From contig CAWUHX010000019.1 of assembly GCA_963922205.1 (NCBI GenBank), positions 982,278 to 1,046,277 on the forward strand: DNA of 64,000 nt, in the 5' to 3' direction. Origin of the DNA: Romanomermis culicivorax. Its lineage: Eukaryota > Nematoda > Enoplea > Mermithida > Mermithidae. How positions within the stretch are numbered: the stretch's first letter is position 1; every line of letters starts with the position of its first letter. The notes beneath the pieces are model-generated. The model had not been told where the DNA came from and did no database searches. It saw nothing but the letters and a program-made list of their open reading frames with translations. Below, piece after piece: positions 1 to 64,000 of the stretch. The translations under genes were made by a program, and so were the position numbers.

Positions 1-310
1 TGAAATTTTTCAAATTTCGATATTTTTTAAGATTAAATTCTATAATTTTAAATTATGATTTTAGAATTTTTTGTATTTTGAAATTTTTTAAATTCGTTCA
101 TTTTAAGTTTTGAATTTGTTCATTTTAAATTTTAAATTTTGAAATTTCTCAATTATAAATTGTAGAATTTTTTGATTATAAATTTTAAATTTAAAATTTT
201 TCAAATTTGTTCATTCTAAATTTTGAAAATTTTCAATTGTAGATTCTAAAATTTTAAAAAATTTTTAATTTCATAATTTTCTCATTCTAAATTAAAAATT
301 TTTTTTAATT
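1..310. repeat. AT-rich low-complexity tract
   Basis: Almost pure A/T sequence made of degenerate AAATTTT/TTTGAAATTT words with no coding frame. It resembles decayed AT satellite or simple-sequence DNA. No regular period could be fixed by eye. Confidence 0.6.
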
Positions 311-353
311 AATGAACAAATTACATCCATGCAACGTTTGCATCATTGTGTAG

Positions 354-562
354 CATACCTGTAAGACATCCGACCAGTTGGGGGGGGGGGGTAAATCCGA
401 AATTTGGGGGGGGGGTAGAAAAAGTAGAAATTTTTCCCAAAAAGGCCAAAAAAACAAACATTTTTGCAAATTTTTTTAATTTTTTCCAAACTGGGGGGAG
501 GGGGGTTGGGTGATGTTGGGTACATAGTTGGCCAAGTTGGGGGGGCCCCAAGTACAGGTATG
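354..562 (+). mobile_element. Family A MITE (hAT-like), copy A1
   Basis: A short non-autonomous DNA element that starts CATACCTGTAAGA and ends AAGTACAGGTATG, so the two ends are inverted repeats. It is flanked by a perfect 8-bp duplication, TTGTGTAG (346-353 and 563-570), the target-site size of hAT elements. The body carries four long G runs and an AT-rich centre. It has no real ORF: the proline-rich reading frames across it are translations of C/G runs. Confidence 0.85.
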
Positions 563-696
563 TTGTGTAGACACTCGCGAACGTTATGAAAATTTACCCA
601 AATGTTTGATTTGTAACTTAAACCTTCAGATCTGCCTGCACGTTTTAAAATTTATCTCACAGCTTTCAATATTCACACATTTACTGTAACTACGGA

Positions 697-1125
697 AAAA
701 CTCGAGTCCATTTAGCCGTTTTGCGTGTTTTTGACTAGGTGGACTCGAGTCCATCTAGCCATTATATTATACCTGTAAGACCTCCGACCAGTTGGGGGGG
801 GGGGGTAAATCCGAAATTTGGGGGGGGGGGTAGAAAAAAGTCGAAATTTTTCCCAAAAAAGGTCAAAACACACACTTTTTTGCAAATTTTTTAAATTTTT
901 TCCAAACTGGGGGGGGGGGGGTTGGGGGGTAAATGATTTTGGGTACAGGGTTGGCCAAGTTGGGGGTCCCCCCCAAGTACAGGTATGCATTATATGGGTT
1001 AGGGTTCTGACTAGATGGATTCGGGTCTACCTAGCCATTTTGAGGGTTTTGGCTAGATGGACTCAAGTCCATTCAGCCATTTTGTGGGTTTTGGCTAGAT
1101 GGACTCAAGTCTATCTAGCCACTGC
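697..1125. repeat. Palindromic minisatellite (GGACTCGAGTCC unit), interrupted by A2
   Basis: Repeated units of about 50 bp, each centred on a palindrome of the form TAGATGGACTCGAGTCCATC and separated by spacers like CCATTTTGTGGGTTTT. About two units lie at 697-760 and three at 1007-1125. Copy A2 sits between them, so the array was split by that insertion. The same unit recurs at 16655-16805. Confidence 0.7.
768..987 (+). mobile_element. Family A MITE, copy A2
   Basis: Same family as A1, beginning TATACCTGTAAGACC (first base changed) and ending AAGTACAGGTATG. A perfect 8-bp duplication CATTATAT flanks it (760-767 and 988-995). It carries three runs of ten or more G and lies inside the palindromic minisatellite. 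Confidence 0.85.
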
Positions 1126-1130
1126 CGTTA

Positions 1131-1340
1131 TGTTATGTGAGATAATAAACCATGATGTAGACAAAAAATTGAATGATTACCGCACTATTACACATTCTCA
1201 GACCCGGTCCAGCCACAATTGGAAGTTAAAAACAGGTATCCCAACAACTGATATTAAGAAATACTTCTTTACGGATAGAGTTATTCCTATCTGGAATACA
1301 CTTCCTGAATCGATAATAACATCTAGAAATAGTAAAATTT
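1131..1340 (+). pseudogene. LINE reverse-transcriptase C-terminal remnant
   Basis: One frame reads a segment typical of the C-terminal end of CR1/Jockey-type LINE reverse transcriptases. There is a basic TRSSHNWKLK-like stretch, then KYFFTDRVIPIWNTLPESI, matching the usual F-x-N/D-R-V-x-x-x-W-N-x-L-P motif. The catalytic RT domain is absent upstream, where copy A2 and the minisatellite lie, so this is a 5'-truncated relic of about 70 codons. Assignment to the LINE class is reasonable; the exact clade is not determinable. Confidence 0.65.
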
Positions 1341-1953
1341 TATCTATCGTTTATACCATAAATAAATATTTTTTAATTATTACATATAAAATGGTAGCGC
1401 GGACAGAGAAAATGACAAAATTTGAACGACCGGTTCAAATTCTACCTGCAGGGTCACAACAGGGCGAGCATGGTCGAAGCTTTGAAGATGGAGACGCAGT
1501 GTTACCAACTTCTGCCCTCAAAATCCCCCAAAAAAACCCAATTTTGGGAAAAAACCCCAAAATTTTCAAAACGTATATGTATGGACCCCAAAATTTTCAA
1601 AACGTATATATATATATATGTTTCTTGCAGAATTGTATATCTGGATTCCAGATATACAATTCTGCAAGAATTGAATTTTGGGTCGCTTCTGTTTCGGAAA
1701 ATCATCTGACTCAGATTGGTTGCTGCTGTCGTCAATATGAATAGGACTATGAGCACTATCTTCGTCCGACATTATGTTATTATTAATCTTAAAACAAAAA
1801 GCATAATATTATCAATTATACTCTTTTTCTGCGATGCGACATCATTTTCTTAATAGACATAATGTATGAGCCTAAAATGTTTTTCCTAATTTTCAAATAA
1901 TTCTTAATTCCCTGAAAAACGTCGGAATACTCGATAAACTCTCGATAATTAGG

Positions 1954-3315
1954 CAGGGTTGGCATGGCTTTGGTTTTTGGTTTTTTAAAAAACCCAAAAA
2001 ATTGGAAAATCTCTGGTTTTTTGGTTTTTTTTTGGTTTTTTTCCAAAATCATTGGGAAAGTGTTTTTTCACATTAGTCGATCTTCTAGGCATGTATTGAT
2101 GTCTATCTAAATCAACAAAACAATTAATTGAGTTGAATTGACTTCACTACAAAGTAGAAGAAAGTCGTATTTTTATGATACATTTCGTACTCAAAAGATG
2201 TAATATAAATCAATCGATATCCTTTGTATCCATCTTGCAACCACACATTTAGTACATGAGTCAACTTTGCTATAATTTGCTCACAAAAAAGTAGACACTA
2301 AATCTTTTGTGGAGTGTACTCCGACCATACGGGGTGACATCCATTGATCCATATCATCATCAAAATGTTATAAAACATGATTGAGTTTAATAACTGATTT
2401 TATTGTTACGGTAAGCTTTTTAATTTTCTTAGCTCGAAATTTAAAAATATAAATGAGACAACAATAATGAAATTTTATACAGATCAGTTAAGCATACTGT
2501 AGGTTAGCAAAGAGAAGAGCTTTTGAGTGGCTCATTTTTATGTGACTTGATGTCGCTACTAAGTAGAAAAAATCGTGCAAAAATATGTATATCTATCATG
2601 CAAGCGAGAATAGCATATATAATAAGACCATTTGCTGTAGTTATAGCTCGCAGACAGGTTTGAAAAGAAAAAAATTTAGAAACATCTGAAATGTCTATGT
2701 GTGACCTTCAACTGCAGTTTGTAATATTAATAACATATGTAATAATCTATCGATTTAAAACCCTCTTATCGAAAACGGTATAGTGTCATTTCAACTTTTC
2801 TGTGCATATGTATATATGTGATGCATTGATACAATTCTGTAGTTGATCTCTTTCGATTTTTGATTACTTACATTGTGTATTGTATATTTCTCTTTATTTG
2901 TAATTTTTCTTCTTTTCCTTTGAATTTGCCCTTTACATATCGCATGCTCTGTTCCATTTTTACTTTTCTTGTGTTCTTCACTAATGGTTCCTTTCTTATG
3001 TGCCCACTATTACTGTATTTCTATTGCTAAATAGGGATTTCTTATAAGCATAAAATAATGACACTTCTGATAAGATTAATACTTCTAGCTGCCATTTTAC
3101 GGCTCCCCAACTAGTCTTAGATGATACAGGGAGCTTCCAGCAGTTTTTTACATAGTTATTTTGATGTACCAAACATTCTAGAGAATTAAACCAGAAAAAA
3201 ACTATTAAAAAACCATAGAAAAACCAAAAAAACCATTAAAAAACCATTAAAAAACCACTAAAAACCAAAAAACCAAAAAGTCGAAATTTCAAAAGTTTGG
3301 TTTTTGCCAACCCTG
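1954..3315 (+). mobile_element. hAT-like element B, copy B1 (nested in I)
   Basis: Starts CAGGGTTGGCATGG and ends TTTGCCAACCCTG, with long GGTTTTTT-type subterminal tracts. A perfect 8-bp duplication TAATTAGG flanks it (1946-1953 and 3316-3323). The 1.36 kb body matches B2 at 60586-63023 in the opposite orientation. No intact transposase frame was seen in it. Confidence 0.88.
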
Positions 3316-3329
3316 TAATTAGGAAAGAG

Positions 3330-3536
3330 CATACCTGTACTTGGGGGGGGGGGTTGGGGGGACCCCCCCCCCCAACTTGGCCAACCCTGTACCCAAAATC
3401 ATTCCCCCCCCCCCAGTTTGGAAAAAATTAAAAAAATTTTCAAGAAAGTGTATCTTTTTCGGCCTTTTTTGGGAAAAATTTCGACTTTTTCCTACCCCCC
3501 CCCCCCCCCCAACTGGTCGGAGGTCTTACAGGTATG
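3330..3536 (-). mobile_element. Family A MITE, copy A3 (nested in I)
   Basis: Reverse-oriented copy starting CATACCTGTACTTGG and ending GGTCTTACAGGTATG. The flanking 8-mers GGAAAGAG (3322-3329) and TGAAAGAG (3537-3544) differ at one base. It lies only 14 bp from the end of B1 within element I. Confidence 0.8.
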
Positions 3537-3829
3537 TGAAAGAGTCCGAAAAATCTTCATAGTTGCAAAAAAATATTAGACTAAAAAAGGAGAAAAAGCA
3601 CTAAAGAAAAACGGTGATGATGAATGAATAATGATACTTTGTAAAAAATACAGTATTCTACTTTAAAAAGTAATTACTACTTGCTGAACAGAATCCCAAA
3701 AAAAACCCCGAATTTAAAAAAAACCCGAAGAAAACCCCACACTATGTAAAACCCCAAAAAAACCTCAAATTGAAAAGAAAACCCTAAATTTTGGGGAAAA
3801 ACCCCGCAGTTGGCAACACTGTGGAGACG

Positions 3830-4789
3830 GCGGCGAGAGAAATCGAATTTTTTGAAAACAGTAATCAGATTTTCCGTTAGTAGATTTTATATACATGCGC
3901 GTACCTGTCGCTTACTTTCCGATGGCCGACACAACGAAAACCTGAAAATTTGCATGACAGATGCCAATTGGGCAGAAGCGACCAAAAGTGACTTTTTTAC
4001 ACCTTTTCAAGTTTTATTTTCTTCCGGGCAGTCATTTCCTGTTATTTTTAATAGTAAAATATTTTTGTGTGGGCGATGGGCAATAATATGACTGAACTTC
4101 ATGTCTAATGTGTTGTTTGACCTGTAAGCTCATTATCATATCGTGTTTTTGTTAGCACTGCTTATTTGTGAAATTTGCATGCTTGTTCTGCTTCGTTTGG
4201 CTTGCTAACTAATTAGCACTGCTTATTTTGTCATCAGATTCGCATATAACTATTTTCAGACTTTTGTGTATATTATGCAAATTTTCAGACCGTGTTGGAA
4301 ATATTACCCTTTAATGTCCATATTTATTTATTTATTGCGATTTATTGTCGATATTTTTTATTTTTTGTATTCGTTTTTATTTTAATGATTATTTTGCAGT
4401 GATGGCGAGGAAGGAAACCCCGAAAATGCAGGTATTTTTTAGCATTTATGTGCAAATTTGACCCTTGTTGTTGAAAAACAGGTCATAGCAGCGTGTCTAA
4501 TCCTACTGCGTCACTCAAGTCACATTAGGTGGTTGAGGAATTTCATACATGTAGCCAGGATGAGATCACACTATCACAGTAGTCAATTAGGGCTGTGTGC
4601 CTTCATAAAAGATGCAGCCGGGTAGAATTTTGAAAATGAAAGGACGAATATACAACCATTGAAACATTTTTTGCCTTTTTGACCAAAAAGTGTCACTTTT
4701 TCCCAAAAAACCGTGTTTTGTCTTCAAACAAGTCCAGGAGTGGGTAAGTGCAGAGGACATGTAGAGTCTGTGCGTGTTTAGGGTAATGT
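3830..4789. other. No gene recognised
   Basis: AT-rich sequence downstream of element I. Short frames exist but show no recognisable domain, splice structure or composition bias. Nothing in it can be supported as a feature. Confidence 0.4.
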
Positions 4790-5540
4790 AAGGGTCAAGT
4801 GTTGTTGGGGTCAAATGGGATTTGGGGTATCCTGTCCATGTTGCTGAGGTCATGTAAGGGTCAAATTGGATTGGGATACACTGTCCATTTTGGTGAGGTT
4901 ACGTAAGGGTCGAACGGGATTGGGGTACCCTGTCCATTATGTTGAGATCATGTATGGGTGAAATGGGATTGGGGTACACTGTCCAGGTTGGTGAGGTCAC
5001 ATATGGGTTAAATGGGATTGGGATACCCTGCCTATTATGTTGAGGTCAGGTATGGGTCAAATGGGATTGGGATACACTGTCCAGGTTGGTAAGTTCACAT
5101 ATGGGTCAAATGGGTCTGGGATACATGGAAGGGTTAAATGAGGTTTGGGTACTCTGCCCATGTTGGTGAGGTCGCGTGAGGGTCAAATGGGATTGGGATA
5201 CATAATAATTCATATGTTTGGTGTCACGTAAGGGTCAAATGGGATTGGGATACATGGTCCACATGTTTGGTGTTACATAAGGGTCAAATGAGGTTTGGGT
5301 ACCCTATCCATCTTGGTGAGGTCACATAAGGGTCAAATGGGATTGAGATACATGGTTCACATGTGTGGTGTCATGTAAGGGTCCAATGGGGTTTGGGTAC
5401 CTTGTCCATGTTGGTGAGGTCATGTAAGGGTCAAATGGGATTGGAGTACCTTATCCATGGTGTTGAAGTCACATAAGGGTCAAATGGGATTGGTGTACCC
5501 TGCCCATTATGTTGAGGTCACGTAAGGGTCAAATGAGGTT
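4790..5540. repeat. 49-bp minisatellite
   Basis: About 15 degenerate tandem copies of a unit close to 49 bp, each holding AAGGGTCAAATGGGATTGGG followed by TACCCTGTCCATGTTGGTGA-like sequence and GGTCACGT. Some copies are offset by small indels. It lies 400 bp upstream of the Merlin relic; whether it belongs to that element cannot be judged. Confidence 0.85.
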
Positions 5541-5944
5541 GCAACCTGCTGTGGTCACATGATGAGGCCAGATAGGCCATTGTCTTTATATTACACTTAG
5601 ACTGAGGCATGTGGCTTTGTAAGCGGCCTGTCAGTGGTGTTGCATGTCACTTTGACATATGCCTGTTGCTACATGTCACTATTGGTGGCTGAAGGCCGCC
5701 AGATAGTAATCTTCTGATTTTCATTGTGTTCTAGACAACTACACTGCTTACACTGTTCGATATTTGTGATATTTCAGCAGAAAAGACGAAGTTGGTCAAA
5801 TGAAATCTTATTCAAGGTGAAATGGAGTGGGTTGATATGTGCAAAGTTGTTTATTTTATTTATTCTGTGACCTTGTGCATTGTGTTTTACTTTTTGGCTT
5901 GTTTACTGTAGATGTGATACTTTTTTGATTAGCCTTTTTTGAAG

Positions 5945-6870
5945 ATGGCTTATTGTCGCGGCATTATGGAATTGGGCAATGATCCTAGTGCTGCAGATGG
6001 CTACATTTGGTGCTGCCAAAATTACATCAGTGTGCGTAAACAAAAATGTAAAAGATGTGGCAAACTGTTGAGCTACCGTTATAAGAGCTTTTTTGCATGA
6101 AGCCTCCTATCCATTAGACAAGTATGTACTGTAGCTATCTGTCAATGAAGCTATACCTGGACGTGTGTATTTTTATTGATTCTTGGCTTGGCCCATTTGT
6201 ATGTCCACAATAGCCTGTTGTTGAACATCAAATGGAAATTGAGGATAGAGACCAACAAAACGGTTGTTGATTGGGCAAGCTTCTGTCAGAAAGTTTTCCT
6301 CAACACCATGATTGATAATACTGAACAAGTGGGTGGCCACGGTGTCACAGTTGAAGATGAAGAGAGCAAGTTTGGAAGCCGAAAACATCATCATGGCTGT
6401 CATGTTGAAGGCCAATGGGTATTTGGCGATTATGAAAGAGGTACTGCCAGTGTTTTTATGGTCGTCTTCAAAGACCCAACAGCTGAAACATTAATACCGA
6501 TCATCAAGACATAGATAAAGAAGGGCACCACGATTTTGAGTGATTGCTGGAAAGCCTATGATTGTTTACCAGCGCATGGCTACAAGCATGCCAATGTTTA
6601 TCACTCCCACATTTTCAAAGATCCAGTGACATTGGTGCATACTAACTCGATAGAAAGCTGTTGGCGAGCTGCCAAAGCTGTATTCACAAACGACAGCTGA
6701 AGACATGCGCACATACCTGGAAATTTGGTGAAGTGAGATATGCCTCAGTCATTTTGAGAAACAATGTGTTCATTTTTTCTTATTTTTCAGATACATGTTC
6801 CAGAAACATTGTAGGTGGCATAAGTTGGACCCTATGATCGAATTTTACCATTGGTGGGAAATTGGTATAA
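5945..6870 (+). pseudogene. Merlin (ISXO2/IS1595-like) transposase pseudogene
   Basis: A decayed DDE transposase of the Merlin superfamily, which moves by cut-and-paste. The 5' part (5945-6100) reads an N-terminal zinc-ribbon-like region ending KSFFA. The middle frame (about 6212-6511) has KTVVDWASFCQKV, then SKFGSRKHHHGCHVEGQWVF, then DPTAETLIPIIK, a very characteristic Merlin run. After an in-frame TAG at 6512-6514, where a Trp is usual, the same frame continues with GTTILSDCWKAYDCL and HTNSIESCW, holding the second D and the E. The first catalytic D position reads VEDEESKF where the family has VEIDESKF, so that residue is probably lost. A tail matching RYMFQKHC...LDP follows an apparent intron or gap near 6715-6790. 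Stops and frame breaks make it inactive. Confidence 0.8.
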
Positions 6871-6989
6871 TCCAATGCAGCTGGACCACAATGATGATGA
6901 AATTGATGAAAAAGGGCTTGTTGTCGAAGAAGAGGATGATTTGTAGCGTGAGATGTGAGTTTTGTCGCTTTTTGAACATATTACAATAG

Positions 6990-9900
6990 GATTGTGCATT
7001 TTTGTGGGATATGTAGTCTACTGTATGCAGCTGTGCTGCACGTATACCTACTCCCTTTGTGCACATCTCAGGCTACTTCGACCAATATTTTTGGAACACT
7101 TTTAAACAAATATGTAAATTTTTACATTTTCCTAAATATGTGAATTTTTCGGCCTATGCTGTCTTTCCATTCTTTGAAAACACTCCTATTCAACTATGTT
7201 GCAAAGTGTTTAACATTTTAAAAAAATATGTAAATTTCTGACTTTGCCTAAAAATGCCATTTTTTAAACTCAAAATCTTTTCCGAACTTTGAAAATGTGC
7301 TGGTTGGCTTTCTCAATTGTCAAACCACTTGAAAAAGCCTAATTTGAGCAGATTTGAGAGTTTCAGCTAAAATATACTCATTCCAAATTTTTTGCTTTAA
7401 ATTGGATAAGTTCCATTCCGGTCAACTGGAAGATCTATATGCCTTTTTGACCATGCACAGCATATTTGTCGTACAGCATATTTATTCCATATTTAATTAA
7501 CTTATTTGTTCATTTTTATTGTATTCTCCTAATATTGCTTAGTGCCATTGCGAATAAAATCATCATCATCCACCCTGTTTGCAAGACCAGAAAATCAGAT
7601 AGAAATCAAAGATTTAGAATAAATTCGAGTGAAGCAGCAAAAAATCATTTCAATTTTGAGCTAAAAAACAGCAGCCCAAATTAATAAATTGGACAATCAA
7701 CCAAAAATGTGGATTTTAGCCATAAAGACCTTCGGATATTGCCCAGCACTAACTAATCATGGCCAGAATTAAACCTGCTGATTGGTATCATGTTTGTACA
7801 TTTTACATGACACCCTCCAATTTTCAGAGCACAATACAAACTTCGAATAGTACACGAAGTATGGACATGTCGATTAGAATCAGTCAAAAAGCACCGGAGT
7901 AAATTGATTGTTTTCCAGTTAGACTAGAGTTAGGCACTGCGCTGATTATAGCATGAAAGCCTGGTGACAACCATACATGCACAGCATAGAAATTCTGCTG
8001 GGGGCAGCCAGGACAGGGGGCGGAATACAAAATTTTTTTTTGTTCTTGATAATGAAAAGAAAAGCTCAGAAAGTCTGCCAACATCCAAGCAGTATATTAT
8101 TCAACCTATATTAGCCAGATATGTGAAATTATTATAGATAGCACTTTTTAAAGTTTTCATGTTACTTCTTTGAAATCGAGTATGATTTGTTTAGAAAAAT
8201 TGTTAAACGACAGCATCATTTCCATTTTTATGACGACTTTCTCTTCTCTCTTGCTCATTTTCCGTTGTCATCTTCTCAATCATTCCTGGCAAAAGTCAAA
8301 TCTGCTGGGGGTCAAACCCCCCCCCCCCAAACCCCCTCCCTCACGTTCATGTATGGTGACGACATTTTGAGTAAAAAACGTGAAATTTTCGATACACGCT
8401 GTTAAAGTCATCAGTCGCCAAAAGTATCATTGTTTTACGTGAGGAAATTTTAGAAAGAAATGCGCTGTTTCTGAATTTCCCGGTAAAAGCTATAACTTTC
8501 TATTTGGAGCTATCTGTTCTGTTCGGGAATAATACGAACTATTCAACTATCACCTTGATCGACGTGAAAAACGAAAAAGTCTTAATTTTGACCAGTGGGA
8601 TTTTGTCATTCCTGCATTTTCCACTGTTTCAGAATATTTATGAGCTTTTGTGAGGAAGACGACAGAATTTTTCTCGAGCCACATGTAGGATAAAAGAAAA
8701 GTTCGAAGATTTAAATTTGTTCGAAATAACAGCTAAAAACACAAAATCGAGGAATCGCGAGTCTGACGACACACCTTATGAAAAGTAAATTTTGAAGTGC
8801 ACAAACACCCAAAGATGGAATATGTGAATCAGGGCCCACATTGTGAATGAAAACTTATTAAGCGCTAATATCCTATTCAGAAGTGAAAAATCCTAACATT
8901 TTTGTCGGCAACAGTCGACGACTGCACTTCAGAATTGGGCTTAACTATTGGTTACGGGAACAGGGAGATTAGTTTTTTTGTGGTGATCAGTATTTTGTAT
9001 TTGTGTTGTCACATTCTTTTCACATAACATCATGGGATTCCATGTGATTAAAACTCAATCTCTACCATGTGAGCTTATTTTGCTCTCTCTGGCTGATGAT
9101 GTGATGCGCATTCTCAAAAACAACTAAAAAATTACAGACGATATGCGACAACATCAGGCGACAATTTTTTTCTAATCCAGCATAAAATCGATAGGAAAAT
9201 ACAAAATCGCCAGTGTCAAGCTAGAACAATTTTCTATCATGACAATAATATGTTTATTGCATTTGTGCTTTATTGGTTCGCATTTTCACTTTATTTTTGG
9301 TTTGGACGTCGAAAACTTCCATGATATAATGAGTCACACGGGCGACAGCAGTGTCAATGTAACAGTGGAAAATAGTAAGAATATACCACCAGCCTTGTAA
9401 ACATTAAACTGATATCCTGACAATTTTACATCCTGGTCCATTAAAACAGTTTTCCTGGCGAGGAACTTCTCGGGTGTAAATTTTAAATATTTACGCAATA
9501 ACGTATTCGATAATCTGTACGCATGCACGTAATGCTACACTAATCATTTTTGTCCATAGGCCATATTTACACAAAGTTGCATGAATGTGATCATCTTCGG
9601 TAAGTCCGTCTATACTCAATCATCAGAGGAGAAACAGACGAATAAAACGTCATGTCCATTTGAAGCGTTTCATTTCTAATATCCCATTATAGTCTGTCTT
9701 TTTTTATAAAATGTTTCAAAATTTAAAAGAACTAGAATCAGTATATCATCAAAGTCATTCAGACAAGACTTTCACAGCAAAATTTTTCACGTAAAGAATA
9801 GCTGAAGATTAGTCGATTAGGCTCACAAATTTACAGTCCGTTGCGGCACATTGGGTTTATAAAAAAATCGTAATAATATGGAGCGCTTGCTTCCCATGAA

Positions 9901-12900
9901 AATCAGACCATAAATACACACTTCAGAACTTTGATTGACGTTCAAGAACTCACACTACAGATCGAAAATTCCGCGAGATCAGATTGTGTTCCTGTGGGAA
10001 GTTTTTCTAATGTCAACGAGCTTTATCGAATGTGATTTTCGAATTGTCCATAGTTGTTAGTTACAGGTTAACTTTCGATTGTTCAACGCATTTATACAAA
10101 TTTCAGTATAAAAAGGTCCATGACCAAAAATGGGCGCAGTTAAATTACCCAGGTATCTGTGGGCCATCAAATGCACTAAAACACGCATGATTTTGGAATT
10201 TACACCTGGAGAACTTCCCCAGGGAATCTGTCTGTGAAAAAAGACGACATTTTTATGTTAATTTTTAATAATAAATAGTTTTTATTTGGAGTGGAACTTT
10301 GATTTACGTGCCATTTTCTCGCAGGAAGCCGAAGAAATTGGCTCTTCCGGGAAAGAGTTTCACAAGATGTCGAATGCCCGCATAGTCCGGGATACCCATT
10401 CCAGATGACTACAGGATATACCGGTTTGTTTCCTAACAACAGCTTTCATTTAAAAGTAACCCGGAAACAAGGTTATGTCTTGATCAACAAATATTACCCA
10501 CCCAGAAAGTAAGTTCAAATCTCTTCATTTGTTGTGAGAATTTTGATCATGAAATCGACAATTTGCTGTTTACTTTCGTAGTGGATTAGACTGCGTAACT
10601 TTAATAACTCAATATTGAAAAGTGAAAAAATTTAGTAGACCATATTGCCTTTCGCGTCATTTATTAAAAAATTAGGTATCCAGTACTATCTGGTTTTAGC
10701 ATGTATGTTTACCGCGTACAACGGAGAAAACTGAATCAACAGTGAATGTATTATTGTTTGTGATTAATTTACACGAATTTTTATAATCATGAACAAAAAC
10801 ACTTTGCAGGATGCAGTTTTCATCATAGCACCCAAAATTTGTTTGATGAGCCTAATTAAAGTCTATGGATCCCTTTTATGTTCATCAACGATTGGGCTCT
10901 TCAGCAAAGTGTTTTTTCGATTTTTTGGAAAACTGTTAAAAAATAATCTTTGGAAAACTACGAAAAATAAGTGGTTTTGCATTGAGCCAATATTCGAACC
11001 TGGATAAAATTTCGACTTCCCATAATTCTACTACGAAAGCAATAGATCTGAGTCTGAGATGGGTTACTGAGACGTAGGCGCGCATAGATCACTCTATACA
11101 TCAAAATCAGCGTGAACAAACAGAATTCGACATATGCATTAATTTGAACTGCAGCTGATTGCATTGTAATGAATTTTGGAGTAGAGGAAAATGCATGTCA
11201 TTGTAAGAAAGTATAGTCTGTTTTTCTTGAAATGCTTCCAAATAATGAAAGTGGAAAGCAAGTAGTATTTCAGATTTTTGCGATTTTCTGATGAACAATA
11301 TTTCATGTAGTACTGGAAATTTGTGAGCATACTGGCCCTAAGCTTTACCAATTTTTCGAGTGAAAAATTTTGCAGTAAGAACTTTAAGTAAACGATTCTG
11401 GACGGCAGTACTGATTTGTGTCACTTTTCTATTCGGAAGCATTTTATAAAAAACAGTCTATATTATGATCCACACATGTCGGACAAAATATACACAGATG
11501 TACCAAAAAGCGAGCTAACTTCCATTCGAAAAATTTTTATGATTATCGCATCATGATTGTCGCTGCTTTACGGTATGCACCTTGTATCTTTGGATGATCA
11601 TAATATTCAAACGATTAGATATTTAATTCTGTGTTATATTCTAAGGTTCGCGTATGGAACACATCATATTCTTCAATGTTCACAATTCCTATCAAACACG
11701 TCACGTTCAGGCTGCGAGTAAGTTTCGTACAATTTTTAGCCACATCCTGGCTGGTCGGAAGCTCTCTTAAGGTATAGGTGTACCTTAGGTCCCACTACTT
11801 TTTAAGTAGAGTTTCTATAATTCATTCACTTTGAAATGGCAAATGCAGCGAAAACCAAACGTAAGTTCACTTCGACACACAATTTTCACGGAGTGAACAG
11901 CTTCATACTGTAGAAAATCTGTGAATTTCCTTATTACAAAGGGAAGACCAAAATCGAAGAAACTGTCAATTGTTCATACCATTTTTGATCTAGGTGTAGA
12001 ACTGTTTGCGACTGAACGCATTTGACCGGGTTATTGGAAAAAATCATCAGTCGATCTGATTTTCATTGACAGACGAGGTTTTTCTCATGAAAGTAATAAG
12101 CTTACTATTTTTTGTCAATTGAGCCTATACTTTCAAACTTCACTAAAATTTTCCATTTCAAAATAAATCGACTAGGTGGTACTAAAGGTAGGTCCGCTTC
12201 TCGAAACAAGGTTATATTATAATCCACTTTTTTCCAAATGAGCCTCGAAAAGAAGAAATACGCTCCGATTGTTCAGTTCAGACCACAATTTGTGTAAAGG
12301 AAAATGTTCGTTTACAATGCATGATCAATACTTGCTTATGGATTGACTTGAGTTTTCTTCAATTTTAAGACTGATTTTGAAGATGAACGGACAATAGTCT
12401 GTTTTATTTAAATCCCTGTTAATGATGAAAGTGGAAAGCAAAAGTACCGTCTCATATTTTTACGATTTTGTTCTAAACCATGACTGATGAAAATTTACGT
12501 ACTTACTCAACTACCTTAACAATTTTTTGAGTATAAAAAATTGTAGACGGTTACAATTTTTGCAATTTTCCAACTTACAAGCATTTTATTATGAAAATAT
12601 AGAATTTCAGGAAAACGAAACATGATATTTAAAGAAATTCTGCGTGAGGATGAATATCTCGCAACAGTGTATTTTTAAATACGGTTCTTCTGATTGCATT
12701 TTTTGAACTGCTGGTTTTTGATTTTCTGCCAAAATGGAGCAAAACTTTTTTTTACAGCTGCAATGTGATATGTGCTCAGTTGCACAAAATGTCGAATTTG
12801 CAAAGTCGAACCGCATCGAATCAGATTCACTTGAAAGCTAATTTGCATTTTTTCCAATGTTCTAATGAATACGTTGATGACCCATCGTCTTGTATAATGA

Positions 12901-13450
12901 ATCCACAAAAATCTTCCGTATGTCCGTTCAAATTTCTTTTTATTGTGAAGTAAAGAGAAGCTTTTTAATGATATTCGGTTTAAATTTGAATTTGCATTTC
13001 AGCAATCGAAATTCTTCTTTTTCACCACGTTTTGAGTATCGATGAGAATTTTGTAATCGTTTGGGTCATAGTTCATAAAACTGTGTTGATAAAAACACCC
13101 TGACGACCACATTCAATAGAAATCATTTTGGCCTTCCGATTGACAGCATTGGAGCAATTCAGCATTTTTTTCCAAGTGTAAAGTTTTTAACTGCGCGAAA
13201 ACTGCATACCAAACTGAACTTAATCTCTTGTCGTATGGCTATCATTTCAATGTAAAAATGGACTATAGCAGCTCAAAGGTTTCAGACTTAAATGAGTCCT
13301 GGTAAAGTTGCGGAATACAAGACGGGCTACTTGAAAAAATGCGTTTCAACTTTTGAACATGATGCACAATATTTTTTCAACATGTATCGAAAAAAATCAA
13401 GATGTAAGGTTTTATCAGAAATAAAATGGCAGACTATCGCCGATAAATCG
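6990..13450. other. Long stretch without recognisable genes
   Basis: Unique-looking AT-rich DNA. A C-run motif lies at about 8318-8340. No exon chain, terminal inverted repeat pair or RNA gene could be supported by eye. An 85-codon frame at 13292-13549 has no recognisable domain and is overrun by MITE R, so I do not call it. Confidence 0.4.
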
Positions 13451-13451
13451 G

Positions 13452-14377
13452 CAACTAGTTTATCAGAAAATGCCCCGATGGAGCAGAAAAAAGAATGTAC
13501 TCGCTTGGATATTTGCCAAGCTAGAAAAAAGAGTGAACTAGATTTTTGAGAATTTGGGTTAAAGTTTGAAAAAATTCACTCGATTTCACTCTTTCTCATT
13601 AAAAAATTTTCCATGTCTCTGAAAATGTATATTATGCAGCTGAGTGCATTTTGTCCTTCACCTGGCATCAACTACAATAAAATTTTTCAATATGAAAATT
13701 ATATGCCTGAAAAATAGGGAGGGAGGAATATTATAGTCATTTTCAGAACTATAAAGAAACCTGAGGTTGGTTGCTCTAACCCAACATGAGGATAATCTCA
13801 ACATCGGGATTAAATTGCTGTTCCTCAGTTTGAGCTAATCGCAATGTCGAGATTATTTTCTTCCAATGCTGAAACAATACTCACTTCAGGATTAACTAAT
13901 ACTGAGGTTTACGTTCTAGTTAGGGATTTGAAAACATCTTTAATGGTTATTTGCTTTAGAGATAAAAAAAATTATGCGAAAACGTTAGTGCAACCCGACA
14001 ACTCAAGCTGGGTATAATCTCGACATTGAGCTCGTTACGGTCCTAATGACATTGAAATCATACCAAACTTGAGATCAAACCCTTTAGTGCAACTGAGACT
14101 TGGCTACAGTCGTTGGGCGCCATCTGCAAGGGTAAAGCATACAAAAACGCCATTTAAAAAGCTCCTGATTCAGCTATGCCTATTTTAGGGGTGTGCGCCA
14201 AATCCGGTTCCTGCTTCTCCCTCACTCTACTCGCACTCCCACAGCAACAGTACGACTTTTTTGAAAGCAGGACGGGAGCGATCGGGATGGGCGAAATTGC
14301 TTCCCGCTTGGCAAATATCCAAGCAAGTATATTCTTCTTTTTTTCTCCCCCATCGGGGCATTTTCTAATAAACTAGT
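13452..14377. mobile_element. Long-TIR MITE R
   Basis: Two inverted arms of roughly 75-90 bp. The left begins about ACTAGTTTATCAGAAAATG, and the right arm reversed begins ACTAGTTTATTAGAAAATG. Both continue with GCCCCGATGG and the exact 19-mer GCTTGGATATTTGCCAAGC (13504 and, inverted, 14309). No transposase lies between them. The target duplication is not clear, so the superfamily is unassigned. Internal repeats of AATCTCGACATTG-like words occur at 13790-14075. Confidence 0.7.
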
Positions 14378-14514
14378 CCACCTCCTTTTAATGGGACTCA
14401 ATCATGCATGAAAGCCTTCATCGAAGCACATTGAAGTGGTAAATTTGGTCATCTTCACGTCAAAGAAACAATAAATCTTAAAGCTACAAAGTGTCAATTT
14501 CAGTAAAAGTGAAA

Positions 14515-14975
14515 GATGTGTAAACTGCATAGTACATAAAACACGTTGTAAACAGAGTGTAAAGTGACGACATCCATTGAATTCCCCATGGTCAAGAACT
14601 CCTGAACCAAAAAAAGTCGCTGAAATATATTTGGTTACACACAGGATAATTTTTTGTGTAAGTAACTGCGTCTATTTAATTCCCCATGGTCAGAAACCCA
14701 ATCACCCAAAAGTTGCGGAATACGTTTGTTTACATTCAGGATATTTTTTGTGTGACATGACGGCATCCAGCACATTCTCCATAGCCGAAAACCCCTCTTC
14801 CATTAAAATTCGCAGAAATACATTTGTTTGCACTTAATTTAAATTTTTGTGTACAGTGATCGCGTCTATTGAATTCTCTGTGATCGAAGATCCCTCTCAC
14901 CAAAATATAACGCAAATACGCTTGTTTACAACCGCGATAATTTTTTTGCGTAAAGTGACCGCGATTTCCGGCGAT
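14515..14975. repeat. Degenerate tandem repeat of about 95 bp
   Basis: Four to five diverged units, each with a GTAAAGTGAC..CATC start, an AATTCCCCATGGTCA-like core (14580, 14679, 14773, 14870) and a TTTGTTTACA..GATAATTTTTTGTGT end. Short frames across it are repeat translations. Confidence 0.65.
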
Positions 14976-15019
14976 TTTTCCTGGAAATAGCAATTCCCGC
15001 GATTTCCTAAGGTCAAACA

Positions 15020-16110
15020 CACTTTGCCCGGAACATTATGGAAACCTTATTTCTCACGGGGATCAACAGTTTTTATGTTTCTCTCTAAAAAACTATTTTT
15101 CTGAACCCAAATGATGCAGTGGAAAATTGTCAAATTCCGGGATTTCTTGAACTTTAGTCACTCCTATAATTTGACCAAGTCCCTATTTTCAAAAAATCTG
15201 AAAAAGCGTTCGAGAGGTCACTTAGTATAGATGCCGCATGCCTCAAAATATTGAACTTGCAGATCAAATACCCAAAGTGGAACCCACAGGTACATAATAC
15301 TCAAAAAAGGCCGTTTTTTGCACATTTTCGGCGCCCTACCGAGCACCATTTGAAAAAGAGCCCCAATGACCTTAGCCACCCCGATGTTTGCACCTATGCC
15401 AGATATTATGCAAAAAACCGCATCTGTCTATGTGTTACACTTCTGGCTTTGGGGAGAAACGCTAAAAAAGAGGGTCCCAGTATATTATAGGTTGGCGCGT
15501 TCGAGCCACCTATGATAGTTGCAGGATTAAATCGGCGACAGTCTGCGATTTTAAGGAATGGATGCAATCGGCGTGCTTAACTTGCAAAAAATCGGCGACT
15601 GTCGTGAAAAATAAAACAGTTGTTCTCCAATTTCATCGGCGATTCCCATAATTAAAATCTAAAATCAGTGGAAGTCGGCTTGACCGACGAGTCCAATTTC
15701 TGAATTGGAGTAAAAATCGGGAAAATGTAAAACTGGCGGTCGCCGGCAAAACCTAGGCTTTTTTCACTTCTGCATTGGTGAAATCGGAATCAATCGCCGA
15801 TGAATCGGTGATATATGCCGACGGTTCAGTTGAATGGGCGACTGTTGCTCCGATCGAAAATCCTAGGATACGTTTTTCGTTGAATTTTCGTTTTCTTGAA
15901 ACCAAGTTGCGATGCTTTTCAAGCGAGAGGCGTCAGAAGCGGAGGACCAAAAAACCGAAATTGATTGTCATTAAATATGATGTGTTTAATCCAACTCTAC
16001 TTACAAAAGTAGGGTTTTCTCTTGATGTTCTTTAAGCGGAATATTTCAAGCTATTACTGTACCTTTACTCGAATAGTGACGAAACGAATAAGCGCGGCAA
16101 GAGCATCCGA
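15020..16110. other. No gene recognised; scattered ATCGGCGA words
   Basis: The motif ATCGGCGAC or its inverse recurs at about 15533, 15593, 15635 and 15797-15835, which hints at an old element. No boundary or coding region can be supported. Confidence 0.35.
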
Positions 16111-16120
16111 TTCCTACAAT

Positions 16121-16395
16121 CAAAGAGTTGCGGGGAGCGAGATCTGTCATCAATTTGATTGGTCGAAAAATTTTATACCTTCGATTTGATTGGTTGAAAA
16201 TTGTAGTCTACTCCTTCTTAACCGTGAGTCCAAGCCTAAGCCTACGCCCAAACCTAAGCCTAAACCTAAGAGCCTAAGCGTAGACCTAAGCCTAAGAATA
16301 AGCGTAAGCCGGAAAATTTGCCAGAACAACTAAAAAAATCAATCAACTTTTTCGAATAATCAAATTGATGACAGATCTCGCTGCGCAACGCTTTC
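16121..16395 (+). mobile_element. Inverted-repeat element J, copy J1, with telomere-like CCTAAG repeats
   Basis: Ends are inverted copies of an AGCGAGATCTGTCATCAATT segment. The interior (16225-16315) contains about ten degenerate CCTAAG/GCCTAA hexamers, equivalent to TTAGGC on the other strand. J2 at 59904-60099 has the same arms and the ACTCACGGTTAGGAAGGAG interior but only two or three hexamers. The telomere-like array is therefore an internal part of the element that expanded in J1. Confidence 0.65.
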
Positions 16396-16654
16396 TCCCA
16401 TTCCCGTCCATCACCACCGTGTATTACGTGAAGATTTTTTTTTCGCGCGGGAACCATACCAGTTTTTTTTCTCGTTGATTTTTTCTATGAGATGAGAACC
16501 ATACCCAAAGTTTTCTTAATTTTTTGAAAACGTTTGGATTGTGGTTGCACAGCGGTGTTTTTTTTTGTGCACGGACAAACCATACCAGTTTTTGTTTTCC
16601 TTATTTTCCCTTTAACCGCATAAAGGTTTTCAGTGCGCGCACTGAAAGGCAGTG

Positions 16655-16805
16655 CCTAAATGGATTGGACTCGAGTCCATCTAGCCAAAACCCACAAAAT
16701 GGCTAAAAGAACTCGATTTCATCTAGTTAAAGCTACAAAATGGCTAAATGGACTCGAGTCCATCTAACCAAAGCATACAAAATGCTAAATGGACTCGAGT
16801 TTTTA
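16655..16805. repeat. Palindromic minisatellite, second locus
   Basis: About three units of the GGACTCGAGTCCATCTAGCC repeat with CAAAATGGCTAAA spacers, homologous to 697-1125 but in the opposite spacer orientation. One unit is degenerate (ACTCGATTTCATCTAG). Confidence 0.65.
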
Positions 16806-16914
16806 GAAATCGAGCGACGTCACCATCAGGTCTCCAGTTCGGCGCTCGAGTGACGTCATCATATCGCCTTTATGGATTATATCATAAAAGTACAAGAGAA
16901 ATTGCAGAAAATAA

Positions 16915-17900
16915 GGTCTCTATGTACCACCAACACCACGGTCTCAATAGCCACCAGGGCTGCTTCAGTTAAAAGGGTCTCAATCGCCACCAAGTCTCAG
17001 TTTCTGAATGAGTCACTTCAGCGAACATGGTTTTTACCGCAACCAGGGAAGCTTCAGCCAAGAGTCTCTACCATCAGCAGGATCCCAATAGCCACCAAGA
17101 TCTCTACCGCCACAAAGTAACGAAAGCCATCAGTACTGCTTCATTCAAGAGAGTATGTACTGCTACCAGGATCAGAAAAGCCACCAAGGTCGCTTCAGCC
17201 AATCGGGTTTCTAGCACCACCAAGACGTCAATAGCCACTAGAACGGCTTTAGCTAGCAGGATCTCATTATCAATAGCGACGCAAAAAAACTTCAGAAAAT
17301 TAGGTCCCTACCGCCACCAAGGTCTCAAAAGCCATTAGGGCTGCTCCGGTTAAAAGGGCTCAACTGCCATCAAGTCTAAGTTGTTGAATGAGCTGATTCA
17401 CTGAAAATAGTCTCTACCGCCACCAGCGCTGCTTTAGACGAAAAATCTGTACTATTAGTTGGTTCCCTACAGCCATACCTGTAAGAGGATCCGACCAGTT
17501 GGGGGGGGGGGGTGTCGAAAAAGGAAAAAATTTACCCAAAAAGGCACTTTTTTGCCAATTTTTCTAATTTTTCCGATTCTGGGGGAGCTGGGGTGTTGGG
17601 TAATAGGGTTGCCCAGTACGGGGCTCACCCCAACCCCCCCCCCCCCCCCAAGTACAGGTATGTCTACAGCCGCTAAGCTCTCAAAAACCACAACCGCTTT
17701 TCTCGATAGGATATATACAAGATATACTAAGATATACTAGCAAGATCAAAAAAGCCACCAAGAGCGCTTCAGTTAGTCGGGTCTCTACCGCCACCAAGAC
17801 CCCAATAGCCAGTAGGACGGCTCTGGTTTGCGGGGTCTCATTATGAATAGTCACGCGAAAGAACCTTGAGGTCTCTACTGCCATCATGGTTGTTTGCTTT
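16915..17900. repeat. Complex minisatellite, interrupted by A4
   Basis: Many degenerate repeats built from GTCTCTACCGCCACCAAGG, AATAGCCACCAGG and GCTTCAGTTAAAAGG words, roughly 45-65 bp apart. Copy A4 splits the array at 17474-17662. The frames across it (Ser/Thr/Ala-rich) change between units and are not genes. Confidence 0.7.
17474..17662 (+). mobile_element. Family A MITE, copy A4
   Basis: Starts CATACCTGTAAGAGGATCC and ends AAGTACAGGTATG. The flanking 8-mers CCTACAGC (17466-17473) and TCTACAGC (17663-17670) differ at one base. It carries G runs near the left end and a C run near the right end. Confidence 0.8.
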
Positions 17901-17916
17901 AGAAAGAAACTACTAT

Positions 17917-18379
17917 TTTTCAATTTTTTGATGAAAAATGTCAATTTTTTAACAAAAAATGGTCAAAGACCAGATAATCCCATGGGGAGAGGTATGAGGG
18001 GGGTATTACCCCTGCCTAAAGTCCTTAAAATTGATCACTGGTTGCCTAATTTTGAGACAAAATGTCGCGTTTAGTGGACATTTAGCTGCACTACCCCCGA
18101 AAATTTTGAATTTCACCCCTACCTGGAAAATTTGATCTTGGGGACCTCTGTCAAAGACGTCAATTTTCTCGGCGCTTCGCGCCATGGATACGTGCTTTTC
18201 GGTCTTTTTTAGAAAGAAATTACCATTTTTCGAACTATATTTCGGACTTCTTCCGTGAAAAAATCGAATTTTTTTCCTTCAGAGACCCCTCCCCCCAGAA
18301 TTTTGGGAATTATACTGACCTCCGGTCCAAAAAAAGGGGCTCGACCCCTCCCAGACCTCGGCGCCCCGCTACATGTATG
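17917..18379 (+). mobile_element. Family D MITE, left-truncated copy D2
   Basis: The right two thirds of family D: AAAAATGTCAATTTTTT repeats, the CGGCGCTTCGCGCC hairpin, CCCCTCCCCCCAGAATTTT, and the terminal GCTACATGTATG. The left end is missing. Element E is inserted at 17971-18150. Confidence 0.7.
17971..18150. mobile_element. Small hAT-like element E inside D2
   Basis: A 180-bp insertion starting CAGATAATCCCATGG and ending GGGGACCTCTG, flanked by a perfect 8-bp duplication TCAAAGAC (17963-17970 and 18151-18158). Removing it restores the family D sequence seen in D3 and D5. The ends match imperfectly (CAGA..TCCC). Confidence 0.75.
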
Positions 18380-18477
18380 TCTCAAACATTCTAATATTTC
18401 CGACCAGAGTCGGTCAAAATTTCAGCCACGTCAGATTGTGCTTATAGACACACAAGCGGTGTTATACAACGGCCGAA

Positions 18478-18842
18478 CATACCTGTAAGAGTTCCAACGA
18501 GTTGCTCCTGTCGGAGAGAGTAGCCGATTTTGCAGAATATAGTGAGGTCAGCAAGTGCCAAAAAATGCGTTTTTGTGCTCAAATGGGAAAAACACGCTCA
18601 TAATTAATGATTTTTTGCTTCAAAAGTGAGATTGAGTACTATTTCGCCGAAATTGTTTTACTTTTTGACCAGTTTTGGCTAAATAAATCATTTTTGACCA
18701 AAAATCTGTATTTTTCGTCAGTCGGTTGTGGGGTAGCTATAGATAACTCAATATGGGGTAGAGGGCGTCGACAACTGCCTACACACACGGTTGGAGTGTT
18801 TGGGGCGAAGGGCTCTCAATCCTCCGCCCAACTACAGGTATG
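18478..18842 (+). mobile_element. Divergent family A-like element A9
   Basis: Starts CATACCTGTAAGAG and ends AACTACAGGTATG, so the termini match family A, but the 365-bp body is different (no long G runs; an ATTTTTCGTCAGTCGG segment). No clean 8-bp duplication was found: upstream GGCCGAA and downstream GGCTGAA are similar but offset by one base. It abuts D1. Confidence 0.55.
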
Positions 18843-18850
18843 GGCTGAAA

Positions 18851-19216
18851 CCAGCATGTAACGGAGCCCTAAGGTCTGGGGGGGGTGGTCAGTGACCCCC
18901 AAAACTTTGGGGGAGAGGTGAGGATGAAAAATCGATTTTTTTATCAAGAAAATTCCGACAAACGGTTCAAGAAAATAATTTTTGTCTAAGAAGACCGTAA
19001 AAAGGCGCGAAGCGCCGAAATTATTGACGTTCTTGACCATTTTTATTCAAAAATCGACATTTTTTTGTCGAAAAAATGGCATTTTTCAGTATTTTTTCGG
19101 ATGACTACCGTACGGCTAGCCATAGGATTGGAGCCTTGGGAAGTCGCCCAATGGCTAGCCATATGGCCGACGATTTCTGATGGGCTTCCTATAGCTCGTC
19201 GCCCAATTACAGTATG
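18851..19216 (-). mobile_element. Family D MITE, copy D1
   Basis: Reverse-oriented copy beginning CCAGCATGTAACGGAGCCC and ending AATTACAGTATG. The flanking 8-mers GGCTGAAA (18843-18850) and GGCTGAAT (19217-19224) differ at one base. It includes the AAGGCGCGAAGCGCCG hairpin and the CTAGCCATATGG segment. Confidence 0.78.
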
Positions 19217-19261
19217 GGCTGAATTCATATATTAACGACAGATTTTCAACAAATTGAGCGA

Positions 19262-19579
19262 TTACTGACATTTCTGTGATTCCGGCGCATAACCCCGGAA
19301 AACTATTTTGGATCCACCTGTTCCAAATTGCCGAAAAATAAGTCGTCTCTCAATAATCATTTCTAAATGGAAGCTAAAGCGATCTCCATCAAAATACATT
19401 TCCATTCGATTAATTTTCAATATCTTTTGTTCCGCTTTAGGATGCGTGTCAATATTTAGAAATATTTTAGAACGTCCTTGGTTGAAATCTTCCATAGGTC
19501 CACAAGGTCGGAAATCTATGTGGGTGAAAAGTGGGAGAACTTCATGAGAAGTAATCAGTGAGCGGTTTTTGATTCGCAA
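19262..19579 (-). CDS. Possible coding fragment, unassigned
   Basis: A 105-codon open frame with a protein-like composition: mixed charged and hydrophobic residues, segments such as NIDTHPKAEQKILKIN and EMIIERRLIFRQFG. It shows no recognisable domain and no splice context that I could confirm. It lies between D1 and unremarkable DNA. It may be an exon, a retro-copy fragment or chance. Confidence 0.2.
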   Translation of the reverse strand: MRIKNRSLITSHEVLPLFTHIDFRPCGPMEDFNQGRSKIFLNIDTHPKAEQKILKINRMEMYFDGDRFSFHLEMIIERRLIFRQFGTGGSKIVFRGYAPESQKCQ

Positions 19580-20089
19580 GCATTTGGGGAGGAGTATTTT
19601 TTCACATTCACGTCCTCGCGTCTATTCGCTCGCGGTATTGCTTTTTTAAGCAACCGTGTTCGTGTTCGGTGCATTTTCAACTTTCTTACATTCTGTTTTT
19701 TTATATCGATTCAATGCGTTTCATATTATATTCGTGCTTTATTTAATTCTTAAACAGGTAATGCATTCGCTCGCCCGTTCAAAGTTTCGTACATAGCGCA
19801 ATTTTTTGAGGTCATTTTTTCGTAAGTCAGATACAAAAGGTTCCTGGCGCGCACTTGTAGTTGGAGAGTTCAAACTGGTTATAATGCATTTTGCTATACA
19901 CATGCTCGTTTCGCCTCAGTGCAAAAATTCTCTTTTACAATTTGCGACTGTTTCTCCAATTTTCCATGTCTATTACGATTGGATAGCTCTACGAAGCTTC
20001 CACATGGTGTAAATGTAAATTTGTCTATACTTGTATCAAAAAAGTTCATTGAAATGTTCTTATTTTCGTCAATTTCGTAGATATCTAAT

Positions 20090-20299
20090 CATACATGTAA
20101 CTGGGGAGAGTGCGACAAGAGCCCCCGTAAATCGTTGGCCGTGTGACTAGCCATAGAGGGAGTGATACCCGTAATTTTAGTCAGAAAAAATGTTCAACAT
20201 GTCAATTTTTTGGCGTTTCGCGCTATAAATATATTTCTACGGGTTTTAGTTGGATTGCCCCGAAGTAGACATTTTAGCCGGGCCCGGAGCAAACGTATG
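20090..20299 (+). mobile_element. Short degenerate family D-like element D9
   Basis: Begins CATACATGTAACTGGGG and ends GCAAACGTATG. The interior has a TAGCCATA word, a TTTTAGTCAGAAAAAATG segment and a degenerate TTGGCGTTTCGCGC hairpin. The 8-bp flanks do not match, so the insertion is old or rearranged. Confidence 0.5.
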
Positions 20300-20367
20300 A
20301 CATACTAACACTTGGGTTACCATTGTTATCACACTTCATGTATCATTCACAGAAAAATTTTAAAGGT

Positions 20368-20425
20368 AATTCCTTTTTCTTTTCTTTTTTCTTTTCTTTT
20401 TCTTTCCTTTCCTTTTTTCTTTTCA
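20368..20425. repeat. CTTTT simple repeat
   Basis: A pyrimidine microsatellite composed of TTTTCTTTTCTTTTTCTTTC-like units. Confidence 0.7.
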
Positions 20426-21032
20426 TCTCATATCAGCTATGAAATTGCATTGATTGATAAGTTAGAAAGGGTTTGAGTGTCGAATACAAAAATATTAATT
20501 TTAACAAAACTGTCATTAGTAACTATGGGAAACTTATTCTTCACACGAAGAAACTGCATTGCATTCATACAAACCTGGACAAAGTATTGGTTCATTTGGT
20601 ACCAGTCAATTAAGAAGTTGGTTGGTTGCCAAAGCTGAATTAATCTACGGAACTAGGTGTTAGTAGAATCTTCTCATATAAAATAGATATGATGCCAGTG
20701 TTTTTTTTGCCGGAGGCAAATGAAAATTTTTGGGGGCAAACGAAATTGAGGTAGTCATTTGTACATGTACAAACGGTTCTTTCCCCATTTAGGGAAGAAA
20801 ATTTTGGGGATCAGATACAGAAAAGACGCATTTTGGTGCATTTTAGAAGGTCATAATCTCAAAATTTTCCGGCGCGACCTTTAATAATCATTAATATGTA
20901 TTACCTAGCTCAGGCGCAGCTTTCAGAATGTCTACCTTCTCCTATTATTTAATGTATAATAGTTTTCACCATCCTAAACGTATTGTCTCATGTTTTAAAT
21001 GGTAATCTTCAATATTTTTTCTTGATATTTAA

Positions 21033-22398
21033 TAGGGATGGGCCGGGTATCCGAATCCGGATCCGCGGATATCCGCCTAAATTTTAGGATCCGGATCCGC
21101 TAAACCAGGTTTTTTTTGGATCCGGATCCGCCGAACCAAATTTTTTAAGATCCGGATCCGCTGTTGTCAATGATTAAGATCCGGTCATAATCGGATCTTT
21201 ATTCATTATTATTCACATAAAATTTTGCAGTATTAAAAAACACCAGAAATTTTCCGGCGCTTCGCGCCGGATTAAATAATTCTTTGCAATACTATTCTTC
21301 AACAAATAGTGCTTCCTGGAGAAAAAATTTCCAGTAAAGGAAAAAATTTTGGCGGTCCTCCTGTACGGAAAAGGCGAATTTAGTCCATTTCAGAACGTCA
21401 AAATCTACTCCAACTTTTTTGCAACTTAAATTTTAAACATGAAGCCGAGTTTGAATTTGAAAGCATAAAAGATTATGGTTTTTTCAGTGTACAACAAAAA
21501 ATTTCTTCGTACAAAGACTTTTTGGCCGATCGTTTTACAGGTACAAAGAGGCTTGTACACAAAATCACTGCAATGGTAGCAAAATTATACTTGAGAAACA
21601 GTCACTTTTCAACAGTACCACTCTTCAAACGATTTTTGGTAGGATCATAGATTTGACCAGCACCACTCAATAGCTGTTCATAGGGGACACTTTTCGCTGG
21701 TGCTAATTTAAGTTTACTTTGCATGAAGCAATTGTCCAGAGACGTTTGAGATTTAAGTTCATGCTTTAATTTGGTTTTTGAGTAGCTAGGTTCATTTTTT
21801 GGCTATCTCTAAAGAAAACACAAAAATTAATTCTTTAACATAACTTTACTTTACTAGTAGCAATTTGTTCCACAATTACTTCTATTTTCATTATCTTCTT
21901 TTTATTTAGCCGCAAACTGCTTATATATTGCCATATGTTTCCTCTCCAAATGTTTTCTCTGACATCCAGTAGCACAACCTTTTCTGGATAACTGGATTCT
22001 GCATTTATTGCACTTTGCCTTTTCTTAATCATCTGGGGACACTGTGAAGTAGTCCCACACTCTGCTAGTGAAAGAAAAACTTAAATCCACAATTTCTGAA
22101 AAAAAGTTTCCATTTCTATTCATTTCTTTTCTGATGAAACCAATATTAATCTAAACATGAATACAATTTAATGAATGAAAATTATCAATTAGTACATGTG
22201 AACTATTTCAATAAACGAACACCTCAATCATTAATAATCTATTAATCTATTGACCCCAATGAATATAAATTCATTTAACTCAATTTTAGACAAATTAGAC
22301 ATAGTACATATACTTATTGAATGATCCGGATCCGCTCGGATCTGCTCCTCAAGATCCGGATCCGCTGTCGCCAAAAAAGTCGATCCGGCCCATCCTTA
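21033..22398. mobile_element. hAT element K with BED-finger relic
   Basis: Ends are TAGGGATGGGCCGG and CCGGCCCATCCTTA, inverted with one mismatch. A perfect 8-bp duplication ATATTTAA flanks it (21025-21032 and 22399-22406). The matching position in L2 (about 25836) is uninterrupted. Both ends carry clusters of the palindromic GGATCCGGATCCG motif (21056-21185 and 22326-22378), likely transposase-binding subterminal repeats. The minus strand retains a BED-type zinc finger, but no catalytic domain was seen. Confidence 0.88.
21911..22062 (-). pseudogene. hAT transposase BED zinc-finger remnant (in K)
   Basis: The minus strand reads a BED finger: VWDYFTVSPDD, an in-frame TAA, then EKAKCNKCRIQL, and after a Gly/Cys-rich loop a KHLERKHMAIY helix. 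That gives the C-x2-C ... H-x4-H pattern after a W-x-x-F start. BED fingers bind DNA at the N-terminus of hAT transposases. The in-frame stop and missing catalytic region make it a pseudogene. Confidence 0.75.
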
Positions 22399-22556
22399 AT
22401 ATTTAATGAAGATTCGCAGTTTTTCCTCGAAATATTTTTTGAAAAAGTTTGATACGTCAACTCTCTAAACTTTTTGAAGCGATTATTCCTTTCTTAAGGT
22501 AAAATCAATTCAGAAGCTTCATGGAAGTAGTTTTCGGAAATTTCTACACTTACACT

Positions 22557-22760
22557 CAAGCCTGTAGGCAGAAATTTTTTTTCGGGGGGTACACATTTTT
22601 TGTCTCACAAAAATTATCATAAAATTGGCATTTCTGACTTGACTTTCTTTTTTTTACTCAACTTGGAAAAAAACCAAAAAACAAAAGAAACCTTTGTCTT
22701 TTTTTAACACTTCAAACATTTGGGGGGCATGGCCGCCAACCCTCCCTGCCTACAGGCCTG
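22557..22760. mobile_element. hAT-like MITE M (inside L1)
   Basis: A 204-bp element starting CAAGCCTGTAGGCAG and ending CTGCCTACAGGCCTG, inverted with one mismatch. A perfect 8-bp duplication CTTACACT flanks it (22549-22556 and 22761-22768). L2 lacks it. A related end, CAGGCCTGTAGCCCAGG, occurs at 24743. Confidence 0.85.
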
Positions 22761-23392
22761 CTTACACTCATATCTTTTCGACTGAGTTCATGTGAGTTAA
22801 CGAATAAATTATTGGTTTTAAAATTTTTCAAATAATAAAATTCTAAAAATTATAACTTTTGAATGCCAAATTTCAATCTAATTCTTGAAATAAATGTTTG
22901 GAAAATTGTTTTTCCAGCGTCGCCGAATGTCAATAGACAAAAAATTTTTCCGGCGCTTAACATCTTTTTTGGGCTTTCACTTGTCACCATAGAGGACTTG
23001 ACCATCGATTGCAAATTCATTATGCTATTGGATAGTTTTCTAGAAAATTTGTTCCACAATGCTTGTAAATTAGATTTGAAACTCGAAAATTTCAATTTTT
23101 TGCTCAATTTCAATGAATTTTTTTGTAATTATAAATGAAATTTAAAAATTACACTGATTTGGCTACTAGTCTTTGGCCATGACGTAGAGGAACACAGGTT
23201 ACGCATTTATACCTATTTCGTTATATACAAATTGTACATATGAAATATTGGCTGCTGTTTGTACACGTGCAAATGGGTCATGTACAAAAAAACCCCTGTA
23301 GAAAGTTATTTTTTAGGCTTATTACGAATTTGTATACTTTTGGACTAAGTAGAAGAAATAGCATCAAGCTGCTGAAGAGAATACTCATTTTT

Positions 23393-23556
23393 CATACCTG
23401 TAAGAGGTCCGACCAGTTGAGGGGGGGTCGAAAAAATTCGAAATTTTTCCCAAAAAAGGCCAAAAACATACACTTTTTGCCAATTTTTTCCAAACTGTGG
23501 GGGGTGGGTATACGGTTGGCCAAGTTGGGGGGGGGGGTCCCCCTATTACAGGTATG
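23393..23556 (+). mobile_element. Family A MITE, copy A5
   Basis: The shortest full-ended family A copy (164 bp), starting CATACCTGTAAGAGGTCC and ending ATTACAGGTATG. A perfect 8-bp duplication TCATTTTT flanks it (23385-23392 and 23557-23564). Confidence 0.85.
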
Positions 23557-23564
23557 TCATTTTT

Positions 23565-24590
23565 GTGCAGTCTGTCCAGCTAGTCATTCAATCAAAGTTA
23601 CCATGGTATAAACTTTGATTGTTGGTGGAAACTAGCTCACCTGGTAACGAAGTTACCTCTCACCTTGTACCCGTAGTTGCACCCAGTTGAACAATCGTTC
23701 ATTTAAACTTTCACACTTTCTGATAGAAATACACCCTAAACAAATGATTTGCTGGCAGTAGTAATCTCTAATCTCGCTTTGAAAAGTATGACTTCATAAA
23801 ATTTGAAAATTCCCTAATTTTACAAATCCTGAGCTACAACCACGATGAAGAGTGCTACTCTAATACCCTTGATTTTTGTGACAGCAGTCAGATCTTTTGA
23901 TTGAAAGAAATATGTGTTATGTATTACGCATTCTGAGCTCCAGTTATATTATAAATCGAGATTAATATTTTATCGAAAATACTAGCTTTGTGTGATCTTG
24001 CCTCGAAGCAGGGCAAATCCCGGGCCAGGGCCTGAGACATCTAAAGCTTATAGACAAAAATTATTTTTCTGATCCGTTTTTTGGGAGGAAAAATCACTTT
24101 TTTTCTTTAAAGGCTCCCCCAAAATGTTGGGCACTCGAGTCGCTTAACCAGTGTTGCCAGCTCAAATTTTTAGAAAACAGTGCTAGAACGATGCCAGAGG
24201 CATAAAAATCAGAAAACTGATACTACAGTTGAAACTTTATTTAATAATTTCCAGGTAATAGAAGCTCCAAACATCTACATGTCAACAAGATTCATAAAAT
24301 CAATTTTTGAGCAAGCATCACTTAGTTACAACGTTACATTCATATATCTTAGCATCGAACAATGTTAACATATTTTCTGTAACACTGATGCTTTTGCACG
24401 AATCTTTTCGCCAGCCAAGACAATGATGCGCACACAAAATAGAATCTAGCATTCTGATTTGTAACTGATTAGGCTACTTTGACTTCATAATATTCATCGT
24501 TGAAAAACTTGTTCAACTGATGCTTTAGAAAGAGGTAATGATATTGAAGCAAATACAAAATTGTGAATGTTTCCAAAATGACTAGTTTCT
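23565..24590. other. No gene recognised
   Basis: AT-rich DNA. A hAT-like start, CAGTGTTGCCAGC, occurs at 24149, but no partner end or duplication was found. A 62-codon frame at 24180 has no recognisable feature. Confidence 0.4.
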
Positions 24591-24592
24591 TG

Positions 24593-26620
24593 CAGGGTTT
24601 TTTTCCGCGCGGTTTTTTTCCGCACAGGCGTGCGTAAAAGTGACAGGAGAAATTCTTTCTGTTCCAAGTTGAAATTTATGTAAAAATGCGTAAAATGAGC
24701 CAAAATTGCAGATTCCCAAGAAAATCTTCAATAGGTGTATCCAGGCCTGTAGCCCAGGGTTTTTTTCCGCACAGTGCGGACTTTTTTTGGGCTGTGCGGA
24801 AAAATTTTTGGGCATTTTCCGCACAGAACGGAATTTTTTTTGGGCGTTTCTACTGCTGGCATTGATGAAAAGATGCATTTTGGTGCAATTTAGATGGTCA
24901 AAATCTCAAATTTTTTCGGCGCTCCGCGCCAGCAAAGAAAATAATTTATAATATTAACTACAATTTAGCTGAAGCGCAGCCAAAAAGAAGTTTACTTTGA
25001 TTTCTCGGTTGTCCCTGATTGTTTCCATCAATCTTATATGTCTCTGCTAGAGTGAGTAAAACTCGTCACTTTGTAGTGTGAATTGGAATTTTCATACGAA
25101 TTTGCTGATTTTTCCCAGATTTCTCCACACATTTATTTAATACCATCATTTTTCTAGGAAAAATCTAAACCGAAAGTATTACAAATTATCTCTAGAATAC
25201 ATTTTCCAACATTTCAGTAGCTCCTTTGTTCAAAAATTCTCTGGTGTGACGCATCGGAAGTTAAGTGTGCATGGTTTTCATGTTTTGAAGTTCCTCATCC
25301 CATTCATCAATTAGTAATCTTCAGTATTAGGTTCGAATTTTGTTGAAAATTGAGATTTAATATTGATCTTCATTAGAGCTTCACACCGGGTACCCAAATT
25401 ACCCGGGTACAAATTGAAAACCATTACCCGGGTAATTCCGGTACCCGTTTTGTATCCCGTATAATGTGTAGACTTGAGAGTAGAGGTATGCATAGTTTTT
25501 TTAGCCTTTTACAAGCCATGGCTTGTTGGACTGACAAAACGGCTTGTAGAATTTTAGTTCAACAAGCCAAAATGGCTTGTCAGAATTTCTTGAGTCATGT
25601 GTTTGATCATATCGGATACAGAAAAGATGCATTTTAGTGCATTTTAGAAGGTCATAATCTCAAAATTTTTCGGCGCTTCGCGCCGGTTACAACTTAAATA
25701 AGCATTATTATTTATTTCCTAGCTCAGGCGCTGCTTCTAACATGTCTACCTTCATTTATCATTTAATCTTTAATAGTTTTAATCATCTTAAACGTATTAT
25801 CTCATGTTGTAATTGGTAATCTTCAATATTTCATCTTGATATTTAATGAAGATTCACATTTTCCCTTGACACATTTTTTGAGAAAGATCAATACGTCAAG
25901 TCTCTAAACTTTTTGAAGCGATTATTCCTTTCCTAACGTAAAATCAATCCAAAAGCTTCATGGAAGTAGTTTTCGGAACTTCTTACTCATATCTTTTCGG
26001 CCAAGTTCATGAGAGTGTGTGAATAAAATAATGGTTTTAAAATTTTTCAAACATAAAATTCTAGAAATTACGACCTTCGAACAGAAAATTCGAATCTAAT
26101 TCTTCAAATAAGTGTTTGGAAAATTGATTTTCCAGCATCGCAGAATGTCGATACCCAAAAAAATTTCCCGGCGTTTCAGGCAGGAAAGATTAATAGTTTT
26201 TTTTGGGCTCTCACTTGTCATCATTGAGGACTTCACCGTCGATTTCTCATGTAATTCAAAGCCATTATGTTCTTGGATAGTTTGCTGGAAAATTTTTTCC
26301 ACAATGCTTGTAGATTAGACTTCGATCAAACTCAAAAATTTCAAATGTTTTCTGTTGGAAAATCGATTGAAATCTATAAATCATCGGCTCTAATCACAGA
26401 AATGACAGCAGCAACTATTAATTTTGTTTAATCAAGCTAAAATAATGTTTTTGAGCTAGAAAAACAGATACTTTACATTTTTTTCTTAGCAATCTATAAT
26501 TTTCGCTCATTTCACACATTTTTCAAATGATCTGAACTAACGGAAGAAATTTTCGCGTGCGGAAAAAATTTTGGGTCATTTCCGCACGGTGCGGATGAAG
26601 GCGTGCGGAAAAAAACCCTG
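24593..26620. mobile_element. hAT-like element N
   Basis: Starts CAGGGTTTTTTTCCGCGCGG and ends GCGTGCGGAAAAAAACCCTG. A perfect 8-bp duplication GTTTCTTG flanks it (24585-24592 and 26621-26628). Subterminal TTTTCCGCAC motifs cluster at both ends, with a second CAGGGTTTTTTTCCGCAC start at 24757 that suggests a nested or duplicated end. The interior holds L-family sequence and, at 25385-25465, a cluster of palindromic ACCCGGGTA words. No transposase was recognised. Confidence 0.82.
25614..26420 (+). repeat. Repeat family L, copy L2
   Basis: Uninterrupted homologue of L1 lying inside element N. It includes the TTTTCGGCGCTTCGCGCCGG hairpin at 25668. It supplies the pre-insertion sequence for K and M. 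A shorter, diverged L-like segment lies at 24864-24985. Confidence 0.7.
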
Positions 26621-26629
26621 GTTTCTTGA

Positions 26630-27520
26630 AAACCTTTTTGATCAAACAATACCAAAAACTAACAGGATCACATATATCTTCAAATAATTCCTGTTTGTGT
26701 GGCAACAAATAATATTCTGTTGAGGCACTCGCATGATCAATTTCAACGTTTAAAACTTTGTGTAACATCGAACTGGTGAGCAGTTAGTGACAAAGTGCTG
26801 ATTCAGGCTCATAGGTTTTCATAATCGTTACTAGATACCTGTAAATGATTTCTAAATACGCCATAAAGCTTGATTTTCGAAAAATGACAGAATTCTGCCA
26901 AAAATCAGGACATTGTGCCAGATTTAATGCCAAATCATTGCAAATAGTTGCCATACATCTCAGACCTCGGTGCTCTGTTACATGTATATTTAAAAAAACA
27001 TCACACCTATCATGACAGCAAAGTTTGTGTCGTATTTAAGAATACATTACAAAATTTTCTATTTTTAGCGGGGAAAATGTTCGGTAGTTTTTGTCGGAAA
27101 ACGACGATTTTCACTGGAAAATAAGCCGCCCACCTTGCTCACTATTTCTGGACCACACGGAACTGTGTCTCTAGTAGAAACGAAAGCGTGGAAAACGTGT
27201 ACAACGTCTGAAATGTAGAAAAATCTCACAGGTTTCAGTAGTATGCAGAGTGCAGAAGCACATATTTTGCATTGATTATATGTTCTACGGACAAAGAAGC
27301 ACATGGTATCCAAATAAATTTAAGGAATCTTTCGTCCTCTCTCTCTATCAAGTAGCTTTATGGTTTGAATAATCATTGAAAAAATATATTTGCGACAGTG
27401 AAACTATATAATGCACACGCACTAATCACTTTTAGCACTTTTTCACATCAGATTTAGTCCCCAACAACAATCTTATTTTTTGAATGCAACGTGTATGGAA
27501 CGCAACATTGTTTTCGATTG
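26630..27520. other. No gene recognised
   Basis: Short frames on both strands show no domain or confirmed splice structure. Nothing further can be supported. Confidence 0.4.
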
Positions 27521-27524
27521 TGTC

Positions 27525-28110
27525 ACAACTTGGCGCCCGTCTGACGTTGCCGCCTTGTCTCACTTTGACGTCCAAGCCATACATGTAATTGGGGTAAGTG
27601 CTAGGAGAACCCCCCCCCCAGGAATCGTCGACCATATGGCTAGCCATTGGGCGACTGCGCCCCCCAGGATTTTCCAATCCAATGGCTAGCCATATGGTAG
27701 CCGTAGGGACCTCGATACTTTTGGTCGGAAAAATACTGAAAAATGTCAATTTTTTGATGGAAAATGTCAATTTTTGAACAAAAAATGGTAAAAAATGTGA
27801 ATTTTCTTGGCGCTTTGCGCCATGAATACATTTTTCGGTCTTTTTAAAAAAAATTACAATTTTTTGAACTATTTTTCGCATTTTTTTCCTTGAGAGACCC
27901 CTTCCCCCAAAATTTTGGTAATTACTGACCCCCGGCCCCAAAAAAGTCGCCCACCCACCCCCAGACCTCGGGGCCCCGTTACGTGCATGGTCCAAGCTGT
28001 GTTTTACCTTGACGCCCGTCTTACTTTGGTGTCTGTCTCATTTTGGCGCCCGTCTCACTTTAGCGTCTGTCTCACTTTGGCGCCCTTCTAACTTTGGCAC
28101 CTAGTATGTG
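27525..28110. repeat. Short tandem array (GCGCCCGTCTCACTTT), split by D3
   Basis: Units of about 18-20 bp based on GGCGCCCGTCTCACTTTGG lie at 27527-27570 (two) and 28003-28105 (about five). Copy D3 occupies the gap and duplicates 8 bp at the junction, so one array was split. Confidence 0.7.
27578..27989 (+). mobile_element. Family D MITE, copy D3
   Basis: Starts CATACATGTAATTGGGG and ends CCGTTACGTGCATG. A perfect 8-bp duplication GTCCAAGC flanks it (27570-27577 and 27990-27997). It contains CATATGGCTAGCCATTGGGC and its inverted partner, the TTGGCGCTTTGCGCCA hairpin, and the CCCC..AAAATTTTGG segment. The 187-codon minus frame across it is element sequence, not a gene. Confidence 0.88.
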
Positions 28111-28118
28111 TGATTTTA

Positions 28119-29769
28119 GGGTATGGCCCATAAGCGCCTACGGCCCATTAGCGCGAAAAGCCCATAAGCGCGAAAACGTTATTTCTACCACATCATATTA
28201 AAACTGCCTGTGAGAAAAGGCGTATAATATGCTAATGAAGCCCCGTCTTTTTGAGTTAAATGTAGAAACAAAAGTTACAACTAAGAACTTCAACAAAACA
28301 AAAATACATTCAAAAATTTGGCTTTATGGTTGAGTTTCGACAGATCAGTGATATAAATCATGGAATTTGGTGTCTTTATCACAGGTATCTGCGCCATGTT
28401 CGAATCTTGTTGGTAAAAAGTCACGGGTGGTTACGGACGATAATTGAATGGAAATGATTTTTGTTCATTTTTTCTTAAACGCTAGCACAGATTAAATTGT
28501 AGACTGCAGAGTTTAAACATTAGCATACATTAATATGGTTTTTAGCATGGTGCTAAAGGGGGAAATTTTTAAAAAAGTTCGAGAAGAAAGTTGAAGTTGA
28601 AGATATCACAAAAATGGTGAAACATCAAAATCGTCATTTTCCCAAATAACAACTTCGTCGATATCCTCATTTTCGCCACTTTTGCTTAATGAACGATTGT
28701 GGCTCGAATCTGAATCGTCTTCGGTTCTAACCTCTTGAACACTACTTCAGTAGCTGTTTTGACATATCCTAAGTTTACACAAATCAGTGATAGTGAGAAA
28801 AATATAATTGTACGTTTTCTAAAAAAAATCAATCGAGAACCTATAAGGGAGCTGAAGCGCAGTTCCAGATACAATAAAAACATGTAAACTTTTATCCCAA
28901 CAGACCATGACTAGTGATCCTAAAATTTTTACTGTCAAACTAATCCCTGAACTTGTCGGTTAACTAACCAAGTGCATAGTAACAATGAGGAGTGCCTTAT
29001 TCCTTTTTAAGGTACCAACATCAAGCATGATTTCATGAGTTGATTATACAATAATAGCAGGTTATCAGAATTGACAAACCAACACATTAGTTTGACATAA
29101 ACAAGTAACATTTTTCAACCGTGCTAACCAGTGTTTTTTTATTTTTACTTTACAAACGAAATGGTCCAGAGTACAAACGAAAATTTTGGCTTCGTTTGTA
29201 CTGGTACAAACAAAAATTTTAGGACAAAAAAATTTTTTGTCACTCAACAGCCATCAGTATCAATAATAGACTTGTTTGTTATGCCTCCCCATCGATAGCG
29301 ACGTACTAGCAGCTATAGCATAATAAAAGCTTTTTGTGGAGTATTTCACTAGTGCATGTTCTGTGTCTCATGATCAAGTGTTTTATGCGTCTGAATTCGT
29401 AGCCTTCCTATGTGTCTCGTGAAAATAGCCAACGTATTTCACAGCATGTTTGTGGATAACAACGAATGCTCTTTTTAGCAACTTTTCGCAAATTTTGGAG
29501 TACAAACGGTTTTTGAGAGGTCGTTTGTACCAGTACAAATGGACCGAGTACAAAAAAAATACTGGTGCTAACTGCTAACTGTACTAATGAAATATTTCCT
29601 CATTAGCACGAATTCTAAGGCGACTCATGCTAAAAGACACTGTACATTAAGTTCCTTAAAATTACATAGGACAAATTGACATGAAAATTAGTAGCTCTTA
29701 CAATCAGGAGTCTTTCGCGCTAATGAGCTTTTCGCGCTTATGAGCCATTCGCGCTTATGAATCACAACC
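28119..29769. mobile_element. DNA element F with CATWAGCGCGAAA terminal arrays
   Basis: Both ends carry three units of CATAAGCGC or CATTAGCGCGAAAAG in opposite orientation (28130-28180 and 29708-29762). The boundaries used here give 8-bp flanks TGATTTTA and TGCTTTTA, one mismatch, but they are less certain than for other elements. The interior contains element H and no recognised transposase. GCTAAT/TTAGCA words recur inside. Confidence 0.65.
29129..29564. mobile_element. hAT-like MITE H (nested in F)
   Basis: Starts CAGTGTTTTTTTATTTTTAC and ends ACAAAAAAAATACTG. A perfect 8-bp duplication GTGCTAAC flanks it (29121-29128 and 29565-29572). GTACAAACGAAA-like words recur toward both ends. Confidence 0.85.
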
Positions 29770-29998
29770 TGCTTTTATCTATGCAAATTTTACGAGCGAT
29801 TTTAAATTTTACCTTTTGCATTTTGCGATGAAAAATCTACTATACTTTCCTGTACGAAAATTATGTACCCGCTAGTAAACTGTTGTTTCTTTGTGCTAAT
29901 GATCTTCATATTAATTTAAATGATAAAATCAACAGTGCGTATTGTGAGAACAGTATGAAGATTTTACAGTAGAGAGACAACGTGAATAGTAAAAAGTC

Positions 29999-30400
29999 AT
30001 TTTGTTAATCCTTTTTCTTTATTTTCTGTATAACATTTCTTCACTGTTTCCCTTTCATTCTCCCCTCTGTTTCAGTTTCTTCCTTTTTATTCTCATCATT
30101 TTGAGTCACAATTCTATGTCGTACTGCTTTTCTGTTTTATTTTAATATTGCGTTGTTCCTGTTTGTTTCTCCATTTTTGTTTCCATACGTTTCTTGTCCA
30201 TTTCATTTTATACACCGTTTCCCTTATTATCTTATACTCGTATTCAGTTCTCATTTCTTTTTCCATTTGTCTGTTTTTATATTCTTTTTTCCTTTCCGCT
30301 TCTCTATTCTTTTCTTGTACTTTTGTTTTGTTCGATTTGTTTTACCTTTTGATTTTATTTTACTCGCTCATTTTTCACTTTCTTTCACTTTTTCACGCAT
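29999..30400. repeat. Polypyrimidine tract (about 400 nt)
   Basis: The plus strand is strongly T/C biased with few purines. The overlapping Phe/Leu/Ser-rich frames of 93 and 207 codons are artefacts of this composition. Confidence 0.65.
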
Positions 30401-30623
30401 GGTCCCCACCGAAATGTTTCAGGTGTTAAAAAATGCAAAAAAAAGTAAAATGGTGAACCTTTGGTTTTTGTTTTCTTCAGGAAAAAGTCAAGTCAGAAAT
30501 GCCAATTTTACAGCAAATCAAGTTAAAAAAAACGTGTGCCCCCCAACAAAAATTCCTTGCTACAGGCCTCGTGCACCCTACCTCGTTTCAGTACCCAAAC
30601 TCAGAAATTTTCTTTGTATGAGT

Positions 30624-31840
30624 CAGTGTTTTTTTAGCGGCACACCCATTAGCAGTGCCGCTAATGGCAGTTTGACTCCATTAGCGCAAAAAAATTTAGT
30701 AGCGCACAGTAGTTTATTTCTTTTTACAATGGTGAATGGTGATCAAGTTATTAGTGATTTTATTAAGCATTATTGAGAAATGTGTTATTGTAAACTTATG
30801 TTTTGACAGCGTTCTTTAAAACGTACCTAACTATATTCACAGGGCCGTAACCGAGCAAAAAAATTTTCCGGCGCCTAGCACCGGGAAAATTTTCAGGTTT
30901 TTACATTATAAAAGACAGTAAAATGAATCTTCATAACAATGAAAATAAATCGGAATGAAACTAATGCATCGTAATACCTTTTTATCCCTGCGCGCAGCGC
31001 CAGGAAAATTTTCGGATTTTTGTGTTCCAAATTGCTGGAAAATGTATGTTCCCAACAATTATTCTTGGATAGAAGCTCTAAATTTACAGTCTTGTAATGA
31101 TGTTTTTATCGTCTTTCAATCGCAAATTGGGAAGGTTGACGTTTCAAAACGTTGGAAAACTCCAAACGAACCGAGAGAATAAAATTCTGAGAAGTGATGA
31201 AAAATCACTATTATCAGCAAATTATTGAATCTTGACTAAATTAGTAAAAAAGAGATGAAGTAATTCAATTGATAGAAATTGATGAAGGTTAATCAGTAAG
31301 TGGATGTAGATATGGTAACGGCCGCGCCTGGTAGAAAGAAATGACTATTATACTCATGACCGGCGGAAAATTTTGAGGATTTGACCTGAAATTCACCAAA
31401 ATGAATCTTTTCGCTTTTGAAGTGAAAAAAAAATTTCTTGTGAAAAAATGCCCAAAATTTTTCCCTCATTTCGAAATTTTGTTCCCTAAAAGATCCCATT
31501 GAGGGGAAAAACGGTGCTCTAAACGAGACGAGAGAAAAATTGTAAAGATTGACGGAAAATCTCATCTATCGGCAAAATGTTTTCGTGTAACTAATAATGA
31601 AAAAGAGATGAGGCACAATTCAGTTGATTGAAACTGCTAAATGTTAAGTAGTAAGCGGAAGTAGATATGCTAATGGCCATGTCGGATAGAAAACGTTTTG
31701 ATATTTTTCTCTGTGAGAGACTCGAAATCGACATATGACAAAGTCCCAACGGCCTTGTATATTCATCATTGTAAATTCTGAAGTAAAAATTCGGTCATTA
31801 GCGCGACCCATGTTTTGTTAGCGCCGCGCTAAAAATAGTG
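30624..31840. mobile_element. hAT-like element G
   Basis: Starts CAGTGTTTTTTTAGCGGC and ends GCGCTAAAAATAGTG. A perfect 8-bp duplication GTATGAGT flanks it (30616-30623 and 31841-31848). The ends carry repeated CATTAGCGC/GCTAATGG words. Two related GC-rich hairpins next to GGGAAAATTTT lie at 30867 and 30987. No transposase is evident. Confidence 0.85.
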
Positions 31841-31849
31841 GTATGAGTG

Positions 31850-34620
31850 GATGTATTATGTTCCTCATGAAATTTTTGTTTATTTTCTAGTATTGATATT
31901 TCTGTATGACGGGCAATATTTTTTGACTATTCATTTCTTATAATTAATATAACATGATAAACCGACTACCCACCCACACATTTCAGATCTCTTTCATCTA
32001 TTGGCACGCCTTATTTGCAAATTCGGACATTTATGGCCGGTCCTTTTGGTCATTTAAGCAATTAATAATCATCGTGTGTCCACCATAAAACTGGTTTAAC
32101 GGCGCTTAACTTGATTCATTCGCGAGTTTCAGGTTTCACCTGCAATATACAATTGAGGAGCACATTATACGCATGCCATCGTTCATCTCCATTTTACCGT
32201 AAGCACATATATATACTGACCGTCTTATTGCGGAGCGAACATTTTTTCCCGAGTGCATAGCAGTGCGGCTTGTGATTTATTGTGCCTGCTGGTCGGCTAC
32301 GGTTGTATCTTGCGAAATCTGAAACTTACGTTATGCTTATAATATGTCAGATGTGCTATCTAGGATAAACATGTATCTTTACTGTTGCTCATACTCCGTA
32401 GTATGTATTTCGAAAGTTCATCGGCGAACTTTATCTCGAATAAATTCCCGCAGAACCCTAATTATATATGTTTTTTTCAGTTTTGCCTTTCTTCTCAGAG
32501 TTCGCTTTATTTTACAACTTTCACTCTTTTTCAGAAAATCGAATATTTGAGTTGTCGTTGCGTAGGTGTAATTTTACCTTTATTATTTTAGACCATGAAA
32601 GTCTTAGAAGATATTATTCGCCGAAAGTTAGTAGATAAATATTATGGTAAGCAGTTTGGCGTTTGCCGGTAAAGGATTGGATTTATTGAAGTAACCTCGG
32701 TATGGGATGTTTTTTCGCAGCCGTTTCGGCCCATGAACAGTTCGGCGTGATCAACTCAAATCGTGTGCTTTTTTCAACTCAATTACAGCAGCATAAGCTT
32801 TACTCGTACAATGATTAAAAAACCATGCAAAAAAGCATGCAGCCTCTTTTTCTTGAAATTTTTCCCAAGTAGGAAACATGTGCGATTCCATATTTTCACG
32901 GCTTCTGTTTAGCTAGCGCATTAAACGGAAAATTCGTGATAATGAATTCTATGTTGAAAGCATTGTGTAAGTGGCTTTCATTGCACAGCCAGTTTTGTCA
33001 TTTTTTAATAATTACGAAATTTTATGAAAAATAGACTATACATTTTTTCAAAACGAAAATACCTACAGTTCAACAAAAACAAAAATTATGGTAAAAGATT
33101 AGAGAAATAACGAGCAGGTGAAAAACAAATAAGATGTAGTAAAATATGAACGGACAGAAAAGACAACAAAGAAATCACCAACCGAATGAGCAAAGAAAAA
33201 TAATAACATGAAAAATGAAACTTCTAATGAACCTGTATATATTTAAAATTTGAAGGACGATCACAAAGATGAAAATGGATTATAACTTCAGTTGCCGGTG
33301 TAATGGTTGATTTTTGCAAAAAGAAGTTTTGCATAGTGTTGCGCCGAAGTGGCTGCGCCCAAACCAGGGTGTTATTTTTAGGCCAATTGGGAGCCATGGC
33401 TTCTGAGAATTCTGATTGGCTCCTAAAAGTTTAGCGGCGCAAGCCAAATTAGTTTGTAAAAATTAAAAAAATTAAGCGTAATTTAGAGGAGTTTTCAGCT
33501 TCGAATTTTAAAAAGTATCGCCGCTTCGCGGTTATTCTGTGATTCCATGTTACATTCCATGTTATTCTGTGATGCTGTAGTTGTGCATATATCAGATCTG
33601 TTGCATGAAATGTTCATTTACACAACAATGAGAGCTTTATGTATCTTAGACATGAAAAATTGATTCGATTTTGATTTTTAAGAGTTCAAACTATCCAAAA
33701 CTATATTAAACTATTGCATTTGGTCGAATCAACAATGTGATATTGGATGACCTAGGTAAAAAAATTCTTGTAGAGGCACCAAAAAAGTGTCAGGAATTCG
33801 AGACAGTTAAAATGGCTATTGTTGCAAAATCTGTCTCACCTGTTCCTGGTAGAATCATGCTAATGGACAATGTTCTATTTGTCGTAAAACCTGAGTTGCT
33901 ATTAGTACAGCATAAAAAATTCATTCGTTGCTATCTGAGAATTTCGCTCAATTAGACAAAGAAGACAAAGGAACATGTAGTGCCCCACTATAAGCTTGAA
34001 TATTTCAACTGAAATTGTAATACATATCATCGATTGAATAGTGACTGATCTAATATGTGAGCCTTATTATTCTGTGTGTGATCGAAAACGTATTCGAAAT
34101 GCTTGATATATTATGTGGGCTTCTGGGATTTTGAAGGATGTTTTTGAATAAATTTGTTGAAAAAAACCATGTTTTCACTGCCACATTCGTTCACAAACAT
34201 TTTAGTTTTGGCTTATTGGGCTGTTTTGGGCTGGCCTGTAAAATTTTGATCCTATGAGCCAATTGGCCTGTGGAGAAAAAATGAAAAATAAAACCCTGGC
34301 CCAAACGTCCACAACCAAAACAATCTGGTATGGCAACTGTTCGCATCGTTTCAGTAATCCTCCGCGAATTCACATGGGATGATAAAATTTAGTAAATACA
34401 ATTAGGCATTCTAGATGGATGTTAAGTATCTAGAATCGAATTAGACCACCCACGGAGCCGGTAAAAGCATCAATTCTTATTCGGCATCGCATTATGTTAT
34501 TGTATGCAGTCATCAGATGGAGATGAATTTAATTTTAGTCATAATTTGCAATTTATGTATAGCAACACGCTCAAGTTTGTTTTGTGCCATTTTTCATCTT
34601 TGATACAAATCTTCTCTTTT
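31850..34620. other. Sparse region upstream of the host gene
   Basis: Mostly AT-rich. Two possible exons stand out: 32595-32645, reading MKVLEDIIRRKLVDKYY before a GTAAGC donor and after a TTTTAG acceptor, and 33737-33955, a 72-codon frame with a protein-like composition. Neither joins in phase with the 34625 exon, so linkage is unproven. Inverted GGCTCC/GGAGCC words lie at 33390-33430. Confidence 0.35.
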
Positions 34621-34624
34621 GTAG

Positions 34625-34936
34625 GAGCAGAATGTCTTCCGCAAACGTCTTCTAATTCCGACTCGACAGAAGCGATTTGCGTTTTTGGAGATCAAAGGGG
34701 TGAGCATTTTGTGAAAACTATGATGACTCTAGGGTAGTTTGAGCTGAATTCTCCTTTCAATACTGAACATAATCACAATTCATGTGCAAGACTCCACGTC
34801 TATCCCAACCACTGGTTCAAGCGAATGATCAACGAAATTTCCGGAGAATTTCCATTCCTATTCGGTTTTCTGAAACGGGTCTCGAGAAAATTCAACATGG
34901 TTCCGGATGTGATAGCCTATTCACTTATTCTTCTAC
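34625..34936 (+). CDS. Two candidate exons (unassigned protein) truncated by D4
   Basis: Exon 34625-34699 follows a TTTTGTAG acceptor, reads EQNVFRKRLLIPTRQKRFAF and on, and ends at a GTGAGC donor. Exon 34738-34936 follows a GGGTAG acceptor in the same phase and reads through RLHVYPNHWFKRMINEISGE and KRVSRKFNMVPDVIAYSLIL. The intron between them would be only 38 nt. The composition (W, Y, H, F plus basic residues) is convincingly protein-like, but I recognise no domain. The frame runs straight into the terminal CACACATGTAA of D4, where TAA stops it, so the insertion seems to have cut the exon. It may be the 5' part of the gene that continues at 35304 or 35657. Confidence 0.45.
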
Positions 34937-35227
34937 CACACATGTAATTAGAGGAGTGCTTTTGAAACCCCCCCCCCTAGAAATCGTCGACCATATGGCT
35001 AGCCGTTGGGTGATCTTCAACAGGACTTGCCAATCCTGTCCCTAGCCATAAGGTGATAATAAGGACACCTATACTTTACTATACCTACATATCTATACTT
35101 TATTTTACGAAAAAATACTTTAAAATGTCCATTTTCTGATAGAAAATGCCAATTTTCTCGGGGAAAATTACTATTTTTGGAATAGTTTTCGGAATTCCTT
35201 GGTGAAATAATCAAATTTTTTCCTTCA
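34937..35227 (+). mobile_element. Family D MITE, right-truncated copy D4
   Basis: Begins CACACATGTAATTAGAGG and contains the CCATATGGCTAGCC segment and the GGAAAATTACTATTTTTGG region. Homology stops after TTTTTTCCTTCA, so the right end and right target duplication are lost. It follows directly on an open coding frame. Confidence 0.65.
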
Positions 35228-35303
35228 CGTATTTCCATTTTTTGTATAAGTTTTTTGATTTTTTGTTCATTACATTTTTTTGCAAATATTCTCAAATTTC
35301 TAG

Positions 35304-35486
35304 GTCGTATCATAAAATGTAAAAATGAAGATAAATGCCCTCTTGAACCGGAGACGTCGCCCAGCACTTTGGCACGGATTGGAAAATTGTGTAAAGGCGT
35401 TTCAAACAAAAGTTCTTTCCATTCCGAACAATTACGCGAAATTTCTTCGGTGTGTCTCGATTATTATGATTTGGTTGGATCGAAAA
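35304..35486 (+). CDS. Candidate exon upstream of the nine-exon gene
   Basis: After an AAATTTCTAG acceptor, the frame reads GRIIKCKNEDKCPLEPETSP and ends SVCLDYYDLVGSK at a GTAAAA donor. Its exit phase (1) matches the entry phase of the exon at 35657, which supports linkage. A second frame (from ATG 35324) is also open, so the reading frame is not certain. Confidence 0.4.
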
Positions 35487-35656
35487 GTAAAATACGAATG
35501 CTTGAAAATTGTATCTTTTAGAGGAATTTCTTATTCAAAACGTGCGTTATCGTATAATTTTGTTTTTTACCTGCATTAAAAATCGAATTCTAATAACTTT
35601 TTTTGTGGGTAATATAAAAATAGCCTGTCTGAGATAACTCGCGATTTCACTTGCAG

Positions 35657-38600
35657 GACTTTTCAATTGCTTTAACAATTGCAATCGATCAGTGGCGCCC
35701 AATTCTACCTTCTCCACTCCCGATCTCCTCCAGGACTCCATCCCCAAGAAAACTTCCTCCAACAAACGAGTGACGTTCGCTCGTCCAGATTGCCATCTTC
35801 CCGCCAAAAAGCGGGCTTTAATAAACGATGATGGAACGCCGACTCTGCCGCCGAAGCCTCCCACGCCAGTCGCCGCTTCCCCTAAAGTTCCCATTTTCAA
35901 CGAGTCCTCGAAAGAACAATTGTTCGAAGCGATGAAAAATTTTACCGACGATTTATTCATTAAACAAAAAAGCGAAAAAAATCGTAGAACAAACTTTTCA
36001 GCCAAGAGGAATGGAATTTCGGGCGTTAAAATCGATGAGTCGGGCGCTGAGTCGTTTCAAAATGAAAAAAATAAAGAGGATTTGAAGTCAAAACGCAAGA
36101 AGATGAAACATCACCGTTCCGTTTCTCCGAAAATAGCCAAAACTATAGTCAAAAAGTCAGTCACTGTGCAATGGAAACATAATTTAGACAAGAAAATAAA
36201 AAAAGTACGATAAATAATTTGCGTTGATTTGATTTTTATTTAAAGACACTTTCCTCTTATAGCAACTTCTGCAAAAACACATGGAGAACGCTAAGCCGTA
36301 CATAGAAAAAAGATGCCAAGAAGTGTTACGTAAGATGCTGATTCGGGATCAAAGCGCTCAGGGTGTGGTACACCCAATATGCGACGAAAAATACGTTGAA
36401 AGAGTGAAAGCGGAAATGTCCAGAACTTGGTCGATATTTGTCCCGTTGCAAGAACTTTGTTCGGAAATGGATCATGAATGGCTTTGTAACTTGACTGCTA
36501 AAATTACGAAATCTATGAGGCAGAGGAAAGCCGTGGAAGTGAGATTTCGCCTGCTTGCAATTTTTCAATTTAGAATTCAATTCGAAATTTAAAATTCAAA
36601 CATTTTTTTTGTCAAGATTGTTCCTTAAAATTTTACATCACGTTACTTGACTCATCACATTCTCACCAATGCCAGATAGTAATTTCTAATAGATATTTCA
36701 TATGATTTTAATTTTTACATAAAAAGTCATCGAAAAGGTCATTTTGAAAAGACATATTTTTATTTTCTAAAAAGTGAATTAAAATTTTACATCCATTAGA
36801 GCCTTAAATTGTTCAAGAATAGAGGATAAAATGGTTTTAATATTCTCTGAATTCATTAGGCTATTCGCAATTTTGAAAGCATCAAATCTTTTCCTAGTAT
36901 CATAATTTTACAGTTTGAATCGGTGATGTTAATTTTCTGTCTTATTCCCTGCAGCAGAATATTTTCAACGACTTTATCGTAGAATACGATATGGATAATG
37001 TTGAACCGCGTTTCGCCTTTTCAAAGCGTAAACCATTCCGATCTTTTACTGTTGTATACGAAGGCGAAAATAAAAAGAAGTACATAATAGTTTCTTTCAG
37101 CATGATGAAAAAAGAGATTCGTTAACTAATTTCGTCTTATCGGGGAATAATTCGATTTCTTTTTTCCAGGATTGCAGAAGTTTGTCCTAAAGATTCGAAT
37201 ACTCCCGATTATGATGGCATTTTCGACCCGTCAGTTTACCGTGAGAAGGCGAACCGCTTTGATCGGTTAGTAAACTCAGTGAGTTCGTAAATTTGCGATT
37301 ATTTTTAATGCATGAGATTTTATTCCCATACTTTTTACAGTTTCGATTGTCTATTGATGATAAATTAGTCTATTGCTTTAATGTACGTCATTTATTTCTT
37401 TATTGCGTGGATTCGGCTTATGGCGACATCCACAATACCATACGTGATGTAAGTGTGCTGCTTTACGACTACACAGTCTAGGTTTTGAGCGAGTTTTCGT
37501 GAATTTAGAATTTTCGCGTCGTATGACTATATTTTAATCGAAATTTAACTCTGGATGTTGTACATGGTTTTAGCTGTTATCAAAAATTCTAATTTCAGTT
37601 GATTTTCTATATCGACAATAATCATAACTTCATTTCGGATTTTGATAAGATTTAAGACTAATTCAACTTTTATATTACCATATTTTTTGTTGCTTCGTGG
37701 AAATCTTCAGCCTAAATTTGACCAAAAGTACACAGATATGTTCAATTTGATTTTAATTAGTTAACGAAATTATTTTTTTGATATCGAACTCCAGCTCTAT
37801 TCCTACCAAGTGCACGAGCTCCCACCTCATTTACCGACTCCTAACGCTTTAGTCGCCGAGTTGATCGGTTTGTTTCGAAAACGGGGCAGCCCACAGGAAG
37901 TCGTGATGCCGCGCCATTTCAAAGACCCGTACAGAATATTTCATTCACGCGAATACTTGATGGGTAAGAAACTTTATTTCAAAAATCCTCGTTTTTAATT
38001 TTTAAAAATGTTATTGACTTATTCTCCAAGAATTGAAACGCAAAGAAGAAGGAACAGAATTGAACGACGATCCAGAAAACGTGCAGGCGGTGAAAAATCT
38101 TCAAACTGTGCCTTGCAGTCACGATGAATCGGATTGGCCTGTCTATACGCCGATGCAGTCAAGAGAGGTATATACATACAATATTCTTTTCTTGAGCCAC
38201 AAATTGGATTTCCGTTCTTCGATCATAATTCTAATCTTCAGGACTTTTTGTGAGTCAAAATAGCTTTACTTAATGTTCGCATAATTTACCGGGAAAGTTA
38301 ACTTGGCGTGATCTGCATGTAAATTTTTTCTCCTAAATCTTCAAAAACCGTAGCGTACTTTGTAAAAGATTCAGACAACGATTTTTAGTATGAAAGATTA
38401 ATAGAGAACGGAGTTTATGAACGTCATAAAATTACAAAAAAATAAAAGGAGTTTTCTTATATAGATTTTCGTTGACGTTTTTCCATATTTAAATGTCGTT
38501 TTTGGTATTCTCACTGCACTGGTGTCTAGTTAGAGCTCGAACCCTCTGTTAATTATGTTTAGATTGCAAGTTTTTTGTGCGAATGCTATAAGAACCGTAC

Positions 38601-41586
38601 TTTCCGAGGTTTTTGATAGATCGCAAAAATTCTGTTTGCACGTTCGTTTTACTTTCACTGATTTTAGAAAGATGTAAAAAATTATTCAATGTGCCAATTG
38701 CCAATTTGCGTTTTTCAACGTTGTACCGATTAAGTTCGGCGAAAAATAGAATTGGAAAAGACGTTTTTTGATTGAAGAGCGTTTTTTTCGAAGTGCGAAA
38801 CCAGTTGCACAATTCTCATCAATTCATTGGACAAAATGAATGTCAAACAAAACGACCATGTGAAAAGTCCATATGAAGTGACATGTTTTGTAATTTGAGT
38901 ATTGCTTCTGGATATCCACATCGGAGGGCGCACGAACAAAATTTCTCACCGCAATGTCGCGATTTTTGTTAAGATTCTAAAAATATCGATTGGAATATGT
39001 GCTTTGAGACTATTTTTAAACTCGAAAATCAAGGGTGTGCGTTAATAAAGATGGGAACATAGTGCAACAGCTAGAGATGTACCGGGTAGCATATTTTGAA
39101 AATATCGAGTCTGGGTCCAAAATTTTTAGAATATAGGGTCCGAGTCCAAAATTTTAAGACAATTTTAAGTCCGGGTGTAAAATTGTGGGAATATTGGGTC
39201 CGGTCCAGAAGAATAGTCGGATCCGCTATACTTTTCCACACGTTAATCTGTGACATTATTAAGACACGTCTGTTACATTTATCTGTAATAAGTTTGAAAT
39301 AAATAATATCTGAATGTAAGATACTTTGAATGGTTTTACAGGCTGAGTATTATGACAGTATTTATTCGGCACAAAAATCAAAATTCGCATACCTACAGTG
39401 CTCCAAAAGTTGGAAGTTTAACATTTTTTGGAATTTGCAATCCCTGTACGTGTTTTAAAATAGAAATATCCAAATGTTCCCTATATGTAGAGTAGAAAGT
39501 ATGAAAAAACTCAGATATCGTACTTTACACTTTTCATGCAATTTTAAAGTGTAGCTTTTTTGTACACCTTCCTATAAAATGCCGCAGAATTTTTTTCTTT
39601 CAACGACAGAAACTTCAGATTTTGAAAATTCAATAAATTTGGCACCACTTTGTCTATGTGATTAATTTTATCCATGGTCGCAAAAATAGTTTAATATCAT
39701 CATTTTGAAAATTTAGGTTTTGAATCTTGAAAGTTTAATTTTCTGCATCTACTGTCAGTTTTACTTTTTTAAACATTTGGAATCTAAAGTTAGCGTTCCT
39801 TTCAGTCTTACGGCGTGTATCAACAACACTCTTCAGAACCGACGACAACTTATTCGCCCATCATTCCTTCGACGCTCACTTTATCGTCGTGCAAATATGT
39901 GAATAATAACGGCAACGTACGATTCGCTAATAATAACAGCTACGCGGCGGCGCCGCAAGCCCCGCAGCCGCTGCCTCCGCTCCAAACGATCTTAAAACGA
40001 AACGGCTCCATCCCATCGGTGCCCTCGAGCGATTCTAGCGAATCGCCACCGGATGTGTTTACGGAAATTCTTGGTGAGATAGGGTAAAGCTATGCAGCTG
40101 GTGCTAAGTCACCGAAAAGCGAATCGTGCAGTGCATGGTTCATAAGCTAATCTTATTCCGAAGTAATGCCTTAAGTGAAAAGTTAACTTGCTCGTATCCG
40201 AAACTTTTTTCAAGGGAGGATTCCAAGATTTTTTAACATAGACGAAACTCGACTTGATGAGGTCGTTTGGCTACCGAATGTCAGACGTAGAGGTCTAGAA
40301 TGGCGCCCTTAAGCTCCTGGTGGCACCTGGGACGAGGCTCCAGAAAAAGATATAGTTTTAGCTACTTTATGTTCAGGAAATCTCTGAAAGTGAATGGTTA
40401 AAACAGATAATTTTGACTTCTCATGATCAGACTTTATTTTCGATTTGGTACTAAATCATGGATAAAATCATTTATTCAAATTTAAAGAAGCGGTATAGAT
40501 ACGTCTATAATGAATCATTACATTCTGACGAAGTAGCTGCATTATCAGATAGGCCAAAAATTTTCGATTTCATTTTGGGGTGAATTCCCCCCCCCCATTC
40601 TCCCTAGTATCAGTTTTAGATTTGATACACTTAAACGCTGTTTTGACTTTTGGATGAAGAAATGGAAAGAATCTGCTTACTTTTACGAAGTCTTTACCTA
40701 TTAGTGAATGGCATCCTGAAATTTAATGTGCCGTTGAATGTAGAATCGAAAAATAATTATATTGTTATTTTACTCAGTCGTCTGTCCAGTTAGGTTTTTT
40801 CATAAAATTTGTGTAAATACAAAAAAATTCAGACTATAGAATTTCTTATCACTGATTTCAAATCATGTAAATGAATTATTTAAACAGAGATATGTGTAAA
40901 GAGATTCAATTCTATCCATTTTTCGTTTCAGTTCTTTTTTCTTTATACTTTACATCATGCAGATAAAATTTGTAAAAACTGATTTTTTCGACAAAAATTT
41001 CACAGCCTGTTTTTTCTATAACACTCCAATCTATAAATTATTGTCAAATTATTTCTTCATCAAAATTTATAGTTTTTGTTGTTTTCGATTTTGGAAATCA
41101 AATTATTGTGAATGAAATTTAGATTCGACTCCATTTAAAAACTTACAATTTTCGCTGATTTCTGGAAGTATAACAAAGATCATATTTTGAAACCCTGGAT
41201 AGTTCCACGTCAAGCGTCTCAATTCGATTATTAATTAAAGATCACAAATAAACCTTGATAAACTAAAACTAAATTGAGTTAATGTAGCTGTTACAGTAAA
41301 ACGTTGCTTTTTTAAAAAGTTATAGTTTGATGATCTATTTTACTCTGTAGAATTGTGGAAAATATATATTCTAGTCAATTTTTCTTTATTTTCAGCCACA
41401 CCAATGGCCCCCGATTTTTCTCAAAAAAATCTCGTTCAAAACTACAATCGCGTTTGGCATATACCGCCGTCGGCCGTCAATTACGGGCGCAGCTCTTACG
41501 TAACGCCTCCGCAACCTCAGGTGCAAGTTTTTGCGCAATCTTATCAGTTCGCAGGCGCTCCACGACCGCTCCTACCTCGATTTTAA
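35657..41586 (+). CDS. Nine-exon host gene, unassigned nuclear-type protein
   Basis: Exons: 35657-36204, 36263-36538, 36955-37079, 37170-37278, 37341-37448, 37795-37963, 38031-38167, 39806-40073, 41396-41586 (TAA stop). Every junction has a GT donor and AG acceptor and all phases agree, giving about 640 residues. The first exon is Pro/Ser-rich and holds KRVTFA, a match to the RVxF phosphatase-1 docking motif, plus a basic KSKRKKMKHHR nuclear-localisation-like stretch. The middle exons are well folded in composition (KRCQEVLRKMLIRDQ, VCPKDSNTPDYDGIFDPSVY, HELPPHLPTPNALVAELIGL). The last two are Gln/Pro/Ser-rich and disordered. I cannot assign a family, and nuclear location is inferred only from the basic stretch. 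The start codon is not certain: it may lie upstream in the 34625 or 35304 exons. Codon usage is richer in G/C than its surroundings, as expected of a real gene. Confidence 0.75.
38200..39800. other. Large intron with a GGGTCCGGTCC-type repeat
   Basis: This 1.6 kb intron contains, at about 39070-39235, repeated TGGGTCCAAAATTTT / GGGTCCGAGTCC words and a TACCGGGTAGC start, resembling the subterminal motif clusters of element K. Boundaries of an inserted element could not be fixed. Confidence 0.3.
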
Positions 41587-41589
41587 GTG

Positions 41590-42600
41590 AGATAAACTTG
41601 CATAGTTTTCTGCGAATAATCAATATTTTACACTTTTGAAGCATATCTTCAAACTAGGTCGATTAAAAACTACTTTTATGTTAGAACCTCGAATTTCGCA
41701 ACTATTAATCCATAAAACTTTCACCGTCTTCAGATTCGAACTTGCAGCTATGTTTTACAACACAAGAATGAATACTCCAAAGATATATAGTCGTTTCCCC
41801 TCATTTTTATTTCGATGATTCAATTTTTTCGTGCTCTTACTATTTGGCGAAATTTTTTGTTTTTTCTTCTCCATTTTAGGTCGATTCGCACGTATACGCG
41901 GTCTTTTTTTATTTTTTTCTTGAATTTTCGGGTTGTTTCTTACGATTTTTAGCATTGAATTCAAGTCGCCTTGTACAGTAATTGAATCTATAAAACAATA
42001 TCGATGTTTGCTCATTCCACAAAAAAGTATCGTCGTCTACCGGTTCGTTCGTAAAAGAAGTTAAATTTATCTATATGATTACAATTATATTCTTTATTTC
42101 GCTTAGAATTTCGTTCTTTTTTCTACGGAAAGTTTAGGGCGTTTTTACGCGACCGATGCATTTGGCGATTGTACTTCATTTCGTTTAGAATTCGCCGTTT
42201 TTTCTTTTCATGTCGCACCGAATTTTTTCAAGCATCGATTTTTGAAATGTTCGGATTTTTGTATTTTGCGTAGCTTGTAATAAAGTATTTCGTCAAAATT
42301 TTAGTGTTCAAATTTGCGTAGAGTACCGCAATTCTTTTTTTGCCAAAATCAGGTATTTGGGTGTTTGAGATTCCTGTGGTTAGTGTGTACTTGTGGCTAA
42401 CGTGCTAGCCATGTAGGAAAAAATGAATATTTTCATGGATTTTCAGAATTAAAACGATTACTGCTGGACGGTGGCCAGTCGTGTCCCCAATACAGCGAGG
42501 TCTCAGAACAGCGAATAGTAAAAAGTTAATGCATTAGAATGAACGCGCACATCATTTTTATTATAAATATGCAAATTAGGTATGTTAAAATCGTTTTTGC
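41590..42600. other. Downstream flank of the host gene
   Basis: AT-rich sequence including the presumed 3' untranslated region. Short frames (for example 41755-42015 minus) are Lys-rich translations of AT-rich DNA. No further gene is supported. Confidence 0.4.
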
Positions 42601-42913
42601 TAGTTGAGATAGCCTATTTTGATTGTGCAACGGGTGGCCGATTGGGGGTCAAAAGCGCAGTCAAATGTTTCTTCACCTCGCCAAAATTTCTGTAATCGCA
42701 ATCACTGTGATGCCCAATCATTGGATTTTTCAAAATTGTATCATTGCAAACGATAATTGTTGAATATAATTCATTATCTTCCTTTCCACGAGTTTTCAAA
42801 ATTTTTTCGCATTCCAAACAAAGCCAATATTCGTTGAGTTCACCAGTGGTTCTCAAAACTTGTTGCGATTTTTTACGAAACTGGTAAAGTTGATTTGAAT
42901 TTAAAGGATTTGC

Positions 42914-42917
42914 ATAC
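42914..42917. repeat. Target-site duplication, left (ATAC)
   Basis: The 4 bp before the 5' LTR match the 4 bp after the 3' LTR at 52190-52193. Four to six base pairs is normal for Ty3/gypsy-type integration. Confidence 0.8.
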
Positions 42918-43800
42918 TGTAACGTACCTGCTAAAGCAGTACTGTAAATATGTAGCATACTGTATGTAATAGACATTTATTAGATATTATTTTATTTTTC
43001 ACATTTTATGTCTCAAGGATGTCTGGGATTCACACCCAAACATTCCTACAAAATTACGTGAAGTACTTTATTTTGATCCGTTCACACCCCGGTAGCCCAA
43101 TTAAGATGCCCTAATTAATTTGCACAAACGGCAGCTGTTCCCCTAGAACCCACACTAAACTACACATTCCACAGCTACCGTAATCCCCAGTAAAAATCGT
43201 AAACAACACCTGCACACAGTAAAATATGTAGAAGCCCCGCCGTACAGTAGTCTCAAGTGTAACAGTAGCGGCGGCCCCATAAAACATGTGTATACAGAGA
43301 AACCGATACAGGAAGCATGCACAGAAGCACAGAGGTGTGGCCAAGCCCACCGTAGAAAGCAAGTGAAGCACAGAAAGCATACGGTACCAGAAAAGCGTTA
43401 GAGAGGCGTAACTAAGGAAGCATAAAAAGCGTAGCCGGAAACGACGATTGGCGGAAGAAGATGGACAGAAGCTCGACCTCCCGCAGCGTCCAGGGAGTGG
43501 CCAAAATCGCCGTATAAAAGAAGAAGCAAAGCGTGATTTTGATCATTATATTCTGATTCTTATTCTTGTGTTTTTCCGCGCTCGCCCCGTCTTTATACAT
43601 TTGCAAGCGGCCGACTATTCGAAAGCATTTAAACCGAGGCCCCCATCCGTCTTTATTCGAAGCGCGTTTTATTTGTCGACGTTCAAGCGACCGTCGAATT
43701 ACCCGTTGTTTGTTGTAACCGTTCGCCCTGCCCCGTATTTGCCCCGCCGTATCGACCGATTGGTCCAAGTAAAGTACCTCACAGAAATCTGGTCGTTACA
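42918..43800 (+). repeat. 5' LTR (883 bp)
   Basis: TGTAAC...GTTACA ends; about ten differences from the 3' LTR, several of them clustered at 43626-43660 (versus 52026-52049), with a net 2-bp length difference. It drives transcription of the element. The 89- and 118-codon minus frames inside it are not genes. Confidence 0.93.
43513..43520 (+). promoter_or_regulatory. TATA box in 5' LTR
   Basis: TATAAAAG within CGCCGTATAAAAGAAG, the only good TATA match in the LTR; the same octamer is at 51900-51907 in the 3' LTR. Transcription would start roughly 25-30 nt downstream, about 43545. Confidence 0.55.
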
Positions 43801-43805
43801 TATTT

Positions 43806-43823
43806 TGGTGACCGTACCGTTAC
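43806..43823 (+). other. Candidate primer-binding site
   Basis: TGGTGACCGTACCGTTAC starts 5 nt after the 5' LTR, with the TGG that pairs with the tRNA CCA end. The tRNA identity was not determined. Confidence 0.45.
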
Positions 43824-44042
43824 GTTAACCAGTGGAACTCCCTGCCCCCAGTTAGGTGTACTCTTATCCGGGCGTTTAGAAGCATTAGTAATACAGTACT
43901 AATCATTTCCTACAGTAAGACGGTATTCGCATTAAGCAAACTGGAAACCCCCTCCAACGAAGCATTAAGCGATACATTTAAACGAATACAGCGTGAAGCA
44001 AAAATTGAAGCATTTAAGCAGAAATCCCATCGTAAACCAAGA

Positions 44043-47000
44043 ATGACCCACCAAACGCAAGATCATTTAGGAGAAATCGTTAGAGAACAGATAAACGATT
44101 TATTTTCAGAACATTTTCGTACCCTACGCACACAATTGAATCAGAATACAGTAAACCCTACCCTAATAGACGATCTAAGAACAGCAAACATTCGTAATAA
44201 CATGGCAAACAATTTCTACGCGAAACCTACAGTATTCACGGGCGGCGTGACCCAACATTTTGGTGAATGGAACAAAAGATTAGAACAATTCATGGCACTC
44301 CAAGGCATGAAAGATACAGACGTACAGTTAAAGTTGGCATGTTTAGAAATTCATTTAGGAGGAGCCGCGTTGGCAAAATTCAAAAGTTTAGCAAATTCCG
44401 AAAACCCTCCCCACACATACGAGCAGTATAAAGTCGCATTACAGACATTTTTCCCAAACAATAGAGATAATGAGCTACATCAACAATTCTTACGCGAAAG
44501 AAAACAAAAGCGATCAGAAACAGTAACGGAATTCTTATTTGATCTAGAACATCTCGCAACCCTCGCCTACCCTAACTTTAACACAGACGCACGAGAAATG
44601 ATCATAAAACCCCTCTTTGTAGAAGGCATGCAAAACGAAATCAGGGAAGCAATTAAGTATAGAAGGTTCGCAACTCTAAAAGAAATGTCAGACGAAGCAG
44701 CTTACATTGAACAGCAAATTCTTAGAAATGAGTTAAAGTCTAACGCCCTTCCCTTCATACCCCCAAAACCCGAACCCATCTTTTCCCTAACCAAAAATAC
44801 AGACCAACAGGATCTTTTGCATCAGTTAGAACAACAAGTAAAAGATTTACAGTTGCAGATCAAACAAAAACCTCAACCCCCACAACAAAGTAGCTACAAC
44901 AATTTCAGTAACAATACTTTCAGCAGGAATAATGCTTACAGGAACAATACCACCCCTAGGCAACCCACATGCTTCCAGTGTGGACAAATCGGACACGTAG
45001 CTCGTAATTGTAAATCAGTAGGCACCCGAAAATCATGTGCAATCTGTTTCCGTAATAATCACAGTACACGTGATTGTAAAAGCCCATGCATCCACTGCTC
45101 CCAAACAGGACATAGATCAGATAACTGCCCTTCAAAACCCCACTCCAATTTTCAATGTTTTATATGCAAGCAGAGAGGTCATACAAGCAGGTATTGCCCA
45201 AATCAGCAAAGTCGTAATATTCAAAATTGCATTGAGTACAGGCAACCCCAACCCCTCATGGACATTGACGACCCCGCATTTTACTCAAAATTACCCGCCA
45301 TAACTAACGGCCCTCAGACTACTTTAGGAACTATCATGCCCAACACCCACCGCCGCAGTGACGAATACGTCCTTGATCTGGACGTACCCGATTGGTGCGC
45401 CATGTCACCACCCCCCACGCCTGAAGCCGAAAAAATCGAAAAATCGCCGCCCACCATCCCCGTAGGCTACAAGATCCCCCGAAAGCAAGACACAACGCCG
45501 CCCACCGCCCCCGAAACCCCGTCGAAAACAGGTCGCAACTTGTTATCCCTCCTCCATGGCCTGACCCCTGCACCCTACCAATTTCGCCCCCGCCAAACAT
45601 TGCTACCGACCCCCACAAGTAAGCAAGTCCAAACCCCATCCCATAACTCAACTTCTAAAGTTTTACAGACCGTTCAGATTTCAAACCGGCCACCCCCCCA
45701 GCCCAAAATCGCAAAACGACAACACCAAAAAGCGCCACGCCAAATCGAACAGAGCGAAAAAACACAGTACCCCGCCGCTTCCAATAAAACACTACATTGG
45801 CCATTGTATTGTATTTTTCTTTGTATAATAATCCCCACATCGTGTAGTGCCCAATTTCAGATGTGTGGAACTTCATTGAGCGGTCACTCAGTCAGCATAC
45901 CAAAACTTGTATCATGCATGCCCCCTTCCACAGTAGACAAACCCGTACAAACATTCGGAAAAATCTATATCCCCTCCACTAAGCCCCACATTACAGACGC
46001 ATACAAATGCAGTGTTCGCAAACGCAAAATTTGTACTAATACAGGATTTTTTGGATCAAAAGGTATTGTCTTCGACCAAACCGAAATGCAAAATCTAACC
46101 CCACATGTTTGTAAGGCAATCGTTATAGACAAAGAACACAACGGTCAAAAATTGTACGAAACCCAACCAGGATTTTGGTCAACAAATAACTCCTTAAGCG
46201 TAGAATACACATGGTGTTGTACAGACCATTGTACCTCAGTCACTAACGTCATCATAGAAATAGGACAAATAGCATCTTGGAATGGAAAATCTATGACAGG
46301 TACATTAGGCGACCTAGGGTCATGCAAACCGACATCAGGTCATTGTGTCACAGCCGACGGATCCATTATCTGGAATGAAACAGCATTTGAAAACTTATGC
46401 CCTTTCGAATACAAAAATACACATCCCATCAAACTCACGCAAACACACATGATAATAGAAGAACTACAAGGTGCATTCTCGGTTAAAAATACAGTTTTTT
46501 CGAACCCCAATTGCCCAGAAATCCAAGACAGCATTCTAACCGAACAAGGCATTATCGTACAATTAGACAAAAGCACCCCACATCGTAATGCATTTTTAAC
46601 CCCAAAAACCAACGAAACTCATACTACACTATACGATTTTGATGATTTTGAACCCATCAATGCAAAACTAAACTATCTAGCAGACAAAATACAGGAATTC
46701 GAAATTCAAAATTTCAAAAATGTATGGAATGAATTATGCAGACAGGCACAACGTCACCTTGATCTCGTATGGCAAATCTTGCGTCTTGATGCAACCCTTG
46801 GAGCGCGTGCATTCCTACAGCGAACCGACATCATAGCAGAATTCACAGGAGAAGCCCTCACAGTCTGGCCCTGCAAGCAAGTAAATGCATCTAAAATCTT
46901 TTACAACCATAAAATCAACCAAACATGCTACAAACTTTTGCCCATTCTCGTAGGAACTGAACTCATGTTTTCAAATCCAGGAGGCAACGATTTGACCCCT

Positions 47001-47147
47001 TTTTCGCAAACCGTTGACTGCCATCACATGCATGTAGCCCTTTACAAACAGAATAATACATGGGTCAGTGAAACAGGATCCCCACATGTCACAAACTTAC
47101 CCTTAGAAATCGTCTGGAACCAAAATTTTTCCCTCTTTCCATTTTAA
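44043..47147 (+). CDS. gag-env: ORF1: Gag fused to Env-like ectodomain
   Basis: 1034 codons from the first ATG after the leader. Residues 1-240 are a retrotransposon Gag capsid region (GGAALAKFKSL, RERKQKRSETVTEFLFDLE). A short coiled coil (LLHQLEQQVKDLQLQI) follows, then four CCHC zinc knuckles: C310-C313-H318-C323, C332-C335-H340-C345, C349-C352-H357-C362 and C372-C375-H380-C385. A Pro-rich linker (about 430-585) leads to a hydrophobic signal peptide at 586-603 (LYCIFLCIII, ending SCSA). The remainder has about 16 cysteines and at least seven N-glycosylation sequons, so it looks like a secreted viral-type glycoprotein ectodomain. It most resembles arthropod mononega-like (chuvirus-type) glycoproteins, a tentative view. 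There is no stop between Gag and Env. The frame ends at TAA before any C-terminal membrane anchor; that anchor is encoded in ORF2. Confidence 0.85.
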   Translation: MTHQTQDHLGEIVREQINDLFSEHFRTLRTQLNQNTVNPTLIDDLRTANIRNNMANNFYAKPTVFTGGVTQHFGEWNKRLEQFMALQGMKDTDVQLKLACLEIHLGGAALAKFKSLANSENPPHTYEQYKVALQTFFPNNRDNELHQQFLRERKQKRSETVTEFLFDLEHLATLAYPNFNTDAREMIIKPLFVEGMQNEIREAIKYRRFATLKEMSDEAAYIEQQILRNELKSNALPFIPPKPEPIFSLTKNTDQQDLLHQLEQQVKDLQLQIKQKPQPPQQSSYNNFSNNTFSRNNAYRNNTTPRQPTCFQCGQIGHVARNCKSVGTRKSCAICFRNNHSTRDCKSPCIHCSQTGHRSDNCPSKPHSNFQCFICKQRGHTSRYCPNQQSRNIQNCIEYRQPQPLMDIDDPAFYSKLPAITNGPQTTLGTIMPNTHRRSDEYVLDLDVPDWCAMSPPPTPEAEKIEKSPPTIPVGYKIPRKQDTTPPTAPETPSKTGRNLLSLLHGLTPAPYQFRPRQTLLPTPTSKQVQTPSHNSTSKVLQTVQISNRPPPQPKIAKRQHQKAPRQIEQSEKTQYPAASNKTLHWPLYCIFLCIIIPTSCSAQFQMCGTSLSGHSVSIPKLVSCMPPSTVDKPVQTFGKIYIPSTKPHITDAYKCSVRKRKICTNTGFFGSKGIVFDQTEMQNLTPHVCKAIVIDKEHNGQKLYETQPGFWSTNNSLSVEYTWCCTDHCTSVTNVIIEIGQIASWNGKSMTGTLGDLGSCKPTSGHCVTADGSIIWNETAFENLCPFEYKNTHPIKLTQTHMIIEELQGAFSVKNTVFSNPNCPEIQDSILTEQGIIVQLDKSTPHRNAFLTPKTNETHTTLYDFDDFEPINAKLNYLADKIQEFEIQNFKNVWNELCRQAQRHLDLVWQILRLDATLGARAFLQRTDIIAEFTGEALTVWPCKQVNASKIFYNHKINQTCYKLLPILVGTELMFSNPGGNDLTPFSQTVDCHHMHVALYKQNNTWVSETGSPHVTNLPLEIVWNQNFSLFPF
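45798..47147 (+). other. env: Env-like domain inside ORF1 (signal peptide plus ectodomain)
   Basis: Starts with a signal peptide at ORF1 residues 586-603 and continues to the stop. Cysteines include a CC pair in WCCTDHC; sequons include WNET, NNTW and INQT. It should be exposed on the lumenal or outer side of membranes and would mediate entry if functional. How it would be made separately from Gag is unknown: a spliced RNA, signal-peptidase cleavage of the polyprotein, or no expression. A CCAATTTCAG acceptor-like site lies just before an in-frame ATG at 45861. Confidence 0.65.
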
Positions 47148-50100
47148 TACACCCGCCATTTTTCATGATCAACTTGCAACTATTTCAACCAACTTACTCT
47201 TTTTGAAACAATACATTTACAAAACTCACACACTCGAAAACATTGTCCAAAAACTCGTCAATTACACCGCCCAAATGTCTCTCAATTCCGATACAGTTTA
47301 CAACATGATCTCAGGCACTGGTCAAGCACTCGGAAATACACTCTCTGGCGCCGGTCAAGGCATAGAACATGTAATAACCGGTACCACCCAAAGTCTCACA
47401 GACGGATTAAACAATTTACTCAAAGGACCCCTGCAAATCATTATAAATCTAGCCGTTATTACTGTAGTTATTGCAGGCGTCTTTTATTCGTTTCTCGTTC
47501 TTCGAAAATACTTTAACTCTCCAAAGCATCATGCCACAAACGAACATGCATACGAAATACCATCAAACAACAGACATTTACATGAGACCATACCCCCATC
47601 ATTCGGCCATGCTCTCTTAGAATTAGCTAATCGTCGTGGGGCACAAACACAGCAGAAATACGTCCTTGTCGATATCGATACCCCCCGAACTCCTGCAATC
47701 GAACTCATTAATCAAATTCAGCAATCTGCATCAAATAAGCCACCCCAAAACGTACCTGAGAAACATACCCCTCATATTCCAATCACACTTAACGGCAAAT
47801 TAATGACAAAAGGCATGATTGACACTGGTGCAGTTTACTCACTCATTGATTCCCGAGTCGCGCAACTTTTACAGTTAGACATGAAACCCCCGCTAGTCCA
47901 AGCAAAAGCAGCAAATAATCTTCCGATTCACTTTGTAGGAACCACTTTTGTCACAGTGACAGCCCAAACAATCCAGGAAACAATCATGGTCCATGTCCAA
48001 AAAGATTGCACAGCAGACATCCTTCTAGGCAAAAACTTTCTCAGTCGATTTTCGGAATACACTATCAACAATCAAAAATCACAGGTCAAATTTGGCAATG
48101 TTATACTACCTTGTGATGGCCTAGAATATAGCCCTCTTTCAACTCGTGGTGGAACTTATCTAGATGAAAAATTAGAATTACCACCCCGTACAGTAACCGA
48201 ATTCACTGTCCCCTTGCCCAAATCCTACTTACAGGTCAAACAGCTTGAATTCACCCCAAAACCCAAACAGAATCCCAAAGTCCATTTCGCAGCTTGTATC
48301 TCAGAAAACCAAAACAGTCGCATACGTGTGTCCGTCCTAAACACACAAGAAACAGCTCAAATTCTTTACCCTGGAACATGCATTGGTACAGTCTCATGTT
48401 ACATCCCAAAACAAAATGCTCCCGCTAATCTAACCCCTTCAACGCAAAACCAGCCCAACCGTTTTGATACATTCACATGGTTAAAAGAAAACGTTAATTT
48501 AACCTCCAGTGACCTGACAGAAACAGAAAAAATGCAACTCCTACGCGCCCTATCGAAGTACCCTACATTATATGCTAAATCCAAAATGGATGTAGGTAGA
48601 ACCACCCTTGTTTCACATACAATTGACACCAATGGCTCCCAACCCGTACGTAGACAACTTTATCGGACTTCCCCAAAAGAAAAGCAAATCATACATGCAG
48701 AAGTTGAGCAACTCGCAGCAGCAGGTGTCATAAGCCAAAGCAACTCTCCATGGTGTACCAACACAGTTTTAGTTCCCAAAAAAGACGGAGGCCATCGTTT
48801 ATGCATTGATTTTAGAGGCCTCAACAAAGTCACCAAAAAAGATACCTACCCCTTACCCCGGATAGACGAAATTCTAGACACCCTCCGTGGAATGAAATAT
48901 TTCACCTCCCTTGACCAATCCAATGCATACTATTCCATTCCCATAGCACAAGCGGACAGAGAAAAAACGGCCTTTAATTGCTCAGCTGGCCAGTATCAAT
49001 TCAATTACCTCCCTTTTGGACTCACCAATGCCCCAGCCACATTCCAAAGGTTAATGGATGTTATTCTTTCGGGTCTGCAATGGAACACATGCCTTGTGTA
49101 TCTCGACGATGTTTTGGTATTCGCAGACTCCCATGCCCAAATGCTGGAACGTTTAGACACTATTCTTGCCCGATTCTCACAAGCAGGCCTTAAGCTAAAC
49201 ATACAAAAATGCAAATTCTGCCAGCCCCAAGTCCAATACTTAGGCCACGTCATTTCTCAGCAAGGCATTTCACCAGATCCCCATAAGGTACAGGCAATCT
49301 ATGACATACCCACGCCCAAAAGCTCAAAAGAAGTTAAGTCATTCCTTGGCCTACCCTCATATTATCGCAGATTCATCCCAAATTGCTCTCAAGTTTCTAG
49401 CCCACTCACATCGCTACTCAAAAAGAACTCAGAATTTTCCTGGGGCCCTGAACAGCAAAATGCATTCACTAAGCTAAAAGAATTACTCATTCATGCCCCA
49501 ATACTACAGCATCCCGATTTCACAAAACCGTTTATCCTGCAAACTGACGCCTCAAAACTCGGCATCGGCGCCATTCTCAGTCAGCTAGATAGTAAAGGTC
49601 AGGATCGCCCCATTGCTTTTGGGAGCCGCACATTGAAACCCGCAGAACGCAACTACCTGATAACTGAGTTGGAAACCCTTGCAGTAGTCGAATTTGTCAA
49701 GTATTTCCGCCCTTATCTTTTCCAGCAACATGTTATTGTACACACTGACCACACAGCAGTTCAGGCAGTCTTACAAAAGGAAAACCCGTCCCCTCGCATT
49801 GCCCGTTGGGGATTAGCTCTCTCTGGCATTCAGCTAGACATTCGACCTAAGAAAGGCACTGCTAACCGCAATGCAGATGCAGTTTCTCGATTCCCCTCAC
49901 AGACAGCAAAGCAATCCTTTGATATTGAGCAATTAGAAACCCGCCCCGAAATATCAACTATCAATTCAGTTTTGGAAGCCGAAGCAACTGAACAAGAAGA
50001 GCAACAGAAAAACTTTGCCGAACTCCAACGCACTGATCCAACTGTCAAAAGTATTTTAGCAAAAATCGCCCAAAAACACCCCCTTACCCTTATCAAATTC

Positions 50101-51273
50101 GCAGTACATCAAAACATTCTCTTCCGTATAGTCGACAAACAGGCAAAACTATACATTCCCAAGTCCCAAGTCCAGCATCTCATCGCCTCACATCATGACA
50201 GCAAGTTCACAGGTCATTTTGCGGCCCGGAAAACCCTACACTTGCTCAGACAGAAATATTTTTGGCCCCAAATGAGCCGTGATATCAAACGTTACTGCAA
50301 AACTTGTCACCCATGCCAGACACAGAAAGCCCTCCGACACAAAGTGCATGCAAACTTGGTACCAATTCAGCCGACTGGCCCATTTGATCGAGTTGGTGTT
50401 GATTGCATGGGACCGTTACCCCTCACTGAAGACGGCAACCGATTCATTGTCGTTTTCATCGATTATTTCACAAAGTATGTAGAGGCATTCCCAACCCCTG
50501 ACATCACTGCAGCCACTATTGCCAAGCTATTCGTAACCAAAATTGTTTGTCGTCATGGGTCCCCAAAAATCATCCATTGTGATCGTGGCACCGATTTTGT
50601 ATCCGACCTCTTCTCACGGATCACCAGTTTATGCAACACTCAGAAAATTCACACTACCCCATATCATCCCATTGCCAATGGAGAAGTTGAGCGTTGCAAC
50701 CAAACCCTAGCCACCCGTATCCGCATGTACATCAATTCAAATCACACTGATTGGGATACTTATCTGCCCTATGCCGTTTTTTCGATCAACATCCATAAAA
50801 ATGATAGCACATCATATCCCCCATTTGAATTACTCCACGGTAGGCAAGCTAATCTGCCGTCAGATGCAGCTTTAAATTTTCTCCCCACGTCCTACATGGT
50901 TGATTTAGATGATTACGCCCTTCGTGTAAAATCGCATTTCACAGAAGCACTCTCAACCGTGCAGAAAAGTTTGCAAAAAGCCCAAGCCCGCTATACCCGT
51001 CAGTATAACAAACATGCTCAGAACATACATTACAAGGCAGGTGATCTTATTCTTTATAAAAATCATTCGTGTAAACAAGGGTTGACTCCCAAATTCCTCC
51101 CTCGCCAAAACGGTCCCTATACAGTTACGAATTTCATGTACCCCAACGTTACACTCAAACACCCCCATAAGAATCTTACATTTACGGTGCATGTCAACGA
51201 GACAACCCCTTTCTACCCTCGGAAAGCAGCTAACGAATCTACCCCCACCCCTCCTCAACCTCGAAAGCCTTGA
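47107..51273 (+). CDS. pol: ORF2: Env-like membrane anchor plus Pol (PR-RT-RNaseH-IN)
   Basis: The frame opens at 47107, overlapping ORF1 by 41 nt in the +1 frame, and has no ATG near its start, so it is probably reached from ORF1. Numbering from 47203: residues 1-75 are an amphipathic Gly/Thr-rich stem (HTLENIVQKLVNY; repeated G-Q-x-L/I-x-N/H); 77-103 a transmembrane helix (IIINLAVITVVIAGVFYSFL). D207-T-G-A is the aspartic protease site. RT has KKDGGHRLCIDFRGLN at about 526 and YLDD at 633-636. RNase H has FILQTDAS (D782) and HTDH. Integrase has H-H ... C-x2-C from 997, D1067, D1127 and E1163 (D,D-35-E spacing), and a C-terminal GPY at 1304. All catalytic residues are present. No chromodomain was seen. 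Confidence 0.92.
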   Translation, partial: KSSGTKIFPSFHFNTPAIFHDQLATISTNLLFLKQYIYKTHTLENIVQKLVNYTAQMSLNSDTVYNMISGTGQALGNTLSGAGQGIEHVITGTTQSLTDGLNNLLKGPLQIIINLAVITVVIAGVFYSFLVLRKYFNSPKHHATNEHAYEIPSNNRHLHETIPPSFGHALLELANRRGAQTQQKYVLVDIDTPRTPAIELINQIQQSASNKPPQNVPEKHTPHIPITLNGKLMTKGMIDTGAVYSLIDSRVAQLLQLDMKPPLVQAKAANNLPIHFVGTTFVTVTAQTIQETIMVHVQKDCTADILLGKNFLSRFSEYTINNQKSQVKFGNVILPCDGLEYSPLSTRGGTYLDEKLELPPRTVTEFTVPLPKSYLQVKQLEFTPKPKQNPKVHFAACISENQNSRIRVSVLNTQETAQILYPGTCIGTVSCYIPKQNAPANLTPSTQNQPNRFDTFTWLKENVNLTSSDLTETEKMQLLRALSKYPTLYAKSKMDVGRTTLVSHTIDTNGSQPVRRQLYRTSPKEKQIIHAEVEQLAAAGVISQSNSPWCTNTVLVPKKDGGHRLCIDFRGLNKVTKKDTYPLPRIDEILDTLRGMKYFTSLDQSNAYYSIPIAQADREKTAFNCSAGQYQFNYLPFGLTNAPATFQRLMDVILSGLQWNTCLVYLDDVLVFADSHAQMLERLDTILARFSQAGLKLNIQKCKFCQPQVQYLGHVISQQGISPDPHKVQAIYDIPTPKSSKEVKSFLGLPSYYRRFIPNCSQVSSPLTSLLKKNSEFSWGPEQQNAFTKLKELLIHAPILQHPDFTKPFILQTDASKLGIGAILSQLDSKGQDRPIAFGSRTLKPAERNYLITELETLAVVEFVKYFRPYLFQQHVIVHTDHTAVQAVLQKENPSPRIARWGLALSGIQLDIRPKKGTANRNADAVSRFPSQTAKQSFDIEQLETRPEISTINSVLEAEATEQEEQQKNFAELQRTDPTVKSILAKIAQKHPLTLIKFAVHQNILFRIVDKQAKLYIPKSQVQHLIASHHDSKFTGHFAARKTLHLLRQKYFWPQMSRDIKRYCKTCHPCQTQKALRHKVHANLVPIQPTGPFDRVGVDCMGPLPLTEDGNRFIVVFIDYFTKYVEAFPTPDITAATIAKLFVTKIVCRHGSPKIIHCDRGTDFVSDLFSRITSLCNTQKIHTTPYHPIANGEVERCNQTLATRIRMYINSNHTDWDTYLPYAVFSINIHKNDSTSYPPFELLHGRQANLPSDAALNFLPTSYMVDLDDYALRVKSHFTEALSTVQKSLQKAQARYTRQYNKHAQNIHYKAGDLILYKNHSCKQGLTPKFLPRQNGPYTVTNFMYPNVTLKHPHKNLTFTVHVNETTPFYPRKAANESTPTPPQPRKP

Positions 51274-51291
51274 ACGAGGACGTTCAACTCC

Positions 51292-51304
51292 GGAAGGAGG
51301 GAAA
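51292..51304 (+). other. Polypurine tract
   Basis: GGAAGGAGGGAAA directly before the 3' LTR, the plus-strand primer site for reverse transcription. Confidence 0.8.
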
Positions 51305-52189
51305 TGTAACGTACCTGCTAAAGCAGTACTGTAAATATGTAGCATACTGTATGTAATAGACATTTATTAGATATTATTTTATTTTTCACATTTTATGTCT
51401 CAAGGATGTCTGGGATTCACACCCAAACATTCCTACAAAATTACGTGAAGTACTTTATTTTGATCCGTTCACACCCCGGTAGCCCAATTAAGATGCCCTA
51501 ATTAATTTGCACAAACGGCAGCTGTTCCCCTAGAACCCACACTAAACTACACATTCCACAGCTACCGTAATCCCCTGTGAAAATCGTAAACAACACCTGC
51601 ACACAGTAAAATATGTAGAAGCCCCGCCGTACAGTAGTCTCAAGTGTAACAGTAGCGGCGGCCCCATAAAACATGTGTATACAGAGAAACCGATACAGGA
51701 AGCATGCACAGAAGCACAGAGGTGTGGCCAAGCCCACCGTAGAAAGCAAGTGAAACACAGAAAGCATACGGTACCAGAAAAGCGTTAGAGAGGCGTAACT
51801 AAGTAAGCATAAAAAGCGTAGCCGGAAACGACGATTGGCGGAAGAAGATGGACAGAAGCTCGACCTCCCGCAGCGTCCAGGGAGTGGCCAAAATCGCCGT
51901 ATAAAAGAAGAAGCAAAGCGTGATTTTGATCATTATATTCTGATTCTTATTCTTGTGTTTTTCCGCGCTCGCCCCGTCTTTATACATTTGCAAGCGGCCG
52001 ACTATTCGAAAGCATTTAAACCGAGGCCCCCGTCTGTATTTTAATCCGAAGCGCGTTTTATTTGTCGACGTTCAAGCGACCGTCGAATTACCCGTTGTTT
52101 GTTGTAACCGTTCGCCCTGCCCCGTATTTGCCCCGCCGTATCGACCGATTGGTCCAAGTAAAGTACCTCACAGAAATCTGGTCGTTACA
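51305..52189 (+). repeat. 3' LTR (885 bp)
   Basis: Near-identical to the 5' LTR, with TATAAAAG at 51900-51907. It is followed by the ATAC duplication at 52190-52193. Confidence 0.93.
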
Positions 52190-52504
52190 ATACGAAAGAA
52201 TCTTGGTTTTCGGAGAATGATTTAACACGTAGCTCGCTTCACCGAAATTCATTGGAATGGTACAATTCGGAGCAAATTGACAAGAACGATTTTTCAAACG
52301 ATGGAACAACAGTCGAAAACGCTTTTGTGAACTTAGCACCATGTACAAGTTGCCTATTTTTGGAAGCACTCAAAAAGAGGCCAAAAAACGACGCTTTTTC
52401 TTAATGAGATGCATTTTTTAAGTGTTATTGTCGTGTAGTATGCCCATTCAGTTTTCGAAAAATTTATATCTATTTTTAGGTGAAATTTTGTCTGTAGCTA
52501 ACTG

Positions 52505-52610
52505 CTGCCTGCGCTTTTGACCCTTTAAACTATTGTGGAATAGTTTATCACTGACTGCGCTTTTGAACCCATTTGCATTGACTGCGCTTTTAAACCGACT
52601 GCGCTAATGA
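52505..52610. repeat. TGACTGCGCTTTTGA motif cluster
   Basis: Four copies of CTGCGCTTTTGAMCC or CTGCGCTAATGA lie within about 100 bp. One inverted copy, GGGTCAAAAGCGCAGTCAA, lies at 42648 at the far end of the split zinc-finger ORF. The pattern resembles the terminal arrays of elements F and G. Confidence 0.5.
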
Positions 52611-52614
52611 TTCC

Positions 52615-53465
52615 TACCCGGGTGGCCGACTGTACCGGATGGCCGAATTCAATTTGAGATATTTTATATGTAAGTCGAATCTTATACAAAACGTTTTCGC
52701 ACGAAACGTGAATAAAATGTTGCTAAATATAGGTTTCAATGCACAAGATATCATCAAAAAATGCAAGAGCGACACAAAAATATGCTAATTATCTACAGAA
52801 ATATGCCCTTCATAATTTTTTAATATTTTTGTAGCAAAAAACTATGAATAAGATATGTTAGAACTTGGCAAAAAATAGAATTTTCAAGAAAGATAGAACA
52901 GCAATAACGGAATTTCGTCTTTACTTGAGTAAATTATCTAAGGGTCGTACTCTGGAATGTCTCTGGCTCATTACTTTATTCACGCTAGCTTAGCACAATT
53001 GTTACATTCATAATACATGGTTTGCAAACCATCAAATCCTCGTTTAGTTTTATTCTTTTTGAAAAGTCAAAAATGATTGGAATTTGTGCGACTTCCGCAC
53101 TTGAGCAACGTCGAATTTCCATGAACTGTCAACTGATATTCTGCAGCCCCAAAATCATTTTCATTCATTTTTATAACAAATATACTCAACAAAGTGAACG
53201 GATACGAGGAGAAAAATTTCTTACAAAATCAAAAACTTTTGAATTCAAATAGGTATCCTTGTGTGCTTTTACTTATTAGCATATTTTTGCGTTGCTCTTG
53301 CATTTTTTGATGATATCTTGTACATTGAAACCCATATTTAGCAATATTTTATTCACATTTCGTTCAAAAACATTCTACATAAGGTTCGACTTATACATAT
53401 AAACTATTTCAAATTGAATTCCGCCACCCGTTACAGTCGGCCATGTTCTACAGTCGGCCAGGCGG
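52615..53465. mobile_element. Fold-back element Q with arms of about 180 bp
   Basis: The left arm (about 52615-52800) and right arm (about 53260-53455) are inverted copies at roughly 85% identity. Shared blocks include GAATTCAATTTGA, GTGAATAAAAT, TTGCTAAATAT and AAGATATCATCAAAAAATGC. GGCCGACTGTA words repeat at the ends. The spacer of about 460 bp has a 76-codon frame without recognisable domain. The target duplication and superfamily are undetermined. Confidence 0.7.
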
Positions 53466-53689
53466 CACAGTCAGCCAACCGGTCTACAACGTCTATTTTC
53501 TCTTGCATTTGGCCATCTAAGTTTCACGTGCTTCTGTGCTGCAGTTGCGGTAGGTATGCACCAACGGACCATTCCAAAATCACAAAAAAATATTTGTTGG
53601 AAAAATATTTTTGCAAAACACTCGAAAGAAAACAAGAACAATAAATTATCAGAAGGATTTCCGATTAAAATTGTTTTGTATGGAGTTTA

Positions 53690-53960
53690 ATTGCAAAAAA
53701 ATAAATTAATGAAATAAATAAAATGAATAAAATAATTAAGCAGTAGAGGCAGAACAAAAAACAAATAATAAAAAACTAAAAGTAAAATAATGTAATAAAA
53801 AGTAGGGGAAAAAAACAAAAGTATACAACCTGAAAAAATTAAACAAAAAGAACAAGAAGTTGCTCATGACGAGAATATAAAAGGGAATAAGTCAATAGAG
53901 GAAAATGAAACAAAAAACCTGCACGTATATATGTTAATAATAAGCAAACCAAAATAAAAA
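53690..53960. repeat. Polypurine tract
   Basis: The plus strand is strongly A/G biased (AAATAAAAT-type words). It may be an inverted, diverged relative of the polypyrimidine tracts at 29999-30400 and 54870-55110. Confidence 0.5.
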
Positions 53961-54149
53961 GCTGTAATGTCGTGAATGTCATGCTATAGAGCCATAATAT
54001 CAGAAATCTGGCGATTTGTGCCAAGATGTGTAACAAGCAGCATCCGCCAGATCGAAATGGAAGACCAAATAGGTCATGCGCCAAAACGTCTACCCTTCAC
54101 ATGTCCATTTTTCCATTGTAAAGATAACTTTTTGAAAATTCGACATTTT

Positions 54150-54255
54150 GAGAATCTGTTCTGAGACTTCGCTGCTCTGAGAATCGCTGTTTTGAGACAT
54201 CGCAGTATTGACTCTCGCTTTTTTGAGTTTCGCTGTTGTGTGTTCCGCTGAATAG
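54150..54255. repeat. Short tandem repeat (TTTGAGAATCGCTG)
   Basis: Six degenerate units of roughly 20 bp based on CTGAGACTTCGCTGTTTTGA. Confidence 0.55.
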
Positions 54256-54734
54256 GGGTGCAACCGGTGACCACCCCTCCCGAAATTTTGAGCAATCGAT
54301 ACTTCATCTGTGAAGATGTCGCCAGGCCGCAGCACCCATTTGCGTGTATGTTGGCCTTGAATTCTCAGCGAAATAATGCGCCTTTGAGTCGCTCTGCGTT
54401 ATCGTAAAAAGATCTAGCAAGAAATTTCAAGCAGATTTAATATACTATGAATGTTTTCTGTTCTGAAATTTAGTTTCTTGCTATAATTCCTTTATGCAAT
54501 CTTATGAAATTATGTAGGTTCTCATTGCCAAATTTTTCATCATGCTGTTTTTCTGATTCTTATCAGCTTTGCTGTTTCGCATTTCGTTTTTCATGCAAGG
54601 GGAAGAAAATCTAAAGTAGAGCATGGAATTTGAAATTGACGAAAAGGCCCATAAAATTAAGTCACTCTATCGTCCATTTTTTGAATGATGATTTTCTAAA
54701 TGAAAAAAATACTCATGCAAACGATAAATATAAA

Positions 54735-55535
54735 ACGCAAAGACAATAGAGCGCAGAGACATTTGAGGGCAGGACAAACAGAGTACAGAAACATTAGGTC
54801 AGAGCAAAATGAAATAATTTAAAAAATAACTATATTTCAGCTGAAAAATGCTGATTCTTCATATTTTTCCATGAGTCTGGAGAAGTTCATGTCAATACAT
54901 TTTTCCATCACGAAGTATTTTTTCCATCTTTTGTTCTTTTTCTTTCTCTTTCGTATTTCGCCATTCTTACTTTTTTCGTCTCCTGTTCGTTATTCAATAT
55001 CTTTTTTTTCATTTTCTTTTGTTTTCCTTTATTTTTTTATATCTCATTATTTGTTCACTCTCTCATTAGTCGTATTCTTTCTTTTAACATTTTTTATTAT
55101 TTTACATTAAATTCTTTCTGTCTCCCGTTTGAAAAAACCGTTTGTGAGTAGATAAACGCCGGAATCAATTGTTGTTCGAGAACTTGATACAAAGATGGGA
55201 CATACACATTTTTCACACAAAAGTTGCGAAAGAGACACAAAAAATTGCAAATATTTGACCTTTTGAATGAAATAGTTTGATTTTGTTACTTTCGAGTTCA
55301 TCTTGAATTTCTAACCCGCATTCAGAATAATATACGCAGCTTGCAGGAAAGCTTTGTCAACTTTTGAAATAAAGCTGCTTGCTTAATATTCTTTTTTTAT
55401 ATTCAAAAACAATTTAAAATTCGCGTTCATTGCTGACCGGGGAACATCGCTTCGAAAGAGTTAGTTTTTTCAAATGTACCCTAATGTCCCTGCGCTCTAT
55501 TGTCCTGCGCGCTCTAATGTAGGGTCACGCTTTTT
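54735..55535. mobile_element. Element O with AGAGCGCAG inverted terminal arrays
   Basis: ACAATAGAGCGCAGAGACATT at the left and, inverted, AATGTCCCTGCGCTCTATTGT plus a second GCGCTCTAATG at the right indicate inverted ends about 0.8 kb apart. The interior includes a polypyrimidine tract (54870-55110). Exact boundaries and target duplication were not found. Confidence 0.45.
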
Positions 55536-55759
55536 TCCTTGAGTTGACTGCAACATTCAAGTATACGGCAAAAAATATGTGGCGATGATAAGACTTATGG
55601 ATTTCTTTGAGTCTCGAAACTCATTGAAGAAAATAGACTGTACCCAAATGGAAAACACGATATCAATGAAATCTCCGGTGAAGAAACTCTATTTGAACTA
55701 TCAAGATCCCTTTAGAATACAATATAAAAAGCTTTGAACTTCGGATATTTTCACGGGTT

Positions 55760-55815
55760 TTTTTAGCACGGTGCTAATAAAATTGGGCCATTGCTAATGA
55801 AAGTTTTAGTCGTGC
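55760..55815 (+). mobile_element. Solo end of a G/F-like element
   Basis: GGGTTTTTTTAGCACGGTGC followed by CATTGCTAATG resembles the left end of element G (TTTTTTTAGCGGCAC ... GCTAATGG). No matching partner end was found before D5. Confidence 0.35.
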
Positions 55816-55834
55816 TGAGAAAAGTAATACAAGC

Positions 55835-56265
55835 ATACATGTAATTGGGGGGAAGTGCTATGGGAACCCCCCTCCCTGATATCGTCGACCATATGGCTAT
55901 CCATTGGGCGACCGCCCCCTCCCCAGGATTTTCCAATCCAGTGGCTAGCCATATAGTAGCCGTAGGGACCCCCATACTTTTGTTCGGAAAAATACTAAAA
56001 AATATCAATTTTTTGATGAAAAATGTCAATTTTTTAACAAAAAATGGTCCAAAACGTCATTTTTCTCGGCGCTTAGCGCCACACGTACATTTTTTATTAT
56101 TTTTGGACAAAAATTACTATTTTTTGAACCGTTTTCGTGAAAAAATCGTTTTTTTTTTCAGAGACCCCTCCCCCCAAAATTTTGGGAATTACTGACCGCC
56201 GGCCCCAAAAAAATTGGCCCGACCCTCCCCCCCCCCCGAGACCTCGGGGCTCCGTTACATGTATG
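55835..56265 (+). mobile_element. Family D MITE, copy D5
   Basis: Full-length copy, CATACATGTAATTGGGG to CTCCGTTACATGTATG, with a perfect 8-bp duplication AATACAAG (55827-55834 and 56266-56273). It shows all family D blocks, including the CTCGGCGCTTAGCGCC hairpin. Confidence 0.9.
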
Positions 56266-56517
56266 AATACAAGTGAAGTAAAGTTAGCGGCTGTGCCAAT
56301 GGGATGGGACTCTAAAATCCCTGAATATTTCGCTCCTAAAAGGGTCATAAAAATCTTAAATTTTGAAGGAATGGGTAGCTTCGAGAAACACTTTATTTTG
56401 CTAATGGGATCCAACGAGCCTATGATGAACCAGGATGAACATAGACTGACTTCAGTGGAAGTAGATAGCAGCTTATATATTTCTTCACATCCAAATTCAG
56501 GCTTCACTGAAAAATAA
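56266..56517 (+). CDS. Possible coding fragment beside D5
   Basis: About 84 codons in one frame, with a protein-like composition: VPMGWDSKIPEYFAPKRV, FEKHFILLMGSNEPMMNQ. It begins inside or right after the D5 terminus, so its natural start is unclear. No domain was recognised; it could be an exon into which D5 was inserted. Confidence 0.25.
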   Translation, partial: NTSEVKLAAVPMGWDSKIPEYFAPKRVIKILNFEGMGSFEKHFILLMGSNEPMMNQDEHRLTSVEVDSSLYISSHPNSGFTEK

Positions 56518-56524
56518 TGAGTAA

Positions 56525-57370
56525 TCACGTTTTAGCAGGAGACGATTTTTCCATCTGTTATCCGGATTGAATCTGTCATAGTCCTAAAAATGATCATATA
56601 TAAGCCTAAACACTGAAATCATTTGGTAAATTTTCAAACTACAATTTAGCAGTGAAATCTTTTATTGAAATTACTATCAATGACTTTCACTAGAGATACA
56701 TCGAGAATCAAATCAATTCCCTGAGCAGTTAAACGAGAAAAAATAACTTTTTTGCACCACTACAGGGTTTGCGAATCTATCTACTCCCTCTGAAAAAATC
56801 ACTTCTGGTTAAGGTAGAAGAATGTTCTTTTCATAGTTTTGTAATAAATTTGAGTCAGCGCTTATCGGCGTAAAGCAGACCGTTTCAGATTTCAGATTCA
56901 TTTCAGATTGACTTTTGAAAATTTTCTCCCGATTCATCAATTTTTTTAATGCAAAAAATGACTTTTGACTGGAAAGAAAGGCTTATTGATCATATTCAAG
57001 CGACAGCTTTCTACGAAGCTAAGGAAGCTGGATCTGAGCTTATTGCAAAAAAATGAGTTGCTAGTAAAGTATGGAGGTCGGAACGATGGGCTCACGATAA
57101 CTAGAAGAAAAAATCATTAAATTTTTTGTAAATTTTATTTTCATGTCATCTTGCTGAAAAATCTGCAGATTGTATTTTCAGATTTTGGTTTTAATCAAAA
57201 TCTTTTCGAAAATCTGTAATGTTCTATGCCGGGTAGCCTTGAACAAGTTAGGGTAGCTGCTAGTGGACATAAGACTTGCTGAAATATACAATTTTTTATG
57301 TAAAATTTAATATACGATGTTGTAAGTTAGTCATTGTTTTATTGTAATTGAAAGTTGGGCTATCACTTTT
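56525..57370. other. No gene recognised
   Basis: AT-rich DNA with repeated TTCAGATT words near 56885-56910 and TCTGCAGATT..CAGATTTTG near 57163-57190. No coding or terminal repeat structure was supported. Confidence 0.4.
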
Positions 57371-57377
57371 CGCCCTT

Positions 57378-57665
57378 TATATTTTCGGTCAGAAGAATAC
57401 TGAAACATGACAATTTTTTAATGAAAAATGCCAATTTTTGAACAAAATATCGTCAATAATGTCAATTTTCTCGACGCTTCGCGCCACGAATACATTTTTT
57501 ACGGCTTTTTAGATTAAGATTACTATTTTTTGACTGTTTTCCGGACTTTTTTGGCGAAAAAATCGATTTTTATTATTAATGGACCATTCCCCTAAAATTT
57601 TGCGGAATCGGTGACCCCCGGCCACAAAAAAATCGCCGGACCTTGGGGGCACAATTACACGTATG
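57378..57665 (+). mobile_element. Family D MITE, left-truncated copy D6
   Basis: Homology starts at TTTTCGGTCAGAAGAATACTG and ends at AATTACACGTATG, including the CTCGACGCTTCGCGCCACG hairpin. The left third of the family is missing. Confidence 0.65.
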
Positions 57666-58105
57666 TTTTGAAGAAAAACGAACTATGTGATCTTCTTATT
57701 CACTCAAGAAGGAGAAGCAAGTCAATTTTTTTATTAGGAATAATTTTTCCAAATTAATTTTTTGAGGCATGGGAAGAAGGGTTTCTGGACCAGACAGAGC
57801 TTGTATGCCATGAGATATAAAGCGCCAACAACCAGTGAGACTACACTTCTTAAATCGAAAGCCACAATATTACCGCCTGTATATTCAGTATCATGATCAA
57901 GATCTGAATAAGGTATGATAAACCTGACAATTTTTTACATAATCTGACACGATCAGGAAAAAATATTGCAAGACGCAAGAAAAGCTTATAAAATCTTATA
58001 AGCCATCATTTTCCTACATTATCTACTCGATCATTGATGGGGGTCAAATATGCAAATATGCTGGGTGTCAGGAACCGCCCCCCCGCAACTCGTATGTATG
58101 TTGGG

Positions 58106-58509
58106 CATACATGTAATGGAGCCCCGAGGTCTGGGGGGATTGGGCCAATTTTTTTGGGGCGGGGGGTCAATAATTCCCTGGATTTTGGGGGGAGGGGCCT
58201 CTGAAGAAAAAAAATCGATTTTTTCACGAAAAAAGTCCGAAAAACAGTTCAAAAGTAGTAATTTTTGTCTAAAAAATGATAAAAAATATGTTTATGGCGC
58301 GAAGCGCCGAGAAAATTGACGTTTTTGACCATTTTTTGTTCAGAAATTGAGATTTTTCCGACCAAAAGTACGGGGGTCCCTAGGGCTACCCTATAGCTAG
58401 CCATAGGATTGGAAAATCCTGGGGGGCGGTCGCCCAATGGCTAGCCATATGGTCAAAGATTTCTGGGGGGGGTTCCCACAGCACTGCCCTCCCCCCAATT
58501 ACATGTATG
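58106..58509 (-). mobile_element. Family D MITE, copy D7
   Basis: Reverse-oriented, CATACATGTAATGGAGCCCC to CCAATTACATGTATG, with a perfect 8-bp duplication ATGTTGGG (58098-58105 and 58510-58517). It lies about 100 bp upstream of the coiled-coil gene's start codon. Confidence 0.9.
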
Positions 58510-58609
58510 ATGTTGGGGAGTCACCAGAAGTGGGCTGACTTTGTGTTAGTCTTAATATGTCATGCCTTCGAGGGTTAACTTTAATCTTTCGTATAGTTCA
58601 GTAATTATC

Positions 58610-59766
58610 ATGGAGAATGACGACGACCAACACCAAAGCGTTCCCCAAAGCCCTCCGGTGGATGGCGCCGAATTCATTAGGCAATCGATCTTGAGTCGAT
58701 CTCAGCTGGTCTGCGAACGAATCACACAAGGCGTCATGGCAACGTTGGGCGAAGAGTTGACCAATTTCAATGAAGCTTTACAATGTATTGTGAATTGCGA
58801 CCTGGCGACAACTGCCGATGATGCAACCGGTGATCATTCGTTTTTCTCCTTCCCAAATGATTTTTTTGAAAGTTTTTTGTTGAGTTCAAACCGTGTAAGA
58901 AAAAAGTCCTTATGACGAAAATTTTTTTATTTATGTCTAGGTAATCTGAAATGACACGTGCAGCATCCTATATAATTGAGTTCAACAAGAAAAACATTTG
59001 AGTTTATTACAGTAGTAATGAATAAAAAAAATTCACCGTCCGTGAGCGGCAAACAGAATAACTGAAAACTTCCTCTGATAACCTGATTAAATAATCGAAA
59101 TTTCGCGAGTAACAATCGTTTGTCAACAATTCTATCTAAGTCAGTAGTGAATAAGCATGATCTTTTCTCCATGATTTTTGTCTCCCCCGTTGTCATGAAT
59201 GGATTCAGCTACAGTTTAAAGTTGTGCGCTTAGCATGCAAAATTTAACCTAAATTTTTGGGTATATCATTGCGTCTCTCGTTTGCAAATAACGTGCTATA
59301 GTTAATGTGATTAAGAAAACGTTGTAAATATTTTTGATCTCAACTACGGTGATTCACTCTCGTTAACTTTCTTATCGTAACTCCAGAGGCATGATAAACT
59401 AATGTGTAAAACATCCAATGATTATCATGAGTTCTTGTGATTTGTGTACAACTATCATTTCTGGAAAACTAATACCAAACTGATTTTTTAGCTTACAGCA
59501 CGTCCGAATGTACTTCGGAAAAAGATTCGTCGATTTTACCCAATTTGGAATATTGCCTGATTGCGAGGTCGAATAATGCAAACAGGATCGATGGACAATG
59601 CGGTTTGAATATTGAAGAAAATTTGAGGCAAACATTGCAGCAATTGGAAAGCGAAAAACGTCAGTTGGTGGAAAAATACGAACTGGAACAGCAAGAAATG
59701 GGAACCTTGTTGGAAATTGATAATTTATTATTCTCAATTGTTGAAGATTTTTGTAATGAACTTTAA
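58610..59766 (+). CDS. Two-exon coiled-coil protein, unassigned
   Basis: Exon 1, 58610-58892 (donor C|GTGTAAGA), and exon 2, 59492-59766 (acceptor TTTTTTAG, stop TAA), join in phase to about 185 residues. I chose the ATG at 58610 over an in-frame ATG at 58562 because the acidic MENDDDQHQ start follows an acceptor-like TATAGTTCAG. The N-terminal half has a helix (FIRQSILSRSQLVCERITQG) and a second one (GEELTNFNEALQCIV). The C-terminal half is a coiled coil (NIEENLRQTLQQLESEKRQL, then EKYELEQQEMGTLLEI). There is no signal peptide or membrane segment. Size and layout would fit a small structural or complex subunit, but no family is recognised. Confidence 0.65.
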
Positions 59767-59903
59767 TTGTGTGGTGTTGGCCTTATCAGTATCAGAATTC
59801 GTTGAGTTTTGTCGTTTCGTTTGTCTATCGACATGGTGTTTCTGTTTGCTTTTAAAGTCTCAATACATAAAAGTTACTGTAGCAGAAAAGTGGACGAGCG
59901 CAG

Positions 59904-60099
59904 AAAGCGTTTCGAAGCGATAGCTGTCATCATTTTGATTGGTCGAAAAAAATTTATTGATTTTTACACTTGTTTCTGGCTTGGGCTTGGACTCACGGTT
60001 AGGAAGGAGTAGACTACAGCGTTTCAACCAATCAAATTGAAGGTATGAAATTTTTTCACCAATCAAATTGATGACAGATCTCGCTCCCTAATGCTTTGT
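59904..60099 (-). mobile_element. Inverted-repeat element J, copy J2
   Basis: Arms containing AGCTGTCATCATTTTGATTGG and (inverted) CAAATTGATGACAGATCTCG, with an ACTCACGGTTAGGAAGGAG interior homologous to J1. An 11-bp direct repeat GACGAGCGCAG flanks it (59893-59903 and 60100-60110), longer than the 8 bp of the hAT elements here. Confidence 0.65.
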
Positions 60100-60367
60100 G
60101 ACGAGCGCAGTTGCGGCAGTGTTAGCCGGATGAGGTTTTTTTGCACACAGCAACCAAATTTTTTCTGCCAAGTTGCACAGTGCAATTTGAGGCCTGACTG
60201 CTCTTTTGATTAGGTGATTGGGTTTTCTGTCCGGTCCGGAGATACATTTTTATCCGTTCTAAAATGAAAAAAAGTAAAAATTTCATTTATGAGTTTTTAT
60301 ATTATTAGTGCGCGGTTATTAAAGGTCATTCTAGTTGGTGCTTATAGGTTATAATTATCAACAGATC

Positions 60368-60557
60368 CATACCTGTAAGACCTCCGACCAGTTGGGGGGG
60401 GCGGGGTAAATCCGAAATTTGGGGGGGCGGGGGGGTAGGAAAAAGTCGAAATTTTTCTCAAAAAGGCCAAAAAACATACACTTTTTTGCAAATTTTTTTA
60501 ATTTTTTCCAAACTGGGGGGGGGGGGAAATGATTTTGGGTACAGGGTTGGCCAAGGG
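60368..60557 (+). mobile_element. Family A MITE, right-truncated copy A6
   Basis: Starts CATACCTGTAAGACCTCC and runs through to CAGGGTTGGCCAAGGGC, where the usual right end is replaced by GCGC-palindrome sequence just before B2. Confidence 0.7.
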
Positions 60558-60778
60558 CAGGGGCTATGCAGCGCCCGGCGCTGCACAGGGTTGGCAAAAA
60601 CCAAACTTTTGAAATTTCGACTTTTTGGTTTTTTGGTTTTTTAGTGGTTTTTTAATTGTTTTTTTTCTATGGTTTTTTAATGGTTTTTTTCTGGTTTAAT
60701 TCTCTAAAATGTTTGGTACATCAAAATAACTATGTAAAAAACTGCTGGAAGCTCCAAGACTAGTTAGGGAGCCGTAAA

Positions 60779-61885
60779 CATACCTGTACTTGGGCGGGGG
60801 ACCCCCCCCCCCCCCAACTTGGCCAACCCAGTACCCAAAATGATTCCCCCCCCCCCCCCCCCAGTTGGGAAAAAATTAAAAAAATTTGTCAAAAAGTGTA
60901 TGTTTTTTGGCCTTTTTTGGGAAAATTTCGACTTTTTCCGGCACTTATGGAGTTTAGGTGGTACGGAATTTTTTTTTTCAAAATTTTTCCAAATTTGCAT
61001 ATTTCCGACTAAAATGATGACACTGATTACGAATATGCCAGTAGTTTTCCATAAAACCGAATATTTTGACTGCAAACAGGGTGTCCTATGACAAAATTTT
61101 GTTACCCAAAATTTGCATATTTGTGATTATGTTATGGGTAAATCGATGAAGCTGATTATGAATATGCCAGTAGTATTGCATGCAATCAAACATATTGACC
61201 AAAAAACATATCAACCTGCAGTTTGTTGTCTAAAAGAGCTTCAAAAAATTTGCATTTTTTACGAATTATTGAAAAATCAATTTTTTTTCTCTCGAAATTT
61301 GGTGAATCGATTACAGATATTGGTTACAAATATGTGAGAAGGTTTTCAAGGAAAAAGATGTAAAAGTGATGAAACCCAAATGTAGCCATACATATATTGT
61401 AATATACTACTGATAAACATCTTTAACAAAAAGTGACTACAGTAAAACAACATATAAAACGCTTAAATCGCGGCTTCCGGGTTTTTCCGGTTTTACACAA
61501 TAAACTGCAGGTTGATGGAAATGAAAACCTCACAATTAATGTTTTTTGGTCAATATGTTTGATTGCATGCAATACTACTGGCATATTCGTAATCAGCTTC
61601 ATCGATTTACCCATAACATAATCACAAATATGCAAATTTTGGGTAACAAAATTTTGTCATAGGACACCCTGTTTGCAGTCAAAATATTCGGTTTTATGGA
61701 AAACTATTGGCATATTCGTAATCAGCGTCATAATTTTAGTCGGAAATGTGCAAATTTGGAAAAATTTTGAAAAAAAAATTCCGTACCACCTAAACTCCAT
61801 AAGTGCCCTTTTTCCTACCCCCCCCCCCAAAAATTTCGGATTTACCCCCCCCCCCCCCCAACTGGTCGGAGGTCTTACAGGTATG
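60779..61885 (-). mobile_element. Family A MITE, copy A7, interrupted by C
   Basis: Starts CATACCTGTACTTGGG and ends GGTCTTACAGGTATG, with a perfect 8-bp duplication GCCGTAAA (60771-60778 and 61886-61893). Element C interrupts it at 60940-61807. Confidence 0.9.
60940..61807. mobile_element. Fold-back element C (868 bp) inside A7
   Basis: Ends GGCACTTATGGAGTTTAGG and CCTAAACTCCATAAGTGCC are exact inverted repeats and extend into arms of about 290-300 bp. A perfect 8-bp duplication CTTTTTCC flanks it (60932-60939 and 61808-61815). No ORF of note. The 8-bp site size fits hAT or P-like transposition; the family is unassigned. Confidence 0.88.
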
Positions 61886-63226
61886 GCCGTAAAATGGCAG
61901 CTAGAAGTATTAATCTTATCAGAAGTGTCATTATTTTATGCTTATAAGAAATCCCTATTTAGCAATAGAAATACAGTAATAGTGGGCACATAAGAAAGGA
62001 ACCATTAGTGAAGAACAGAAGAAAAGTAAAAATGGAACAGACCATGCGATATGTAAAGGGCAAATTCAAAGAAAAAAAGAAAAATTACAAATAAAGAGAA
62101 ATATACAATACACAATGTAAGTAATCAAAACTCGAAAGAAATCAACTACAGAATTGTATCAATGCATCACATATATACATATGCACAGAAAAGTTGAAAT
62201 GACACTATACCGTTTTCGATAAGAGGGTTTTAAATTGATAGATTATTACATATGTTATTAATATTACAAACTGCAGTTGAAGGTCACACATAGACATTTC
62301 AGATGTTTCTAAATTTTTGCTTTTCAAACCTGTCTTCGAGCTATAAGTACAGCAAATAGGTCTTATTATATATGCTATTCTCGCTTGCATGATAGATTAT
62401 ACATATTTTTGCACGATTTTTTCTACTTAGTAGCGACGTCAAGTCACATAAAAATGAGCCACTCAAAAGCTCTTCTCTTTGCTAACCTACAGTATGCTTA
62501 ACTGATCTGTATAAAATTTTATTATTGTTGTCTCATTTATATTTTGAAATTTCGAGCTAAGAAAATTAAAAGCTTACTGTAACAATAAAATCAGTTATTA
62601 AACTCAATCATGTTTTATAACATTTTGATGATTATATGGATCAATGGATGTCACCCCGTATGGTCGGAGTACACTCCACAAAAGATTTAGTGTCTACTAT
62701 TTGTGAACAAATTATAGCAAAGTTGACTCATGTACTAAATGTGTGGTTGCAAGATGGATACAAAGGATATCGATTGATTTATATTACATTTTTTGAGTAC
62801 GAAATGTATCATAAAAATACGACTTTTTTCTACTTTGTAATGAAGTCAATTCAACTCAATTAATAGCTCTGTTGATTTAGATAGACACCAATACATGCCT
62901 AGAAGATCGACTAATGTGAAAAAACACTTTCCCAATGATTTTGGAAAAAAAACCAAAAAACCAGAGATTTTCCAATTTTTTGGTTTTTTTAAAAAACCAA
63001 AAACCAAAGCCTTGCCAACCCTGGCGCTGCATAACCAAGCATTATGATTTTTTTTATTCAGCGCCGGGCGCTAAATAACCAGTGGCATGACACACAGTTA
63101 TTCAGCGCCCGATGACGATAACTACAGTAATCGAGACTTAAATCATTATATGCTGAAAATACTAACCTAATCAGCGATATTAGTGAACGAAAGTCAAAAG
63201 TAATAGAGACCGTTTGCACCAGTGAT

Positions 63227-63466
63227 TATACCTGTAAGAGATCCGACGCGTTGGGGGATCCCAAGATTTGGGTGTGAGGGTCGAAAAAACGCGAAAAATT
63301 TCGAAAATGTACCCAAAAAGCCACTTTTTTCCCAATTTTTTTCAAGTGTGCGGGGGGGGGGTTGGGTATAGGGTTGACCAAGTTGAGGGTGGAGGTTCCG
63401 ATGGGTATAGGGTTCGACCAAGTTGGGGGTGGAGGTCCCCCCAGTCCTCCCACAATTACTGGTATG
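63227..63466 (+). mobile_element. Family A MITE, copy A8
   Basis: Starts TATACCTGTAAGAGATCC and ends CAATTACTGGTATG, with a perfect 8-bp duplication CCAGTGAT (63219-63226 and 63467-63474). The GGTTGACCAAGTTG segment is duplicated within it. Confidence 0.82.
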
Positions 63467-63474
63467 CCAGTGAT

Positions 63475-64000
63475 TCCTGAACTATTCTAGGAGTTGCCTA
63501 TGGATTTCCGCATTCATGAAACTTTGACATGAGTGATTATAAGACGTAACAACATAATTCTCAAGCTGAAGTTCAATGAAGAGGCTTAATTTGATAATTT
63601 AATTTTGTGGATTTTCATGTGTGAGCTTTGAATATTGTATGTCAAAATGAACTGAGATGACCGTGTAGCAAATGACTAGGCATGGGCGATGTACTGATGT
63701 TTTCAATCAGCCAGATACTGCAGTCAACCACTGGATAACAAAAAAAATGAGCTAGAAATGGGCAAAACTGTAAAAATCACATTTATTTTGGATTAATGAT
63801 AGACAACCAAAGATCAGAGATCTGGCCCCCAACCAAAAATTTGGATTCTTCAACCAGCATGAACTTCTCTCATTGTCTAACACTGCGCATGATTCTAACA
63901 TGAAAGAGCATGCTACCTTGACAATCGCATATACTTGCAAAAACAATATGGGTTTATCTGTAGTCAGTCCATACAGAAATTTGGTTGGTTCTCAAATCCT
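63475..64000. other. No gene recognised at the right edge
   Basis: AT-rich flank; a 64-codon minus frame at 63752-63946 lacks any recognisable feature. Confidence 0.4.

What the first reader, a model, noticed from the sequence alone, without database searches (positions are those of the whole stretch)
44043..51273. LTR retrotransposon with Env between Gag and Pol
Seen: ORF1 runs from Gag zinc knuckles into a signal peptide and a Cys-rich, sequon-rich ectodomain with no stop, and ORF2 begins with a stem and a transmembrane helix before the DTGA protease. Known: env-bearing Ty3/gypsy and BEL elements, and retroviruses, place env after pol. Inference: this lineage acquired or relocated a viral-type glycoprotein gene upstream of pol, so any membrane-anchored Env would share its chain with Pol or be cut from it by the protease.
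Basis: partly seen in the sequence, partly recalled or inferred. Interest (0 to 1): 0.88.

Follow-up and report, generated by a model that had tools for sequence, protein, structure and literature searches.

The report
Retroelement with envelope inside its polyprotein
A high-copy virus-like jumping gene carries a herpes/rhabdovirus-type membrane-fusion protein in the middle of its one long protein, between the shell protein and the copying enzymes, where related elements carry it at the end.

The parts
42914..42917 (+). target site duplication ATAC, left
42918..43800 (+). 5' LTR, 883 bp, TG..CA
43806..43813 (+). candidate primer binding site (TGGTGACC) just inside the 5' LTR; not matched to a tRNA here
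   Evidence: read; PBS role recalled, not tested
44043..45785 (+). Gag: capsid-like region, CCHC knuckles (44970-45200), then a proline-rich linker
45786..45851 (+). internal hydrophobic signal ending ...SCSA
   Evidence: signal peptidase site inferred
45852..47144 (+). Env ectodomain, class III fusion protein
47107..47147 (+). overlap of ORF1 and ORF2 in which the frame breaks in this copy (shared by L022; absent from 38 of 40 copies, of which 31 are open throughout)
47146..47436 (+). Env stem (ORF2 frame)
47437..47493 (+). membrane helix (peak 19-residue window)
47707..51273 (+). Pol: aspartic protease (DTGA from 47821), RT (YLDDV 49099), RNase H, integrase
51292..51304 (+). polypurine tract
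   Evidence: read; role recalled
51305..52189 (+). 3' LTR, 885 bp
52190..52193 (+). target site duplication ATAC, right

Best explanation
This is one copy of a recently active, high-copy Ty3/gypsy-type endogenous retrovirus-like family whose coding region is one Gag-Env-Pol frame. Env is a class III membrane-fusion glycoprotein of the type found in negative-strand RNA viruses and herpesvirus gB. Shown: gene order, one open frame in most copies examined, purifying selection on Env, and the same order in other families. Inferred: the chain is translated whole; an internal signal peptide threads the ectodomain into the ER after Gag has been made in the cytosol; signal peptidase frees the Env N-terminus; the membrane helix brings the chain back, so that protease, RT, RNase H and integrase are made on the cytosolic side and cut from the Env tail by the protease. 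Gag, Env and Pol would thus arise together at one membrane in fixed proportion, without splicing or frameshifting, giving enveloped particles or a cell-to-cell route. The window's own copy is interrupted inside Env and is probably defective.
Against: No transcript, protein or particle data. Splicing was not examined. The window's own copy and 8 others of 40 are interrupted, and P0005 ends inside its TM on a 10-kb contig, so it too is broken or expressed otherwise. 9 of the 20 loci have at least one stop inside the matched stretches. The 40 copies and the 20 loci were found with Env-bearing queries, which favours well-kept Env. The ectodomain model is of medium confidence (pLDDT 68.9, pTM 0.53) and Foldseek TM-scores to post-fusion gB are low (0.29-0.37; 0.60 to a prefusion model).
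Confidence: 0.7

Rival explanations
1. Gag and Env-Pol are made from different messages: full-length RNA gives Gag, and a spliced RNA joins a short leader to Env-Pol, so that the continuous frame is used only in part. Env would still share its chain with Pol.
For: The linker between knuckles and signal is the least constrained part (dN/dS 0.35); retroviral Env is usually made from a spliced RNA (general knowledge).
Against: The linker frame stays open in most copies and across distant families (P0002, P0004, P0006; L081), which a spliced-out stretch need not do. Splicing itself was not tested.
Confidence: 0.2
2. The Env is real and used, but not for free virions: it works as a local fusogen or membrane-targeting domain that moves capsids between neighbouring host cells.
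For: A short fusogen-like protein does this in MDG1-group elements of Drosophila (PMC11952523, abstract and passages).
Against: Nothing here separates the two; a complete ectodomain with signal and TM suits either.
Confidence: 0.25
3. The ORF1/ORF2 overlap is a programmed frameshift that sets how much membrane-anchored Env and Pol is made.
For: The window's copy and L022 have the same two-ORF layout.
Against: 31 of 40 copies are in one frame across the junction; P0002, P0004, P0006 and P0007 run through the matching place in one frame.
Confidence: 0.02
4. A glycoprotein fragment is a chance passenger in one element, without function.
For: Viral glycoprotein sequences beside LTR elements are common in arthropod genomes (PMC10084718, abstract and passages).
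Against: 40 copies at 99-100% over 600 bases of Env, Env dN/dS 0.051, same order in distant families.
Confidence: 0.01

Closest known systems
Ty3/gypsy elements with env (Metaviridae; errantiviruses such as gypsy)
   Same: LTRs, CCHC Gag, PR-RT-RH-IN order, RT closest to Ty3 among solved structures
   Different: Their Env lies downstream of integrase (PMC7879559, whole text) and is of baculovirus origin in insect errantiviruses (PMC5962544, one passage); here Env is class III and lies between Gag and protease
Atlas virus of hookworm (Belpaoviridae)
   Same: One single polyprotein that includes a viral-type Env (PMC9094657, passages)
   Different: BEL/Pao polymerase, order Gag-Pol-Env, class II phlebovirus-like Env at the C-end
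Anakin elements of mosquitoes (Pao) and Tas of Ascaris
   Same: LTR elements that carry a glycoprotein of chuvirus type (Anakin, PMC7642597, passages) or potentially of herpesvirus type (Tas, PMC5962544; PMC7642597 assigns the sources of Tas and Cer differently)
   Different: BEL/Pao-type elements; that paper describes the envelope-like proteins of Roo, Tas and Cer-7 as downstream of the polyprotein; the place in Anakin was not read here
Class III fusion proteins: herpes gB, rhabdo/nyami/chuvirus G
   Same: Fold and PF24664 profile of the ectodomain
   Different: Encoded as a separate gene in those viruses (general knowledge), not inside a reverse-transcribing polyprotein
Flavivirus polyprotein (works like, not a relative)
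   Same: Capsid, then internal signal, lumenal envelope protein, then cytosolic enzymes from one chain (general knowledge)
   Different: No homology claimed; a comparison of inferred topology only

Membership tests
Ty3/gypsy (Metaviridae) | RT closest to Ty3-type RT | tested here: met
   Ty3-G Gag-Pol E 4e-72, best of PDB sequences; no tree with other retroelement clades was made
Ty3/gypsy (Metaviridae) | Pol order PR-RT-RH-IN, CCHC Gag | tested here: met
Ty3/gypsy (Metaviridae) | LTRs with TG..CA ends and short target duplication | tested here: met
Ty3/gypsy (Metaviridae) | Env, where present, downstream of integrase | tested here: not met
   Env lies between Gag and protease; rule from PMC7879559
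Monjiviricetes fusion glycoprotein (PF24664) / class III fusion proteins | Profile match above the curated cut-off | tested here: met
   67.3 bits against 27
Monjiviricetes fusion glycoprotein (PF24664) / class III fusion proteins | gB-like fold with long central helix | tested here: met
   model of medium confidence
Monjiviricetes fusion glycoprotein (PF24664) / class III fusion proteins | Trimer and fusion activity | not testable with these tools
   needs the bench
BEL/Pao with Env (Atlas, Anakin, Tas) | BEL/Pao polymerase and Env at the C-end | tested here: not met
   RT is Ty3-like, no BEL-type Pfam match in Pol, Env internal
Errantivirus | Env of baculovirus F type after pol | tested here: not met
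   Env matches class III PF24664 and lies before protease

The most novel reading that the evidence does not exclude
A whole, diversified lineage of enveloped reverse-transcribing viruses or elements makes a single Gag-Env-Pol precursor that spans the membrane twice, capsid and replication enzymes on one side and a class III fusogen on the other. It has kept that design while its polymerases diverged to about 37-57% identity, and it is, or was until recently, infectious or cell-to-cell mobile in its host.
Probability: 0.5. Interest if true: 0.9.

Novelty: new variant of a known kind. Interest (0 to 1): 0.83.

Why it matters
Gene order gag-pol-env is treated as a fixed feature of retroviruses and env-bearing LTR elements, and retroviral Env is usually made from its own message. 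A conserved gag-env-pol lineage under purifying selection shows another solution: one chain, probably threaded through the membrane like a flavivirus polyprotein. It makes direct questions testable: how proportions are set without frameshifting or splicing, how a protease acts when tethered behind a membrane anchor, and how often viral fusogens have turned retrotransposons into viruses.

Tried and rejected
Programmed frameshift at the ORF overlap: rejected, because 31 of 40 copies have no break there or elsewhere in the stretch. Chance passenger: rejected by selection and conservation. Class I or II Env: not supported; the profile and the top fold matches seen are class III, which is no proof that other families are unrelated.

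Searches without result: viral contigs and genome contigs with the Env alignment A3 (82 and 99 pattern matches, 0 confirmed by tblastn); PHROGs; Rfam and tRNA scans of the window; phmmer of the window Env stretch against PDB sequences (0; the A3 profile finds gB weakly, best E 1e-4). The fold of P0007 was poor (mean pLDDT 43.6) and was not used. Trees of RT and Env (11 rows each) had mostly weak forks and showed no supported conflict, but are too poorly resolved to say whether Env was captured once. The host was not identified: SL1 (RF00198) gave no match, but no control rang either, and the 22-base pattern search did not complete. Whether some Env loci in this genome lie after a BEL-type pol (open frames of 3014-3018 aa) did not complete, because the PF05380 search stayed busy. 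P0001 looks like Env behind a BEL-type integrase tail, but the DUF5641 match is below cut-off (E 0.015).

Literature: 10 searches, in a library of open-licence PMC papers only. Six phrases for an internal env gave 0 papers. As a control, 'gag-pol-env' or 'gag-env-pol' gave 121; with 0 for 'gag-env-pol', these hold 'gag-pol-env'. Repbase-type reports and most subscription journals were not searched. Also opened without bearing on the result: Troyka (PMC12440569, abstract and outline), Cer1 (PMC10309623, passages), insect ERVs (PMC12992720, terms not found).

Full report
What is there. The element runs from 42918 to 52189. Its LTRs (883 and 885 bp, TG..CA) differ by 8 substitutions and one 2-nt gap as I count them, with ATAC on both flanks. 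A purine tract precedes the 3' LTR. ORF1 (43812-47147) and ORF2 (47107-51273) are the only stop-to-stop ORFs of 150 aa or more in 42500-53000. Searched in four pieces they give, in order: Retrotrans_gag and CCHC knuckles, PF24664 Monjiviricetes_fusion (E 9e-19, above the curated cut-off), aspartic protease, RT, RNase H, integrase zinc domain and integrase core. The RT is closest to Ty3 among solved structures (E 4e-72). A hydrophobic signal precedes it and a strong membrane helix follows in ORF2.

Is the order real and kept? The window lies in a 359-Mb assembly. One DNA search with 600 bases of Env returned 40 places at 99-100% identity, all that were scored out of 988 candidates. I took 3.6 kb around each of the 40 (window 44500-48100 and its counterparts). 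In 31 of 40 the whole stretch, from Gag through the knuckles, Env and TM into the protease, is one open frame. The nine others are the window's copy, L022 with the same layout, and seven interrupted elsewhere. Of 20 of the other copies taken further, the 3' piece is open to the end of integrase in 17 and the 5' Gag piece is open in 19; 15 of the 20 are open in all three pieces (together). So the family is built as one Gag-Env-Pol frame, and the two-ORF appearance is a defect of this copy. The sample favours copies close to the window in Env.

Is Env used? Among the 31 single-frame copies pairwise dN/dS is 0.106 for the Gag part, 0.348 for the linker, 0.051 for the ectodomain, 0.121 for TM and tail, and 0.037 for the protease part; all 16 Env cysteines are kept in 31 of 31. 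For 17 copies with an open 3' piece it is 0.015 in RT, 0.026 in RNase H, 0.019 in integrase and 0.044 over the whole piece. Choosing open copies removes only nonsense and frameshift changes. Env is held less tightly than RT and integrase, but about as tightly as the 3' pol piece as a whole, and more tightly than Gag.

Is it wider than this family? Three protein searches gave seven relatives: 1 of 4009, 2 of 2668 and 5 of 7995 scored candidates passed, the last five including the query P0002. P0002, P0004 and P0006 carry a zinc-knuckle Gag side, Env and protease in one chain. Their Gag calls are weak by Pfam: in P0002 the knuckle is read by eye and Retrotrans_gag is E 0.0017; in P0004 the knuckle carries a C2H2 label and the capsid is recognised by eye from P0005; in P0006 the knuckle is just under cut-off. 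P0005 has Gag then Env and ends in the TM. P0003 and P0007 have Env then protease. P0001 is the exception: a weak BEL-type integrase tail, then Env, the usual place. In the same genome, the 20 loci scored with P0004 all have an Env match directly upstream of protease-RT on the same strand, with open frames of 1949-2703 aa; 9 of the 20 have at least one stop inside the matched stretches, and the query holds both parts, so it favours such loci. In L081-L083 Gag capsid, Env, protease, RT, RNase H and integrase follow in order: one open frame in L081, one frame with a stop in L083, Gag in another frame in L082. Of the ten loci held, seven are open in one frame from the Env part held to integrase. 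Between distinct families RTs are 37-57% identical (79-91% among the closest sister groups) and Envs 34-46% without P0001 (61% and 85% for the two closest pairs of families or proteins), so the arrangement is old. A P0001 search lists 61 Env places in this genome, all that were scored; where Pol lies at most of those was not tested.

How it most likely works. Because nothing separates Gag, Env and Pol, the simplest product is one chain. Its hydropathy predicts Gag in the cytosol, an internal signal, a lumenal glycosylated ectodomain (9-10 sequons), a return through the TM, and Pol in the cytosol. Signal peptidase and the element's protease would then give the parts. A separate start for Env is unlikely: a nearby Met exists in only 21 of 31 copies. 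This topology is inferred; no expression data were available. A spliced Env-Pol message is the main rival.

Against what is known. The ICTV profile of Metaviridae says Env, where present, is encoded downstream of integrase (PMC7879559, whole text). Atlas virus of hookworm has a single Gag-Pol-Env polyprotein with a class II Env in a BEL element (PMC9094657, passages), so an Env inside a retroelement polyprotein has a precedent, but at the end. Chuvirus glycoproteins are known in Pao elements (PMC7642597, passages); a later survey saw Gypsy fragments beside such glycoproteins but no clear capture by Gypsy (PMC10084718, abstract and passages). Tas is said to have taken an Env potentially from herpesviruses (PMC5962544, one passage). 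[quoted passage not shown] Six phrases for an internal env gave no paper. I found no description of the gag-env-pol order within the open-licence library searched.

Verdict. The finding is confirmed and strengthened: a conserved, selected, high-copy lineage of Ty3/gypsy-type elements with a class III fusion glycoprotein inside a single Gag-Env-Pol frame. Open points are the host, the origin of the arrangement, and whether particles form and infect.

Noticed in passing
47107-47147; L022: One other copy of 40 (L022, 97.4% identical to the window's copy over the stretch) has the same two-ORF layout at the same place; shared descent and two independent events were not told apart.
   Followed up: partly
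own genome, rows C94, C410, C85, C45: Env-bearing open frames of 3014-3018 aa match P0001 from residue 56-75 on, longer than the gag-env-pol frames; they may be BEL-type Gag-Pol-Env elements. The PF05380 search that would tell did not complete.
   Followed up: no
own genome: At least 61 PF24664-type Env places (all scored, of 3922 candidates) in one genome: an unusually rich load of class III Env retroelements.
   Followed up: partly
P0005 (1056 aa on a 10,076-base contig): A Gag-Env protein 85% identical in Env to P0004 that ends inside the membrane helix: a break like the window's at another place, or another way of expression.
   Followed up: no
35638-36213 +, 809-1744 +, 27432-28037 -, 30105-30776 +: The only other stop-to-stop ORFs of 180 aa or more in the window; not examined.
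   Followed up: no
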